Positions 1-64,000 of a DNA stretch of 64,000 nucleotides are shown piece after piece. Below the pieces are notes generated by a model, which was given only the letters and a program-made list of their open reading frames with translations, was not told the origin of the DNA and made no database searches. Position numbers and translations under genes: made by a program. The stretch comes from Vibrio sp. 05-20-BW147 (GTDB taxonomy: Bacteria > Pseudomonadota > Gammaproteobacteria > Enterobacterales > Vibrionaceae). How positions within the stretch are numbered: the first letter of the stretch is position 1; the number at the start of each line of letters is the position of its first letter. Location of the stretch: assembly GCF_013369385.1 (NCBI RefSeq), contig NZ_SZTO01000002.1:124001-188000 (forward strand). The letters run 5' to 3'.

Positions 1-674
1 GTTGGGCGGTCAGTGTTGGTTCCGTTTCTACCACCTTAAGTGCCTATATTGAAAACATCATTCCTTTGAGTAATCCAATTGGTCGAGAAGACGAAGCTTG
101 GTTCCAAGGTTGGACTGTCTTCTACTGGGCATGGTGGATTTCATGGTCACCATTCGTAGGCATGTTTATCGCTCGTGTATCAAAAGGTCGCACCGTTCGT
201 GAGTTTATGACCGCGGTGTTGCTTGTGCCGACCGCAGTAACATTACTTTGGATGTCGGTCTTCGGTGGTTTAGCGATTGACCAAGTGATCAACGGTATTG
301 GTGAGTTAGGTACGCAAGGGCTAACCGATGTGCCACTGGCGATGTTCCAGATGTTTGATCAGCTTCCATATGGCACTTTACTGTCGGTTATTGCTGTGGT
401 GTTGGTGTTGGTGTTCTTTATTACCTCGTCGGATTCAGGTTCATTGGTGATCGATTCCATTACCGCGGGCGGTAAAGTGGATGCACCTGTGCTGCAGCGT
501 GTATTCTGGGCCTTTATGGAAGGCGCGATTGCCGTTGCTTTGCTCTGGGTCGGTGGCACCGAAGCGATACAAGCACTGCAAGCGGGGGCGATTTCTACCG
601 CGCTACCGTTTACGGTGATCCTATTAGCAATGTGTGTTAGTTTGCTTATGGGGATGCGTACTGAAAAGCAGTAA
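1..674 (+). CDS. BCCT family transporter, C-terminal part (5' end outside window)
   Basis: Codons read in frame from base 3, giving about 223 C-terminal residues that end at TAA 672-674. The family moves betaine, choline, carnitine or similar quaternary amines across the inner membrane with Na+ or H+. The Trp-rich stretch near bases 105-150 (GWTVFYWAWWISWSPFVGMF) is the family's conserved TM8 region with the substrate-site tryptophans, followed by the FIARVSKGRTVREF loop. Later hydrophobic segments include FFITSSDSGSLVID. The protein stops soon after the last membrane segment, so it has no long cytosolic regulatory tail, unlike the osmosensors BetP or BetT. Substrate cannot be assigned; osmoprotectant uptake is the usual role in vibrios. 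An intrinsic terminator follows. Confidence 0.93.
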   Translation, partial: WAVSVGSVSTTLSAYIENIIPLSNPIGREDEAWFQGWTVFYWAWWISWSPFVGMFIARVSKGRTVREFMTAVLLVPTAVTLLWMSVFGGLAIDQVINGIGELGTQGLTDVPLAMFQMFDQLPYGTLLSVIAVVLVLVFFITSSDSGSLVIDSITAGGKVDAPVLQRVFWAFMEGAIAVALLWVGGTEAIQALQAGAISTALPFTVILLAMCVSLLMGMRTEKQ

Positions 675-700
675 TGATTCATACTGAGTTCGTTTTAAAA

Positions 701-727
701 GCCAGTCTTTGTTGACTGGCTTTTTAT
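701..727 (+). terminator. Rho-independent terminator of the BCCT gene
   Basis: The arms GCCAGTC (701-707) and GACTGGC (714-720) form a 7-bp stem with a 6-nt loop, followed directly by a T-rich run. Confidence 0.85.
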
Positions 728-874
728 TTGTCGTACGGTATAAAAATGACACTGATAAATGCATGGATAACAAAGGCTTAACGTACTCTGTTTGCTGTAA
801 TAATTAGTGCATCAATAAGGGATTCTGTGTAATATCGCAGGCGAAAATTTGTTCCCCCAACAAGACCTTACGAC

Positions 875-2758
875 ATGAAATTAACCCTGAAACAAAAGCT
901 CATAGGCGCAAGCCTATCGGCGGTAGTGATCATGGCTACCGTTTTGACTTGGCTGTCTGCTGGACAGCTGTTTGATCAAACCCGTAATGGCGTTTACGCT
1001 CGAGCAGAAAGCTTGGGTGTGGCGGCTTCACAAGGCATTTCTGACTGGATTGCGATTCGTAAAGACATTGCTCGCGCGTTTAACGATTACAGTGAAGAAA
1101 GCGATGTGGTGCCGTTTTTGCAGCAAGCGCGTAAAGCCGGCGGATTTGACGACATCTTTTTAGGTACGCCAGCTGGTGATATGTACCGCTCTCATCCAGA
1201 GCGTAATCGCCCTGATTATGATCCTCGTGTTCGCCCTTGGTACAAGGATGCCACAGTCGCAGGCAAACAAATCATTACTACTGCTTATCAAGATGCGATC
1301 ACCAATGCGCTACTGGTGACCATCGCAGAACCGGTCAACCGCGGTGGTAAAATGGTGGGCGTTGTCGGTGCCGACGTTTTGATCGACCAGTTGATCAGTG
1401 ACGTGATTAACCTAGACGCAGGCACCAATGCTTATGCTATGTTGATCGATACCCAAGATGGTACTTTCCTGGCTCATCCGGATAAGAAGCTTGCACTCAA
1501 ACCTATCAATACTTTATTGAAACAATTTACATTGCAAGATATCGAGCGCTCTGCGTCTCAAGGCCATATTGAAGAGGCGACCATCAACGGCAAAGCTAAG
1601 CTTTTCTACTTCACTAAAGTACCTGAAACACCTTGGATGTTCGCGATTGAAATGGACAGAGCAACTGAAGAAGCAAGCCATAGCCAATTATTGCGTGAAA
1701 TGATGATCACCGCAGTGTTGATCACCATCGTGGTGATTGTTGCGGTTTCTTGGTTGGTGGGCTTCTTGTTCCGTGACCTAGGCCGCGTATCTAAAGCACT
1801 CGAAGAGATCGCTTCAGGTGAAGGCGACCTAACGCAACGTCTTGAGCCTCGCAGCGATGACGAAGTGGGCAAGCTGGCGGAAAACTTCAACCGTTTTGTC
1901 GGCAACATGCACACAATGGTGAGCAAGTTGAGTGCCGTGTCAGCTTCGTTGTCTGAGCAGGCGAAAACCACAGCAATGCGTGCAGAAGAGCGCAGTCAGC
2001 GCATTTCTCATCAGCAAGATGAGATCAACATGGTCGCGACGGCAGTGAATGAAATGGCAGCCGCAACCCAAGAGATCGCGGGCAATGCCGACCACACGGC
2101 GCAAAATGCGGAAGAAGCGGTTTCTGCCTGTGTTCATGGCTCTGAGCAAGTGACACAGACACAAGGTTCGATCCAAAACTTGGCAAAAGAAGTGCAAGTG
2201 GCGACCAATGTTATCCAAGAGTTGGAAGCACACGGTAATGCCATCAACACCATTCTTTCTACCATTCAAGGGATTGCTGAGCAGACCAACTTACTTGCAC
2301 TGAACGCAGCGATTGAAGCGGCGCGTGCGGGTGAGCAAGGTCGTGGTTTCGCCGTGGTGGCCGATGAAGTTCGCGTGCTAAGTCAACGTACCCATGCGTC
2401 GACCAAAGAAATCCAACACACGATTGAAATGCTGCAAGGTACAACCGTTCAAGCGGTGGGCATTATGGACGACAGCCGTCAGCTTGCGGGCACCAGCGTT
2501 GATGATGCGAACTCTGCAGCGGTAAGCTTGACGCAAATCCACACCGCCGTTGAGCGTATCAGTGATATGGCAACGCAAATCGCGTCAGCAGCAGAAGAGC
2601 AGGCCTCTGTTACCACCGAGATCACGCGTAATACCGAAGGGATCCGCGACGTCTCAAACGAGCTCGCGTACGAAGCGCAGCAAGCGGCTTCTCAAGCTGC
2701 GATGCTTTCTGAGCTCTCACACGAGCTGGAACAGGAAATCCGACGCTTCAAACTGTAA
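875..2758 (+). CDS. Methyl-accepting chemotaxis protein with amino-acid-type dCache domain
   Basis: This is an inner-membrane chemoreceptor that signals to CheA/CheW. There is a TM segment at about residues 10-30, a periplasmic dCache domain at about 35-265, a second TM at 277-298, HAMP at about 299-352 and a long cytoplasmic coiled coil. The coiled coil carries the conserved hairpin tip ([20 protein letters not shown], then [14 protein letters not shown]). The dCache domain has Y115, R120, W122, Y123, Y138, D140 and D167. Their spacing (0, 5, 7, 8, 23, 25, 52) is that of the published amino-acid-binding dCache_1AA motif, so the ligand is probably an amino acid (inference). The C-terminus lacks a CheR-tethering pentapeptide. 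The gene is monocistronic, with a terminator after it. Confidence 0.96.
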
Positions 2759-2780
2759 GCCCTGTTTTTTACACACCAAA

Positions 2781-2810
2781 AAGGAGCTGGTCATTCAGCT
2801 CCTTTTTTAT
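2781..2810 (+). terminator. Rho-independent terminator of the chemoreceptor gene
   Basis: The arms AAGGAGCTG (2781-2789) and CAGCTCCTT (2796-2804) are perfect complements and run into a T tract. Confidence 0.88.
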
Positions 2811-2871
2811 GCTCGAAACTTGAGGATTGTTCTACGCTCTTGGCAATCGCTGTTCTTGGTTTTTGCCTTGG

Positions 2872-3588
2872 CTATCGCCACAGCTCCGAAACAGGCGTTT
2901 GCAAGGAAAAATGATGGGCGATCTGTGCCTGGAATAGCTCGGCGGTGGCAATGGCATCGGTGAGTGCATGGTGCGCGGAATAATCGGGTAGGCCATAGCG
3001 ACGACGACTTTGGGCTAAACGGACTGAAGGAAGCGATTTCCCTTTGAGTCGATTCAGCCAGCCACCAAATTGCTGTTTTGCCCACTGGCTTTCAATTTCC
3101 ATGGTGTCGATCAGGGGAAATTCAATGCCTTCATTGATTCGCTTACGTAACGCGCTATCAAAAAATGGTCGCTCAATATGTTGGTAGTGGACCACCACCA
3201 CTTTACCCGCAAGGCAATCAAGCACTTCATCCAATACGTCGATTAAGTCAGGCGCGCGCTGAACTTTGCTGTGCGTAATACCATGAATGACGACGGACTC
3301 TTCATGCAACTGGTTTTCCGGTTTGACTGTCCAATAGCGTGCTTGTTGCAGCCGTATTCGGTGTAAATCAAAGGGTACCAGCCCAATGGAAAGAATATCG
3401 TGTTGATTGGGATTTAAGCCGGTGGTTTCAAAGTCTAAGGCCACCAGTGGTGTTGAGCGTATCACTGTCTCGCCCGAGACGGGCGGTGATTGATAAAATC
3501 GGCGCAAGCGCGCATCGGCAACTCGCTGCTGCTTTTGCAGGAATTTGTGCTGCCATTCAAGCTTGGTGGGTTTGAGTAAAGAGATCAT
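2872..3588 (-). CDS. 3'-5' exonuclease, DnaQ/DEDDh superfamily
   Basis: 238 residues. Exo I is VALDFETTGLN (residues about 48-58, catalytic D and E). Exo II lies around VVVHYQHIERPFFD. Exo III is HHALTDAIATAELF with the His and Asp of the DEDDh type. The family removes nucleotides from 3' ends of DNA or RNA using two metal ions. It is not the polymerase III epsilon subunit: it has an N-terminal helical extension and lacks a recognisable clamp or polymerase-binding tail. It starts 3 bases after the stop of the CNB-CBS-nucleotidyltransferase gene, so the two are almost surely one transcript. This pairing suggests a shared pathway whose substrate is unknown. Confidence 0.92.
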   Translation of the reverse strand: MISLLKPTKLEWQHKFLQKQQRVADARLRRFYQSPPVSGETVIRSTPLVALDFETTGLNPNQHDILSIGLVPFDLHRIRLQQARYWTVKPENQLHEESVVIHGITHSKVQRAPDLIDVLDEVLDCLAGKVVVVHYQHIERPFFDSALRKRINEGIEFPLIDTMEIESQWAKQQFGGWLNRLKGKSLPSVRLAQSRRRYGLPDYSAHHALTDAIATAELFQAQIAHHFSLQTPVSELWR

Positions 3589-3591
3589 AAG

Positions 3592-5469
3592 CTACTTAAA
3601 ATGGCTGGAGGCTTGGTAACGAAACTTCAGGAAATTCTGCGCGTTACTCAAAATCTGAAACGCATCTTTTAACGTTCGGCGTTCAAAGTCGGACAGATTT
3701 TCAGGCTCAATGTTGTTGTCGGGTTCATTGTCATTTGCCACATCAATAGCTTGATGGCGGATCCGAACCATGGAGATAAACTCCAAGGCATCTTTAAGAT
3801 TTTGTGCTCGGCCAGTTGGCAAGATCCCTGACTCGATAATGTCATCAAGACGTTCAAAGGAGTTTTTCGCCGTTGAACCAACGGCGAGCGCGTGCACACG
3901 AATCAAATCGGCCAAAGGTGCGGTACCTCGACGTTTTAAGTTGATCGAGTTGTTATGTCGACCGTCTTTTTCCATCACAAAATCTTTGAAAAATCCCAAC
4001 GGCGGTGTGCGATTCAAGGCGTTTCTGGCTAAACAAGCCAGAAAGCGTGGATTGCCTTTGGCACGTTTGACGACAAATTCGGTCAGTTGGTCTGCCCATG
4101 CGACTTGGCCGGACACACCATCAAGATCAAAGAAAATCGACGCGTTGAGCAGCGCTTTAGGATTAGGGGCGTCAATCCAATCGGCAAAGCAATCTCGCCA
4201 TTGCGCCTTGGTCATACGCCAGATCGGGTTGGTGGCCATAATATCGCCGGTGCAATATTGATAACCGCATTCATTGAGCGCATCGCAGACGATATGAGCC
4301 AGTTGTTCAAAGTATGGGCCGTGCACGCTTTCTTGATAGCTGTTATCCAAAATAATCGCGTTATCTTGATCGGTCACCAGCAGTTGCTCGTCCCGTCCCA
4401 TCGAACCCAACGCCAAAAAACAGTACCGGATGGGAGGGGGGCCCAGTTCTTCTTCGGCGAGTTCGATAATGCGCTGCTTAAAACTGCGGCCAATTACCGA
4501 CATCGCACTGCCGACCATGTGAGAGTTGGCATCCTCGTTGACCAAGCGAACAAAGCTGGCTTTGACCTCTTGAGCGAGTTGTGCCAACTCATCAAAGCTT
4601 TGCTGTTGAAATATCCGGCTGACGAGCAGCAAAGAGTTTTGCGATTCATAACGGACAATGTCAGTCGCTTCAATAACGCCCAGCAGTGTCGTACCTTGCA
4701 CAATCGGTAAGTGGTGGACATTGTGGCGTAGCATGGTCAACATCGCTTCATAGACGTAGGCATTGTGATCCAATCGAATCACCTGTGGTGTCATGACTGA
4801 TGCCACGGGCTCGTTGGGGGATTTACCTTGAGCCAAAACACGAGTGCACAAATCTCGGTCAGTCACAATGCCTGCGATAGGATCTTGGTTTTCTTCATCG
4901 GGTGTTTGCAACACCAAAAGCGAAGAGACTTGTTCATCGGCCATTCTTTGCGCAGCGGTTTGAATGGTGGCACGGGCGTGAATGGTTTGGGCGGTCCGAG
5001 TGAGCAGGGTGCGCACTTTGGAGGTAGTAAGATCATTGGCCTCATTTACCCCTTTCACTGCTTGGCGAAGCCGTGTGGTTTGTTCCACTTCCACAAAGTC
5101 AGCAAAGCAATCGTGCTGTTCATACAACTGCTGAAATATCGCTTCAGGAATGGTGTACACCAAGCAATCTTTGATTGCCGTTACGGGGAAGCGCACGCGG
5201 TTGTTGGTCAGCAGACCCATTTGTCCAAACAGCGCCCCTTCATCGAGTCGGTTATAGAGTTCACCATTTCTTCGATACACTTCCACTATACCGCTTCTGA
5301 CTAGAAACAGTTCGTGGATCTCGTCACCCGCGTTAATGATGGGGGTTTGGCTGCGGTAGTAGCCAATCTCGATGTGATGGGCGACGTGCTCCAATGTTTC
5401 ATGAGGCAGTTCGCTGAAGGGCGAGTGAAGGGAAAGAAAGTGAAGAATATCGCTTAGTTCTGCTTCCAT
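3592..5469 (-). CDS. CNB + CBS pair + DUF294 putative nucleotidyltransferase
   Basis: 625 residues from ATG 5469; a TTG six bases upstream is less likely because an AAGG ribosome site sits 7 bases before the ATG. Order: a cyclic-nucleotide-binding-like domain (about 10-130), two CBS motifs (about 160-285) and a DUF294 nucleotidyltransferase domain with the signature GSMGRDEQLLVTDQDNAI, whose G-S and DxD pattern is that of Pol-beta-type enzymes such as GlnD and GlnE. A C-terminal DUF294 helical domain follows. In the CNB cassette the usual Glu is replaced (GALFGQMGLL), so cAMP binding is doubtful. The target of the transferase is unknown. It is cotranscribed with the exonuclease gene. Confidence 0.92.
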   Translation of the reverse strand: MEAELSDILHFLSLHSPFSELPHETLEHVAHHIEIGYYRSQTPIINAGDEIHELFLVRSGIVEVYRRNGELYNRLDEGALFGQMGLLTNNRVRFPVTAIKDCLVYTIPEAIFQQLYEQHDCFADFVEVEQTTRLRQAVKGVNEANDLTTSKVRTLLTRTAQTIHARATIQTAAQRMADEQVSSLLVLQTPDEENQDPIAGIVTDRDLCTRVLAQGKSPNEPVASVMTPQVIRLDHNAYVYEAMLTMLRHNVHHLPIVQGTTLLGVIEATDIVRYESQNSLLLVSRIFQQQSFDELAQLAQEVKASFVRLVNEDANSHMVGSAMSVIGRSFKQRIIELAEEELGPPPIRYCFLALGSMGRDEQLLVTDQDNAIILDNSYQESVHGPYFEQLAHIVCDALNECGYQYCTGDIMATNPIWRMTKAQWRDCFADWIDAPNPKALLNASIFFDLDGVSGQVAWADQLTEFVVKRAKGNPRFLACLARNALNRTPPLGFFKDFVMEKDGRHNNSINLKRRGTAPLADLIRVHALAVGSTAKNSFERLDDIIESGILPTGRAQNLKDALEFISMVRIRHQAIDVANDNEPDNNIEPENLSDFERRTLKDAFQILSNAQNFLKFRYQASSHFK

Positions 5470-5654
5470 AATCAAACCTTTTGGGTTTTGAGCCTATGGT
5501 GACCCGTTGTTCGCGTAAGCGCACCATGGTAACGCAATTGTGCTTTGAGCTAAATGCGAGAGACGAAATTTATCGGAAAATGAGCCACTTCGCGTATTTC
5601 ACTCCAGTTTTCGTCTACCCTTATCTTAGGATAAACGCCACAGGAAGAGGTCTC

Positions 5655-6287
5655 ATGCTAAGACGCAGTTGTTTTTTGTTGCCATTGCTCGTTTCAATGC
5701 CGTGTTTAGCTGAAAAGATGGAAGCCCCATCCCCAATTGATGCGGCCTATAAGAGTGTGGCATTGTGGGTTGGTTCTGGAACCACGAATCAAGATTGGCT
5801 CGAAGGTTCAAACGCCTCTTTTTTTGAAGTGGAAGGTCTGCATCGTTACTCTTCAAATGTGCTGGTAAGCATCAATTACTCGGCACAATTTTTTCATCCA
5901 GAGAGTTACACCATCAGGTTGGATCGGGCGCTGATCTCAGCAGGATATCGTTATGCTCTGCATGAACAGCTTGATATTTATGCTTTTTATGGCTTGGGCG
6001 GCTTTCGCGAAGAGGAGCGACAAAATAAGACCGATACCAAACTTAACTCGGAAAAGGGCATGTTAACGGGCGGCAAAGTGGGTTTTTATTATTTCGCGAC
6101 GGATAAACTCAGTGTTCAGGTCGAAGGCGAGTTTACACGGACAGATTGGGTCGATGAAGATAATGCCAAGTTATCGGTTGCTTATCAGTGGGGCAAGCGA
6201 TTCGGCTGTAGCGCCTTTTACAAGTATCGGGATGCAGGCAAAAACTACATCAATGAAGCGGGCATTTCCCTTAAGTGGGTCTATTAG
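5655..6287 (+). CDS. Outer-membrane beta-barrel protein, unknown role
   Basis: 210 residues from ATG 5655, with an AGGAAGAGG ribosome site at 5642-5650. The open frame continues upstream to 5481, but the Met at 5655 begins a clear Sec signal peptide (MLRRSCFLLPLLVSMPCLAE, cleavage after about residue 19). The mature part alternates polar and aromatic residues as in transmembrane strands (for example VEGLHRYSSNVLVSINYSAQ, then GYRYALHEQLDIYAFYGLG) and ends with an aromatic residue (SLKWVY), the usual C-terminal barrel signal. It looks like an 8-stranded OmpA/OmpW-size porin-like barrel. No specific family is recognised. It shares a bidirectional terminator with aspC. Confidence 0.8.
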   Translation: MLRRSCFLLPLLVSMPCLAEKMEAPSPIDAAYKSVALWVGSGTTNQDWLEGSNASFFEVEGLHRYSSNVLVSINYSAQFFHPESYTIRLDRALISAGYRYALHEQLDIYAFYGLGGFREEERQNKTDTKLNSEKGMLTGGKVGFYYFATDKLSVQVEGEFTRTDWVDEDNAKLSVAYQWGKRFGCSAFYKYRDAGKNYINEAGISLKWVY

Positions 6288-6302
6288 CGTAAGCGTTCAC
6301 AA

Positions 6303-6334
6303 ACAAAAAAGGCCGTTTGAACGGCCTTTTTATC
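6303..6334. terminator. Bidirectional intrinsic terminator
   Basis: AAAAAAGGCCGT (6305-6316) pairs with ACGGCCTTTTT (6321-6331). A and T runs on both sides serve the convergent barrel gene and aspC. Confidence 0.85.
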
Positions 6335-6347
6335 ATCATCTTGCGAA

Positions 6348-7538
6348 TTACAGTACCGCAGCGATGGCTTTGCAAAGCGGACCCATGTTGGATTTGGTCA
6401 TGCCCGCAACGCTGATGCGACCCGAACCGACGATGTAGATCGCAAACTCTTCTTTTAGACGAGCTACCTGATCTTTGTTCAAACCAGAGAAAGAGAACAT
6501 GCCGTTTTGACGCTCGATAAAGCTAAAGTCAGCAGCAACGCCTTCTTCTTTCAGTGTCGCAACAAAAAGCTCGCGCATCTCTTGGATGCGATCACGCATC
6601 TCAGCCACTTCCGCTTCCCATTCCGCGCGAAGCGCTTCATCGTTGAGAATGTATGTAACCACAGCACTACCGTGCGCTGGTGGGTTTGAGTAGATAGAGC
6701 GAATGATCGCTTTCACTTGTGAGAATGCCGTTTCGGCAACGCCTTGGCTTTCTGCCACTAATGTGAATGCACCGACACGCTCGTTGTACAGACCAAAGTT
6801 TTTCGAGAATGAGCTTGCTACAAGGATCTCTTTGTTGAATTTAGCGAAGGTACGTAGACCTTGTGCATCTTCTTCAACACCTTTCGCGAAACCTTGGTAG
6901 GCAAAGTCAAATAGCGGCAGTAGGCCTTTGTCGGCAACCAATTTAGCGAGCGCTTCCCACTCTTGTGCCGTTGGGTCGATGCCTGTTGGGTTATGGCAAC
7001 ATCCGTGCAGCAGTACCACATCACCAGCGGCAGCTTTTTCAAGGTCGGCCAGCATAGCGGCAAAGTCTTTGTCTTTGGTTTCTGGGTTATAGTAAGCGTA
7101 CTCAACCGTTTCTAGGCCTGCTGCGCGGAACACACCATGGTGGTTAGCCCAAGTTGGGTTGCTGATCCAGATTTTTACATCGCCAAGTTGGCGTTTGATG
7201 AATTCGCCTGCAACGCGCAGTGCGCCAGTACCGCCAGGTGCTTGTGCTGTTTTTGCACGTTGCGCATTGATTAGCTCAGCATCTGCACCAAACAGCAGTT
7301 TTTGAACCGCTAATGCGTATTCTGCTGTTCCTTCGATGGTTAGGTAAGATTTGGTTTTTTCGGTTTCAACAAGCGCTGCTTCCGCTTTCTTTACCGTAGC
7401 AAGAACAGGCGTTTCACCTTGTTCTGTTTTGTAGATACCCACGCCAAGGTTAATTTTCTCTGCGCGAGGGTCTTTTTTGAATTCTTCAGTTAGGCCAAGA
7501 ATCGGGTCCGCGGGAGCGGCAACTACTTTTTCAAACAT
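6348..7538 (-). CDS. aspC: Aspartate/aromatic amino acid aminotransferase
   Basis: 396 residues from ATG 7538 ([16 protein letters not shown], which lines up with the E. coli AspC start). An in-frame ATG three codons earlier is unlikely because GGATGAAG would serve the internal one. It transfers the amino group between aspartate and 2-oxoglutarate (and aromatic acids) using PLP. The PLP lysine lies in [14 protein letters not shown], and the substrate-carboxylate Arg in GRISVAGM near the C-terminus. Length matches the family. It stands alone between terminators, facing the barrel gene. Confidence 0.97.
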
Positions 7539-7795
7539 AATCTTCATCCATGTTAAATCGAAGGGGGTAGGTCTGTTTATGTTTCAGGGCCCAGCGAGAC
7601 CATGAAACATAATCAGGCATTCACACAACAGCATTAAGCCTAACCGATAAATGTCGCGTGCGTCCGATTCTCACTCGTCGCAACCGTCTATTTATACCTT
7701 TCACACATAGTAGACACAACAGTTTGTAAGTAGAAAAGTTAAAAAAAATTTGATTTGAAACAGAAGTGCTAATGAATTGCGAGTTTTGCTAATAA
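7539..7795. other. Intergenic region upstream of aspC
   Basis: No ORF with a credible ribosome site is seen here. The aspC promoter must lie in this stretch, which is AT-rich around 7690-7790. I could not pick a defined operator. Confidence 0.5.
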
Positions 7796-7829
7796 AACAC
7801 CCCAAAACCGCGTAGGAAATTGGGGTGTT
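7796..7829 (-). terminator. Intrinsic terminator of the HD-GYP gene
   Basis: The arms AACACCCCAA (7796-7805) and TTGGGGTGTT (7820-7829) form a perfect 10-bp stem. On the minus strand a short T run follows. Confidence 0.8.
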
Positions 7830-7846
7830 AACATGATGTTAGAGGT

Positions 7847-9301
7847 CTAATGAGTTGTGGAGTCTTGATATTGTGCTGCAATACGACAAAACTGTGCTTC
7901 TACCGCTAAAAAGGCGTCGACCACCTGAGGGTCAAAATGCTTTCCTTTGCCATCAAGAATGATCTCTTTGGCTTTATCATGACTAAATGCAGGTTTGTAT
8001 ACACGCTTAGAAATCAGCGCATCGTAGACGTCGGCGAGCGCCATTAATCGCCCAGATAATGGAATCGCTTCGCCAGCCAGTTGATTGGGATAACCAGAAC
8101 CGTCCCATTTTTCATGGTGAGAGAGGGATATCTCTTTAGCCACTCGTAAAAAAGAACTAGAGCCCATGCGTTTTTCAGCAATCGAGAGGGCATCAGCGCC
8201 AATTTGCGGGTGACCTTTCATGATGTCGAATTCTTCGTCAGTTAATTTGCCAGGCTTGAGTAGCACACTGTCTGGGATACCGACTTTTCCTACATCGTGA
8301 AGGGGGGCGGATTTATAGAGTAAATCGATGTAAGTTGGCGTCAGCAGAGAAACGTGTTGTGGGTCTTGGGCTAAATGCTCTGCCAATGCCTTAACGTATT
8401 CCTGCGTGCGAATAATGTGGGCACCCGTTTCGTTGTCGCGCGATTCGGCGAGCGCAGCGAGACTGACGATGGCCACATCTCGAGTGGTTTTTACCTCATC
8501 TTGCGACGCTTGTAAGCTATCCAACATTTTGTTGGTGAGCGCCGCCATTGAACCCAATTCATCATGCTCGAAAACGGCAAGGCGGCATCCTATTGCACCA
8601 TTGGTCACTTCTTGTAGGGAATGCTCTTGTCGCAACAAAATCTTTTTCATGAGTTTCGACCACAAGAGAAGAATGGCTAGGACATACCCACCAAGTACTA
8701 CGCCTAAATAGATGAACTCTTTAATGATGCTGATCTTGCCACTGCCATCGAGTAATCTCTCTGGGTTGTGCTCCAGCCAAAAAATGTCTTTCACCGCCAC
8801 CATGGTCAGCATGGTGGTCAACGCGATGATAAGTAGCGTCATCATCAAAATGAGCTGTTTGATAATCGATTGTCGCTCGCCACTCAGGGTATCTTGGCGG
8901 GTGGTATTTTCCTCAAGAAGCTCAAAGCGAAGTAATTTGGCTTTGAGTTGCAGGATCAGTCCAGTAAAAAAGCCAAACAACGTCATACCAAACAGCACTT
9001 TTAAGTTGCTATCAATGGTGAAGTCATATTGGCTGTTGTAGTAGTAGGCAAGAGGTAAGCTGCCGATAAAAAACAACACGGTATCGAGCTGCGCGTGTTT
9101 TTGCTCGCGGATCCATCGGTGTTGAGCAAAGAAAAAGTGTCGTACTGCAAAGACAGCAAGAAAAGTAATAGAAACGTGCACCAGCACTTCTAGCGGTGAC
9201 AGCGTTGCCAGCATAGGACAAACGCGACCGCCATAAGTACCAAAAACGATGGCAGCAAGCGCATAGAGTTTGAAAGTTAATGGCGCGTTGTAATGAGACA
9301 T
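7847..9301 (-). CDS. Membrane-bound HD-GYP domain protein (c-di-GMP phosphodiesterase family)
   Basis: 484 residues from ATG 9301, chosen because AAGGG lies 8 bases upstream; the frame is open further but without a ribosome site. The N-terminal half has about five to six hydrophobic segments (residues about 10-230), followed by a HAMP-like linker. The C-terminal HD-GYP domain carries ETGAHIIRTQEY, the HD pair in PLHDVGKVGIPD, and HHEKWDGSGYPNQLAGEAIP with an intact GYP-type loop. All HD-GYP metal ligands that I can place are present, so c-di-GMP hydrolysis to GMP is expected. The gene is monocistronic and its membrane signal is unknown. Confidence 0.93.
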   Translation of the reverse strand: MSHYNAPLTFKLYALAAIVFGTYGGRVCPMLATLSPLEVLVHVSITFLAVFAVRHFFFAQHRWIREQKHAQLDTVLFFIGSLPLAYYYNSQYDFTIDSNLKVLFGMTLFGFFTGLILQLKAKLLRFELLEENTTRQDTLSGERQSIIKQLILMMTLLIIALTTMLTMVAVKDIFWLEHNPERLLDGSGKISIIKEFIYLGVVLGGYVLAILLLWSKLMKKILLRQEHSLQEVTNGAIGCRLAVFEHDELGSMAALTNKMLDSLQASQDEVKTTRDVAIVSLAALAESRDNETGAHIIRTQEYVKALAEHLAQDPQHVSLLTPTYIDLLYKSAPLHDVGKVGIPDSVLLKPGKLTDEEFDIMKGHPQIGADALSIAEKRMGSSSFLRVAKEISLSHHEKWDGSGYPNQLAGEAIPLSGRLMALADVYDALISKRVYKPAFSHDKAKEIILDGKGKHFDPQVVDAFLAVEAQFCRIAAQYQDSTTH

Positions 9302-9546
9302 TGTGTAAGCCCTTGTTATTATCATTCGCAGCAAATGCGACTTGGCCAATTCTCTGCTTGATTGAACCTTCAGCATTACGCTGATTGTTCTAAGAAAAGA
9401 ACCTTCTTCTCACTTTAGTGTAGAAGAGTGCCTCGCATCAGCTTGGAATATTCAAGCAAGCAAAAGCATTCTTGTTGCAAATAAAAGACCGAGCATTCTA
9501 TGTTCTCATTGCAATAAAGGATACATTTTTACAACGAAAAATAAAA

Positions 9547-9576
9547 AAAGCACCGACGATCATTCGGTGCTTTATT
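9547..9576 (-). terminator. Intrinsic terminator of the 9601-9900 gene
   Basis: The arms AAAGCACCGA (9547-9556) and TCGGTGCTTT (9564-9573) form the stem. On the minus strand the stem runs into a T7 tract. Confidence 0.85.
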
Positions 9577-9600
9577 CATTAGGTGATGTATCGAAAGCGT

Positions 9601-9900
9601 TTATTTCTTCAGGTTGATTTCTGATTCGATTGCGTTGGTTTCGATGTCAGGATTGTTTGCTAGTTTTTTCGCTGCCCAATCGTTCATATGTTTAAGAATC
9701 GCTTTCATCGCGTGTTTCTCAGTTGGCTGAGAACCCTCTTCTACGTCTAGCTCTTGTTTTGGGTGTGAGCCAGTCGCGTCTTCCGCAATGTGCAACCAAT
9801 CTGGATGCCAATAGTAAGGTTGGCCAGATGGGGCAGTCCAGCTATGGACGCCATTGGTTTCGCCTTTGTATTGAATGTCATCTGAGTTGTATTTTTTCAT
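9601..9900 (-). CDS. Small conserved protein, paralog of the 10078-10308 product
   Basis: 99 residues from ATG 9900 (MKKYNSDDIQYKGETNG), with an AAGAGATG ribosome-site region upstream. No signal peptide or membrane segment is present. The core GVHSW, P-x-G-x-PYYWHPDWLHIAEDATG, ELDV and TEKHAMKAILKHMN is shared almost word for word with the next gene, so the two arose by duplication. This copy has an extra tail of about 20 residues (NDWAAKKLANNPDIETNA and on). The Trp/His-rich PYYWHPDWLH block suggests a binding surface, but the function is not recognised. It has its own terminator, so it can be expressed alone. Confidence 0.82.
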   Translation of the reverse strand: MKKYNSDDIQYKGETNGVHSWTAPSGQPYYWHPDWLHIAEDATGSHPKQELDVEEGSQPTEKHAMKAILKHMNDWAAKKLANNPDIETNAIESEINLKK

Positions 9901-10077
9901 TTTTATCATCTCTTGTTTTGCGACAGCTGTGCGCATAATCACTATAAGCTGCGTAAATGTAACAGATGCGCGCAAAAATAACGTGAAGTGAATCTCGTTG
10001 CTATCGTGCGTCTTTTTGACAATCTGTTCTAGTTCTCATTTTGAACGATTGGCAAGCTCATTGCGATGGTAAGTAAG

Positions 10078-10308
10078 CTATTCACCGTTGAGATGTTTGA
10101 CAATCGCTTCAGCGGCGTGTTGCTCTGTGGCGGTTTCACCAGCAGGCACGTCTAATTCGCGTTTGGGATACATTCCTGTCGCGTCTTCTGCAATATGGAG
10201 CCAGTCCGGATGCCAGTAGTAGGGGTTGTCGCCTTGAGGGTGATCCCAGCTATGAACACCTTGATGCACGCCGTTATATGAAAGATCGTCTAATGTAAAA
10301 ACTTTCAT
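10078..10308 (-). CDS. Small conserved protein, paralog of the 9601-9900 product
   Basis: 76 residues from ATG 10308 (MKVFTLDDLSYNGVHQGVHS). A strong AGGAGG ribosome site lies 4 bases upstream and decides against the longer open frame. It shares PYYWHPDWLHIAEDATG, PKRELDV and TEQHAAEAIVKHLN with its neighbour downstream. It is soluble, acidic and cysteine-free. The 177 bases between the two genes show no clear terminator, so partial cotranscription is possible. The function is unknown. It faces the divergent MocR-type regulator 160 bases away, which could control it (inference from position only). Confidence 0.85.
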   Translation of the reverse strand: MKVFTLDDLSYNGVHQGVHSWDHPQGDNPYYWHPDWLHIAEDATGMYPKRELDVPAGETATEQHAAEAIVKHLNGE

Positions 10309-10468
10309 TGTTCCTCCTAAGAGATGCATGATTTCACTGACAGTATGGGACAAAAATGGCCAATTTGTAGCAAGAAATGTGACAACTAACTTTGAACAAT
10401 TGCTCATTGCGCAAATTCAGCTCAACAAACTGTGATATGGTTGCTCGGCTTCGTTTTATGAGGGATGT

Positions 10469-11875
10469 ATGAATCGTTATCGCCAACTGGCACAGTCGTT
10501 TAGACAGCAGATCGAAAGTAAAACTTGGAGAGCGGGAGAAAAACTGCCTTCAGTGCGAATGGCTTGCAAGCATCATGGTGTCAGTGCGGGTACCGTGTTA
10601 CAGGCGTATCAATTGCTTGAAGCGCAAGGGTGGGTTATTGCAAAGCCGCAATCGGGTTATTTTGTCACCTCTGATTTGCAACGACTCACGGCACCACGAG
10701 AACCGTCCGTGAGTGCGCCACCGTCATTTAGTGACGAGTTGTATGACTTTCTGAAAGATCAAAGTGAGAGTCAGGCGGTGAAACTGGGTTCGGCTTTCCC
10801 CGATGTTCATCTTTTCCCCTTAGAAGCCCTCAATCGCAATTTAGCGAGTGCGGGGCGTAAGATGTCTGCGAATGATCTGCTCAACAACTTACCGCCAGGC
10901 AATGAAGCATTGAGACGCTTGATTGCACAGCGATATATCCAGCAAGGGATGGATTTGACCCATCACGATATCGTTATGACCTCGGGCGCAATGGAAGCGC
11001 TAAATCTGAGTTTGCAAGTGGTCACAAAGCCAGGAGATACCATCGTCGTCGAATCTCCGTGTTTTTATGGCGCACTGCAAGCGGCTCAGCGGCTTGGGCT
11101 CAACGTCATTGAAGTTGATGTTGATGAGCGTGATGGCCTGAATCTTGAGCAGTTCGAGCACGTGCTTGCTAACAATGAAGTCAAAGCGTGTTGGTTGATG
11201 AGTAACTTCCAAAATCCAACAGGCGTGACATTGAGCGAGCAAAAGAAGCAAGCGGTGGTCGAGCTCGTTCATCGTTATCAGCTTTACTTAATTGAGGACG
11301 ATGTTTACTCCGAGCTCTACTATTCACAAGACAAGCCCAGCTCATTTAAAACCTATGATCGGGAAGATCGCGTATTGCATTGTGGTTCACTGTCGAAAAG
11401 CTTGTGCCCCGGTTATCGGCTTGGTTGGGTCGTGACAAGGCGTTTTAACCATGCAATCCAAAAGTTGCAGCTGACTTCTACGTTATCGGGCAGTGCACCG
11501 ATACAACAAGGCGTTGCGTATTACTTGCAAAACGATGGCTATGATAAACATCTGCGCAAGTTGCGTAGCACGCTAAAACAACGACAGCAATGGATGATGA
11601 ACGAACTCAGGCGACAATTGCCTGATACGGTGCAATTTTCATCGCCGACGGGCGGCTATTTTTTATGGCTTAAACTGCCTGAACCTATTCAAGCGCGTCT
11701 GGTGTACACACAACTGAAGCAGCAGGGTGTGCTATCGGCTTATGGCGGTTTATTTAGCCAAACAAAGCGGTTTGACCATTATTTACGTATCAATTGCTCA
11801 TTGCCGGAAAGTGATGACCTTGTGCAAGCAATCCGATGTTTGGCGGTGACGATTAATCGTCTCGCAACTGATTAG
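10469..11875 (+). CDS. MocR-type transcriptional regulator (GntR HTH + aminotransferase fold)
   Basis: 468 residues. The N-terminal winged helix of the GntR family spans about 1-70 (KLPSVRMACKHHGVSAGTV, VIAKPQSGYFVTSD). The rest is a fold-type I PLP-aminotransferase-like domain with NFQNPTGVTLS, IEDDVYSELY and the Schiff-base Lys in GSLSKSLCPGYRLGW. The family uses PLP or PLP-amino-acid adducts as effectors and usually controls a divergent neighbour or its own gene. The only divergent neighbour is the small paralog pair. It is not obviously PdxR, since no pdxST genes are nearby. The target is unknown. Confidence 0.93.
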   Translation: MNRYRQLAQSFRQQIESKTWRAGEKLPSVRMACKHHGVSAGTVLQAYQLLEAQGWVIAKPQSGYFVTSDLQRLTAPREPSVSAPPSFSDELYDFLKDQSESQAVKLGSAFPDVHLFPLEALNRNLASAGRKMSANDLLNNLPPGNEALRRLIAQRYIQQGMDLTHHDIVMTSGAMEALNLSLQVVTKPGDTIVVESPCFYGALQAAQRLGLNVIEVDVDERDGLNLEQFEHVLANNEVKACWLMSNFQNPTGVTLSEQKKQAVVELVHRYQLYLIEDDVYSELYYSQDKPSSFKTYDREDRVLHCGSLSKSLCPGYRLGWVVTRRFNHAIQKLQLTSTLSGSAPIQQGVAYYLQNDGYDKHLRKLRSTLKQRQQWMMNELRRQLPDTVQFSSPTGGYFLWLKLPEPIQARLVYTQLKQQGVLSAYGGLFSQTKRFDHYLRINCSLPESDDLVQAIRCLAVTINRLATD

Positions 11876-11957
11876 GGATTTTTCCACACAACTGTGCCTG
11901 TAGAGAGAAGCGACGGTGTGATTCAATAAAACTCCCTGACAAAAGGAGTGATGATGG

Positions 11958-12191
11958 ATGGCAACTGAGCGGAGCAAACAACCGGCAAAACAAGAAATTA
12001 AACTGATGATTGTCGCTATTTTTAGTGCCTTTTTATTGGTGTTTGCACACCTGATACTAGCGAAATCTTTTTCACAGCTATTTTGGACTGAATACACTGC
12101 GGCAATCATTCCCTTTTTCATGCTTGGCTTGTGCTTACTAGGCGTGAGGTATGCCTTGAATGCGGATATCGAAAATGATGCACAAGAGTAA
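11958..12191 (+). CDS. Small two-TM inner-membrane protein, unknown
   Basis: 77 residues from ATG 11958, with AAGGAG at 11943-11948. A charged N-terminus (MATERSKQPAKQEIK) precedes TM segments at about 15-35 (LMIVAIFSAFLLVFAHLILA) and 47-66 (IIPFFMLGLCLLGVRYAL), and the tail is acidic (DIENDAQE). It resembles many short uncharacterised Vibrio membrane proteins. It lies 82 bases after the MocR-type gene with no clear terminator between them, so it may be cotranscribed. A shared terminator separates it from asnS. Confidence 0.75.
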   Translation: MATERSKQPAKQEIKLMIVAIFSAFLLVFAHLILAKSFSQLFWTEYTAAIIPFFMLGLCLLGVRYALNADIENDAQE

Positions 12192-12206
12192 TATTGCCTT
12201 AAAAAA

Positions 12207-12236
12207 CAAAAGCCTCCGACTTGGGAGGCTTTTTCA
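12207..12236. terminator. Bidirectional intrinsic terminator
   Basis: AAAGCCTCC (12209-12217) pairs with GGAGGCTTT (12224-12232). T and A runs on both flanks serve the small membrane protein gene and asnS. Confidence 0.85.
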
Positions 12237-12258
12237 TTTCAACGACAATTCTAAAAGA

Positions 12259-13659
12259 TTAGAAGTTTGCGTTACGTGGTGTACGTGGGAATGGGATCAC
12301 GTCACGTACGTTGCCCATGCCTGTTACGTAAGAAACAAGACGCTCGAAGCCTAAACCGAAACCAGCGTGCGGTACGGTGCCGTAACGGCGCAGATCGCGA
12401 TACCAGTTCATGTGTTCTGGATCGATGCCCATTTCAACCATACGAGCATCCAGCACGTCTAAACGCTCTTCACGTTGTGAACCACCGATGATTTCGCCGA
12501 TGCCCGGTGCGAGAACGTCCATCGCCGCAACCGTTTTGCCATCTTCATTCATACGCATGTAGAACGCTTTGATGTCTTTCGGGTAGTTTTTCACGATAAC
12601 CGGAGCTTTAAAGTGCTCTTCTGCCAAGAAACGCTCGTGCTCAGAAGACATGTCGATACCCCATTCAACTGGGAACTCGAACTCACGGCCAGAATCCAAC
12701 AGGATTTGAATCGCGTCTGTGTAATCCACTTGTGCGAAATCAGAATTCACGAACTGTTCTAAGCGATTGATGACATCTTTGTCGATGCGGCTAGCAAAGA
12801 ACTCGAGATCATCACGACGCTCTTCAAGTACGGCGGCGAATACGTATTTCAGCATGTCTTCAGCCAATTTCGCGATGTCATTCAGATCAGCAAACGCGAC
12901 TTCTGGCTCAACCATCCAGAACTCAGCTAGGTGGCGGCTGGTGTTTGAGTTTTCAGCACGGAAAGTCGGACCGAATGTGTAGATTTTGCTTAATGCACAC
13001 GCGTATGCTTCGCCGTTTAGCTGACCAGAAACGGTTAGGAATGTCTCTTTACCGAAGAAATCTTCGTTGAAATCAACGTCACCGCTCTCAGTACGAGGTA
13101 GGTTCGCAAGATCCAATGTTGACACACGGAACATTTCACCAGCGCCTTCACAGTCAGAGGCTGTGATTAGTGGAGCCGATAGCCAGTAGTAGCCTTGCTC
13201 GTGGTAGAAACGGTGGATCGCTTGAGACAACGAGTGACGAACACGTGCAACTGCACCGATCACGTTAGTACGTGGACGTAGGTGAGCCACTTCGCGTAGG
13301 TACTCGATAGAGTGACGTGTTTTCGCCATTGGGTAGGTATCTGCATCTTCAACCCAACCCACCACTTTCACGTCAGTCGCTGCAAGCTCAAACGCTTGGC
13401 CAGCGGCAGGCGAAGCCACAATCTTACCCGTTACTTCAACAGAGCAACCCGTTGTTAGCTTGAGTACTTCGTCGTTGTAATTATTAAGATTATTTGGGAC
13501 CACGGCCTGAATCGGGTCGAAACAAGAGCCGTCGTAGATGGCAAGGAAAGAGATTCCAGCTTTGGAATCACGACGTGTACGGATCCAGCCGCGTACAGTG
13601 ACTTCACTGTCCACTGCCAGCTTACCGCTTAATACGTCTTTTACAGGCGCGTAAGTCAT
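12259..13659 (-). CDS. asnS: Asparaginyl-tRNA synthetase
   Basis: 466 residues, the normal length. It charges tRNA-Asn with asparagine. The N-terminal OB-fold anticodon-binding domain is at about 15-105 ([16 protein letters not shown]). The class IIb catalytic core follows with motif 2 ([21 protein letters not shown]) and motif 3 ([16 protein letters not shown]). The start [16 protein letters not shown] matches family members. The leader contains a 13-bp inverted repeat ending 32 bases before the start codon, listed separately. It is transcribed convergently with the MocR-region genes. Confidence 0.98.
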
Positions 13660-13690
13660 GTTTTAAATAATCTCCATTGAGGTAAACATA

Positions 13691-13747
13691 CAACCCAATG
13701 TTTGCCAAAAACGTAAGCGTTCAAAAATTAAGCGAAACATTGGGTTG
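13691..13747 (-). promoter_or_regulatory. Inverted repeat in the asnS leader
   Basis: CAACCCAATGTTT (13691-13703) and AAACATTGGGTTG (13735-13747) are perfect 13-base complements separated by 31 bases. The 31-base loop itself contains a short AACG/CGTT pair. No T run follows on the minus strand, so it is not a standard terminator. It lies 31-88 bases upstream of the asnS ATG and would be in the mRNA leader if transcription begins above 13747. A role in asnS control is inference. Confidence 0.55.
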
Positions 13748-13834
13748 GATAGAATTTTACAGATTCATCGGAACATATTACCTGTCAATTCGTCAGCTTC
13801 AACCTTTAATGTTCATTCCAGCCAAGAAATTCTT

Positions 13835-15460
13835 TCATTTCGACTGAAACGAACGGTTGTTGAGGGTGAATTGGTTGATTAATTGCTCTAGATGCTCTGA
13901 AAGCTGTTCTAACTCGACGGAGATATCACGCGTATGACTCGCGGAATGCGAGGTGTCATCGGCGTGTTGGGTGATGGTGCCAATCTTGGCTTGAATCGCA
14001 AGGCTGGATTGGCTGGTTGCTTGCGTTTGCGATTGAATGTGCTTGGTGTGCGAGAGGACTTGATGCATCTCCTCAACCACTTTGCGCATGGTGTCAGACA
14101 AGGCTTCTACTTCAAGAGAGCGCTGGTGGGCATGTTCGGAGACTTGCGCCGCCGCGCGCAGAGAGTCGGAACTGCCTTGTTGGAATTGAGCGATGATCGA
14201 GCCGATATCGCCTGTGGCGACGGCAGTGCGGGAGGCTAGGCTGCGTACTTCATCGGCAACCACGGCAAAGCCTCGGCCTTGTTCTCCGGCGCGAGCGGCT
14301 TCAATGGCAGCATTCAATGCCAGCAGGTTCGTTTGATCGGCAATGGCGTGAATCACACTTAAAATTGATGAGACTTCGTCGGTTTGCGCATTCAACTGTG
14401 AAATCCGGTCTCGCACTTTATCAATATCACCGACGAGATTTTTGATCTCTTCACTGGCATTGTGCGCTTGGTTGGAGCTGGTGGTTGCCACTTCCACGGT
14501 GTGATTCACCAACTCGGTTGCATTGACGGTGGCTTGTTCGACTTCGAGCTGCTGATGTTGCATCGCTTCGATGGCGTTTTGTACATCGCTGGTTTCTTGT
14601 TGTTGGTTGTTTGCCGCAGAGTCGGTGCGTTGGGCCACATGCGTTAGGCGGGTCGCTGAGTTAGCGAGCGAGTGAGAGGTTGATTGTACTTGATTAAGGC
14701 TCTCTGTGACCGTGTCCATAAAGGAGTTAATTGATGTGGCAAGCACACCCACCTCGTCATTTTGAGCGATAGTAACGCGTTGGGCGAGATCCTTGCTTTT
14801 ACTCACTTTGGTCATAAAGTGCGAGGTGGCTTGAATAGGGCGTACGATGATCTTGCGGATCAGCGTCATGGTGATCAAAAAACCCACAAAAGCAATGGAA
14901 GACATAATCGCAATGGCAAACATCGCTTGCTTATTAATCATCGAGTTGACATGGCTTAAGTTGTATTCCAAACGAATTGCACCCAAGACTTCGCCTTCTG
15001 CAGCCATATGACAGGCCACACAGTTGGTGCCTCGGTAATTCTCGCTGGATTTCATTGGCAGAGCGACGACCAAACCTTTGCCCCAATCGGCTTCCACAGG
15101 CTCGATCACCAACTCACCATTTAACGCTCTCTGATCGATGTCATCTTGTGGGGCTTGATTCGCTTGACCTGGACCATACAACTTACTCACCAACTCACTG
15201 CGTAATACACGGACTTGCTCAATACCATCTTGGGCGAGGGCTTTTTGTCGCAATGTCTCTTTCTGTGCCATCGTGCCCGTGAGCATCATCATATTTAGAC
15301 TGTCGAAATAGTTACTGGCTTTGTCGTGCAGTTGTTCACTTAAAACAGAGTTAATAAGCTGTTTCTGTTGATAATATTGATAGGCAGTCGATACCGTGAG
15401 GACAAAAGTAAAGACAGTGATAAGGGCGACAAGTAATTTGAACGTAATGGTTGAGCGCAT
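13835..15460 (-). CDS. Methyl-accepting chemotaxis protein with CXXCH haem-binding sensor domain
   Basis: 541 residues. TM1 is at about 8-28, followed by a periplasmic domain (29-178) of the Tll0287-like/DUF3365 type, TM2 at 179-200, HAMP at about 201-255 and an MCP signalling domain with [20 protein letters not shown]. The periplasmic domain contains C147-V-A-C150-H151, a c-type haem attachment motif, in [19 protein letters not shown]. Because this part is exported, covalent haem by the Ccm system is feasible. The receptor may report redox state, or NO, CO or O2 (inference). The C-terminus has no CheR-binding pentapeptide. The start is ATG 15460 with a short positively charged N-terminus. 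Confidence 0.93.
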
Positions 15461-15759
15461 AGTTTTTATAATTGAGTTTTGGAATAGACCTCAATATTTT
15501 AAGCTGATGGATAAAGTGTCGCGATCATGAGATTTCTGCAGTGTGACCATAGACAAAATATGGTTTTTGTAAATGTGATGTGAGCACGTTGTGAACGTAT
15601 TATTGACGTAATGGTCATTATTCCGACATGCAACTTAGGTCTAACCCATAGGGCTAAACGTTTGGCTGCAGATTATTGTTCGATATTCACAGCCAACGCT
15701 TGTCACTCCTATAATTAATCCTTAGTATTGCCACTCTTTGAAAAAGCCTGAGTATCGTG
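15461..15759. other. Divergent intergenic region between the haem MCP gene and queD
   Basis: No coding frame is supported. A possible hairpin in front of queD pairs TTGGCTG (15662-15668) with CAGCCAA (15690-15696). It does not match the preQ1 riboswitch pattern that I know, and no terminator T run follows. Promoters for both genes should be here. Confidence 0.4.
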
Positions 15760-16122
15760 ATGAGAACCGAATTGTATAAAGAGTTCATGTTTGAAGCTGC
15801 CCATCATCTTCCACATGTTCCTGAAGGTCATAAATGTGGTCGCCTACATGGCCATTCATTCTTAGTTCGTTTATATGTTGAAGGTGAAGTGGATCCGCAT
15901 ACGGGCTGGGTAGTGGACTTTGCTGAAATCAAAGCGGCGTTTAAACCGATTTATAACCGCTTAGATCACTATTACTTAAATGATATTGAAGGCCTAGAAA
16001 ACCCAACCAGCGAAGTACTGGCAAAATGGATTTGGCAACAACTTAAGCCAAATTTGCCGCTACTGAGCAAAGTGGAAATCAAGGAAACCTGCACCGCAGG
16101 CTGCATCTACAAAGGTGAGTAA
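15760..16122 (+). CDS. queD: 6-carboxy-5,6,7,8-tetrahydropterin synthase
   Basis: 120 residues from ATG 15760; a GTG sits one codon earlier. It converts 7,8-dihydroneopterin triphosphate to 6-carboxytetrahydropterin, the second step of queuosine/7-deazaguanine synthesis. The zinc ligands are the His in FEAAHHLP and the pair in GRLHGHSF. The Cys of HKCGRLHGH is the QueD-type nucleophile position, and [12 protein letters not shown] forms the C-terminal substrate loop. It stands alone; other que genes are not in the window. A strong terminator follows. Confidence 0.95.
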
Positions 16123-16141
16123 TCTCCCTTAGCAAATTGAA

Positions 16142-16174
16142 ACAAAGGCAAGCATAAAGCTTGCCTTTGTTGTT
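16142..16174 (+). terminator. Intrinsic terminator of queD
   Basis: The arms AACAAAGGCAAGC (16142-16154) and GCTTGCCTTTGTT (16160-16172) form a 13-bp stem with a 5-nt loop. It may work in both directions with the convergent GNAT gene. Confidence 0.8.
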
Positions 16175-16194
16175 TCTGAGCTGGGTTAAAACGT

Positions 16195-16662
16195 TTATCC
16201 CAGTGGGTGGCGTAAAATCCACTCTTTTTCTACTTCGCCATAGATGACTTTATCGGTATTGGTAAAGCCAGCAGAGAGGAAAAACTGATTGGCCGTTTTG
16301 TGGCTGTTTGGCACAGTCAGGCAGAGAGAATTGCTCTCTGGATTAATGGTGTACGCATACACAAACAGCTTTTTCAGTGCCTCAGTCCCTATACCTTGAC
16401 GTTGGTATTGACGATCAATCATCAGGTAGTTCAACCCCAGCTCATGGCGTTTGGCAAATGGCGCGTGCTGAGAAAACCCTTTATCAATGACCAAATAACC
16501 AACCGTCGAACTGTCCGAATAAATCGTAAAAAACGCTTCGGACTTATGGCGTTTTTGATAAGCCTGCTCAAAAGGCTTAAAAAATCCTTTTTGTTCTTCA
16601 TGCACATCCAATTGCATCAAGCTGGCGAAATCTCGTAGCTTAGTAGGTTTTATTGCAATCAT
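16195..16662 (-). CDS. GNAT family N-acetyltransferase
   Basis: 155 residues. The acetyl-CoA pyrophosphate loop is seen in DRQYQRQGIGTEALKKLF (Q/RxxGxG/A type), preceded by the beta-4 strand LGLNYLMI and followed by LTVPNSHKTANQFFLSAGF, the usual motif B. The substrate cannot be read from the sequence. It is monocistronic and faces queD. Confidence 0.88.
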   Translation of the reverse strand: MIAIKPTKLRDFASLMQLDVHEEQKGFFKPFEQAYQKRHKSEAFFTIYSDSSTVGYLVIDKGFSQHAPFAKRHELGLNYLMIDRQYQRQGIGTEALKKLFVYAYTINPESNSLCLTVPNSHKTANQFFLSAGFTNTDKVIYGEVEKEWILRHPLG

Positions 16663-16847
16663 GACAGTAAATATCGAAACGATAAGTGCGAGGCGGCATT
16701 ATAAATTCCAATCAATGCTATCGTCTAGGTGTTTGATTATATTCGTAAATATATCGATAAGATGTGAGTTTTATTTCGCGTAAATTTTATTCACGACGAC
16801 AAACAAAAGGTAACCGAAGGTTTGGATAAATGGGTAGAGAAAAGCAC

Positions 16848-16876
16848 AAAAAAGCCTAAGCGATGCTTAGGCTTGA
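16848..16876 (-). terminator. Intrinsic terminator of sdaA
   Basis: AAGCCTAAG (16852-16860) pairs with CTTAGGCTT (16866-16874). On the minus strand a T6 run follows the stem. Confidence 0.87.
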
Positions 16877-16897
16877 AACTCATTGCGCTGTGAGTAG

Positions 16898-18259
16898 TTA
16901 GCAAATCACTTTAATGGCCAGGCCACCTTGTGATGTTTCACGGTATTTCGCGTTCATGTCTTTGCCCGTTTCCAGCATCGTCTCAATCACTTTATCCAAA
17001 GAGACACGAGGTGCAGAAGAGCGACGAAGTGCCATACGCGTTGAGTTAATCGCTTTCACCGCCGCAATACCATTACGCTCGATACATGGAACCTGTACCT
17101 GACCTGCAACAGGGTCACACGTTAGGCCAAGGTTGTGCTCCATAGCGATTTCTGCTGCCATACACACTTGCTCTGGGCTACCGCCCATAAGCTCAGCAAG
17201 GCCAGCTGCTGCCATAGAACACGCTACGCCTACTTCGCCTTGGCAGCCGACTTCGGCGCCAGAGATAGAAGCGTTACGTTTGTACAGACCGCCAATCGCA
17301 CCCGATGCAGCAAAGTAACGGATGTAATCTTTCTCTGTCACTGTTTGGATGAACTTGTCGTAGTAAGCCAGTACCGCAGGAATGATGCCACATGCGCCGT
17401 TAGTTGGTGCAGTCACAACACGACCACCTGCTGCGTTCTCTTCGTTTACCGCAAAAGCGAACATGTTTACCCAGTCAACCACGGCCATAGGATCGTTCGA
17501 GGTTTTTTCTGAGGTCAGCAGCAATTGGCGAAGTGCAGCGGCACGACGAGGAACACGCAGTGGACCAGGCAGAATGCCTTCTTCGTTCATACCACGTTCC
17601 ATACACTCGCGCATGGTGCGCCAGATGTTAGCAAAGTAAGTACGCGTTTCTTCATCTGAGTGCAGAGCGTGTTCGTTTTTCATCACAAGTGCGCTGATAG
17701 ACAAACCGTGCTCTTTACATTGATTAACCAACTCTTCCGCTGAGGTGTACTCGTAAGGAACTTTGATAGAGCTGCTGTTGTCTTTGCCAAAGTTCTCTTC
17801 ATCCACGATGAAACCACCGCCGATCGAGTAATAGGTTTTTGAATACACTTTTTCGTCATCAATCCACGCGTGGATTTGCATGCCGTTCTCGTGCAACTCA
17901 AGGTTTGTTTTGTGGAAGTTCATCCCGCCTTCGCGAGGGAATGAAACAGTATGACAGTGCATGCCAACTGGCAAACGTTCTGTCTCTTCTACACGAGCAA
18001 TGAAACCTGGAATTGACTCGATATCCACCTTCTCTGGTGTATTACCAGCAAGGCCCATGATGATGGCGATGTCGGTGTGGTGACCTTTCCCTGTCAGTGA
18101 TAATGAACCATAAACATCGACGGTGATTTTAGTGATGTCACGCAATTTACCCATTGCGCGGAGATCATCAATAAACTCTTTACCCGCCTTCATTGGACCT
18201 ACAGTGTGTGAACTTGAAGGGCCAACGCCGATCTTATAGATATCAAATACACTAATCAT
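16898..18259 (-). CDS. sdaA: L-serine dehydratase (L-serine ammonia-lyase), iron-sulfur type
   Basis: 453 residues, single-chain form. It deaminates L-serine to pyruvate and ammonia with a [4Fe-4S] cluster. The N-terminal beta domain starts [19 protein letters not shown], where GPSSSHT is the substrate loop. The alpha domain has [28 protein letters not shown] and [20 protein letters not shown], which supply the cluster cysteines. It lies 95 bases downstream of sdaC in the same direction, so uptake and breakdown of serine are linked. An imperfect hairpin with a T4 run lies between the two genes. Confidence 0.97.
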
Positions 18260-18277
18260 TTTGATTACCTCAAAAGT

Positions 18278-18302
18278 AAGCCCCCCTAGAGGTGGGAGGC
18301 TT
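18278..18302 (-). promoter_or_regulatory. Intercistronic hairpin between sdaC and sdaA
   Basis: AAGCCCCCC (18278-18286) and GGGAGGCTT (18294-18302) pair with one G-U. On the minus strand CTTTT follows, and the sdaA ribosome site (GAGG) comes right after. It could be a partial terminator or an mRNA-stability stem that sets different sdaC and sdaA levels. Confidence 0.55.
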
Positions 18303-18354
18303 TATCTTATCGTTATGCTTTTGTCTTTATTCTCATCTTACAGGGGGAGTGAGA

Positions 18355-19608
18355 TTAAAGAGCGCCGTAGATTACAGAAGTAATAGAAGCAAGACCACAG
18401 ATAACTGTGAAAATCTGCACAGCTGCTGAAGTTTTGTACTTCGCCATCGCTGGCACTTTTTGCATTGCAAATACAGGCATTAGGAACAGGATTGCCGCAA
18501 TCATTGGCGCGCCCATTGTTTCAATCATGCCTAGGATACTTGGGTTAACGATAGCCACAATCCAAGTAGTGATAACGATGAACAGTAGCGACGCTTTCTC
18601 GATCTTGCTGATAGGGCTGTTTGAACGAGATTTGATCAGACCAACTAGACCTTCATGCGCACCAAGGAAGTGACCGAAGTAGCTAGAAGTGATCGCTGCA
18701 AACGCAACCAGTGGACCAAGGTAAGAGATCAGTGGAGACTCATGCACGTTCGCTAGGTAAGAAAGTACAGAGATGTTTTGCTCTTTCGCAGAAGCCAGTT
18801 GCTCTGGAGACATAGACAGTACAACTGAGAAAACGAAGAACATCACAAAGCCCATTAGCATCATCGCTGCACCGCCAGTGATCGCATCGGTTTTCTGAAC
18901 CGCTTTGTCACCATGCTGTAGGCGCTGTTCTTTAGAGAACTGAGAGATGATTGGGCTGTGGTTGAATGAGAACACGATGATCGGGATCGCTAGCCATACG
19001 ACAACAGGCATAGAAGACCAATCAGGTGCCACTTGCATCATTGACGTGTTCCAATCTGGGATCAGGTAGACAGAAAGTGCAAGCAGTACAAGTACAAGTG
19101 GGTAAACCATTGCAGACGTTGCTTTTAGCATCAGTTCTTTACCAAATACCACACCAGCGGTCATTGCAAGGATCAATGCGCCAGACAGTAGCGGACGTGG
19201 AATGGATTCCATACCCATTTGGTTAACAAGGAAAGAGTCTACTGTGTTTGTGATACCAACACCGTAAATCAGAACGATTGGGTAGATAGCGAAGAAATAG
19301 GCAAAAGTAATAAGGTTTGCGCCAGTCTTACCAAAGTGCTCTTCTACAGTGTCAGTGATGTCCGCTTCAGGGTTCTTAGCAGAAAGAACGAAACGAGCGA
19401 GAGATTTGTGAGCGAACCAAGTCATTGGTGCTGCAAGTAGCGCTAGCATAACTAATGGCCAGAAGCCGCCAGCACCCGCTTTAATTGGAAGGAAAAGTAC
19501 ACCAGCACCTACCGCTGTACCGAAAAGGGACAGACACCAAGTGAAATCTTTGTAAGTAAACTTACTAGAAGATTGTACGGCAGGAGCCGCAGTTGAAGTT
19601 GTTTTCAT
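18355..19608 (-). CDS. sdaC: Serine/H+ symporter, HAAAP family
   Basis: 417 residues with about 11 membrane segments. Early motif: WCLSLFGTAVGAGVLFLPI, the family's unwound TM1 substrate site. Other recognisable parts are FSFNHSPIISQFSKEQR and SSYFGHFLGAHEGLVGL. It resembles SdaC/DlsT serine transporters and brings L-serine (possibly D-serine) in with protons at the inner membrane. It is the first gene of an sdaC-sdaA unit. The start is ATG 19608 with a Ser/Ala-rich cytosolic N-terminus. Confidence 0.94.
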   Translation of the reverse strand: MKTTSTAAPAVQSSSKFTYKDFTWCLSLFGTAVGAGVLFLPIKAGAGGFWPLVMLALLAAPMTWFAHKSLARFVLSAKNPEADITDTVEEHFGKTGANLITFAYFFAIYPIVLIYGVGITNTVDSFLVNQMGMESIPRPLLSGALILAMTAGVVFGKELMLKATSAMVYPLVLVLLALSVYLIPDWNTSMMQVAPDWSSMPVVVWLAIPIIVFSFNHSPIISQFSKEQRLQHGDKAVQKTDAITGGAAMMLMGFVMFFVFSVVLSMSPEQLASAKEQNISVLSYLANVHESPLISYLGPLVAFAAITSSYFGHFLGAHEGLVGLIKSRSNSPISKIEKASLLFIVITTWIVAIVNPSILGMIETMGAPMIAAILFLMPVFAMQKVPAMAKYKTSAAVQIFTVICGLASITSVIYGAL

Positions 19609-19898
19609 TTTTGATTACTCATTTTGGGAACAGGAAATAAGTCGGCCGCAATTCTGCACTTTTTTGTTGCAAGAAAATTAGATCTAAATCATGTATTGCT
19701 CGTGCTTATTGAATGATATGTCAAAAACCTGTTTATTATCACGAAAATGATGTGCTACACGTGATTATTGCTAATGTTTGGCATTAGAAAAAATAATCTG
19801 AAGGGGTGTTTGTACAAAATATTCTCATGCCAAACGTTTGCTTTATCGGAGATTAAAATAACTAACCTGATGCTTGGCAACGAGGCCGTTAATAACTC

Positions 19899-20525
19899 TT
19901 AACCTCGTTTCATAATTTGTTGCTGCATGGCTTGGATTATCTGGGCAGTCATCCCCCAGATAAAATGATGCTGATAGGGAATGGCAAAGACTCGATGATG
20001 AGATTGATTCACGCGAAACTGGGCACTTTTCAGTTTCTGCGTATCAAGTAGGTGATTGGCGGGAACTTCGAACACCTCATCGACCTCATTTCTATCAATG
20101 ACGATTTGATAATTTGGTTCGACAAACGCCAATATTGGTGTGACTTTGAACCGACTGACGGTAACCAATTCCGGCATTTGGCCAAAAATGGAGATCGCAT
20201 CTGGTGCAATTCCTATCTCTTCGCGGGTCTCGCGCAACGCCGTTGCTTGTAAAGAACTATCACTCTCTTCGTACTTGCCACCCGGAAAGCTGATTTGCCC
20301 CGGATGATGTTTCAGATGAGAGGCGCGTTTAGTCAGAATCACATTCAAGCCTTGTTCTCGTTCAACAAAGCCAATTAACACGGCGGCATCGCGAAGCTTA
20401 CTGCCTTTCAAGTGTGCAACACGTGCGGTGGACTCTGCGTGATAACCGCGAGGCAGATTGAACTGAAAAGATTGTAATAGTTGATTTTTATTAAGCTCAA
20501 ACAAGGTATTACCTCTGCCCGTCAT
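19899..20525 (-). CDS. nudL: CoA pyrophosphatase-type Nudix hydrolase
   Basis: 208 residues. The Nudix box is GGKYEESDSSLQATALRETR followed directly by EEIGI. Just before it, LTKRASHLKHHPGQISFPGG matches the CoA-type UPF0035 signature (LLTKRxxxxxxHxGQISFPGG). The expected reaction cleaves CoA into 3',5'-ADP and 4'-phosphopantetheine. ATG 20525 is preceded by a weak AGG site. An inverted repeat overlaps the stop codon (AACGAGG/CCTCGTT, 19879-19911) but has no T run. It is divergent from the H-NOX gene, with only 67 bases between them. Confidence 0.93.
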   Translation of the reverse strand: MTGRGNTLFELNKNQLLQSFQFNLPRGYHAESTARVAHLKGSKLRDAAVLIGFVEREQGLNVILTKRASHLKHHPGQISFPGGKYEESDSSLQATALRETREEIGIAPDAISIFGQMPELVTVSRFKVTPILAFVEPNYQIVIDRNEVDEVFEVPANHLLDTQKLKSAQFRVNQSHHRVFAIPYQHHFIWGMTAQIIQAMQQQIMKRG

Positions 20526-20592
20526 TTGATCAAACCTACTTTATACACCATGCTTATTTGGCATAGCGTCTGATTACAGGGTAGCGCAAAAA

Positions 20593-21150
20593 ATGAAGGG
20601 CATCATTTTCACTGAATTTTTGGAATTGGTCGAAGAGAAATTTGGTTTGACTGTACTGGACGATATTTTGGACAGGGCAGGAGATGAGGGTGTCTACACC
20701 GCAGTAGGGAGCTACGACCACCGAAAACTGGTCAGTTTGATTGTGCATCTTAGCCAAGTGACGGGGCTGTCTGTTGAGCAGTTGCAAGAGGTCTTCGGTG
20801 AAGCCGTGTTCGACAACTTATTGGCGTCCATTTCTAATCGTTCAAGCCTGCATCAATGTCACTCAACCTTTCAGTTTATTCGCCATGTGGAAGAGTATAT
20901 CCATGTTGAGGTGAAGAAACTCTACCCCGATGCCAAGCCACCGGAATTTATCTTCATCGAACAAGATCGAATGAAGATGGTGTTTGACTACAAAAGCGCG
21001 CGTTGCATGGGGCATGTTTGCCTTGGATTGATGAGAGGGTGTGCCAAGCATTTTGGCGAAGAACTGGCGATACAGATGGAGACACTCAACCCAACAGGTA
21101 GTCACGTTCGTTTCAATGTTGCTTTGGTAAAGGGTAAACAAGATGGATGA
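20593..21150 (+). CDS. hnoX: H-NOX haem nitric-oxide sensor
   Basis: 185 residues, the full H-NOX domain. The proximal haem ligand is His104 in EEYIHVEVKKLYPDAKPP, and the haem-propionate motif YxSxR is Y133-K-S135-A-R137. The fold's start MKGIIFTEFLELVEEKFG is typical. As in other facultative aerobes no distal Tyr for O2 binding is evident, so it should select NO. Its last 8 bases overlap the start of the hybrid kinase gene, which shows translational coupling. In V. harveyi and V. parahaemolyticus the cognate pair controls the kinase activity of HqsK by NO. Confidence 0.96.
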   Translation: MKGIIFTEFLELVEEKFGLTVLDDILDRAGDEGVYTAVGSYDHRKLVSLIVHLSQVTGLSVEQLQEVFGEAVFDNLLASISNRSSLHQCHSTFQFIRHVEEYIHVEVKKLYPDAKPPEFIFIEQDRMKMVFDYKSARCMGHVCLGLMRGCAKHFGEELAIQMETLNPTGSHVRFNVALVKGKQDG

Positions 21151-22858
21151 TTCTTTGCATCTCAATCGCAAACTCCAACGCGCCATCGCCTCAAGAAAAG
21201 AAGCGGAAAGGCTGTTGGAAGAAAAAAGCTTGGAGCTTTACCAATCCAATCAACAACTCAAACTGGCGTTGAAGCAGTTAGAGTTAAAATCGGAACAACA
21301 GCTTTTCAAGTTTGAGTTTGAGCAGCAAATTGATGACACCTTAATCACGTTTGGTCGAGTCTTCATTGTCGATGGTATCGACGACTTACTATTGGCCAAT
21401 CTATTGGAGCGTCTTTCTCGTGCGTCAGTGATTCGTCAAGCGTGGTTGAAGCTGGATAAGCCCATCCTAACAACGCTAAAAAGCCTTGAATATGGGCTGA
21501 AGCCGACGGGGTTTCTCTATCGAGCTGACGATACCCGAACGCGTGCTGAGTGGTTTGGCGACGCGCTTTGCATTCCCATCATTTTAGAAAGTGAACATGT
21601 TGGCAGCATGGTTTTCACCATTGATCACTTCGATATCGATCTCGATTTTATTTCCAACCAGCTTTGCCTGATCGCTGATTTGGTCAGCAATGCACTCAAT
21701 CGTCAGCTCTGGATGGAGCGAGAAACGGAGCTACGCAAGCGAGCAGAAGAGTCAGAGAAAGCGACCAAAGAGTTCGTCGCGATGATCAATCATGAGCTAC
21801 GCACCCCGTTAAATGGTGTATTAGGCAGCGCAGAACTGCTGGGTAACACCTACCTCAATGATGAGCAGCAACTCTATTTAAGAAACCTACGTCAGGGGGG
21901 AGAGCTGCTGCGAGTCATCATCAATGATCTGCTCGATTTCAGCAAAATGAATGCTGGCATGATGGAAATTGTGCCGAAAGTGTTTCGTTGGCGAGAGGTA
22001 GAGGAGTCCATCGTAGGGATATTTGCCGCCAAAGCGAGCGAGAAACAGATTGGCTTTCACATTGAGAAACAGGTTGGCATGCCTCGCTGCGTATGCGGAG
22101 ATGTTGAGCGAATCAAACAAATTTTGGTGAACTTGATTGGCAACGCGATCAAGTTTACTCAACATGGGGCCGTTACGTTTCGCACTCATTGGCAAGACGA
22201 TGTGTTGTCAGTGGAAATCGAAGATACCGGTATTGGCATCGCCGAGCAGGCCAAAAGCACCTTGTTTAACCCGTTTGTCCAAGCAGACCGCAGTAGCAAA
22301 CGCAACTATGAAGGATCCGGTTTGGGTTTGGCCATATGTCAAAACCTGTGTCGCCTTATGGGGGGGGAGATAGGGTTTGAAAGCGAGTTAGGGAAAGGCT
22401 CCTGCTTCCATTTTGCCATCCCACTGCCAGCAAGTGATGAGCCGTTACTCGAACCACACACTGAACAGGTTGAGCGCCAAAAGTTGGATTGGGCAGCACT
22501 GAAAGTGCTGGTGGTGGATGACATACGCATGAATCAGGTCATCATCAATCAAATGTTGAAAAAGCTACACGTCACACCGGACGTGAGAAACAACGGTGTG
22601 GAGGCGCTTCAGGCGGTCAGTCAGCAAGATTATGATCTAATATTCATGGATTGTCGCATGCCGGAAATGGATGGTTATGAAGCGACCCACTATTTGCGAG
22701 AGCAGGGATTGGCGATTCCCATTGTGGCACTTACTGCCGGTACGACATTGGAGGAGCGGGAAAAGTGCTTAGTGAGTGGCATGAACGACATTTTGACCAA
22801 GCCCTATACCGCAGACGATGTGGAACGGATCATGCTGAAGTGGCTAGTGAGCGGATAA
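21143..22858 (+). CDS. hqsK: H-NOX-associated hybrid sensor histidine kinase (HqsK/HnoK type)
   Basis: 571 residues. An N-terminal coiled coil (about 5-60) leads to a GAF-like sensor region without membrane segments (about 65-190), HisKA with phospho-His217 (FVAMINHELRTPLNG), HATPase with N box and G boxes (EDTGIGI, GSGLGLAI), and a C-terminal receiver with phospho-Asp503 (DLIFMDCRMPEMDG). There is no HPt or DNA-binding output, so phosphate must pass to a separate HPt protein. In V. harveyi the equivalent kinase feeds LuxU and so NO joins quorum sensing; the same here is inference. It overlaps hnoX by 8 bases. Confidence 0.95.
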   Translation: MDDSLHLNRKLQRAIASRKEAERLLEEKSLELYQSNQQLKLALKQLELKSEQQLFKFEFEQQIDDTLITFGRVFIVDGIDDLLLANLLERLSRASVIRQAWLKLDKPILTTLKSLEYGLKPTGFLYRADDTRTRAEWFGDALCIPIILESEHVGSMVFTIDHFDIDLDFISNQLCLIADLVSNALNRQLWMERETELRKRAEESEKATKEFVAMINHELRTPLNGVLGSAELLGNTYLNDEQQLYLRNLRQGGELLRVIINDLLDFSKMNAGMMEIVPKVFRWREVEESIVGIFAAKASEKQIGFHIEKQVGMPRCVCGDVERIKQILVNLIGNAIKFTQHGAVTFRTHWQDDVLSVEIEDTGIGIAEQAKSTLFNPFVQADRSSKRNYEGSGLGLAICQNLCRLMGGEIGFESELGKGSCFHFAIPLPASDEPLLEPHTEQVERQKLDWAALKVLVVDDIRMNQVIINQMLKKLHVTPDVRNNGVEALQAVSQQDYDLIFMDCRMPEMDGYEATHYLREQGLAIPIVALTAGTTLEEREKCLVSGMNDILTKPYTADDVERIMLKWLVSG

Positions 22859-22929
22859 GCAATAGCGGAATGCATAATAAATGAAAGGGCAGTAAAGGAA
22901 AGCGTGAGGAAGACGCAAAGAATTTAATA

Positions 22930-22963
22930 AAGAAGAGAGAAGGCGTACCGTCTCTCTTCTTTG
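22930..22963 (+). terminator. Intrinsic terminator after the kinase gene
   Basis: The arms AAGAAGAGAGA (22930-22940) and TCTCTCTTCTT (22951-22961) form an 11-bp stem with a 10-nt loop. The T run is short. Confidence 0.65.
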
Positions 22964-23049
22964 CATTGTTTGAAATCGCACTGTCGAACAAAGCGATACA
23001 GAACAAAAGGGCGACTTCGCGCTAATTATCCAATGTGCTGTGACGGTGA

Positions 23050-24450
23050 TTATTGCAATGTTGGTAGAATTTTCGACAGTTTATCTAACGTCTCTTGATA
23101 TTCCGCATCGCATTGACTGTCAGCCACTACACCGCCCCCAGCCCAAGCGAACAACTTACCTTGCTCCGCCACTAAGGTACGAATTGTAATGCTGGTATCC
23201 ATGCGACCATGGCGACTGATGTAACCGATACTACCGCAATAGGCTGAGCGTCGATGAGGCTCAAGCTCTTCAATGATTTCCATTGCACGCACTTTCGGCG
23301 CACCGGTAATCGAGCCTCCCGGGAAACACGCTCGCAGTAAGTCAGCGGCAGTATACTGCGCTGCCAACTCAGCTCGAATCGTGCTGACTAAGTGATGCAC
23401 GGCGGGAAAGCTTTCGATGTCAAACAGTTTAGGAACATGCACACTGCCCGGCTTAGCGACACGGCCAATATCGTTGCGCAGCAGATCGACGATCATCAGA
23501 TTTTCCGCTTGATCTTTTTCGGCATTGGCAAGTTCCATTGCCGCCTGTTTGTCCTGTCGTTCATCATTATGACGAGGACGAGTCCCTTTGATCGGCTTGG
23601 TTTCAATGACACGTTTTTTGAGCTCGAGAAAACGCTCGGGCGATACACTTAAAATCGCCGCATCCTCCAAACGAATGAAAGCAGAAAAAGGTGCTTGGTT
23701 GCTCTGCTCTAGCTTCTGATAAGCTTGCCATTCGCTGCCTTGGTAATTGGCATGAAAGCGCTGCGCTAAGTTAATTTGGTAGCAGTCACCACTGAGCAAG
23801 TACTCTTGTACGCAATCGAACTTACTTTGGTAACCGTGACGAGTCATGTTGGATTGCCAATCACTGGTAAGGGCAAACGTCACTTCGTTTGCCTTTGTTT
23901 GCGTGCTCAGCCATCGATAAGCTTGTTCTACGTCTTGGCCAACCAGTTGCGCGGTCTGCGTCTGATGATCGACAATCAACGCCCATGTGTAGATGCCCAC
24001 AGCCATGTCGGGCGCAGCAATATCTTGCGTTGCAATCTCAGGCAGTTTTTCAACGCGACGACCTAAATCGTAGCTAAAGTAACCCAGAGCGCCACCCATA
24101 AAAGGAATCTCTTCATCACAGGATAGAGATGGGGTAAAACGCTGTTGATAATGCGCAAGAAGCGTGAAAGGATCATCTTTACTTTCAATGACTTCGTCAT
24201 TGGTGTTGATCTCAGTCACCGCACCACGTGTTTCTAATGTCGCAACGGGCTTTGCGACGAGAATGTCAAAACGGCTGTCAACATGTGTTGGTGATGCCGA
24301 ACGCAACAGCATTGCCCAAGGTTGATGTTGGATGGCGTCAAACCACTGTTGGGCAAGGTCCGTTTGATAAGGCAGTGTTTTTGAAGAAATGGCCGTATTT
24401 ATGCTGTTATTCATTTGTTTAATTTGTGACAAAGAGTTCGATTGCTGCAT
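23050..24450 (-). CDS. pabB: Aminodeoxychorismate synthase component I
   Basis: 466 residues from the first start; the Met at 24414 (MNNSINTAISSK) is an equal candidate, since neither has a clear ribosome site. It makes 4-amino-4-deoxychorismate from chorismate and ammonia for folate synthesis, with PabA supplying ammonia. The chorismate-binding domain shows the PIKGT motif (ETKPIKGTRPRHNDE), whose Lys is the PabB nucleophile and separates it from TrpE. FPGGSITGAPK and YCGSIGYISRHGRMDTSI follow. It is single and divergent from the fumarase gene. Confidence 0.95.
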   Translation of the reverse strand: MQQSNSLSQIKQMNNSINTAISSKTLPYQTDLAQQWFDAIQHQPWAMLLRSASPTHVDSRFDILVAKPVATLETRGAVTEINTNDEVIESKDDPFTLLAHYQQRFTPSLSCDEEIPFMGGALGYFSYDLGRRVEKLPEIATQDIAAPDMAVGIYTWALIVDHQTQTAQLVGQDVEQAYRWLSTQTKANEVTFALTSDWQSNMTRHGYQSKFDCVQEYLLSGDCYQINLAQRFHANYQGSEWQAYQKLEQSNQAPFSAFIRLEDAAILSVSPERFLELKKRVIETKPIKGTRPRHNDERQDKQAAMELANAEKDQAENLMIVDLLRNDIGRVAKPGSVHVPKLFDIESFPAVHHLVSTIRAELAAQYTAADLLRACFPGGSITGAPKVRAMEIIEELEPHRRSAYCGSIGYISRHGRMDTSITIRTLVAEQGKLFAWAGGGVVADSQCDAEYQETLDKLSKILPTLQ

Positions 24451-24610
24451 AGCGCGTGATGGAAAGCAAGAGTATCATAAAACGAAACAATTTCGCTTAC
24501 TTAGTTCAGTCGGGAACTCATAAAAAATCGGATGGATTCTTTCGATCACTCGCTCAACAATCGATACCACTAAGTAAGTTTATGGAAGCATAACTATAAC
24601 GAGGCATGCA

Positions 24611-26134
24611 ATGACTGTAATTCGCACGCAAGATGTCATCAGCAGCGTAGCTGATGCACTTCAGTACATCTCTTACTACCACCCACTCGATTTTGTTCAA
24701 GCCCTAGAAAAAGCCTACCATCGTGAGCAGAGCCAAGCGGCCAAAGATGCCATTGCGCAGATTTTGATCAACTCACGTATGTCGGCGGAAGGGCATCGCC
24801 CAATTTGCCAAGATACCGGTATCGTGACGTGTTTTGTCAATATTGGTATGGGCGTTCAGTGGGATTCAACGGACCTCACCGTACAACAGATGATTGATGA
24901 AGGCGTGCGTCAGGCTTACACCAATCCTGACAACCCATTGCGTGCGTCGGTATTGATGGACCCTGCAGGTAAACGTATTAACACCAAAGACAATACGCCT
25001 GCGGTTGTTCACATCAATATGGTGCCGGGCAATACCGTAGAAATTCAGATCGCGGCAAAAGGCGGCGGCTCTGAAAACAAAACCAAGATGGTGATGCTCA
25101 ACCCTTCAGACGATATTGCTGAGTGGGTAGAAAAAACGTTGCCTTTGATGGGCGCGGGCTGGTGTCCTCCGGGCATGCTTGGCATTGGCATTGGCGGCAC
25201 AGCAGAAAAAGCGGCGGTACTGGCTAAAGAGTCGTTGATGGAGCACATCGACATCCACGAACTGATTGAGCGTGGCCCGCAAAATGCGGAAGAAGAGCTG
25301 CGTTTGGACATTTTCAATCGTGTTAACCGTTTAGGTATTGGTGCTCAAGGGCTCGGTGGGGTGACAACGGTGGTGGATGTGAAAATCAAAACCGCCCCTA
25401 CGCACGCAGCGTCCAAGCCAGTGTGTATGATCCCGAACTGTGCGGCGACTCGTCACGTTCACTTCACGCTTGACGGCTCTGGCCCAGCGGAGCTGACGCC
25501 ACCGAAGCTAGAAGATTGGCCAAACATCACTTGGGATGCGGGTGCAAGCGCGCGCCGTGTTAACCTCGATACCGTGACAAAAGAAGATGTTCAGCAATGG
25601 AAAACCGGTGAGACACTCTTGCTCTCAGGTAAGATTCTGACCGGTCGCGATGCAGCGCATAAACGCATTCAAACCATGTTGCAAAATGGCGAAGGCCTAC
25701 CTGAAGGCGTTGACCTTAAAGGGAAGTTTATCTACTACGTTGGCCCTGTGGATGCAGTGGGTGACGAAGTGGTTGGCCCAGCAGGCCCAACCACTTCAAC
25801 ACGTATGGATAAGTTCACCGACATGATGCTGGATGAAACGGGCATTATGGGCATGATCGGTAAAGCGGAGCGTGGTCCAGCCACTGTTGAGTCAATCAAG
25901 AACCATAAAGCGGTGTATCTGATGGCGGTCGGTGGTGCGGCGTACTTGGTAGCGAAAGCCATCAAGAAAGCGCGTGTTGTTGCTTTTGAAGATCTCGGTA
26001 TGGAAGCGATTTACGAATTTGAAGTCGAAGATATGCCAGTGACGGTCGCGGTGGATTCGAGCGGTGCCAATGCTCACCAAATTGGTCCTGATACTTGGAA
26101 AGTTAAAATCCAAGAAATGGAATCACAAAAATAA
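24611..26134 (+). CDS. fumA: Class I (iron-sulfur) fumarate hydratase
   Basis: 507 residues with GAGG 7 bases before the ATG. It interconverts fumarate and malate in the TCA cycle using an oxygen-sensitive [4Fe-4S] cluster. The cluster cysteines are expected in RPICQDTGIVTCFV, in the NCAATRHVHF region (CMIPNCAATRH) and in the alpha-domain stretch GAGWCPPGMLGIGIGG. The C-terminal beta domain has GPVDAVGDEVVGPAGPTTS. It is a single gene with its own strong terminator. E. coli has paralogs of this class, so the A/B designation is nominal. Confidence 0.96.
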   Translation: MTVIRTQDVISSVADALQYISYYHPLDFVQALEKAYHREQSQAAKDAIAQILINSRMSAEGHRPICQDTGIVTCFVNIGMGVQWDSTDLTVQQMIDEGVRQAYTNPDNPLRASVLMDPAGKRINTKDNTPAVVHINMVPGNTVEIQIAAKGGGSENKTKMVMLNPSDDIAEWVEKTLPLMGAGWCPPGMLGIGIGGTAEKAAVLAKESLMEHIDIHELIERGPQNAEEELRLDIFNRVNRLGIGAQGLGGVTTVVDVKIKTAPTHAASKPVCMIPNCAATRHVHFTLDGSGPAELTPPKLEDWPNITWDAGASARRVNLDTVTKEDVQQWKTGETLLLSGKILTGRDAAHKRIQTMLQNGEGLPEGVDLKGKFIYYVGPVDAVGDEVVGPAGPTTSTRMDKFTDMMLDETGIMGMIGKAERGPATVESIKNHKAVYLMAVGGAAYLVAKAIKKARVVAFEDLGMEAIYEFEVEDMPVTVAVDSSGANAHQIGPDTWKVKIQEMESQK

Positions 26135-26176
26135 GAATGTGACAAAGTGCTGATTTAGTTAGCAAACATTTGACAT

Positions 26177-26206
26177 AAGTGCAGCGAAAGCTGCACTTTG
26201 TTTTTG
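26177..26206 (+). terminator. Intrinsic terminator of the fumarase gene
   Basis: AAGTGCAGC (26177-26185) pairs with GCTGCACTT (26190-26198) around a GAAA tetraloop. It is followed by a T-rich tract. Confidence 0.87.
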
Positions 26207-26280
26207 TATAATACCAACCAGTTCCATATCATCTGGTCGTTTGCTCAACACTCACTACTCAAAGCAAAAAGGAGTGCTCA

Positions 26281-26466
26281 ATGCCTCGCTTTATTCAAAT
26301 ATTACAAATTATTCTCGCTGTGGTTGTCGGTAGTTTTGTCGGTTATGACTTGATCCTGCACGGCATCAGCATTTTTGATGAGAAATACGTCACCATCACT
26401 TGCGTATTGTGGCTCATTCTGGAAATCGCTCTGTTTGTTATCTACAAACTGATTGAGGACGATTAA
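26281..26466 (+). CDS. Small two-TM membrane protein, unknown
   Basis: 61 residues with a strong AAAAGGAG ribosome site 8 bases upstream. There are two hydrophobic stretches, about 4-24 (FIQILQIILAVVVGSFVGYD) and 38-56 (ITCVLWLILEIALFVIYKLI), and a short charged end (EDD). It sits between two terminators, so it is transcribed alone. No family is recognised. The good ribosome site and terminator make it a real gene despite its size. Confidence 0.8.
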   Translation: MPRFIQILQIILAVVVGSFVGYDLILHGISIFDEKYVTITCVLWLILEIALFVIYKLIEDD

Positions 26467-26493
26467 TCTCGGCATCCCTCGCGTTCTTATACT

Positions 26494-26524
26494 AAGCCTC
26501 TGATTTATATCAGAGGCTTTTTGT
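26494..26524 (+). terminator. Intrinsic terminator of the 61-residue protein gene
   Basis: AAGCCTCTGA (26494-26503) pairs with TCAGAGGCTT (26510-26519), followed by a T run. Confidence 0.88.
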
Positions 26525-26662
26525 TCATCTGCGATTAATATTACTAGAGTTATGGTTCGCCCCACGCTAAAGAAGAAAATGAGATGCGCCGAGAAATCCC
26601 TTTGATTGTTGGTGTACTTTGGCGCACAGTGAATGGTGTTGTTTGACAGTAAGAGAAGGGCT

Positions 26663-28039
26663 ATGAAGAAGATTACCCGAGAAGTGAATGATTTTATCCA
26701 CCGCAGTATGGATTCCCACGTTCGTGTGGCGGTAACGGGGCTCTCCCGAGCCGGGAAGACCGCGTTCATCACTTCGCTTGTCAACCAACTCCTCCATACT
26801 TCAACGCACGACAATATGCCCCTACTGAGCAGTGCGCGAGATAAACGTCTCGTTGGAGCGAAGCGAGAGCCGCAAAGTAACATGATGGTGCCAAGATTCG
26901 CTTACGATGAAGCGATGGAGCAGCTTTGCAATGTGCCGCCTATGTGGCCTGAACCGACGCGAGATGTCAGTGAAATCCGCCTTGCCATTAAGTATCGACC
27001 AAAGAAAAAAACCAAGAAATTACTGGGCCAAACCGCGATCTTGCATCTGGATATCATCGATTATCCGGGGGAGTGGCTGTTGGACTTACCTTTGTTGGAG
27101 CTCGATTTTGCCACTTGGAGTCAGACGCAGTTTGATGCACTAAAAGGCGAGCGTTTGAATTTGGCGAGTGAATGGCTCAGTCAACTCGACAGTTTAGATC
27201 TCAATGCGGAACTGAATGAAAAACAGCTGCAAAGCATCTCTCAGGCATACACTGACTATTTGCACCGCTGTAAAGAAAAGGGGTTGCATTGGGTGCAGCC
27301 GGGACGATTTGTTTTACCGGGTGAGCTTGCTGGTGCGCCAGTGCTGCAATTTTTCCCTTGCCGCTTTGATGATGCGGACAAAACCGGCAAACACAGCAAT
27401 CTGGCGATGTTGAAAAAGCGCTATCAGGAATATCAACAAAAAGTGGTGAAAGCATTTTATAAGCATCACTTTTCAACCTTCGATCGCCAAATAGTGTTGG
27501 TCGATTGTTTGCAGCCGCTCAATGCTGGCCGTGAGTCGTTCTATGATATGCGTGATGCCTTAGAGCAAATCATGCACAGCTTTCGTTATGGGCGCTCAGG
27601 ACTGCTTAAGCGTCTGTTTGCACCCAAAATAGACAAAGTATTGTTTGCCGCGACCAAAGCGGATCACGTGACGCCTGAGCAGCATCCTAATTTGGTTGCC
27701 TTGCTGCAACAGATGATCCACCCCGCATGGCAAACCGCAGCATATGAAAATATCGAAATGGGTTGTTTATCGATGGCATCGGTACAAGCGACTCAGGCCG
27801 GTTTTATTGCCAATGGTGATAAGAGCACACCGGCCATTCAGGGGATGACTTTAGAAGGGCAAGCGTTAACCCTCTTTCCTGGCGAAGTGCCTCGCAAAGT
27901 GCCTGATGAGCACTATTGGCAAGAGCGAGGGTTTGAATTTACCGCTTTTAGGCCAATGCAAGGCAAGCGTGAAGAGCCTTTACCGCACATTCGAGTTGAT
28001 AAAGCCCTAGAGTTTTTATTGGGAGATAAGTTGCTATGA
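26663..28039 (+). CDS. ycjX: YcjX family P-loop protein
   Basis: 458 residues from ATG 26663 ([18 protein letters not shown]), with GAAGGG just upstream; a farther upstream start is not needed. Walker A is [11 protein letters not shown] at about residues 26-36, and the Walker B-like [18 protein letters not shown] resembles the DxPG/DYPGEW switch of GTPases and dynamin-like proteins. The family is induced in stress responses in E. coli together with YcjF, but its reaction is not established. It overlaps ycjF by 4 bases and lies upstream of tyrR, the same order as in E. coli. Confidence 0.94.
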
Positions 28040-29061
28040 GCGATCTAAAACCAAAACAAGTGTTTGAAGAGACGATTTTCTCTCAGCAAGACAAACCAGA
28101 GCTCACTGCGCAGCAGCAATTTGATCAGCAGCAGACGTTCATTCCAACCACGATTGAAGAGAGTGAACCTGAACTTGAAGACGCTTTGGCGCAGGTGATA
28201 CGTCCATCAGGTCGTCGCAAGTGGCTAGCGGGAGGGCTGTTTGCTGCTTTCGCCGGATTGGTTGGCTGGCAAGCCGTTGATAGTGTACTCAGTGCGATGC
28301 AAAATGGCGATTGGCTTACACTCGGCTGGTCTGGGTTTATTTCCGTATTTGCTGGCTTGGGGCTTGGGGCCATGGGCAAAGAACTGTGGAAGCTGCGTCA
28401 ATTGAGACACTTATTTTCCGTGCAGGAGCAAGGGGAAAAATTGTTGCAAAGTGACAGTGTTGGGCAAGGTAAAGCGTTTTGCCAGCTAGTGGCGAAACAA
28501 AGTGGTGTTGCAGAAGAGAATCCTGCTTATGACCGCTGGAAAAACAGCGTCAATACGGCACACAGTGATGCAGAAATCTTGCAGATGTACGATGCGATGG
28601 TCGTGACTCAACAAGACAAACAAGCAACCAAAGTGATCTCGCGCTTTGCGACAGAGTCTGCGGCTCTGGTGGCTATTAGCCCACTCGCCATCGCGGACAT
28701 GCTGCTGGTGGCTTGGCGCAACTTCAAGATGATTGACACGCTCTCAACGATCTATGGTATCGAGCTTGGCTATGCCTCTCGTATTCGTTTGCTGCGTTTG
28801 GTGTTGGCAAACATGGCGGTGGCGGGCGCCAGCGAGCTGGTGATTGATGCGGGTATGGATTTGCTGTCGATGGATCTCGCTGGCAAGCTTTCCGCCAGGG
28901 CAGGGCAGGGGGTCGGTGTGGGGATTTTGACTGCGAGACTGGGTTTGAAAGCGATGGCATTGCTAAGGCCGATTCCTTGGCAAACCGAAACACAGGTTAA
29001 GTTATCAGCAATTCGCAAAGAAATTGTGTCGAAAGTCGCTTCTATCACGCTAAAACCATAG
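28036..29061 (+). CDS. ycjF: YcjF family membrane protein (DUF697)
   Basis: 341 residues. A Gln/Glu-rich soluble N-terminus (1-60) is followed by two close TM segments at about 65-82 and 92-112 ([40 protein letters not shown]). A C-terminal DUF697 part is rich in hydrophobic helices ([20 protein letters not shown]). It starts inside the ycjX stop, so both are translated together and probably act together at the inner membrane. The 86-base gap to tyrR has no strong terminator. Confidence 0.93.
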
Positions 29062-29147
29062 AGTTTCAGCGGGCGCATCTTGACGCTAACGCGGGCATAG
29101 TAGAAACTACTGTCAACTTTTCGTGACAGTGTGAATTAGGATTTTCC

Positions 29148-30692
29148 GTGCGCCTAGAAGTCTTTTGCGAAGACAGACTCGGCTTAACCCGAGAGCTGCT
29201 CGATATATTAGCCTCCAAAAATATCGATTTACGAGGTATCGAAATTGATATCAGTGGCATCATTTATCTCAATTGCCCTGATATAGACTTTGATACCTTC
29301 AGTCTACTGATGGCAGAAATTCGTCGAATCTCTGGCGTGAAAGACGTGCGTAAAATCCAATTTATGCCGATGGAACGCCATAACACCGAGCTGATTTCAC
29401 TCGTCAACAACTTGCCCGATCCCGTCTTGGCGATAGACCTAAAGGGCGCGGTGGACATGGCGAACCGAGCCGCGTTGGCGCTGATTGGTAAAACTGAAAA
29501 AGAGGTGATTGGTGCGCCGATAGCCGCGCTCCTGCCCAGTTTGAAGTTTAGTCGTTGGTCAGAAGGCGAACAGCACCGTCAGCGAGAAAGCATGGTGATC
29601 GATGGCCTCGATTATCTGCTTGAGTTCATGCCCGTCTATATTCAAGATGAATCCAAACAATCCACGTTTGCCAGTACGGTTGTGATGGTGCGCGGCGCCA
29701 AAGCAAATTCCGTTGATAGTCATCAACTCTCCCCGCACAGTGAACTGGGTTTTGAGCATTTTGTTGGCGTTTCCAATCGTCATAAAGCCCTCATTGGTCA
29801 AGCTAAAAAACTGGCTTTACTCGATCAGCCTTTGCTTATTGAAGGGGAAACAGGAACGGGTAAGGAGATGCTGGCAAAAGCGTGTCACAACCGTTCTCAT
29901 CGTGCGGGTAAGCCCTTCTTGGTGTTGAGTTGCGCATCCATGCCCGACGATGTGGCAGAAACCGAGTTGTTTGGTCATGCTCCGGGTTCTTTTAATCATC
30001 AGCAAGGCCACAAAGGTATTTTCGAGCAGGCCAATGGTGGCACCGTTTTCCTCGATGAGATCGGTGAAATGAGCCCCCATTTGCAGATTAAGTTGCTGCG
30101 TTTCTTGCAGGATGGCAATTTCCGCCGCGTTGGCGCAGAAGAAGAGATGCACGTTGATGTGAGAATCATCGCATCCACCAAGCATAATCTGGCTGCGTTG
30201 GCAGAAGCGGGATCGTTTCGAGAAGATCTTTTCTACCGACTCAATGTGTTGACCTTGTCGATCCCATCTTTGCGTTCTCGCTCCAGTGATATCGGCCCTC
30301 TACTCGATCTTTTTGTTGCCAAGCATTGCCAAAAACTGGCGATTGCTAAGCCTGCGTATCAAGAGCAATTGGTTGATGAATTAAGCACTTATCAATGGCC
30401 GGGCAACATGCGACAGTTGGACAACATGGTGTTGCGTGCGCTTACTGAGATGGATGACGATGTATTGAAAGCAGAGCATTTCCATTTGCCACAACCAGCG
30501 GCGGTGGCCACAACAAACACACTCGTGAATCTTGATGGTTCACTGGATGAGATTATGAGCGATTATGAATCTCAGGTGTTGGAGCGTCTTTACCAGTCAT
30601 TCCCATCGAGCCGTAAGTTGGCGAAGCGCTTAAATGTCTCGCACACCTCGATTGCCAATAAGCTAAGAGACTACGGGATTAAGAAGCACTAA
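29148..30692 (+). CDS. tyrR: Transcriptional regulator TyrR
   Basis: 514 residues. The start is GTG 29148 with AGGA six bases before it, confirmed by the conserved N-terminus MRLEVFCEDRLGLTRELLD. Order: an ACT domain (1-75) that binds aromatic amino acids, PAS (about 80-185), a sigma54-type AAA+ domain (about 205-430; Walker A EGETGTGKE, Walker B GGTVFLDEIGEM) and a C-terminal HTH (SSRKLAKRLNVSHTSIANKL). The GAFTGA sigma54 loop is replaced by HAPGSFNH, as known for TyrR, so it acts with sigma70. It controls aromatic amino acid synthesis and transport genes, none of which is adjacent. Confidence 0.96.
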   Translation: MRLEVFCEDRLGLTRELLDILASKNIDLRGIEIDISGIIYLNCPDIDFDTFSLLMAEIRRISGVKDVRKIQFMPMERHNTELISLVNNLPDPVLAIDLKGAVDMANRAALALIGKTEKEVIGAPIAALLPSLKFSRWSEGEQHRQRESMVIDGLDYLLEFMPVYIQDESKQSTFASTVVMVRGAKANSVDSHQLSPHSELGFEHFVGVSNRHKALIGQAKKLALLDQPLLIEGETGTGKEMLAKACHNRSHRAGKPFLVLSCASMPDDVAETELFGHAPGSFNHQQGHKGIFEQANGGTVFLDEIGEMSPHLQIKLLRFLQDGNFRRVGAEEEMHVDVRIIASTKHNLAALAEAGSFREDLFYRLNVLTLSIPSLRSRSSDIGPLLDLFVAKHCQKLAIAKPAYQEQLVDELSTYQWPGNMRQLDNMVLRALTEMDDDVLKAEHFHLPQPAAVATTNTLVNLDGSLDEIMSDYESQVLERLYQSFPSSRKLAKRLNVSHTSIANKLRDYGIKKH

Positions 30693-30693
30693 T

Positions 30694-31269
30694 ATGGGCG
30701 CTGACCAACATATCATTTATCAAGTTGACGAAGGTTTGGTGCTAAGAACCGTTAATGTGAGCGACGCTGCGATGGTTTCTCAGTACTTTCAACGCAATCA
30801 GGCCTTTTTAAAACCGTGGGAGCCGACACGTGAAGCGTCGTTTTTCACCGAAGCGGGTTGGGCGCAAAAGCTGATCAAGCTCCATGAGCTACATCGCATG
30901 AAATTGGGCTTTTACTGTGTTTTGATTGAAGAGCAAACGAATGAGATGGTCGGGACCATCTCATTTAGCAATTTGTCGAAGTTTCCTTTTTACGCCTGTA
31001 ACGTGGGGTATTCGTTAGCGCAAGAGGCTCAAGGAAAAGGGTACATGCGCCGTGGATTAAAAATGGCGTGTGACTATATGTTTGAGCAGCTAAATTTGCA
31101 CCGTATTCAAGCCGCGTATATGCCGCATAATCACCGTAGCGCTGGTGTTTTAGAGCATCTCGGTTTTTGCAAAGAGGGCTTTGCGTATTCCTATCTTTTG
31201 ATTGATGGGCAGTGGCAAGACCACGTATTGACCTCCTTAATCAACCCTAACTGGCGAGTTGAAAAGTAA
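30694..31269 (+). CDS. rimJ: RimJ-like GNAT N-acetyltransferase
   Basis: 191 residues. It is similar to RimJ, which acetylates the N-terminal Ala of ribosomal protein S5. The RimJ/RimL layout is visible: QAFLKPWEPTRE in the N-terminal part, the acetyl-CoA loop QEAQGKGYMRRGLKMACDY, and LHRIQAAYMPHNHRSAGVLE with the typical N-xxSxxVLE motif. It starts one base after the tyrR stop, so cotranscription is near certain. The precise protein substrate is inferred from family only. Confidence 0.9.
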   Translation: MGADQHIIYQVDEGLVLRTVNVSDAAMVSQYFQRNQAFLKPWEPTREASFFTEAGWAQKLIKLHELHRMKLGFYCVLIEEQTNEMVGTISFSNLSKFPFYACNVGYSLAQEAQGKGYMRRGLKMACDYMFEQLNLHRIQAAYMPHNHRSAGVLEHLGFCKEGFAYSYLLIDGQWQDHVLTSLINPNWRVEK

Positions 31270-31856
31270 TGGAACGATTGAACAAGCAACTGGCATTGCT
31301 GATGGAGTTGGACAAGCTGAAATCGGTACTGCGTCGCACGCGAGTGAAAAGCGCAGATAAACGTTTGGAAAACAGTGCAGAGCACAGTTGGCATGTCGCT
31401 TTGATGGCGTTATTGATGGAAGAGCATGCTAATGAGCCTGTCAACATCGGCCGCGTAGTGAAAATGTTGCTGCTGCATGACGTAGTAGAAATTGATGCTG
31501 GCGATACCTTTGTGTACGATGCGGTCGCGTCAGAACAGCAAGCAGAGAAAGAGCTTGCTGCCGCTCTGCGTTTATTTGGCATGTTGCCGGCTGACCAAGG
31601 AGAAGAATTACTTCAACTTTGGTTAGAGTTTGAAGCCGCGCAAACGGCAGATGCCAAGTTTGGCAAGGCGCTAGATCGAATCATTCCTATGCTGCTTAAC
31701 TACCACAACCAAGGACAAAGTTGGCAAGAGCATGGCGTGACTCGTCAGCAAGCGTTGACGGTGAATCAGAAAATCGACCTTGGTTCCCATGTGTTATGGG
31801 ATAAGGCGCAAGAAATTATTGAACAGGCAACCCAAAATGGGTGGCTGAAAGCTTAA
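31269..31856 (+). CDS. HD-domain protein (YfbR/HDDC2-like phosphohydrolase)
   Basis: 195 residues. Metal-binding motifs of the HD superfamily: the His of ENSAEHSWHVALMA, HD in LLLHDVVEIDAGDTF, and a late Asp in the region KFGKALDRIIPML. The order and the EHSWHVAL and LLHDVVEIDAGD signatures match the HDDC2/5'-deoxynucleotidase-like branch, which dephosphorylates nucleoside monophosphates. The exact substrate is unknown. Its ATG shares one base with the rimJ stop codon, so translation is coupled. Confidence 0.9.
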   Translation: MERLNKQLALLMELDKLKSVLRRTRVKSADKRLENSAEHSWHVALMALLMEEHANEPVNIGRVVKMLLLHDVVEIDAGDTFVYDAVASEQQAEKELAAALRLFGMLPADQGEELLQLWLEFEAAQTADAKFGKALDRIIPMLLNYHNQGQSWQEHGVTRQQALTVNQKIDLGSHVLWDKAQEIIEQATQNGWLKA

Positions 31857-31865
31857 GGAACCTGA

Positions 31866-32339
31866 ATGTCTTATTTAACTTTGGATCAATACCAAAGAAA
31901 ATGGATTTTTACGCATCCGTCGATGCCAGTGCCACAAGAAGATCTCGCGCACATTCGCCCGATGGATCAGGCACGCTCTGCGCAGTTTTGGAAAGAGAAC
32001 ATCAGCGCCCATAGCCCAGATGCAGAACGTCTTGGTAGCGATGATTGGCCAACGAAACAGAGTAATTGGTTAGCTGAAATTGACTGGATGGCGTCTTGGG
32101 AAGCCGATGAACCAGATATGCCAGAGGAAATTCTTCAGCATATTGATTGGCAAGATGATGTGACGGTCTATTTCTGTTACGAAAAATACAACGTGATTGA
32201 AACCAAGTGGGTTGTTTTCCGCAAACATTGGAAAAACTTCTTATTCTACGATGACGGCCCGATTTTGCTGGGTCGACGTCGTCAGCAGGCACTGTGGTTT
32301 GCTACCGATGGAACAGTGAAACTGGGGCAAAGAAACTGA
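31866..32339 (+). CDS. DUF2947 family protein, unknown
   Basis: 157 residues with AAGGAA six bases upstream. It is soluble, acidic and rich in Trp (about 12). Blocks such as DDWPTKQSNWLAEIDW, VYFCYEKYNVIETKWVVF and NFLFYDDGPILLGRRRQQA fit the DUF2947 proteins of vibrios and relatives as I remember them. No catalytic motif is evident. It is the last gene of the tyrR-rimJ-HD transcript and is followed by a strong terminator. Confidence 0.82.
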   Translation: MSYLTLDQYQRKWIFTHPSMPVPQEDLAHIRPMDQARSAQFWKENISAHSPDAERLGSDDWPTKQSNWLAEIDWMASWEADEPDMPEEILQHIDWQDDVTVYFCYEKYNVIETKWVVFRKHWKNFLFYDDGPILLGRRRQQALWFATDGTVKLGQRN

Positions 32340-32378
32340 TCAGCCTAATGAACGGCTAATCATTGGCTTAGTCACTAG

Positions 32379-32406
32379 AAGCAGCGTGTTTACGCTGCTT
32401 TTTTTA
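32379..32406 (+). terminator. Intrinsic terminator of the tyrR-DUF2947 transcript
   Basis: AAGCAGCGT (32379-32387) pairs with ACGCTGCTT (32392-32400), followed by T7. Confidence 0.9.
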
Positions 32407-32571
32407 TGAGCGTTTAGTGAGGTAAGACACAGTTCAGTAAGTTTTTTCCTGTGACTTCAGTTTCATTGATCTAACGCCAAATTTTGTTTTGAAACACGCG
32501 CGCATAATTTCTTGTCTATCCCCGTAGAGCCAAAGCTCTAAGGTGTCTATCTCAGGAAGAGAAGTTGTATT

Positions 32572-33990
32572 ATGCGCCCGTATCTGAAGTTTATTATCCC
32601 TATTATCATTCCGTTGATTGTGCTGTTGTTGCCATTGTCCGCCTTTCCGTTTGAAGCCATGACCATCGTGCAGCAACGTGTGATTGCCATTTTCTTATTG
32701 GCGGCACTGTGCTGGGTGTTTGAGCCAATTCCCATCTATGCCACGTCCGTCGTCATTATTGTTTTAGAGCTTTTATTGGTTTCCGATAAAGGTCTGTATC
32801 TATTCCGATTGAACGAGGGCAGTGAAAGCTTTGGGCAATTGCTCTCTTACAGTGAAATCATGGCAACCTTTGCCAGCCCAATCATCATGCTTTTCTTAGG
32901 TGGATTTTTCCTTGCAATGGCGGCCACCAAATACCGCTTGGATGTGAACTTGGCACGCGTGCTGCTCAAGCCATTTGGCCAAGACCCTAAATTCGTTATG
33001 TTGGGGCTGATGCTGATCACTGCGATTTTCTCGATGTTTATGTCTAACACCGCGACAACCGCGATGATGCTCTCCATCTTAACGCCAGTGATCGCGGTGT
33101 TTGGCCCCAAAGACCCAGGGCGAGTTGCCTTTGCGCTTTGTATTCCGGTTGCGGCCAACATTGGTGGCATTGGCACACCGATTGGTACGCCACCCAATGC
33201 CATCGCGCTAAAATATCTGGTGGGTGACAACCTGATCACATTTGGGGAATGGATGGCGTTTGGTGTTCCTTTTGTTGTGGTGATGATGGCGTTAGCGTGG
33301 TTTTTGATCACGGCGATGTATCGAGCAGACATTCCTAAGATAGAACTTTCTATAAAAGGTAAGTTTCTGAAAACACCGAAGGCGATTGTGGTGTATGTGA
33401 CGTTTGGTTTGACCATTTTGCTTTGGCTGATGGGGTCTGCACATGGCATGAATTCCTATACAGTCGCCCTGATTCCTGTCGCGATCTTTTCCATCACTGG
33501 CATCATTAACAAAGAAGATTTGAAGAAAATTTCCTGGGATGTGCTTTGGTTGGTTTCAGGCGGTATCGCCCTTGGTTTGGCTCTGGATAAAACAGGACTT
33601 GCCAAGCTGGTGGTGCACAGCATTCCATTTGATGAGTTTTCGCCTTATATCGTCTTGTTTGGTGCGGCGTTCCTCTGCTTAGTGATGGCGAACTTTATGT
33701 CGCATACTGCGACGGCGAACTTGCTGATGCCAATTATGGCCGCATTGGGGATGTCAATGACTTCTCTGGCTCCATTGGGCGGAGAAGTGACACTGATTTT
33801 AGTGGTGACGATGGCCGCTTCCTTAGGCATGTCGCTGCCTATCAGTACTCCGCCGAATGCATTGGCACATGCAACGGGTCATGTCCAAAGTAATCAAATG
33901 GCGCGTGTGGGCGTGATTTTGGGCGTTGTCGGCGTATTGCTCAGCTTTGTGATGGTTTGGATCCTTCATATGGTTGGACACATCGGGTAG
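32572..33990 (+). CDS. DASS/SLC13 family carboxylate:Na+ symporter
   Basis: 472 residues, with AGGAAGAG 9 bases upstream. About 11-12 TM segments plus two re-entrant hairpins. The two inverted-repeat substrate motifs are SNTATTAMM (about residue 161) and SHTATANLL (about 377). The second has His in place of the usual Asn of SNT. The following PP motifs are GTPIGTPPNAIAL and PISTPPNALAH. The family imports di- or tricarboxylates (succinate, citrate), and the altered motif could shift substrate. A sensor kinase and receiver follow within bases, implying that the transporter supplies or reports the signal. Confidence 0.92.
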   Translation: MRPYLKFIIPIIIPLIVLLLPLSAFPFEAMTIVQQRVIAIFLLAALCWVFEPIPIYATSVVIIVLELLLVSDKGLYLFRLNEGSESFGQLLSYSEIMATFASPIIMLFLGGFFLAMAATKYRLDVNLARVLLKPFGQDPKFVMLGLMLITAIFSMFMSNTATTAMMLSILTPVIAVFGPKDPGRVAFALCIPVAANIGGIGTPIGTPPNAIALKYLVGDNLITFGEWMAFGVPFVVVMMALAWFLITAMYRADIPKIELSIKGKFLKTPKAIVVYVTFGLTILLWLMGSAHGMNSYTVALIPVAIFSITGIINKEDLKKISWDVLWLVSGGIALGLALDKTGLAKLVVHSIPFDEFSPYIVLFGAAFLCLVMANFMSHTATANLLMPIMAALGMSMTSLAPLGGEVTLILVVTMAASLGMSLPISTPPNALAHATGHVQSNQMARVGVILGVVGVLLSFVMVWILHMVGHIG

Positions 33991-33994
33991 CCCC

Positions 33995-35350
33995 ATGTAT
34001 TTGAGCAAATTAGAAGCACTGATTGAGCGTTACTTCTGTAATCCAGAGCGTCAAATTACGTTGGAAGCGGGATCGGTCGTCATTGTGCAGCAAGGCTACA
34101 ACGACCGTCTGTTTTTCGTTCTTCAAGGTGAGCTGGAAGGTTACTTTTCTGAACATGAGGAGAAACAAGTACGCGTTTTTTCAGCCTCACAAGGGGCATT
34201 TATTGGCGTGCACAGTTTCTTTTCTGGTACTTGGACAGCATCGTCGACGGTGATGGCCAAGACCGAAGTGACACTGGCTTGGATTGATCGCAGCACGCCT
34301 GCCGTTGAAGTCGAAGAGTTCGGCCCGCTGACTACACAATTTATGCCGGTGATTGTGAATGAGCTTTCCCGCCGTCAAAGGCGAGCAACGCAAGAGGCGG
34401 TGGCCAAAGAGAAGGTGTTACAGAGGCTACATAACGCAGAGCAAATGACAACCTTAGGTCAACTTGCGGCGGGGCTGGCTCACGAGCTTAATAACGCCAT
34501 CGGGGTGGTCAGTAGCAAAGCCGAAAGACTCGAAACCATTATTCTGGAGCTGCTTGAAGAACGGCACCCAGAAGCCAGCCAATTCTTCGATATTGGACTG
34601 CTTGCGGGACAAAATGTGCCAACAAGCACCGCAAGACAAAATGCCAAGTTGTTGGAGCAGAAATATGGTTTGGAGAAAAAACAGGCCAAAGCATTAGCGA
34701 AAGCGATACCTGATGGTTTGGTTAGCCCGCACTGGTTGAACAACCCAGATCAAGCCATTCGTTATTGGGCAATGGGGTGTGATTTACACGACCTGCGTTT
34801 AGCAGCCAAACACACGGTTGGTATTGTGAAATCGGTCAAACAGCTCGGTAGGGCGGATTCGGATCGCATTAGCAAAGTTAATATTGGCGACACCATCAAT
34901 CAAGCCATCGCGCTTTTGCAAAGTGAGCTGCGCCGTGTCGAAGTGCGTCTTCGTCCATCACCTGTCGAATCGATTTGGGCTTCGGAGACCGAATTGGTGC
35001 AAGTTTGGGTCAATATCATCAAGAACGCCTGTGACGCGATGCAAAACACACTATCGCCGCAGTTGGAGATACGTGTTCATCAAGAAGGCAAGCGCATTTT
35101 GGTTACGATCGCCAACAATGGGCCTGCCTTAGATGAGGCAACAAGACGCAAAATTTTTCAGCCTAACTTCACCACCAAAAAAGGCGGGCTGTCATTTGGA
35201 CTGGGTTTAGGGTTATCGATTGTGAAGCGAATCGTCACCGGGCTAGGAGGCTCGATTGTGGTGAAAAGCGATGACCAAGCCACTATTTTTAGAATCAAAT
35301 TGCCAACAGAGGGAAATCATGGAGAAACTGAACCTAATATGCGTGGATGA
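33995..35350 (+). CDS. Cytosolic sensor histidine kinase with CNB-like N-terminal domain
   Basis: 451 residues from ATG 33995, only 4 bases after the transporter stop. An upstream in-frame TTG overlapping that stop is possible. Order: a cyclic-nucleotide-binding-like beta roll (about 10-120), helix, H box LAAGLAHELNNAIG with His163, an extra segment (about 180-270), then ATPase N box VWVNIIKNACDAM and G boxes (FGLGLGLSIVKRI). The CNB cassette GAFIGVHSFFSGTWTASS lacks the Glu and Arg that hold cAMP, so another ligand or a protein is likely. There are no TM segments. It overlaps the receiver gene by 32 bases. Confidence 0.9.
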   Translation: MYLSKLEALIERYFCNPERQITLEAGSVVIVQQGYNDRLFFVLQGELEGYFSEHEEKQVRVFSASQGAFIGVHSFFSGTWTASSTVMAKTEVTLAWIDRSTPAVEVEEFGPLTTQFMPVIVNELSRRQRRATQEAVAKEKVLQRLHNAEQMTTLGQLAAGLAHELNNAIGVVSSKAERLETIILELLEERHPEASQFFDIGLLAGQNVPTSTARQNAKLLEQKYGLEKKQAKALAKAIPDGLVSPHWLNNPDQAIRYWAMGCDLHDLRLAAKHTVGIVKSVKQLGRADSDRISKVNIGDTINQAIALLQSELRRVEVRLRPSPVESIWASETELVQVWVNIIKNACDAMQNTLSPQLEIRVHQEGKRILVTIANNGPALDEATRRKIFQPNFTTKKGGLSFGLGLGLSIVKRIVTGLGGSIVVKSDDQATIFRIKLPTEGNHGETEPNMRG

Positions 35351-35795
35351 TCAGCGCGAAGTGCTTAATGCGGTGGTGCAGGATCTAGACGGTTTAGCTG
35401 ACTGGCTAAATATTGAAGAGTGTGAATCTGGCCATGAAGCGTTGGAGCTGATCGATGAGCTTGATGCGGATGGCGAGTTTATCGCTGTGGTGATTTCAGA
35501 CCACGTGATGCCGGGAATGACCGGTGTCGAGCTTTTACGAACATTGCACACGGATGCTCGATTCTTCAAAACACGCAAGGTATTGCTCACAGGGCAAGCC
35601 ACGCATAGCGATACCATCGAAGCGATCAATTCCGCTGGTATTGTGCGCTATTTCGAAAAACCTTGGAAAAAACAAGAACTCGTACAGTGCATTCGCGAAT
35701 TGATGACCGATTTTATTTTCGATCAGGGACTGGATTACCAGATTTGGCATGATGAACTGGATCAAGCGGGCGTGCTGAAACATCTGCATCCATAA
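35319..35795 (+). CDS. Single-domain response regulator
   Basis: 158 residues from ATG 35319 (MEKLNLICVDDQREV), with AGAGGGAAATC just before it inside the kinase gene. A receiver domain only: acidic pair D10/D11, phospho-Asp61 (VISDHVMPGMTG), Thr in VLLTGQA, Lys in YFEKPWKK. About 30 C-terminal residues (FDQGLDYQIWHDELDQAG) are not a DNA-binding domain. It must act by protein contact or phosphotransfer. It is translated with the kinase, so it is the presumed partner. Confidence 0.9.
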   Translation: MEKLNLICVDDQREVLNAVVQDLDGLADWLNIEECESGHEALELIDELDADGEFIAVVISDHVMPGMTGVELLRTLHTDARFFKTRKVLLTGQATHSDTIEAINSAGIVRYFEKPWKKQELVQCIRELMTDFIFDQGLDYQIWHDELDQAGVLKHLHP

Positions 35796-36005
35796 TCAAT
35801 AGGCATCGAGTGCCCTAAGTCTCATGATGCTAATGTCATTTAGGGCCGCGCCTAAGAAGAGAAAACGGGGAGCGGAAGGCTAACATTCCCCAAGAAGCGC
35901 GATGTTGGCGCAGGTCGTAAAAACCGGAAAAAGCGCCATCCTCCTAACCGCGCCAATATGCTTATACCTATTTGTTCAAGGAACGCTTTGTTCTGGTACG
36001 AATGT
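35796..36005. other. Non-coding stretch after the receiver gene
   Basis: No credible ORF is present. CCCTAA (35813-35818) and TTAGGG (35840-35845) can pair, followed by a purine-rich GGGG/GGAAGG region and several GCGC elements. It does not match a riboswitch or sRNA that I know. It could hold the 3' ends of both convergent transcripts. Confidence 0.35.
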
Positions 36006-36884
36006 TTAGTTCAGACTTAGGGCACACCAAAGTAAGAGTGGTAGCGTTAACACGCTAAAGAAGTTGCCAAATAGCACCATCGAGGCCACTTTTTCTGGCT
36101 CAATATGAAAACGTTCAGCAAAAAGATAATTCATTACCGCTGCTGGCAGCATGGTGAACAGCACCATCATTTTCATTTGTAGCGGAGGAAGAGGAATAAA
36201 GAAATAAATCACAGCAAATGCTATCAATCCTGTTGCGATGGATTGGAGCGTTGAATAGAGTCCAATGCTGAGGCCGGACCATTTCAAATGGGTCATTTGC
36301 GCCCCTAGGGAGAGGAGCATAACAGGCACTGCGGCCTGACCTAGCAAAGAGGTGGCTTCAATCAGCGGTGACCAAACGGCAACATGGTTGAGATTGAAAA
36401 CCACAGCCAAAGACGCGGCAATAAACACAGGCATTTTGACCATTTGTAACAGTGATCCGCCTCGGCTCAACAACGCGATGCCTAAGCTAATGTGAATGCA
36501 AGACGACATGACAAAAAGCAGCACGGCGCTTGATTGTGCGGCGTCACCAAATGCGTAGGCAAAGAGAGGAATGGCAAGATTGCCACTGTTGCGAAACATA
36601 TGCGGTGGTGCCCAAGTCTTAAAAGAAAGCCCAGTCAGTTTGCAAACGGGCATCATCAGTAGACCCGGCAGTAACACGGCCACAAGCGATGCCCAAATCA
36701 AAGGAAGCTGCTGGGTGTCTAGCGGCATGGTAGCGAGAGATGAAAACACCAAAGCAGGGAGGAAAACGTCGATATTGATCCGATTAATTGGCTTAAAGTC
36801 GGGTTTTAAATAATGCCCAACCAAAAAGCCGACGCCAGCCAACGCAAAAACAGGGAATAAAATGTTAACGACTTTGATGAGCAT
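36006..36884 (-). CDS. AEC (auxin efflux carrier) family transporter
   Basis: 292 residues from ATG 36884 (MLIKVVNILFPVFALAGVGF), the usual place where this family begins. A GTG at 36944 would add 20 hydrophilic residues, with no clear ribosome site for either. Around ten TM segments. The family motif appears as FRNSGNLAIPLFAYAFG with the conserved Asn-Gly/Ser-Asn in the crossing helix, and AVMNYLFAERFHIEPEKVAS near the end. Bacterial members export or exchange organic acids such as malate; the substrate is unknown here. It converges with the receiver gene. Confidence 0.88.
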   Translation of the reverse strand: MLIKVVNILFPVFALAGVGFLVGHYLKPDFKPINRINIDVFLPALVFSSLATMPLDTQQLPLIWASLVAVLLPGLLMMPVCKLTGLSFKTWAPPHMFRNSGNLAIPLFAYAFGDAAQSSAVLLFVMSSCIHISLGIALLSRGGSLLQMVKMPVFIAASLAVVFNLNHVAVWSPLIEATSLLGQAAVPVMLLSLGAQMTHLKWSGLSIGLYSTLQSIATGLIAFAVIYFFIPLPPLQMKMMVLFTMLPAAVMNYLFAERFHIEPEKVASMVLFGNFFSVLTLPLLLWCALSLN

Positions 36885-37174
36885 ATGGACGTTCCAGATA
36901 GGGTGGACTGTTTTTACGCTATCAGGTGGTGTGTTTTTCGTCACCTAAACTGGTTGAAAAACATGAGCTCACCACTATGATATTGTCTTTGTTGCTTATT
37001 AAACTCGTCGATTATTGCCACTTCAAAGTGTTGTAAATTAGAGTTTGCAAATATATTTTAAATTTGTATTCTCTGGGCAAATGAAACGCTTGTAAACAAA
37101 TGTAAATTATTCGATGTTCTCAGCAGGTCGTATGAGTAAGACTGCCATATACTTGAGTTAGTCGAGAATAGTTT

Positions 37175-38407
37175 GTGTTGGAAAATGTCTTGAATATGCA
37201 GTATGACCCTGAAAAATCGATAAAAGTAGATATTTCAAACTTAACGATTGGCATGTTTGTCACCGCTATTGAAAATAGTGAACGGGTTAATTTGGCTAAC
37301 GCTGGGCGTGTTCAGTCAGAAAAAGCCATTACCCGCTTATTTGAAAGTGGGGTGAAGTTTGTGTGGGTAGACGCAGGCTTATCGGCTAAAAATTGTGTGA
37401 TTAAACCAGCGCCAAAGGTTGATAACACTGAGTGGCAAGCCGTGACAGAATCCCATTCACCAACGCCACGTAAGCAGCCAAAGAGTCGCGCCTCTAACCA
37501 AAAGAAAGCTAAAAAACTTATCGCAGAAGCTAAAGGCCTAGCTCAGAAGCTCCTTAATCAAACTTTTGAAGGCAAAGTGATTCTGGTTGATGAGATTGAG
37601 GACTGGGCTGAGGATATGATAGAAGCTGCCTTGGTGGATTCAGATGCCTTGCAGTGTGTTTCTGCCTTACGCCAAAAGGACACCTATTTGCTTGAACATT
37701 CGGTGAATGTCGCTTGTTTGTTAGTGACTTTCGGCAAGCATTTGGGCTTAGAGCGCGAAACGCTCAAACAGATGGCGATAGGTGGGATCATTCACGATAT
37801 CGGCAAGATCAAAGTAAATGATGAAGTGTTGCATAAACCAGCGCGATTAACGCCTGAAGAGTTTGAACACATGAAGCTCCATCAGGTGTTTGCCGAAGAG
37901 ATCATTGTGCATGTTGAAGGGCTAAGCGATGTGAGCCGTGACGTCTGTTTAATGCACCATGAAAAGCTTGATGGAAATGGTTACCCCAAAGGGCTAAAAG
38001 GGGATGAAATACCACTCCATGGTCGTATGAGTTGTATCGTTGATATCTATGATGCGCTCACGGCAGACCGATGCTACAAGCAAGGCATGAGCTCTGCCGA
38101 AGCCTTTAAAATCATACTCGGCTTAACCCCATTTCACTTAGATCCTGATCTGGTTTACAAATTCATTAACTGCATTGGCGTGTATCCAGTTGGTTCTATT
38201 GTCGAATTGAACGATGGTCGAGTGGGAATCGTCTGGACCTCTAACCCGACTCAACCATTGAAGCCGGAAGTGAAGTGTTTCTACTCGCGTAAATACAAAC
38301 GTTTTGTCGATGTGGCAATGGTAGATTTAAAACACAACGCGCTAAAGATTGAAAAAGCGGTGGCACCTGCATGCTTAGATGTCGATGCTAGGCCGTTTTA
38401 TGATTAG
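37175..38407 (+). CDS. DUF3391 + HD-GYP domain protein (c-di-GMP phosphodiesterase family)
   Basis: 410 residues from GTG 37175; ATG 37196 (MQYDPEKSIKVDISNL) is an alternative start. The N-terminal DUF3391 region spans about 12-130 with the typical VDISNLTIGMFVTAIE. HD-GYP at about 160-340 shows EHSVNVACLL, HD in IIHDIGKIKVND, HHEKLDGNGYPKGLKGDEI and DIYDALTADRCYK. All expected metal ligands are present, so hydrolysis of c-di-GMP is likely. It is soluble with no TM. A long Lys/Gln-rich linker (SPTPRKQPKSRASNQKK) joins the parts. It shares a terminator with the hns gene. Confidence 0.93.
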   Translation: MLENVLNMQYDPEKSIKVDISNLTIGMFVTAIENSERVNLANAGRVQSEKAITRLFESGVKFVWVDAGLSAKNCVIKPAPKVDNTEWQAVTESHSPTPRKQPKSRASNQKKAKKLIAEAKGLAQKLLNQTFEGKVILVDEIEDWAEDMIEAALVDSDALQCVSALRQKDTYLLEHSVNVACLLVTFGKHLGLERETLKQMAIGGIIHDIGKIKVNDEVLHKPARLTPEEFEHMKLHQVFAEEIIVHVEGLSDVSRDVCLMHHEKLDGNGYPKGLKGDEIPLHGRMSCIVDIYDALTADRCYKQGMSSAEAFKIILGLTPFHLDPDLVYKFINCIGVYPVGSIVELNDGRVGIVWTSNPTQPLKPEVKCFYSRKYKRFVDVAMVDLKHNALKIEKAVAPACLDVDARPFYD

Positions 38408-38508
38408 GTTAGAAGGCTGGTGTGAATTTCTATGGTTACCGGAATAGACAATCAACGCTTGTGAGCTAATGTTCATGTTTATCGGTAGGGGAAATTAAAT
38501 TGCATCAA

Positions 38509-38549
38509 TAAAAAAGACCACCAGCACTGAGTGTTAGTGGTCTTTTTGA
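38509..38549. terminator. Bidirectional intrinsic terminator
   Basis: AAAAAGACCAC (38511-38521) pairs with GTGGTCTTTTT (38537-38547). It serves the HD-GYP gene and hns. Confidence 0.87.
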
Positions 38550-38573
38550 ATTTTATCTCTATCTCAAAATCAA

Positions 38574-38981
38574 TTAGATTTCGAAGTCTTCTAGAGATTT
38601 ACCCGCATCTAATTGAGCTTGGATTGCAGAAGGTGTACGACCTTGGCCAGTCCAAGTTTTCTCTTCGCCATTTGTGTCAACATATTTGTATTTTGCTGGG
38701 CGAGGAGCTCGTTTACCTTTGTTCTTTGTTTTAGTCTCACCAGCAAGTGCGCTGATAAGTGCTTCAAGATCAATTCCGTCTTTAGCAATTTGTTCTGCAA
38801 TCGCAGCTAGTTTAGCTTCTTGCTCGGCTTTTGCTGCACGCTCTTCCGCTTCTGCTTCTTGACGTTCTGCTACAACGGTCGTCAATTTATCTAGAGCTTC
38901 TTCTAGTTGTTCCAGAGTCAGTTCACGGGAAAAAGCACGCAGGCTGCGAATGTTTAACAGAGTTTTAGTGAGTTCAGACAT
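38574..38981 (-). CDS. hns: H-NS family nucleoid-associated protein
   Basis: 135 residues. An N-terminal oligomerisation helix region (MSELTKTLLNIRSLRAFSRE and the Glu/Ala-rich coiled coil to about 75) is followed by a flexible linker and a C-terminal DNA-binding domain with the AT-hook-like motif TWTGQGRTPSAIQ. It silences AT-rich, often acquired genes and shapes the chromosome. It is monocistronic with a long AT-rich upstream region, where autoregulation is common in the family. Length and motifs match Vibrio H-NS. Confidence 0.96.
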   Translation of the reverse strand: MSELTKTLLNIRSLRAFSRELTLEQLEEALDKLTTVVAERQEAEAEERAAKAEQEAKLAAIAEQIAKDGIDLEALISALAGETKTKNKGKRAPRPAKYKYVDTNGEEKTWTGQGRTPSAIQAQLDAGKSLEDFEI

Positions 38982-39460
38982 AACCTTTCCTATATATTTG
39001 TTAAGTCAATTGTCTAATTTATACCGAGAATTAGATTGCACAAGCTTAATTAATTCTTAGATTACTAATATTAACGTTATGTACGATATAAGCAATAATT
39101 AAAATGAAAAAATAGCAATAATGTTTATAAAAAGGTAGTTTCGTTACGTCTTGCGTTTGTTCAGGTTAAACTTCCCGCAATCAAGTAAGCTAAGATAAAG
39201 ACTGATCTTATATATAAAACTTAAATAAACTATTTTGTATGTGTGCTCGTTGAATTCATGTCTGGTTATCAGGCCTGTTATTGTATTTCCACTAGAAAAT
39301 GGTTGGAGTAAATACATAGAAAACTGGTCTCATAAAGGTGGCGTCAAATTTCGTTGTAAGAAGATAGATCTGTTGCAAATAGGTTCACTCTGAGTACAAT
39401 AGACGATACCTGATGCGATAACTTAGATTATTTGTTGTTTTTTTGGACAGTAATTGGTTA
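38982..39460. other. AT-rich intergenic region between hns and the lysine riboswitch
   Basis: No ORF with a ribosome site is seen. The hns promoter lies at its left side. The stretch 39000-39130 is strongly AT-rich with A and T tracts, consistent with H-NS binding to its own promoter. Promoter elements for the riboswitch transcript should lie around 39360-39460. Confidence 0.45.
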
Positions 39461-39469
39461 AGAGTTTGT

Positions 39470-39645
39470 TATCGCCGTAGAGGCGCAATGGTAAAGAGTA
39501 GCTATTATTGGGGTGATGCCAATGAATAATAGTGAAAGGTGTCCATTGCCGAAGTGAGTTGCATATCAAAGCTTCTTGCTGGGGTTGCATCCGAAAGGAA
39601 CAACACTGCCATAGTATTTAACTTATAACTATGGAGCGCTACTGT
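39470..39645 (+). promoter_or_regulatory. Lysine riboswitch (L box)
   Basis: Conserved elements appear in order: GTAGAGGCGCAATGGTAAAG (39477-39496) with AGAGTAGC close behind, GGGTGATGCC (39511-39520), GTCCATTGCCGAAG (39541-39554), GGGGTTGCATCCGAAAGGAA (39581-39600), then CAACACTGCCATAG (39601-39614) and the closing TATGGAGCGCTACTGTA (39629-39645) that pairs back to the 5' GTAGAGGCGC region. This is the five-helix lysine aptamer pattern. No strong terminator follows, so control could be at translation or by a weak stem (GAAGTG/CACTTC near 39655-39668). It regulates the NhaC-family carrier. Confidence 0.87.
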
Positions 39646-39757
39646 AGGTTGGGTGAAGTGTCCACTTCCCTGTCGCTTAGTTCAACATAAGTATCGAAAT
39701 AAGTTCGTATACTTTGTCTGCAGTAGATCTCTAGCCAAACTTTGGTTTTTGAAGATC

Positions 39758-41359
39758 ATGAATTTAATAGATTTTGCTACATCTCCCATTTCACTTTTGC
39801 CGCCGATAGTGGCACTGACGCTAGCCATTTTAACGCGTAAAGTGCTTGTATCGCTCGGTGTCGGTATTCTTCTAGGTGCAGTGTTACTGAATGATTATTC
39901 GGTAGGCTCTGCGGCAGCTTATATTACAGATAAAGTTTCAGCTGTTTTTATTGAAGATGGTGGCATCAATACTTGGAATATGAGTATTGTTGGTTTCTTG
40001 TTGTTATTGGGTATGACCACCGCTCTACTGACTCTTTCTGGAGGCACTCGAGCTTTTGCTGAATGGGCACAGACTCGAGTGAAAAGTAAGCGAGGTTCGA
40101 AATTACTAGCAGCGTTTTTAGGCGTATTCATTTTTGTAGACGACTATTTCAATAGCCTAGCTGTAGGTGCGATTTCTCGCCCAGTAACGGACCGCTTTTA
40201 TGTTTCACGCGCCAAACTTGCTTATATTCTAGACTCAACAGCAGCACCAATGTGTGTGGTGATGCCTGCATCGAGTTGGGGTGCGTACATCATGACCATT
40301 ATCGGCGGTATTTTGGTGTCACATGGCATCACTGAATATTCCGCATTAGGCGCATATCTACGTTTAGTACCGATGAACTTCTACGCGATTTTCGCCTTGT
40401 TAATGGTGTTTGCGGTCGCTTGGTTTGGTTTAGACATTGGTAAAATGCGTGAACATGAAATTGCTGCCTCACAAGGCCGTGGCTTTGACAATGACGCTGA
40501 TACTGACCTAAAAGAAGCGCATGAAATTGACGAAGAGCTTGATATCCGTGAAAGCGATAAAGGTAAAGTAACCGATCTTGTTATGCCGATCATTGCTTTG
40601 ATTATTGCAACGGTCGCTTCAATGCTCTATACCGGTGGCCAAGCACTTGCGGCCGATGGTAAAGCGTTCGACTTGCTTGGTGCATTCGAAAATACCAACG
40701 TAGGTACATCGCTGATTTATGGTGGTCTGGTTGGTTTGGCTGTGGCCTTGTTCACCGTGTTCAAACAAGGTCTTCCAGTTGCAGAAATTGCTCGTACTTT
40801 ATGGATCGGTGCTAAATCGATGTTTGGTGCAATCCTTATTCTGATTTTCGCCTGGACTATCGGTTCGGTTATTGGCGACATGAAAACAGGTAGCTACTTG
40901 TCTTCTATGGCACAAGGCAATATTAACCCTCATTGGTTACCCGTAATTTTATTCTTGCTTTCAGGTTTGATGGCGTTTTCTACCGGAACATCGTGGGGCA
41001 CGTTTGGGATTATGCTACCTATCGCGGGTGATATGGCGGGTGCGACAGATATCGCTCTTATGCTTCCTATGCTAAGTGCAGTATTAGCGGGTTCTGTTTT
41101 TGGTGATCACTGTTCACCGATTTCTGATACGACGATTCTTTCTTCAACGGGCGCACGTTGTCATCATATTGACCACGTAGCGACTCAGTTGCCTTATGCA
41201 CTTGCAGTGGCATTGGTTTCTTGTATTGGTTTCGTGGTATTGGGTATGACCGCTTCCGTTATGTTCTCACTGGCGGCTGCAACCATGGCATTCATCATCG
41301 TTTGTGCAATCCTCTCTTGGTTGTCAAAAGCAAAGATTGAGTCTTGCCAACAAGCGTAA
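39758..41359 (+). CDS. NhaC-family carrier under a lysine riboswitch (probable lysine transporter, LysW type)
   Basis: 533 residues from ATG 39758 (MNLIDFATSPISLLPPIVAL), with GAAG just upstream; the frame is open upstream only because it crosses the leader. About 12 TM segments. Motifs such as IFVDDYFNSLAVGAISRPVTD, SWGAYIM, FSTGTSWGTFGIMLPIAGD and VFGDHCSPISDTTILSSTGA are those of the NhaC/ArsB-like ion transporter superfamily. By sequence it would be called a Na+/H+ antiporter. The lysine riboswitch in front instead supports lysine import, as proposed by comparative genomics for LysW proteins. Confidence 0.92.
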   Translation: MNLIDFATSPISLLPPIVALTLAILTRKVLVSLGVGILLGAVLLNDYSVGSAAAYITDKVSAVFIEDGGINTWNMSIVGFLLLLGMTTALLTLSGGTRAFAEWAQTRVKSKRGSKLLAAFLGVFIFVDDYFNSLAVGAISRPVTDRFYVSRAKLAYILDSTAAPMCVVMPASSWGAYIMTIIGGILVSHGITEYSALGAYLRLVPMNFYAIFALLMVFAVAWFGLDIGKMREHEIAASQGRGFDNDADTDLKEAHEIDEELDIRESDKGKVTDLVMPIIALIIATVASMLYTGGQALAADGKAFDLLGAFENTNVGTSLIYGGLVGLAVALFTVFKQGLPVAEIARTLWIGAKSMFGAILILIFAWTIGSVIGDMKTGSYLSSMAQGNINPHWLPVILFLLSGLMAFSTGTSWGTFGIMLPIAGDMAGATDIALMLPMLSAVLAGSVFGDHCSPISDTTILSSTGARCHHIDHVATQLPYALAVALVSCIGFVVLGMTASVMFSLAAATMAFIIVCAILSWLSKAKIESCQQA

Positions 41360-41382
41360 CCTATTTATTTATATGAACTTTG

Positions 41383-41410
41383 AAAGGGTAGCTTCGGCTG
41401 CCCTTTTTAT
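41383..41410 (+). terminator. Intrinsic terminator after the NhaC-family gene
   Basis: AAAGGGTAGC and GCTGCCCTTT pair around a TTCG tetraloop (41383-41406), followed by T's. Confidence 0.87.
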
Positions 41411-41516
41411 TTGTCTTATACAAATTGATATTTTTTAAAATAAAGTGTTGCAAAATAAGAGAAGCTTAGTTAGTGTGGATATCAACGAAGCAATCAAGCT
41501 AAGAGCCTATATAAGT

Positions 41517-41564
41517 ATGCGTAATTTTGTAATGAACATTCATCACCATCATCACCCAGTCTAG
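41517..41564 (+). CDS. hisL: his operon leader peptide
   Basis: 15 residues, MRNFVMNIHHHHHPV, ending at TAG 41562-41564. Five consecutive His codons (CAT CAC CAT CAT CAC) make it a histidine-starvation sensor. Ribosome stalling here would favour the upstream anti-terminator stem over the terminator at 41638-41675. A second in-frame ATG at 41532 could also start it. The ribosome site is weak (AAGAG about 11 bases upstream). Confidence 0.88.
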   Translation: MRNFVMNIHHHHHPV

Positions 41565-41585
41565 TCTTTCGGGAGATGTACGCAT

Positions 41586-41675
41586 ACCCGGGAGATAGGA
41601 AACTCCCGGAGGTGAAAATCATCAAATTCAGATTTTAAACCCTCGGGAGACCAACATCTCTCGAGGGTTTTTTAG
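41586..41675 (+). promoter_or_regulatory. his attenuator: pause/anti-terminator stems and terminator
   Basis: A first stem pairs ACCCGGGAG (41585-41593) with CTCCCGGAGGT (41603-41613). The terminator pairs AACCCTCGGGAGA (41638-41650) with TCTCTCGAGGGTT (41657-41669), followed by a T run. The repeated CGGGAGA/CTCCCG/TCTCGAG segments allow alternative pairing, the usual attenuation layout. It acts on hisGDCBHAFI. Confidence 0.85.
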
Positions 41676-41719
41676 TTTTCACTTTCATCATTTTCAAATT
41701 GAAGCACAGGGACAATGTC

Positions 41720-42616
41720 ATGCAAACACAACGCTTAAGAATTGCAATTCAGAAAAAAGGCCGACTGAGTGAAGAGTGCCAAGGGCTCTTAAAAAAGTGT
41801 GGCGTTAAATTCAATATTATGGGTGAGCGTTTAGTCGTTCACTCAGAAAATATGCCAATTGATCTGTTATTAGTTCGTGATGATGACATCCCAGGGCTGA
41901 TCATGGATGGCGTTGTTGACCTTGGTTTTATCGGTGAAAACGTGTTGGAAGAAGTGCGTCTAGAGCGCAAAGCCACTGGTGATGCTTGTCAATTTGAAAC
42001 CTTGAGTCGTCTAGATTTTGGTGGATGTCGTTTGTCCATCGCGATTGATAAAGATGAAAAATACAATGGCCCACAAGATCTTGCTGGGAAACGTATTGCG
42101 ACGACTTACCCACAACTGCTCAAAGCGTATATGGATCGACAAGGTGTGCCTTTCTCAACCTGTATGCTGACAGGCTCAGTTGAAGTGGCGCCTCGTGCTG
42201 GTTTAGCGGATGCAATCGCTGATTTGGTTTCAACAGGCGCAACACTTGAAGCCAATGGCCTAAAAGAGGCTGAGGTTATTTTCCAATCGAAAGCAACACT
42301 TATTCAACGTTCAGGTGAGTTTGCCCAAGACAAGCAAGCGCTTATCGAGAAGCTGTTAACGCGTATGCAAGGCGTTCAGCAAGCCAAAGAATCCAAATAC
42401 ATCATGCTACATGCTCCAGTTGATAAGCTAGAACAGATCAAAGCACTGTTGCCAGGGGCGGAAGATCCAACCGTGTTACCACTGTCTGCAGAGAAACAAC
42501 GAGTGGCCGTCCATTTGGTGAGTACAGAAAACCTATTCTGGGAAACGATGGAACAGCTCAAAGAACTTGGCGCGAGCTCTATTCTTGTTCTACCAATTGA
42601 AAAAATGATGGAGTAA
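41720..42616 (+). CDS. hisG: ATP phosphoribosyltransferase
   Basis: 298 residues from ATG 41720 ([20 protein letters not shown]); seven upstream codons in frame are not needed. It catalyses the first step of histidine synthesis, joining ATP and PRPP. It is the long form with a C-terminal ACT-like regulatory domain (about 225-298), so feedback inhibition by histidine is expected. The PRPP loop region appears in [20 protein letters not shown]. First gene of the attenuated operon; hisD follows after 5 bases. Confidence 0.97.
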
Positions 42617-42621
42617 GGCTC

Positions 42622-44969
<2,348 letters not shown>

Positions 44970-44988
44970 GTAGAAAAAGAATGAATCG

Positions 44989-45008
44989 CTCTCGCTAAAC
45001 AGCGAGAG
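44989..45008 (+). promoter_or_regulatory. Intercistronic hairpin between hisC and hisB
   Basis: An 8-bp perfect stem CTCTCGCT/AGCGAGAG with an AAAC loop. No T run follows, so it is more likely an RNA processing or stabilising stem than a terminator. Confidence 0.5.
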
Positions 45009-45038
45009 TGCCAAAAGAATAGCAATAAGGAAGTTCGA

Positions 45039-46112
45039 GTGAGCAAACAACAAAAAATCCTTTTTATCGACCGTGACGGCACTTTGATCGTGGAACCACC
45101 AGTCGATTTTCAAGTAGACCGTCTCGACAAATTGAAACTGGAACCGTTTGTGATTCCAAGCCTGTTGTCGTTGCAGGAAGCGGGATACCGTCTAGTGATG
45201 GTCACCAACCAAGACGGCCTTGGAACAGACAGCTATCCGCAAGAAGATTTTGATGCGCCACACAATATGATGATGGAGATTTTCGAATCTCAAGGGGTGA
45301 AATTTGATGATGTACTGATCTGCCCTCATTTTGAAAAAGACAATTGCTCTTGTCGCAAACCGAAATTGGGCTTGGTAAAAGAGTACCTTCAAGCGGGTAA
45401 AGTGGATTTCCAGAACTCGTTCGTGATTGGCGATCGTCAAACCGATCTTCAACTTGCAGAGAACATGGCCATTCGTGGCATTCAATACAACCCAGAAACC
45501 ATGGGTTGGAAACGGATCCTGAAAGATCTGACGGTGAAAGCGCGTGTTGCTGAAGTCATTCGTACTACGAAAGAAACCGACATCAAAGTTGCAGTTAACC
45601 TTGATGAACAAGGCGGCAATGACATCTCTACAGGTCTTGGTTTCTTCGACCACATGTTGGATCAAATCGCGACGCACGGTGGATTCCAGATGGTGTGCAA
45701 AGTAGAAGGTGACCTGCACATCGATGATCACCACACGGTAGAAGATACCGCTCTTGCTTTGGGTCAGGCGTTGAAAGAAGCACTGGGTGACAAACGTGGT
45801 ATTGGTCGCTTTGGCTTCAGCCTGCCAATGGATGAGTGCTTGGCACAATGTGCACTGGACCTATCTGGTCGTCCTTACCTTAAGTTCGACGCGCAATTCA
45901 GCCGTGAGCAAGTGGGTGACCTTTCAACAGAGATGGTGGTTCACTTCTTCCGCTCTCTGACTGACACCCTAGCGTGTACGCTGCACCTTTCTTCTGCGGG
46001 CAACAATGATCACCACATCATTGAGAGCCTATTTAAAGCGTTTGGTCGTACTCTGCGCCAAGCAATCAAAGTAGAAGGCACTGAGCTACCAAGTAGTAAA
46101 GGCGTGCTTTAA
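45039..46112 (+). CDS. hisB: Bifunctional histidinol-phosphatase / imidazoleglycerol-phosphate dehydratase
   Basis: 357 residues, GTG start with AAGGAAG upstream. The N-terminal HAD phosphatase (1-165) has the DxD motif [12 protein letters not shown] and zinc-binding [17 protein letters not shown]. The C-terminal IGPD domain (about 168-357) has [35 protein letters not shown] and a late [13 protein letters not shown], whose His/Glu residues bind Mn2+. The fusion is typical of gammaproteobacteria. It performs steps 6 and 8 of the pathway. Confidence 0.97.
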
Positions 46113-46138
46113 GGCTCACGTTAGCAAGGAGAAAAACA

Positions 46139-46753
46139 GTGACAGAACAGAAAGTTGTCATTATCGATACTGGCTGTGCCAACGTCTCTTCGGTGAAGTT
46201 TGCCATTGAACGCCTAGGCTATGACGTAACGATTTCAAAAGATCCACAAGTGGTATTGGCAGCTGACAAGCTATTTCTACCGGGCGTGGGAACCGCCAGT
46301 GAAGCGATGAAGAACCTAGAAGAGCGCGATCTGATCAGCTTGGTAAAACAGGTAGAAAAGCCGCTGCTCGGTATCTGTTTAGGCATGCAACTGTTGGGCA
46401 AAGTATCTCAAGAGAAAGGGCAGAAAGCCAACGAGTTAGTTGAGTGTCTTGGACTTTGTGACGGTGAAGTGAAACTGCTACAAACTGGCGACTTACCGCT
46501 GCCGCATATGGGCTGGAACACGGTGTCTGCAAAAGCAGGTAACCCACTGTTCAAAGGTATTGAAGAAGGTGAGTACTTCTACTTCGTGCACAGCTTTGCA
46601 ATGCCAGTTGGGGACTACACCATTGCTGAATGTGAATACGGCAACTCGTTCACAGCGGCAGTACAAAGTGGCAACTACTACGGTGTGCAGTTCCATCCTG
46701 AGCGTTCTTCAAAAGCGGGCGCGAAGCTTATTCAAAACTTCTTAGAATTATAA
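46139..46753 (+). CDS. hisH: Imidazole glycerol phosphate synthase, glutaminase subunit
   Basis: 204 residues, GTG start preceded by AAGGAGAAAA. Class I glutamine amidotransferase triad: Cys in [12 protein letters not shown], His and Glu in [14 protein letters not shown]. It supplies ammonia to HisF through the subunit tunnel. It lies 26 bases after hisB and 12 bases before hisA. Confidence 0.97.
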
Positions 46754-48254
<1,501 letters not shown>

Positions 48255-48258
<4 letters not shown>

Positions 48259-48890
48259 GTTTTAAAACCGCCGAAGTCAGCTCGCTCGCTGAGCGAATCA
48301 ACTGGGAAAAGGTGGACGGTCTGGTACCTGCCATCGTACAAGATTTCCAATCGAGCCAAGTGCTGATGATGGGTTACATGAACCAAGAAGCCTTGGTGAA
48401 AACGGGGGAAACAGGCCAAGTAACGTTTTTCTCTCGTACCAAAGAACGCCTTTGGACCAAAGGTGAAACGTCAGGTAACGTGCTGCAATTGGTGAACATG
48501 TCGTTGGATTGTGATAACGACACACTGCTAGTGAAAGTCAATCCAATTGGGCCAACGTGTCATACGGGCACGACCACTTGCTGGGATGGTGATCCACAGG
48601 AAGAATCACAAATGGTGTGGCTTCATCAACTTGAGCAGCTACTGGCTGCCCGCAAGAGTGCCGATCCAGATTCCTCTTATACTGCCAGTCTGTATGCTCG
48701 TGGTACCAAGCGTATTTCGCAGAAAGTGGGCGAAGAAGGCGTTGAAGTCGCGCTTGCGGCGACGTCGGGCGATAAGGCGGAGTTAGTGTGTGAATCGGCA
48801 GACTTGATTTACCATCTAATGGTATTGCTGCAAGACCAAGGCCTATCGATGAATGATGTGATCAATAAGCTTAAAGAGCGTCATAAGTAA
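48255..48890 (+). CDS. hisI: Bifunctional phosphoribosyl-AMP cyclohydrolase / phosphoribosyl-ATP pyrophosphatase
   Basis: 211 residues; the HisI-HisE fusion (hisIE). The cyclohydrolase half (about 1-115) has [22 protein letters not shown] and Zn/Mg ligands in [11 protein letters not shown] and [12 protein letters not shown]. The pyrophosphatase half (about 125-211) has [18 protein letters not shown] with the EExxE-type metal site. Last gene of the operon, with the terminator 48 bases downstream. Confidence 0.97.
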
Positions 48891-48936
48891 GATAGAGACA
48901 AGGTCAAGGTTGATAGGGACTAGGGCCCTAGTAGAG

Positions 48937-48967
48937 AGTGCGCAGGGACTCTGCGCACTTCGTTTTT
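48937..48967 (+). terminator. Intrinsic terminator of the his operon
   Basis: AGTGCGCAG (48938-48946) pairs with CTGCGCACT (48951-48959). TCG and a T6 run follow. Confidence 0.85.
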
Positions 48968-49030
48968 TAGAAAGAGTTATGGAATTCAGGGCGCTTTACT
49001 TACGGAAAGGAAAGATTTAAGGTTTTTTAG

Positions 49031-49142
49031 AACCTAGAACCTAGAACCTAGAACCTAGAACCTAGAACCTAGAACCTAGAACCTAGAACCTAGAACCTAG
49101 AACCTAGAACCTAGAACCTAGAACCTAGAACCTAGAACCTAG
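49031..49142. repeat. Heptamer tandem repeat (AACCTAG) x 16
   Basis: 112 bases made of exactly 16 perfect copies of AACCTAG (reverse complement CTAGGTT). It lies between the his terminator and the stop codon of ychJ, 15 bases from that stop. It is not a multiple of 3, and neither gene reads through it. Each unit contains CTAG, a tetramer usually rare in gammaproteobacteria. Perfect identity suggests recent expansion by slippage. Confidence 0.97.
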
Positions 49143-49157
49143 TTTTTCCCTTGGCTC

Positions 49158-49661
49158 TTACCCACAACATTTCTTAAATTTCTTACCGCTTCCACAGATA
49201 CACGGATCGTTGCGGCCCACTTTCAAACTACTGACAGATTGATTTAACCGCGGATCTTGCTCTGGCTCTTCTTCCGGAAAGGTGCCATCAATGTAATACC
49301 AAAGCCCGTCTTCTTTCACAAAGCGTGAGCGTTCGGTCATACAGTAGCGTTTGCCGTCTTCATCAAAGTAAGCGTTGAACTCAACAAAGCCTTCATTTTC
49401 GTTGCCGCCTGCTTCTGCTTTGACCACTTCAAGCTTGCACCAATCATTCTCAATGGATTCCGCGATGCCTTCGCGCTGTTCTTCGGCATGGCAGCTTGGG
49501 TGGTAGGTATTCACCACGTAATCGACCAAGCCCAATACGTGGGCACTGTAACGAGAACGCATCAGTTGTTCCGGTGTGATCACATCGGCGTGGTGCTTAT
49601 GGGCAATTTCACAACACAAAGCATAGGTACGGTTTGATCCGCAAGGGCAAGAAGCAGCCAT
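49158..49661 (-). CDS. ychJ: YchJ family SEC-C metal-binding protein
   Basis: 167 residues from ATG 49661 ([20 protein letters not shown]). An upstream in-frame extension is open but would cross the neighbouring gene's terminator. Two zinc SEC-C motifs flank an NTF2-like core: the N-terminal [13 protein letters not shown] and the C-terminal [16 protein letters not shown]. The middle has [20 protein letters not shown], the YchJ signature. Biochemical function is not established. A SecA-like metal motif alone does not prove a link to secretion. Confidence 0.9.
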
Positions 49662-49692
49662 AAATTGAAATCTCAGCAAATAAAGCGATAAA

Positions 49693-49726
49693 ACAAACAA
49701 CCCCACTGTTGTGGGGTTGTTTGTCA
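49693..49726 (-). terminator. Intrinsic terminator of the EAL-HDOD gene
   Basis: A perfect 14-bp stem ACAAACAACCCCAC (49693-49706)/GTGGGGTTGTTTGT (49711-49724). On the minus strand TTTTAT follows. Confidence 0.87.
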
Positions 49727-49736
49727 TTATAACGAG

Positions 49737-50951
49737 TTACGGTGTCTGCGACAGCAATTCTTGTGTCCAAGCCGTCGCCTCACTGTACGCCTTGCAGATT
49801 TGCTCTTCAGAAATCCCTAACAGTCGTTGGTAATCGTTAGCTTTCTCCCAGTCAGCTTGTTCGTAGGCGATAACCATCGAAAGAATCGAACCGAGGTGTC
49901 CGTCTCTTTGGCTTAATGCGAGTTTGATTTCTTCATCGACAGGAATATCAATGATGATATCGGCCAACGGTTGATCGAGTAGAGAATCCAAAAGTGAAAA
50001 CAACCCAGTGAGAAACGCTTGCCCAGGATCATATTTGGTAGAAGTGTAACCGAGAGTCAGTTCACAAGCTCGAGCTCTTTGAACGGCTAACGAATAAAGA
50101 GAATCGGGTTTATCTTCATGAACTGACGCTACAGCGACCAGTGAAATAAAGCGTCTTAGCTTCTCTTCCCCCATGTAGATCAATGCTTGGCGGAATGATT
50201 TAATTTTGGAAGTTAGCGTGTACCCAGAGTTTACATAGGTCATCAACTTGTAGGATAACGTGACATCAATGGAAAACAAGCGCTCAACTTCATTGAAATC
50301 GATTGGCTCGTCGGCAATCTCTTTGCACAGTTGCACGACCGTTAAAAAAGAAGGGTTAATTCTTCTCTTTTGAATCATTTCGGGGCGACTAAAGAAGTAC
50401 CCTTGAAAGTAATCAAATCCAGCTTTGATCGCCTGCTCAAATTCTTGGTAAGTTTCCACCTTTTCCGCTAAGAACTTGATTTTTAGTTTTTTTAGTGACT
50501 GAATGAACAGAGCCGCTTTTTCAATCGGAACGATGCGAATATCAAACTTAATGATATGAATATAGGGCAAAAACCGTTTCCAAGCGCGATTTGGGACAAA
50601 GTCGTCTAATGCAATACGATAGCCTGCCTTATGAAGTTTGATGATCGCTTCGTAGAGCTCATCGGTAGGCTCACAATCTTCCAAAATCTCTATGACCAGG
50701 CTCTCTTTAGGAAAAAGAATGGGTACTAAATTTATCAAGCTTTGATAAGGAAAATTAACAAACCCGAGCTTGTTACCCAAAGTGCTGTAATGAGTCGAAA
50801 GAAAGTGATCTGAAAGTAAACGGCTCGTGGCGAGTTCGGGCTCTACTTCTGGAAAGGTGTTTTTGGGGCCATCGCGAAACAGCAATTCATAACCAATGGT
50901 TTTTTTGTTTTGATCAAGAATGGGTTGTCTGGCAACGTAGGAATACTTCAA
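49737..50951 (-). CDS. EAL-HDOD domain protein (YuxH-like), probably catalytically impaired
   Basis: 404 residues. The N-terminal EAL domain (about 1-200) keeps IALDDFVPN, IIKFDIR, AEKVET and FQGYFFSRP, but the EAL motif is ELLFR and the loop after DDF differs from the active DDFGTG. It may bind c-di-GMP rather than cut it. The C-terminal HDOD domain (about 205-400) has VTLSYKLMTYVNSGYTLTSK and SFRQALIYMGEEKLRRF, found in signalling scaffolds. No TM segments. It is a single gene with a strong terminator; the target is unknown. Confidence 0.92.
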   Translation of the reverse strand: MKYSYVARQPILDQNKKTIGYELLFRDGPKNTFPEVEPELATSRLLSDHFLSTHYSTLGNKLGFVNFPYQSLINLVPILFPKESLVIEILEDCEPTDELYEAIIKLHKAGYRIALDDFVPNRAWKRFLPYIHIIKFDIRIVPIEKAALFIQSLKKLKIKFLAEKVETYQEFEQAIKAGFDYFQGYFFSRPEMIQKRRINPSFLTVVQLCKEIADEPIDFNEVERLFSIDVTLSYKLMTYVNSGYTLTSKIKSFRQALIYMGEEKLRRFISLVAVASVHEDKPDSLYSLAVQRARACELTLGYTSTKYDPGQAFLTGLFSLLDSLLDQPLADIIIDIPVDEEIKLALSQRDGHLGSILSMVIAYEQADWEKANDYQRLLGISEEQICKAYSEATAWTQELLSQTP

Positions 50952-51058
50952 TTTGCTGGACTCTGTTCTGTTAACGTGCTTTAGATTTGATGATAGCGAC
51001 TTTTTCTAAAATATCTATATCGAATGTGGCGGATTGCTAGTGATGTTGTATTAATAAT

Positions 51059-51790
51059 TTACTCACTAAAAAAAGAACGCTGTTCTAACGAAAAATGATC
51101 ACTAGTTACTTTTAAAACAGAACCTTGTGAATACCAATCGCCTAAAACGATGCGAGTTTTTTCGCCATCTTCGTTGCGAATTTGATGAATGTTGGGGCGA
51201 TGAGTGTGTCCATGTATCATCAAGTTGACGCAAAACTGAGACATTACTCGTTCAACTTCTATTGGATTGACATCCATGATCTCGAGAGTTTTGTGCTGCT
51301 TGTCATCACGAACACCGGACTGTACTTTGGCAACGATGCGCTTTTTTACAAACCAAGGAATGCGTTTGAAAATCCACTGCAGCCAGGGCTTATGTACGGT
51401 CTTGCGAAACTCTTGGTATTTGTGATCATCGATACAGAGTGTGTCGCCATGAAGAATGACGGTTTTTTGCCCGTAGAGTTCGATGGTGCAGACGTCGTCT
51501 AGCAGAGTCATCCCTGTTTCTTGGCAAAATCGTTCGCCTAATAAAAAGTCACGATTGCCTTGAATGAAAAAAACTGGAACACCTTTCGCCGTGAGGGCTT
51601 TAAACTCGCTGCGAATCTCTTGGGCAAATGGGGTGCTGTCCTCATCGCCAATCCAAAACTCAAAAAGATCGCCTAGCACGTAGAGAGCGTCTGCATATAT
51701 GGCTTCATCGCGCATAAATCGTACAAAACAATTCGTAATATCAGGGCGAGAAGGTGTTAGGTGTAAATCTGAAATAAAAAGTGTCGTCAT
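51059..51790 (-). CDS. lpxH: UDP-2,3-diacylglucosamine diphosphatase
   Basis: 243 residues from ATG 51790 ([18 protein letters not shown]). A GTG six codons earlier lies in a hairpin loop. LpxH hydrolyses UDP-2,3-diacyl-GlcN to lipid X in lipid A synthesis, at the inner-membrane surface. Metallophosphatase motifs: [36 protein letters not shown] and [10 protein letters not shown]. It lies 61 bases below ppiB in the same direction, a usual vibrio and enteric neighbour order. An 8-bp hairpin just before its start may limit read-through. Confidence 0.95.
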
Positions 51791-51798
51791 AGAAACAA

Positions 51799-51817
51799 GG
51801 GGAGGCACTGCCTCCCC
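51799..51817 (-). terminator. Hairpin between ppiB and lpxH
   Basis: GGGGAGGC (51799-51806) and GCCTCCCC (51810-51817) form a GC-rich 8-bp stem with a 3-base loop. On the minus strand the tail is only TTGTTTCT and the lpxH ATG follows directly. It may act as a leaky ppiB terminator or a translation brake for lpxH. Confidence 0.55.
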
Positions 51818-51851
51818 ATACCTATTTTAATTAGGATAACGAGTATCAATA

Positions 51852-52346
51852 TTACTCTTCAATAGTCGCGCCAGTAATGACAACGTCTTCAAGTGGTACG
51901 TCTTGATGCATACCGTAAGAACCTGTGCTAACACCTTTGATTTTGTTAACCACTTCCATGCCTTCAACAACTTCACCAAACACACAGTAACCCCAGCCAT
52001 CACGGCTCTCGCTACGGAAGTCAAGGAATGTGTTGTTGTTCACGTTGATGAAAAACTGTGAGCTAGCAGAGTGTGGATCCATAGTACGAGCCATCGCGAT
52101 AGAACCGACTTTGTTGCTTAGGCCGTTGTTCGCTTCGTTTTTGATTGGCGCGCGAGTTGGTTTCTCACGCAGGCCAGACTCCATACCACCGCCTTGGATC
52201 ATAAAACCATCGATAACACGGTGGAAAACGGTGTTGTCGTAAAAGCCATCGCGGCAGTATTGAAGAAAGTTTGCGCTCGTTTCTGGTGCTTTTTCTGCAT
52301 TTAGCTCAATCTTGATGTCACCAAAATTTGTGTGAAGGGTGATCAT
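51852..52346 (-). CDS. ppiB: Peptidyl-prolyl cis-trans isomerase B (cyclophilin)
   Basis: 164 residues, cytosolic cyclophilin with no signal peptide. Active-site stretch [17 protein letters not shown] (catalytic Arg and Phe), then [18 protein letters not shown] and [16 protein letters not shown]. It speeds proline isomerisation in folding. It is divergent from cysS, the common enteric arrangement. Confidence 0.97.
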
Positions 52347-52551
52347 GCTGTTTTCCTTTGTGCTGTTTTGTTTAAAGTCAGAATTCTAGCCTAAGTTCAG
52401 GCTCATGCAAAACGAAGGACTAAGCAAATTACGCTTTTGTGTTGGAAGTTTAGTCGATTATCGTTTTTCAGCGGAATTGTTATTACCTAAAAACATTGTA
52501 GTTGGTATACTGCCGTTTCATTTTAGTTCAATCAATATACAGATAGAGATC

Positions 52552-53934
52552 ATGTTGAAGATATATAACACACTGACAAGACAGAAAGAGGAATTCAAAC
52601 CAATCACAGCCGGTAAAGTCGGTATGTATGTCTGTGGAGTTACCATTTACGATCTCTGTCACATCGGTCATGGCCGTACATTTGTCTCTTTTGACGTCGT
52701 ATCTCGTTACTTGCGTTATTTAGGCTACGACCTGACGTTTGTGCGCAACATTACCGATATCGATGACAAAATCATCAAACGTGCCGCGGAAAATGGTGAA
52801 AGCTGTGAATCACTGACTGAACGTTTGATCGGTGAAATGCACGCTGACTTCGATGCGCTAAACATGAAACGCCCAGATGTGGAACCGCGTGCAACGCAAT
52901 ACATTCAAGAAATCATTGAGTTAGTGGAAAGACTGATTGAACGCGGTTTCGCGTATGTCGCCGACAACGGCGACGTGATGTTTGAAGTCAATAAATTTGA
53001 CGAATACGGCAAGCTTTCTAAGCAAGACCTTGACCAGCTTCAAGCAGGCGCGCGCGTCGATGTAGAAACAGCAAAACGCTGCCCGCTGGATTTCGTGTTG
53101 TGGAAAATGTCCAAGCCGGGTGAGCCTACATGGGAATCACCATGGGGACCTGGTCGTCCTGGTTGGCACATCGAATGTTCGGCAATGAACTCGTCCATTC
53201 TTGGTAATCATTTTGATATTCACGGTGGCGGCTCTGATCTTCAGTTCCCGCACCACGAAAACGAAATTGCTCAGTCGTGCTGCGCCCATGACACTCAGTA
53301 TGTGAATACTTGGATGCACAGCGGTATGGTGATGGTCGACAAAGAGAAGATGTCTAAGTCTCTAGGTAACTTCTTCACTATTCGCGATGTGTTAGGTCAC
53401 TATGATGCGGAAACCGTACGTTACTTCCTAATGTCAGGTCACTACCGCAGTCAGCTTAACTACAGCGAAGAAAATCTCAACCAAGCTCGCGCGTCACTAG
53501 AGCGCTTATACACTTCTCTGCGTGGTTTGGATTTCTCGGCTGCGCCAGCAGGTGGTGAAGAGTATGTGTCACGCTTTACCGCAGCAATGAACGACGATTT
53601 CAACACGCCGGAAGCCTATTCCGTGTTGTTTGATATGGCGCGTGAGATCAACCGTTTGAAAACGGAAGATCTGGCCAACGCCAGTGCTTTAGGTGCCTTG
53701 ATGCGTGAGCTTGCGGACGTGATCGGTATTCTTCATCAAGATCCAGACGCGTTTTTGAAAGGTGACGCGGGCAATGATGATGAAGTGGCAGAAATTGAAG
53801 CGTTGATCAAACTGCGTAACGATTCTCGTGCGGCGAAAGATTGGGCAAACGCGGATATGGCGCGCGATAAGCTGAACGAGATGGGTATCGTACTTGAAGA
53901 TGGCCCTGAAGGAACAACGTGGCGTCGCAAGTAA
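52552..53934 (+). CDS. cysS: Cysteinyl-tRNA synthetase
   Basis: 460 residues from ATG 52552 ([18 protein letters not shown]). A longer frame to 52405 is open but has no conservation or ribosome site. Class I synthetase with HIGH motif CHIGHGRT, zinc Cys in [14 protein letters not shown], and later [12 protein letters not shown] and HHENEIAQS, and KMSKS in [10 protein letters not shown]. The C-terminal anticodon domain has [16 protein letters not shown]. Length is normal for the family. Confidence 0.97.
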
Positions 53935-53946
53935 TTGCATCTTTTT

Positions 53947-53975
53947 AAAGGGCTGTTGATTCAGCCCTTTTCTTT
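53947..53975 (+). terminator. Intrinsic terminator of cysS
   Basis: AAAGGGCTG (53947-53955) pairs with CAGCCCTTT (53962-53970), followed by a T-rich tail. Confidence 0.83.
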
Positions 53976-54014
53976 ATATTTTTACATTTTCCAATTTTAC
54001 TTAGGTAGTGCTCT

Positions 54015-54593
54015 GTGGCTCAGATGTATTTCTATTACTCAGCGATGAACGCGGGTAAATCAACGACTCTTCTTCAGTCTTCTTTCAACTATCAAGAGCG
54101 TGGTATGACGCCCGTTATTTTTACCGCGGCTTTAGATGATCGCTATGGTATTGGTAAAGTCAGTTCACGAATTGGTTTGCAAGCCGAAGCGCAATTGTTT
54201 AAAGCAGACACCAATCTCTATCAAGAGATCGCTGCTCTGAATGAAGTGGAGAAACGCCATTGCATTTTGGTGGATGAGTGCCAATTCTTATCGAAAGAGC
54301 AAGTGTATCAGTTAACGGAAGTGGTCGATAAGCTGCACATTCCTGTATTGTGTTACGGACTTCGTACGGATTTTCTTGGTGAGCTGTTTGAAGGCAGCAA
54401 ATACCTCCTTTCTTGGGCTGATAAATTGGTCGAGCTAAAAACCATTTGTCATTGTGGACGCAAAGCCAATATGGTTATCCGCACCGACGAGCACGGAAAT
54501 GCAATTAAAGAAGGCGACCAAGTGGCGATTGGCGGGAACGATCGTTACGTGTCAGTCTGTCGTCAACACTACAAAGAAGCGCTGGGTAAATAA
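54015..54593 (+). CDS. tdk: Thymidine kinase
   Basis: 192 residues, GTG start ([20 protein letters not shown], as in E. coli). It phosphorylates thymidine with ATP for salvage. P-loop SAMNAGKST, Walker B-like [10 protein letters not shown], a lasso region, and four zinc cysteines in [11 protein letters not shown] and VSVCRQHY. It is single, 80 bases after cysS, with its own terminator. Confidence 0.97.
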
Positions 54594-54631
54594 CGGGTTC
54601 TTTGAGTAACCCTACCGACAAGAATGCAATG

Positions 54632-54665
54632 AAGCCACTCACATCATGTGCAGTGGCTTTTTTTC
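54632..54665 (+). terminator. Intrinsic terminator of tdk
   Basis: AAGCCACT (54632-54639) pairs with AGTGGCTT (54652-54659), extended by CACAT/ATGTG inside, then T7. It lies between the convergent tdk and YdcF-like genes. Confidence 0.88.
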
Positions 54666-54690
54666 GTTGGTTACTGCATTAAACACTGCG

Positions 54691-55329
54691 TTAAATAAGC
54701 AGCGAAGTGAGCTTTTCTCGGATATATTGGTAAGCGGTTTCAACGTCATCGGGCAGCGGTTGTTCGGTTTGGAAGCCTTTTGCTGGATAACGTTTAATGC
54801 GCTCAAAGTCCTCGAGAAGCGCTTCAAGCACCAACATTAGAGGCATCTCTTCATTGATGTAATCAAAGAAGGCCTCTCCGGTGGAGCTCACCAACAGGTG
54901 TGAGTAAGGCCCCTGCCATTGTTTCTCGAACGTCGCGAGGGCGCGTCTTTCCATAAAGGGTTTTTGGACCAAAATAAACGACTCAAACGCCAATCCCTTT
55001 TCGAGCAAAAGTTGCTCGGAAAAACAGACATTTTCGCCACTATTAGAGGATTTTGTTTCGAGTAAGATGACTTCCGCAGGCACGCCTGATGCTTTGGCGA
55101 GCTCGGCAAAAATCTCTGCTTCGCTTTTTTCAAATAGCCCTTCAGTGAAACGTCCCTCACCACCAGAAAAAAGGATATAGGGCGCGTACCCTTGTTTGTA
55201 CAAATTCGCAGCATGTTCAGCCACTCGAAGATCGTTACTGCACATCACGAGCAAGCAATCGACGGGGGTTAAGCGATGCTGCAATTGCATGTATTGCCAG
55301 AGCAGTTCAATTTGACGGAAAAGTTTCAT
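54691..55329 (-). CDS. YdcF/ElyC-like DUF218 protein
   Basis: 212 residues. DUF218 features: CLLVMCSNDLRVAEHAANLY, YILFSGGEGRFTEGLFEKSE, ILLETKSSNSGENVCFS and VQKPFMERRALATFEKQW. No membrane anchor or signal peptide is visible, so it fits the soluble YdcF branch rather than SanA/ElyC. YdcF has been reported to bind S-adenosylmethionine, but the role is unknown. It overlaps the YeeZ-like gene by 4 bases, which shows coupled translation. Confidence 0.88.
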   Translation of the reverse strand: MKLFRQIELLWQYMQLQHRLTPVDCLLVMCSNDLRVAEHAANLYKQGYAPYILFSGGEGRFTEGLFEKSEAEIFAELAKASGVPAEVILLETKSSNSGENVCFSEQLLLEKGLAFESFILVQKPFMERRALATFEKQWQGPYSHLLVSSTGEAFFDYINEEMPLMLVLEALLEDFERIKRYPAKGFQTEQPLPDDVETAYQYIREKLTSLLI

Positions 55330-56156
55330 AAAGCATCCAGCGTTGATTGATATTGAAATTGAAAACCAGATTGCAGCAACTTATCCACCACAATACGTTT
55401 GTCTTCAACGGCGACAACGGGTGGGAAATCAATGTCGAATTGTGCAGATTCAAGCGCCGCTTGATAGAAGGTCGCTTTATCGACCGTCGTTGGCGTTGAG
55501 ACGTTGAGCACTTGCTGGTCGACAGCACTAAGCGCAAACAAAAGTGCATTGATTGCATCGTCAAGATGAAGCATGTTAGCGGGCGCACGGCTGCTAATTT
55601 GTTTTAGATGAGGGACGAAGCGGGCAGGGTGGCGATTAGGCCCAAAGAGTCCGCTCAACCGTAAGATGGTAAAGTTTTTGCCTGAATCTAGCAGTGATTG
55701 CTCTGCTTGCAACATCACGCGTGCTTTGTCACTGAATAAGTCGCTCTCGCTGTTTGCCTTAGCGAGTGTTGCGTCGTCTTCCCTCATCTCGACGGATTGA
55801 TTTGGGTAAACCGTCGTCGAGCTGACCATAATGACTTTTTGTACTGCGCTATCTTTGATGCCGTCGACGATCTTTTGCCACTGATTGGCATATTCTTCAC
55901 CGCTACCTTTTCGAAAACCGGGAGGGAAACTGCCAACAACAATATCGATGGCATTGTTGTCCACGAGCTCTCGCACCTTCTTTGCGGCATCATCATTGGC
56001 GAGATCGAGTACGGCTTTGCTTTCTTGCGCCAAAGGAACTTCACGAAGGCTGTCTGTAGAGCGTCGAGTGACAATCACCTGATGTTTTAACGCGGACAAT
56101 TGTTGAGCAAAAGGTAAACCCAGCCAACCGGCTCCAATGACCAATATCTTTTTCAT
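55326..56156 (-). CDS. NAD(P)-dependent epimerase/dehydratase-like (YeeZ type)
   Basis: 276 residues. Rossmann start KKILVIGAGWLGLPFAQQL, with GxGWLG in place of the usual GxxGxxG. Further features are IVVGSFPPG, a Ser/Tyr region VIMVSSTTVYPNQ, and FTILRLSGLFGPNRHP. Extended-SDR fold; substrate unknown. It begins 2 bases after the LysR gene stop, so a LysR-YeeZ-YdcF transcript is likely. Confidence 0.87.
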   Translation of the reverse strand: MKKILVIGAGWLGLPFAQQLSALKHQVIVTRRSTDSLREVPLAQESKAVLDLANDDAAKKVRELVDNNAIDIVVGSFPPGFRKGSGEEYANQWQKIVDGIKDSAVQKVIMVSSTTVYPNQSVEMREDDATLAKANSESDLFSDKARVMLQAEQSLLDSGKNFTILRLSGLFGPNRHPARFVPHLKQISSRAPANMLHLDDAINALLFALSAVDQQVLNVSTPTTVDKATFYQAALESAQFDIDFPPVVAVEDKRIVVDKLLQSGFQFQYQSTLDAL

Positions 56157-56158
56157 CG

Positions 56159-57034
56159 CTATTTCCCAAATAAGTTACGCAGCAATCTACGCGTTTCTAA
56201 ATGCACTGGATCAGAGTGCCATTTCTGATGTTGTATCACATCGATATTGGCTTGCCAGCCAAATTGCAACTGAGGATTTTGTATTTTCACCAAGCCGTGT
56301 TGTTCTGCGCCAATAAGGTGCTCTGGTAGCAGACACCAGCCGAAGCCAGCTTTTGCCATCTCTAACAGCATAAAATAGTTATCAGCGTACCAAACGTCAG
56401 GGCCAAAGGCTTGATTCAGAGAGCTGAACTGAGCGTTCTTAGATCGTATGACCAATTGCCGATGCAGCTTGAGTTGGTCGCTATGCGTTAATGACATCGA
56501 AGCCAAAGGATGTTCAGTGGACACGAACACATCAAAAGCAACCGCTCCTAAGCTTGAGAAATCGATGGTCGATGGCAGTACGGTTTCACTCAAAATGATG
56601 CCGGTAGTCGCGCGCCCAGATTCCACCAACTCAATAATATCGGGGCTTGAAGCCGTTAAACACTCGATTTGTAGCTCTGGAAATGACGCCTCCAAGGTAC
56701 GAAAAACGTGTGGCAACGTTAAAAGCGGTACACCTTCGTCGACGGCAAGAATCAGTTGCGACGCGCGCGGTTCAAATAGCGAACTGGCTTTATTAGAGAA
56801 TCTCTCCAACTGTTCCAGAGTTGCTTTTGCGTAAGGGAGAAGTGCTAAACCTGACGAATTGAGTACAGGGTATCGCCCTGTGCGATCAAAAAGAGCCACC
56901 CCGCAATCAAGCTCCATATTCATAATATGTTGGCTGATGACCGATTGCGCTTTACCAAGCGCCCTCGCAGCGGCAGAAAAGGAGCCTTTTTCTGAGGTAG
57001 TGACGAATGCTTGTAGTTGCTCAATAGTAAACAT
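56159..57034 (-). CDS. LysR family transcriptional regulator
   Basis: 291 residues. N-terminal winged HTH (EQLQAFVTTSEKGSFSAAAR, QSVISQHIMNME) and a C-terminal periplasmic-binding-protein-like effector domain (about 90-290). It is divergent from a PACE-type efflux gene with 89 bases between them, the pattern in which LysR proteins such as AceR control aceI. It also heads the YeeZ-YdcF transcript. The ligand is unknown. Confidence 0.93.
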   Translation of the reverse strand: MFTIEQLQAFVTTSEKGSFSAAARALGKAQSVISQHIMNMELDCGVALFDRTGRYPVLNSSGLALLPYAKATLEQLERFSNKASSLFEPRASQLILAVDEGVPLLTLPHVFRTLEASFPELQIECLTASSPDIIELVESGRATTGIILSETVLPSTIDFSSLGAVAFDVFVSTEHPLASMSLTHSDQLKLHRQLVIRSKNAQFSSLNQAFGPDVWYADNYFMLLEMAKAGFGWCLLPEHLIGAEQHGLVKIQNPQLQFGWQANIDVIQHQKWHSDPVHLETRRLLRNLFGK

Positions 57035-57123
57035 ATCGCTTTTATAGATGGTATCTAACTTTTGTGTATCTTAATGGTAGATAGAATGTGTGTGATTGAA
57101 AAGCATCAGTAAGAGGTTTTGTG

Positions 57124-57549
57124 ATGACACAAGGTGAACGACTTTTTCATGCCGTGGCGTTTGAACTTTTGGCATTGGCGATTATTGTACCAGCGACATC
57201 TTTGATGACTGGAAAAGGGGCTTCGGCACTGGCTATTGTAGGGATCGGGCTGAGTATCTTTACCGTCATTTGGAATTACATCTATAACCAATATTTTGAT
57301 CAATGGTTTGGTGAGAATCGAGCAGAGAGAGGATTAAAAATGCGTCTTTTGCATACGCTCGGATTTGAGGGAGGGCTCATCTTTATTACCATTCCAGTGA
57401 TCTCTTGGTTCCTCAGCATCTCGATATTACAAGCCTTGCTGCTGGAAGCGGGTTTTTTGCTCTTTTTCCTAGTTTACGCGACGGGGTTTAATTGGTTTTA
57501 TGACCGCGTTCAACCCTATCAACGGGTGAATGCCTTATTTTCTCGCTAG
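57124..57549 (+). CDS. PACE family multidrug/chlorhexidine-type efflux protein
   Basis: 141 residues from ATG 57124, with AAGAGG 7 bases before; a GTG one codon up is not needed. Four TM segments arranged as two bacterial transmembrane pair domains. The conserved membrane Glu is in RLFHAVAFELLALAII, with WNYIYNQYFDQWF and NWFYDRVQPYQR at the domain ends, all PACE signatures. Known members export biguanides, acriflavine or polyamines. It is probably controlled by the divergent LysR protein. Confidence 0.93.
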   Translation: MTQGERLFHAVAFELLALAIIVPATSLMTGKGASALAIVGIGLSIFTVIWNYIYNQYFDQWFGENRAERGLKMRLLHTLGFEGGLIFITIPVISWFLSISILQALLLEAGFLLFFLVYATGFNWFYDRVQPYQRVNALFSR

Positions 57550-57622
57550 ACAATGCTCTGCGGGGTTCGCAATATTCAACAGTGTGTTGTTAGCACGCTC
57601 CGTCACCTAGCTAGAGAAACAA

Positions 57623-57662
57623 AAAGACTCGCTTTTGAATAAACCAAAAGCGAGTCTTTATT
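57623..57662. terminator. Bidirectional intrinsic terminator
   Basis: AAAGACTCGCTTTTG (57623-57637) and CAAAAGCGAGTCTTT (57645-57659) form a 15-bp stem between the PACE gene and the TIGR02647 gene. Confidence 0.85.
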
Positions 57663-57687
57663 ATTCTCAGTCAGTTGCGCTAAAGCA

Positions 57688-57921
57688 TTATGCGCTTAAT
57701 ACTCTCAATGTTTTTTCTGCGTGCTCTGCTACTTCAATACCTTCGTCAGTGAGGTAGCCTCCGTCGATTTGAGTACATAGGCCTTTATCAAATAGACGTT
57801 TTACCGCAGCTTGAGTCGATTCCGCCGCATCTTTGTGCACTTTTATCCCTGTTGCTGCGCTGCTCAAATCAAATTGCAGTAATAGGTTCATTTCAGCTAA
57901 GTGTTCTTCTGTAAATTTCAT
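57688..57921 (-). CDS. TIGR02647 family small protein
   Basis: 77 residues from ATG 57921 (MKFTEEHLAEMNLLLQFDLS). GGAG lies 7 bases before it; two more codons upstream would sit on top of that site. MNLLLQFDLSSAATGIKVHKD and LFDKGLCTQIDGGYLTDEG match a conserved gammaproteobacterial family (TIGR02647) with a winged-helix-like pattern. Function is unknown. The gene is monocistronic. Confidence 0.88.
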   Translation of the reverse strand: MKFTEEHLAEMNLLLQFDLSSAATGIKVHKDAAESTQAAVKRLFDKGLCTQIDGGYLTDEGIEVAEHAEKTLRVLSA

Positions 57922-57927
57922 ACTCAT

Positions 57928-58277
57928 ACTCCGACAAATCGTTTTGTTTCAACTTAGTATGCTTACCCAGCAGTTACAATCATAAAGAGTAAGAATTGTT
58001 AGCTAGACAATGATTTGCTCTTTTTCTAACCAGATGAATGTGGTTTTTCGATAAGAAACGCTGTTTTATTATTCTCACAATCAATACAAAGTATTAATCT
58101 CAAGACATTTGTAATATATTTAGACGTCTATTCAAGATTACAGGGTGTACGAAAACGCCCGTTTACTATCAATTTTTTGCGAGTGCTTCATTTCTTCATG
58201 TTTCGCCTGCTGGCTTTAGAAGCATCGAGGGGGAAAAAACACTTGCGCGTCAATGAGCTAGTTTTAGAAGGAAACAA
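57928..58277. other. AT-rich intergenic region before the lipoprotein gene
   Basis: No ORF with a credible start is seen. The AT-rich block 58060-58140 could hold promoters. No clear operator or repeat is identified. Confidence 0.4.
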
Positions 58278-59666
58278 ATGATGAACAAATTTAAGATGGC
58301 ACTGGTTACATCAATGGTGCTTTCGATGGTTGGCTGTCAATCGACTCCTGATGAAAAGGTGAGCGAAGCAACCACCAATGTTGTCGCAGAAAATACAGCC
58401 ACCCCATTTGCGGGAATCCAAACGTCTTACCAACAGTGGCAAGAAACACTAAAGCAAAGTGCTGAGTTGGCGATCTATGCGCCAGAAAATTTCAAGGACA
58501 TGAACTCTGCGTGGAAGGAACTGAGTGAAATTTACGCTAAGTTGGAAAAAGAGCCAGAACTTGCTGGTAAAAGTCATTCACTGTTTTCAGGTGAAACTTA
58601 TGCACAAGCGTATCAAGAGCAACTTAAGCTCGTTGAGCAAAACCATGCTGCCTTGCAGAGCCTGAAGTTGAAAGCAGATGTGATTCTGGCTGACTCGATT
58701 GCTCAGATGGACTATCTAAAAGAGATTAATGCGGCGGACCACTACGCCTCCGATTACAACAAGGTGCTACAACAATACAAGAAACTGTTCGCCTATGTTG
58801 TGGTTGATGAACTTGATGAAGCGCAAGAAAAACAAGTGGCGTTTTTGAACACGGCGAAACAGCTAGAAGTGAAGGTCATCCATAAAACGCTGATTCTTCC
58901 ACTGAAGCAAGAACTGACCACGCTAAAGAAAGAAGACTTTAACGAAGTGGCGCCAGTGAGTTTTGCAACGGCAGAAAATGTAGTCAATATCGCCGCCAAT
59001 ATTGCTCAAACGAATCCTCGTGACAAAGCCGCGATTGAGCTGGCTGTTGCAAATGCGAAGTTCGAAATCGAACACGTTAAGCAAGTCACGCATCAGGTGA
59101 AGTTGTTGGCTTCTGTTGAAGATGATGCTTTTGAAAACTCAGTTTTAGAAATTGAAAATAAGCTGCTCGCCATCTCTAAAGCAGTTGATGGTTCTGATTA
59201 CCGTGATGTGATGTTGAGAGAACAAAGCGAGAAGATTCTTGACAGCGTGAAACGCATGCACGAAGCAAACAAAACTACCGATTTGTCTCAGCAGGTGACG
59301 GAGCTTAATAGCAAAGTGAAAGTGCTTGAAACCAAGTCGGCGGAGCAGAAAGCAGCATTGGAAAAAGCCAATCAACGTGAGTTGGCGTTAAATGCCCACA
59401 TTGAACGTGAAGCTGCGCATATCAAGAGCTTGGAAGAGTTGGTCGCGAATCTGAAACTTCAGTTAGCGGCAAAAGATCAGCCTGCGTCTACTGTGGAACA
59501 GGCAGAGCCAGTGCAAGAGGGGACAGCATTAGAAGAGCAAGCTCCTCAAGTAGAAGAGGCAGCCCCTAAAGCCGAAGCGATTGAAACTGAAGAAGCAGCA
59601 AGCGCCGTTGAGGCGAGTAGCGAAACCGCAGCGCCAGAAACGCAGCCAGAGAATGCAGCAGAATAA
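58278..59666 (+). CDS. Lipoprotein with coiled-coil and acidic Ala-Glu tail, unknown
   Basis: 462 residues. AAGGAAAC sits just before the ATG pair. Lipoprotein signal: the hydrophobic stretch to LSMVGC with lipidated Cys20, then QSTPDEKVSE, so an outer-membrane fate is likely (no Asp at +2). The middle (about 45-320) is helical with repeated Lys/Glu/Gln patterns. Residues about 335-400 form a coiled coil (QVTELNSKVKVLETKSAEQK), and the last about 60 residues are Glu/Ala-rich repeats. No enzyme motif. It resembles peptidoglycan- or envelope-spanning helical lipoproteins; function unknown. Confidence 0.88.
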   Translation: MMNKFKMALVTSMVLSMVGCQSTPDEKVSEATTNVVAENTATPFAGIQTSYQQWQETLKQSAELAIYAPENFKDMNSAWKELSEIYAKLEKEPELAGKSHSLFSGETYAQAYQEQLKLVEQNHAALQSLKLKADVILADSIAQMDYLKEINAADHYASDYNKVLQQYKKLFAYVVVDELDEAQEKQVAFLNTAKQLEVKVIHKTLILPLKQELTTLKKEDFNEVAPVSFATAENVVNIAANIAQTNPRDKAAIELAVANAKFEIEHVKQVTHQVKLLASVEDDAFENSVLEIENKLLAISKAVDGSDYRDVMLREQSEKILDSVKRMHEANKTTDLSQQVTELNSKVKVLETKSAEQKAALEKANQRELALNAHIEREAAHIKSLEELVANLKLQLAAKDQPASTVEQAEPVQEGTALEEQAPQVEEAAPKAEAIETEEAASAVEASSETAAPETQPENAAE

Positions 59667-59693
59667 CCTCAGAGCTTCGCTAACACTAATCCC

Positions 59694-59724
59694 AAAAATG
59701 CCTCAACCATATGAGGCATTTTTG
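59694..59724 (+). terminator. Intrinsic terminator of the lipoprotein gene
   Basis: AAAAATGCCTCA and TGAGGCATTTTT pair across 59695-59723, with T's after. Confidence 0.87.
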
Positions 59725-59953
59725 TTTCTATGGTTTGCTAAAATACGTTTGGATATAAGGTGTTGGCGAGCCATTCTTAATGCCAGCACAGAAACTGAAA
59801 GCAGAAAATGCGAATAGGTTGTCGCAATCTGGTTTTTTACATCAACTCACTAAAACAACATTTTTTGTAAACATAAAAAATACCCCTTGAAAAACTCTGG
59901 AAAAGGAGAGATTATCCGCGCCACTCGAAATTGTTTCCAAATGTTACTTTGCA

Positions 59954-60796
59954 ATGAACTTCAATCAATTTGACTCGCTACTACCACCACAGGCCGCGGA
60001 AAGAGCGGCAGAGATCGGTGAAGGGAAAGCGACCAAGGATCCGGTTAAATCATTTTTACTTGCTATTTCGGCAGGTATTCACATTGGTATCGCCTTTGTT
60101 TTCTATACCACAGTGACCACTGGCGCAGTGGATCTTCCTTGGGGCATTACGCGCTTAATTGGTGGCTTGGCATTTAGCTTAGGCTTAATCCTTGTTGTTG
60201 TGACTGGTGGTGAACTGTTTACGAGTTCAGTGCTGACCTTAGTTGCACGTGCCAGCGGTAAAATCTCTTGGCGTGTTCTGATCAAAAACTGGTTTGTGGT
60301 TTATGTCGGTAACTTGGTTGGCGCCATTTTGCTGGTGGTTTGCATGTTGATCACTAAGCAGTACATGTTTGACCATGGACAGGTTGGCCTAAACGCGATG
60401 GCGATTTCACAGCATAAGATGCACCACAGCTTTTTCTCTGCTGTAGCTTTAGGCATCATGTGTAATGTGCTGGTTTGTATCGCTGTGTGGATGACGTTTA
60501 GCGGTCGTACACTAACGGATAAAATTGCCGTGATGATTCTTCCTGTTGCGATGTTTGTCTCGGCAGGTTTTGAGCACTGTATTGCCAATATGTTCCAAGT
60601 GCCGATGGCGATTGGTATCAAAAATTTTGCCCCTGCTGAATTTTGGCAAATGACGGGTGCCAACATTGCCGATTACGCCGACCTGAACATGATGGACTTT
60701 CTGCTGAATAACCTATTGCCCGTTACGCTTGGCAATATCATCGGTGGTGGTGTGTTTGTTGGCATGTGGTATTGGTTAATCTACCTGCGCGATTAA
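59954..60796 (+). CDS. focA: Formate channel FocA
   Basis: 280 residues, FNT family pentameric formate/nitrite channel with six TM segments. Signatures are ISAGIHIGIAFVFYTTVTTG (TM1), GGLAFSLGLILVVVTGGELF, MCNVLVCIAVWMTFSGRT and AGFEHCIANMFQVPM with the gating His209-region. It moves formate across the inner membrane during mixed-acid fermentation. No ribosome site is clear before the ATG, and the conserved start MNFNQFDSLLPPQAAERAAE supports it. pflB is not in the window. Confidence 0.95.
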   Translation: MNFNQFDSLLPPQAAERAAEIGEGKATKDPVKSFLLAISAGIHIGIAFVFYTTVTTGAVDLPWGITRLIGGLAFSLGLILVVVTGGELFTSSVLTLVARASGKISWRVLIKNWFVVYVGNLVGAILLVVCMLITKQYMFDHGQVGLNAMAISQHKMHHSFFSAVALGIMCNVLVCIAVWMTFSGRTLTDKIAVMILPVAMFVSAGFEHCIANMFQVPMAIGIKNFAPAEFWQMTGANIADYADLNMMDFLLNNLLPVTLGNIIGGGVFVGMWYWLIYLRD

Positions 60797-60833
60797 TCGC
60801 TGAGTGACACTATTCACCGCGATTCTTAGATAA

Positions 60834-60865
60834 CTAAAAAGCAGACGTTAAGTCTGCTTTTTTCG
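60834..60865. terminator. Bidirectional intrinsic terminator
   Basis: AAAAAGCAGAC (60836-60846) pairs with GTCTGCTTTTTT (60852-60863). T runs on both strands fit focA and the facing 43-residue ORF. Confidence 0.85.
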
Positions 60866-60869
60866 CTTT

Positions 60870-61001
60870 TCATACCATATAGAAATCACTTGAGCTTGAT
60901 GAGAACTCTGTTGGTTGCGGAGGCAACTCAAAGGGCATATCAATTAGCCACTCTCGACAATCTTGCTGCAGCTCATCGTGGTATTGCGGTGAATAGTCCA
61001 T
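60870..61001 (-). CDS. Small ORF, 43 residues, unknown
   Basis: It starts ATG 61001 (MDYSPQYHDELQQDCREWLI) and ends at TGA 60870-60872. GGAGAGGAAG precedes the start by 5 bases, an excellent ribosome site, and a terminator follows on this strand. The product is acidic, has one Cys and ends in a run of five serines (EFSSSSSDFYMV). No membrane segment. No family is recognised. The ribosome site and terminator make translation credible. Confidence 0.6.
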   Translation of the reverse strand: MDYSPQYHDELQQDCREWLIDMPFELPPQPTEFSSSSSDFYMV

Positions 61002-61214
61002 ATTCTTCCTCTCCGTCGGATGCCTAATAGGTAAGTTACGTCTCAATCATGACGGCCGTGTTACGAACTTCCTGCGTTTTTAAGACACCAACAGATCGGC
61101 ACCGAACGAGGTTATCCACATTTTCTGTGGATAACCTGTCGTAAAGTTCGTGGGTATCTTATTTCGGCTAAAAATGATTAGAAAAGAGGCGGTTAGAAAA
61201 AGAGAGTAAACTGC
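61002..61214. promoter_or_regulatory. Region with paired DnaA-box palindrome upstream of the small ORF
   Basis: AGGTTATCCACA (61109-61120) and TGTGGATAACCT (61126-61137) form a perfect 12-bp inverted repeat around TTTTC. Each arm contains the consensus DnaA box TTATCCACA, head to head. An outer pair ACGAACTT (61063-61070) and AAGTTCGT (61144-61151) surrounds it. No T run follows, so it is not a plain terminator. It lies between the small ORF and fetB. DnaA binding is inference. Confidence 0.5.
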
Positions 61215-62009
61215 TCATTTTGTATCCTGAGTGTTTATTTTCACTCGCCCATTTCTATCTAAACAGCGATGTAGCACCAGCTCTAAAGTGATGACAACAG
61301 AAAGGGCGAGGGTGACAAAAATCGCGATCATAATGATCAGTTGATATTTAATCGCCACCATCGGACTTGCGCCCCCCAAGATTTGTCCTGTCATCATGCC
61401 AGGTAATGTGACCAGCCCTGTCGCCGCCATTGAGGCAAGAATAGGAGCAAAAGATTTTTGCATCGTTTGCCTAACAAACAGAAGTGACGCATAACGTGGC
61501 GATGCACCGAGGGCGATCGCAGCTTCGTATTCATTGCTTCGATTGCGATAGCAATCAAACAGATTTTGCAAAGCGACAATATTGCCACTTAAGCTGTTGC
61601 CCAGCAGCATACCAGCCAAAGGAATCATATATTGCGTGTGATACCAAGGTGTTGGCACGATGATGCCAACAAGCAACACTGAGAGTATTGGCAACATACC
61701 TCCAGCGAGCCCGAATAAGGTAGGAAAGAGTAGCTGACTTTGTGGCAAGTGGGCTTTGCTGACAATAGAAGAAGCGCCAACGGTGAGCATCACCAATAAC
61801 CAAATTACATTGATGCGCCAGTCATTTAGGGTAAACAGATACTCCAAATAGAAGCCCACTAAAATCAGTTGCAGTGCCATACGGCCAACACTCAGTAGGG
61901 CTTCTTTCGCGATCGCCAGCTGATAGAAGTGGCTAATGAATAGCGGGATAACAAGGAGGCTGGAAAACGCCAAGAGTGCCTCCCAAGTGAGATCAATAAC
62001 CGATTCCAT
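61215..62009 (-). CDS. fetB: FetB/YbbM family iron-export ABC permease (UPF0014)
   Basis: 264 residues from ATG 62009 (MESVIDLTWEALLAFSSLLV), with AAGAG 6 bases upstream. Longer frames to GTG 62099 are open but not like the family start. About seven TM segments; motifs GMLLGNSLSGNIVALQNLFD, YEAAIALGASPRYASLLFVR and PGMMTGQILGGASPMVAIKYQ define the family. It partners with ATPase FetA (YbbL) in E. coli to export iron under oxidative stress. No fetA is adjacent here, so the ATPase is elsewhere or the gene is an orphan. Confidence 0.88.
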   Translation of the reverse strand: MESVIDLTWEALLAFSSLLVIPLFISHFYQLAIAKEALLSVGRMALQLILVGFYLEYLFTLNDWRINVIWLLVMLTVGASSIVSKAHLPQSQLLFPTLFGLAGGMLPILSVLLVGIIVPTPWYHTQYMIPLAGMLLGNSLSGNIVALQNLFDCYRNRSNEYEAAIALGASPRYASLLFVRQTMQKSFAPILASMAATGLVTLPGMMTGQILGGASPMVAIKYQLIIMIAIFVTLALSVVITLELVLHRCLDRNGRVKINTQDTK

Positions 62010-62373
62010 ACCCATCTCTTTCCATTGGTCATATCGGGATTGAAACGAATCTGAGGTGATATGGGAAGGCGTCTGATTCGATTTCTTGTCAGAAGTCACA
62101 CTGCGTAAATCACGAATGGTGAGTCGCAGCGTATGTATTTCTTGAGTTGCTTGTTTGCTTAAATGTTGAACGGTTTTTGCATTAAGAGGGCCACTTTAGA
62201 CTGCTATTTTGCTCCTTTGGCATTCACATTGTGGTAACAATAAAATCACATAATCATCATGCGGATTGTTTTATTTTTGAGAGAATAAGAATCAGTCCAG
62301 CTAAAAAATATCACTTTGCTAGCATTTGTGTTATGTGGTTGTTTTGTTTTTAACAATAATGCAAAGGACTTAT

Positions 62374-62403
62374 TTCTTCACATCTATTCACAAATTTACA
62401 CAT
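62374..62403 (+). promoter_or_regulatory. Candidate TorR boxes (three tandem decamers)
   Basis: TTCTTCACAT, CTATTCACAA and ATTTACACAT sit in exact 10-base phase. They match the E. coli tor-box consensus CTGTTCATAT at 7, 7 and 6 positions. They precede torE by about 185 bases. Binding by TorR is inference from phase and similarity. Confidence 0.45.
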
Positions 62404-62482
62404 GAAATATCAATCCGACACATCTCTGGATGAGCTCAAAAAAGTGTTGAATAACAAGGGTAGGGCGTCGGGAATTGATTGA

Positions 62483-62501
62483 ACCATACATTGTGTATGG
62501 T
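62483..62501. promoter_or_regulatory. Perfect inverted repeat ACCATACA-TTG-TGTATGGT before torE
   Basis: An 8-base perfect inverted repeat with a 3-base centre, 87 bases upstream of torE. Its symmetry fits a dimeric regulator's operator. No known consensus is matched. Confidence 0.45.
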
Positions 62502-62587
62502 CTAACATTTTGCATTAGATAGTGTTAAAAGTTTCATCCTGTTGGGGTGAGGCAACTGAAATTACTAAATACAAAATAGGCAAATGT

Positions 62588-62767
62588 ATGAGTGATGTTA
62601 ACAAAATTGAGAGTACTGAAAAGCGCTCATTGGAGTGGAAATCTTTCCTCTTCATTACCGTCGTCCTCTTTCCAATCTTGAGTGTGGCGTTCGTTGGTGG
62701 ATATGGCTTCATCGTTTGGATGTTGCAGGTTTTCTTCTTCGGACCTCCAGGTGCTCACGGCATGTAA
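62588..62767 (+). CDS. torE: TorE/NapE-family small membrane protein
   Basis: 59 residues from ATG 62588, with an AGG ribosome site about 9 bases upstream. A basic N-terminal part (ESTEKRSLEWKSF) precedes one TM (about 20-50, LFITVVLFPILSVAFVGGYG). It ends YGFIVWMLQVFFFGPPGAHG, the NapE/TorE signature. It lies 50 bases before torC in the same direction, the usual torECA order in Shewanella and vibrios. Its molecular role is not settled; it is an accessory of the TMAO respiratory system. Confidence 0.88.
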   Translation: MSDVNKIESTEKRSLEWKSFLFITVVLFPILSVAFVGGYGFIVWMLQVFFFGPPGAHGM

Positions 62768-62817
62768 GCCTGTGAACTTACCTCCACACTTTTGAAAAGA
62801 TTTTAAGAGAGCAGACA

Positions 62818-64000
62818 ATGAAATCATTGATCATTAAATTGTGGCGTACTGTAACGCGCCCAGCAGTTCATATCAGCCTTGGTGTGCTGACCGTGGGCGG
62901 CTTCATTGCCGGTGTGATTTTCTGGGGTGGTTTTAATACCGCGCTCGAAGCAACCAACACCGAAGAGTTTTGTGTTAGTTGTCACACCATGCGTGACAAC
63001 GTGTACCAAGAATTGCAAGAGACGGTGCACTGGAAAAACCACTCAGGTGTTCGCGCGACCTGTCCTGACTGCCACGTACCCCACAACTGGACGGACAAAA
63101 TTGCACGTAAAATGCAGGCGTCTAAAGAAGTTTTTGCGCAAGTATTTGGCAACTACGATGAACCGGGCGTTTTCGAAGCTCGCCGTATCGAGCTAGCAAA
63201 ACACGAATGGGATCGCTTCTCAGCCAACAAATCCCTTGAATGTAAAAACTGTCATAACTACGACTCGATGGATTTCGAGCAAATGTCTCCAACAGCTCGC
63301 ATCCAAATGAAGCAAGCGGCAGAGAAAGATCAAAGCTGTGTTGACTGTCACAAAGGTATCGCACACAAACTACCAGCAGGTATGGATAGCATTGGCGGCA
63401 TCGTGGGTGACCTAGAGCAGATGGCATCCAATACCGATTACTCTGTGGGTAAAGAGCTCGTGAGTGTTCGTCACTTACCAATCTACTTTGATGCACAAGG
63501 TCAAACCGAAGCGGGTCTATTGAACCCTGCGTCTACCGTAAAAGTATTGGAAGACAAAGGCGATTATGTCGAAATCGAGATCGACGGCTGGCGTAAAGCA
63601 AAAGGCTTTGGTCGTGTAATCCAAGAAGATTTCGGCAAGAACATCGCAGTGGCTTCGCTACTAAAAGAAGCGTCTATGGATGACAAGATTGTCACCACTG
63701 GTGAAGAGAAAGTGGATGAGCTGACTGGTCTTCCATGGGAAAAAGTGGCCGCGAAAGTGTGGATCAAGAAAGAGTCAATGCTGAACGACATCAACCCAGT
63801 GTGGGAAAAATCTCGTGAAGCATACAAAACAAACTGTTCAGTGTGTCACACGCAACCAGCAGAAGCGCACTTCGATGCCAATACTTGGCCAGGTATGTTT
63901 GACGGCATGCTAGCGTTCGTGAACCTTGATACGGATAGCGAAGCACTGATCTTGAAATATCTACAGAAGCACTCTTCAGATTATGCTGAAGGTCATCACT
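62818..64000 (+). CDS. torC: TorC pentahaem c-type cytochrome (3' end outside window)
   Basis: 394 residues are visible and the frame is open at the window end, so only a few are missing. An N-terminal membrane anchor (about 15-38, AVHISLGVLTVGGFIAGVIF) precedes the NapC/NirT domain with haem sites CVSCH, CPDCH, CKNCH and CVDCH. A C-terminal extension with a fifth site CSVCH (about 340) sets TorC apart from NapC. It passes electrons from menaquinol to the periplasmic TMAO reductase TorA, whose gene should follow. It lies 50 bases after torE. Confidence 0.95.
   Translation, partial: MKSLIIKLWRTVTRPAVHISLGVLTVGGFIAGVIFWGGFNTALEATNTEEFCVSCHTMRDNVYQELQETVHWKNHSGVRATCPDCHVPHNWTDKIARKMQASKEVFAQVFGNYDEPGVFEARRIELAKHEWDRFSANKSLECKNCHNYDSMDFEQMSPTARIQMKQAAEKDQSCVDCHKGIAHKLPAGMDSIGGIVGDLEQMASNTDYSVGKELVSVRHLPIYFDAQGQTEAGLLNPASTVKVLEDKGDYVEIEIDGWRKAKGFGRVIQEDFGKNIAVASLLKEASMDDKIVTTGEEKVDELTGLPWEKVAAKVWIKKESMLNDINPVWEKSREAYKTNCSVCHTQPAEAHFDANTWPGMFDGMLAFVNLDTDSEALILKYLQKHSSDYAEGHH

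Follow-up and report, generated by a model that had tools for sequence, protein, structure and literature searches.

A receiver that stays with its DASS transporter: a candidate transporter-control module of a two-component system in Vibrio

A DASS/SLC13-family anion transporter of Vibrio sp. 05-20-BW147 keeps a stand-alone receiver as its genomic neighbour more durably than it keeps the histidine kinase encoded between the two. Since transporter and receiver, and not transporter and kinase, form the more durable pair, the transporter itself becomes a candidate for the output path of the receiver. We propose from gene and sequence comparison, with a probability of about 0.5, that the three genes form a transporter-control module in which the receiver, as a rule switched by phosphorylation, serves the transporter as its dedicated regulatory partner. 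The genes lie in the window, that is, the whole stretch of 64,000 nucleotides that was analysed, and are laid out as follows:

32572..33990, + strand: DASS/SLC13-family anion symporter, 472 aa (TIGR00785 and Na_sulph_symp matches, PDB relatives, motifs)
33995..35350, + strand: histidine kinase with a CNB domain, 451 aa (both cNMP_binding and HATPase_c exceed their cut-offs; AF2 model)
34052..34306, + strand: kinase residues 20-104, a CNB-like roll in which the canonical phosphate-cassette Glu and Arg are absent (profile, model, alignment)
34481..34483, + strand: His163 of the H box (GLAHELNN), invariant in the alignment
34568..34738, + strand: helical insert (aa 192-248) that separates the two helices of the DHp hairpin (AF2 model, alignment)
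35319..35795, + strand: stand-alone receiver, 158 aa (Response_reg 65 bits, AF2 model with pLDDT 93.9)
35499..35501, + strand: predicted phospho-acceptor Asp61 of the receiver (alignments), lost in six DASS-adjacent relatives
35727..35786, + strand: C-terminal tail (aa 137-156) of the receiver, with helices at 140-146 and 149-156

All three genes are real and intact. As the first-pass annotation had stated, 4 bases separate the transporter stop from the kinase ATG at 33995 (a TTG at 33974 is a possible alternative start) and the kinase and receiver genes overlap by 32 bases, the receiver being read from the ATG at 35319, with a second in-frame ATG at 35271. The promoter scan gave 0 promoter-like sites and the terminator scan 4 terminator-like sites against 4.4 expected. 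The transporter belongs to the DASS/SLC13 family by its match to TIGR00785 (dass; 258 bits, cut-off 198.6); the profile search also gave Na_sulph_symp at 154.7 bits, and PHO90 and VcINDY are its PDB relatives. SNT-type and TPPN-type motifs define the DASS substrate site, and both occur twice in the window protein, as SNTATT (158-163) followed by IGTPPN and as SHTATA (377-382) followed by ISTPPN. The second SNT-type motif is SHT and not SNT; a substrate call from this difference was dropped because both forms are found within the receiver-linked group. The anion carried is probably a C4-dicarboxylate, and a receiver-less homologue of the transporter (L255, 61%), whose neighbours are genes for fumarase and of fumarate reductase/succinate dehydrogenase type, gives only a hint on substrate.

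The kinase carries a CNB fold (cNMP_binding, PF00027, 36.9 bits, cut-off 27.5). The Glu and Arg of the phosphate cassette bind cyclic nucleotide, and alignment with PKG/PKA domains bears out the early remark that the window protein lacks them, both being replaced (GERALL..EPRSA in the PKG repeats, GVHSFF..TWTASS in the window). HATPase_c at 67.2 bits, above cut-off, together with the H-box histidine identifies a sensor histidine kinase; H163, E164, N166 and N167 are invariant in a 13-row alignment, and H163 and E164 also in one of 32 rows. A continuous DHp hairpin was not found, HisKA reaching 15.4 bits, below its cut-off of 26.9. In the AF2 model (pLDDT 82) a helical insert breaks the hairpin: DHp helix 1 runs to residue 190 and helix 2 begins at 251. 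The sub-threshold match thus marks a DHp variant and is not counter-evidence to kinase activity. The extra segment after the H box noticed at the outset is present, although the model gives it about 60 residues and not about 90. This insert is common to the paralogous 650-aa kinase in the alignment and, judged by eye, is also found in distant kinases with other N-termini. The profile search detected no transmembrane domain family in the kinase, and structure searches returned generic kinases and receivers only.

That the receiver has no output domain, as first annotated, holds as well, Response_reg being the only family above its cut-off; the acidic pair D10 and D11, the phospho-acceptor D61, T91 and K114 mark it as a single-domain response regulator. 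Its helical tail is family-specific and is kept in the pseudo-receivers described below. A NosR-type c-di-GMP output for the receiver was rejected: the match covers the receiver part only, its 92.7 bits fall far below the cut-off of 400, and no receiver partner domain is present in the HD-GYP gene at 37175.

Of 48 relatives that have an orthologous kinase, 43 retain the transporter-kinase-receiver order, whose conservation the first-pass annotation had proposed to search; four of the other five have kinase and receiver without the transporter and one stops at a contig edge. The three-gene module is thus conserved far beyond chance, which supports the coupling of the three genes that was first noted. 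Homologous kinases found mostly without the transporter, the observation that the first-pass annotation had set against its own reading, do not describe the orthologues but do describe the paralogous 650-aa kinase, which has the transporter upstream in one of 11 loci. At one locus, L063, a second DASS gene lies upstream of the paralogous kinase-receiver pair and may be there by chance. Bacteroidota and Deltaproteobacteria have the full triple as well, which rules out the kinase as a lineage-specific addition. Aliivibrio fischeri is another carrier of the triple (L212). Class-level samples outside the order contained no orthologue of the kinase, and the transporter subtype in 0 of 273 other genomes; six distant kinases matched there over the DHp insert and ATPase part only. 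Identity of the window system with V. cholerae VC1314-VC1316 was also ruled out, that locus being Zra-type per the published listing.

The adjacency of receiver and transporter reaches beyond the triple. In the order-level sample the receiver adjoins the transporter subtype in 52 of 59 genomes, with the kinase in between in 25, and in the named scan it does so at 60 of 66 non-truncated loci (49 with and 11 without kinase). Four genomes have transporter-receiver and kinase-receiver at separate sites, each with its own receiver. Adjacency is retained where the order is reversed, with the receiver upstream of the transporter (L183-L185), and in tandem duplications (L173, L174, L178, L179, L182). 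As a control, a second DASS subtype, which is closer to the host's own paralogue, has neither receiver nor kinase at any of 13 named loci. The exceptions are Aeromonas-type transporters, without an adjacent receiver in 7 of 7 genomes (L189-L195); four Aeromonas loci and one Desulfovibrio locus of the named scan that have the transporter without the receiver; one of six transporters in the Bacteroidota-order sample (L288); and a Psychromonas-type genome (G047) that keeps the receiver and has lost the transporter. A scan for a docking site on the transporter gave 24 subtype-specific positions. One of them is R122: Arg occupies it in 99% of 114 receiver-linked rows, 19 of 21 rows of the second DASS subtype have Glu/Asp there, and Aeromonas mostly has His. 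As pointers to a docking site R122 and the other positions are suggestive only, and as specificity residues they are weak.

In nine genomes without either related kinase the receiver still stands beside the transporter. The phospho-acceptor Asp is missing in six of these nine and in none of 43 genomes with such a kinase, an association whose Fisher value of 4e-6 is overstated since only two events, two independent changes on the tree, lie behind it. Three kinase-less Vibrio genomes retain Asp61, so an unlinked kinase or a small phosphodonor may still serve there. The pseudo-receivers are under purifying selection (dN/dS 0.07-0.08 where measurable). Their active-site loops have 14, 6 and 28% identity to kinase-linked receivers (74, 81 and 55% in the intact clade), and their alpha5 and tail 42 and 44% (36 and 38% in the intact clade); helix 5 and tail are thus retained where the active-site loops have been lost. 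The kinase-less V+P4 clade, whose support is 100/100 for the DASS proteins and 100/98 for the receivers, falls within kinase-bearing lineages on either tree, and hence transporter and receiver share their history in this clade. Related genomes offer a graded series from transporter-kinase-receiver, through transporter-receiver with the kinase lost, to transporter-pseudo-receiver.

According to the mechanism that we favour, the cytoplasmic CNB-type kinase, cued by a signal other than canonical cAMP binding, would phosphorylate Asp61 of the receiver. With its alpha4-beta5-alpha5 face and the helical tail specific to its family, the receiver would then work directly on the adjacent DASS transporter, tuning anion transport instead of acting on DNA. 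After kinase loss the receiver stayed on beside the transporter, and six genomes now have it as a pseudo-receiver. We infer four parts of this scheme: phosphotransfer, physical contact between receiver and transporter, the direction of control, and the substrate. The first-pass annotation had instead taken the transporter as a possible co-sensor. On such a reading the DASS protein would report substrate flux to the kinase, and the receiver would signal to an unlinked effector. The conserved triple in the 43 relatives agrees with this, as does the reported DctA-DcuS precedent (PMC6978683, PMC4280142), and a kinase without a transmembrane family match could draw its input from a membrane partner. 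It is nonetheless the receiver and not the kinase that the transporter retains on separation; pseudo-receivers persist beside it without any related kinase, and kinase and receiver lie away from it in four genomes, so that we regard the co-sensor reading as unlikely.

Control might also run both ways, if the receiver (or a degenerate copy of it) is a docking adaptor on the transporter through which a kinase reads the transporter and feeds back. At its N-terminus the paralogous 650-aa kinase has a domain that looks like a degenerate receiver, with what may be the same tail, and the receiver profile matches this N-terminus at 64-67 bits in three of four tested (L063 is unmatched). In 12 of 12 Psychromonas-type genomes with the 650-aa kinase the sole family receiver (E <= 1e-14) is transporter-linked; G414, among the Psychromonas-type genomes, has two family receivers, both transporter-linked. 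The argument is nevertheless built on elimination and on domain resemblance, and we hold it to be improbable. No better are the prospects of plain operon inheritance, in which the genes are co-transcribed and travel together while the receiver is a phosphate sink or acts on a distant target. The short intergenic distances would suit it, and block transfer of the pair is possible, the f12 rows grouping with Vibrio rows in both trees. Yet it leaves unexplained that the pair survives kinase loss, order reversal and a pseudo-receiver state under purifying selection, and a phosphate sink requires the very Asp that the pseudo-receivers have lost.

Single-domain receivers are often without a known target. 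If this one controls the carrier, a signal would reach uptake with no transcription in between. The SLC13 family, to which human carriers of citrate and dicarboxylates belong, would then have a bacterial example of a protein regulator open to co-purification with its carrier. We put forward tentatively a two-component system with a secondary transporter as direct output, in which the receiver would be a regulatory subunit of an SLC13/DASS carrier, phospho-switched where the kinase is present and constitutive, as a pseudo-receiver, after kinase loss. The input domain of the paralogous kinase would, in this view, be a degenerate, reused version of the receiver and its tail.

Searches of an open-access library yielded no paper in which a DASS transporter is associated with both a CNB kinase and a bare receiver. 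VcINDY and other SLC13/DASS transporters share family and motifs with the window transporter, in which SHT replaces the second SNT, SNT also occurring within the receiver-linked group; VcINDY is not known to have a receiver partner. The kinases CbrA and CrbS carry a fused SLC5 transporter and have DNA-binding or other output; they likewise couple transporter and histidine kinase, in one fused protein and with another transporter family. In the C4-dicarboxylate system of E. coli, tripartite complexes are reported for DcuS-DcuR with DctA/DcuB, the transporters reporting to the kinase DcuS (PMC4280142, PMC6978683). There too a transporter of dicarboxylate type works as one unit with its kinase and response regulator; in E. 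coli, however, the transporter gives its input to the kinase and a transcription factor serves as regulator, whereas the window system has no output domain, a soluble CNB kinase, a DASS transporter and transporter-receiver as its persistent pair. A precedent for a single-domain regulator acting on a membrane protein is EpsW of Myxococcus xanthus, which is reported to act on the membrane enzyme EpsZ by direct contact (PMC12802240); its target is a phosphoglycosyl transferase, its kinase is chemosensory and CheA-type, and no transporter figures there. For the window system the case for such a regulator comes from genomic co-inheritance. Finally, a 2025 review describes pseudo-receivers as receivers without phosphorylation residues that stay functional and terms their control a mystery (PMC12632262); the word "transporter" is absent from its main text. 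Unlike the pseudo-receivers reviewed there, those described here show decay that follows kinase absence within one clade, and their genomic partner stays.

The module comprises three genes sharing one direction, the parts of which are all members of known families:

32572-33990, DASS/SLC13 transporter, 472 aa
33995-35350, histidine kinase, 451 aa
35319-35795, stand-alone receiver, 158 aa

The kinase runs from a CNB domain through a DHp hairpin to HATPase_c, and sequence comparison indicates that the residues for cyclic-nucleotide binding have been lost from its CNB domain, which bears out the first-pass annotation's description of a CNB-like fold devoid of cAMP-binding residues. In the predicted structure (mean pLDDT 82; pTM 0.50, so that domain placement is uncertain), His163 sits on one long helix (117-190), followed by insert helices at 192-248 and the second DHp helix at 251-285. 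The alignment gives the receiver the standard residues D10, D11, D61, T91 and K114, and in its model (pLDDT 93.9) a long alpha5 is followed by a C-terminal tail of two short helices. Behind its gene lie imperfect inverted repeats (35812-35846 and 35901-35959) with no match in Rfam. An HD-GYP-like protein with DUF3391 is encoded two genes away (37175-38407); among the loci examined in relatives, HD-GYP genes occur near the module at L031 only, and we therefore claim no link. Further along the window, a lysine riboswitch (39470-39649, 127.9 bits) directly precedes an Na+/H+-antiporter-family gene (39653-41359), and a histidine operon leader (41540-41676, 89.6 bits) stands ahead of a gene run from 41699.

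The orthologous kinase was found in 22 of 60 relatives of the host genome, all 22 of which keep the order transporter-kinase-receiver (with split frames at two loci, L042 and L051), and a 345-genome sample of the order added 26 kinase-bearing relatives. The gene order on which the earlier coupling of transporter and kinase had been staked is thus conserved: of 48 distinct relatives, 43 have the transporter next to the kinase and 4 lack it there, and one locus at a contig end cannot be judged. In the named scan, among the best 80 of the matches listed, the triple occurs in Vibrio, Aliivibrio, Photobacterium, Enterovibrio, Motilimonas, one Shewanella and one Gynuella MAG, and also in at least 7 Bacteroidota loci (e.g., Flexithrix, Reichenbachiella) and at least 2 Deltaproteobacteria MAG loci (L257, L268). 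Within one Bacteroidota order, 6 of 241 genomes carry the transporter and 5 of these the triple, the sixth having neither kinase nor receiver nearby.

The more constant association is that of transporter and receiver. Of the 66 matches in the order sample, 7 have a second DASS subtype alone, which leaves 59 genomes with the module's own subtype; the receiver adjoins the transporter in 52 of these, with the kinase in between in 25. Judged at E 1e-50 and 1e-90, the 27 pairs without an intervening kinase fall into 4 whose genome encodes kinase plus receiver at a separate locus and has a further receiver next to the transporter, 14 whose genome has only the paralogous 650-aa kinase of the two, and 9 with neither. 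In these neighbourhoods the receiver can stand on either side of the transporter, and tandem repeats of both occur. The named scan, whose counts hold for the best 80 among the matches listed, gave 49 loci with all three genes, 11 that lack just the kinase, and 20 with neither partner. Thirteen of the 20 belong to the second subtype, which is nearer to the host's own paralogue; the others are 4 Aeromonas, 1 Desulfovibrio MAG, 1 truncated locus and L259, where a degenerate receiver alone scores under the cut used. Kinase loss looks to be in progress in Enterovibrio, since among the matches listed the gene is missing at 3 loci, intact at 1 and in two frames at 1.

Among the Psychromonas-type genomes, 12 have the 650-aa kinase, and in all of these the transporter-linked receivers are the only ones of the family at E <= 1e-14, so this kinase may serve them. 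Its N-terminus is a degenerate receiver of the same family in 3 of 4 cases tested (64-67 bits); that of locus L063 is unmatched by the receiver profile. Of 11 loci with the paralogous kinase-receiver pair, L063 (5870-9927) alone has a DASS gene immediately upstream, one of the second subtype (55%). The host genome holds a paralogous pair outside the window (L059, 7439-9872) near a serC-like gene, with a 165-aa receiver and a 647-aa kinase made of degenerate receiver, CNB, DHp with insert, and HATPase. By position, we presume that it may correspond to V. cholerae VC1156-7/VC1155. Passages of PMC10237652 and PMC4441509 report effects of the V. cholerae genes on vpsL and on colonisation.

Asp61, the predicted phospho-acceptor, is lost in 6 of the 52 transporter-adjacent receivers of the order sample (genomes G380, G398, G442, G570, G429 and G455). 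All six belong to the nine genomes with neither kinase, against 0 of 43 genomes having one; the Fisher value of 4e-6 treats relatives as independent and is therefore to be read as two events. The remaining three kinase-less genomes, of the host's genus, keep Asp61 with Thr91 changed to Ser and the loop rewritten. Among 60 receivers at the best 80 named-scan loci, 55 are complete for DDDTK and 2 read EDDTK, with one from each degenerate clade (L252 and L250, probably the same organisms as G380 and G429) and one Ser type (L237). In the DASS tree the six genomes form two separate sets, each position being forced by starred branches. Four of them group with the three kinase-less Vibrio rows (100/100), and this group nests within otherwise kinase-bearing rows (100/96; 99/92). 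The receiver tree repeats the nesting (100/98 within 95/89), and receiver branches are long (~0.8 + 1.0) where those of the transporters are short (0.24 + 0.13-0.19).

These pseudo-receivers are no decaying pseudogenes, as dN/dS is 0.066 (L183/L184), 0.081 and 0.084 (L170/L171, L171/L172); the remaining pairs either have saturated synonymous sites or hardly differ. Identity to kinase-linked receivers in the three active-site loops is 14, 6 and 28% for the four-genome pseudo-receiver clade against 74, 81 and 55% for an intact clade; in alpha5 and tail it is 42 and 44% against 36 and 38%. Eleven positions are unchanged over 53 transporter-adjacent receivers (C8, D10, S60, L73, I100, A102, N104, A106, W116, L121, D148), seven of them located in alpha4, alpha5, the link between beta5 and alpha5, or the tail. 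At L259 (2489-4395, proteobacterial MAG), the degenerate receiver (61.5 bits, Ser in the phospho-Asp column, Lys lost) comes after a sigma54-type regulator and that regulator's kinase, and its gene shares bases with the 5' end of a DASS gene (58% to the one in the window), possibly a third independent pseudo-receiver next to a DASS transporter.

Most likely, the kinase would read some cytoplasmic cue and phosphorylate the receiver, which would act on the transporter through its alpha4-beta5-alpha5 face and tail; we infer the phosphotransfer, the receiver-transporter binding and the sign of control. Such direct control would account for the absence of a DNA-binding partner, for a pair that outlives its kinase, and for a tail kept where the phospho-site is not. 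Counting against it, all 7 Aeromonas-type genomes of the order sample have the transporter without receiver, as do the 4 Aeromonas loci of the named scan among the matches listed, and genome G047 has a receiver without transporter. The transporter might be a co-sensor for the kinase, for which passages of PMC6978683 and PMC4280142 on DctA with DcuS offer a precedent; this could coexist with receiver control of the transporter. From the family, and from one receiver-less homologue adjoining fumarase and fumarate reductase/succinate dehydrogenase-type genes, we would guess a C4-dicarboxylate as substrate.

We read the module as a two-component system with a carrier as its likely output. Our search of the open-access literature found neither the triple nor a receiver controlling a secondary transporter described. 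EpsW-EpsZ sets a precedent for control of a membrane protein by a single-domain regulator (PMC12802240).
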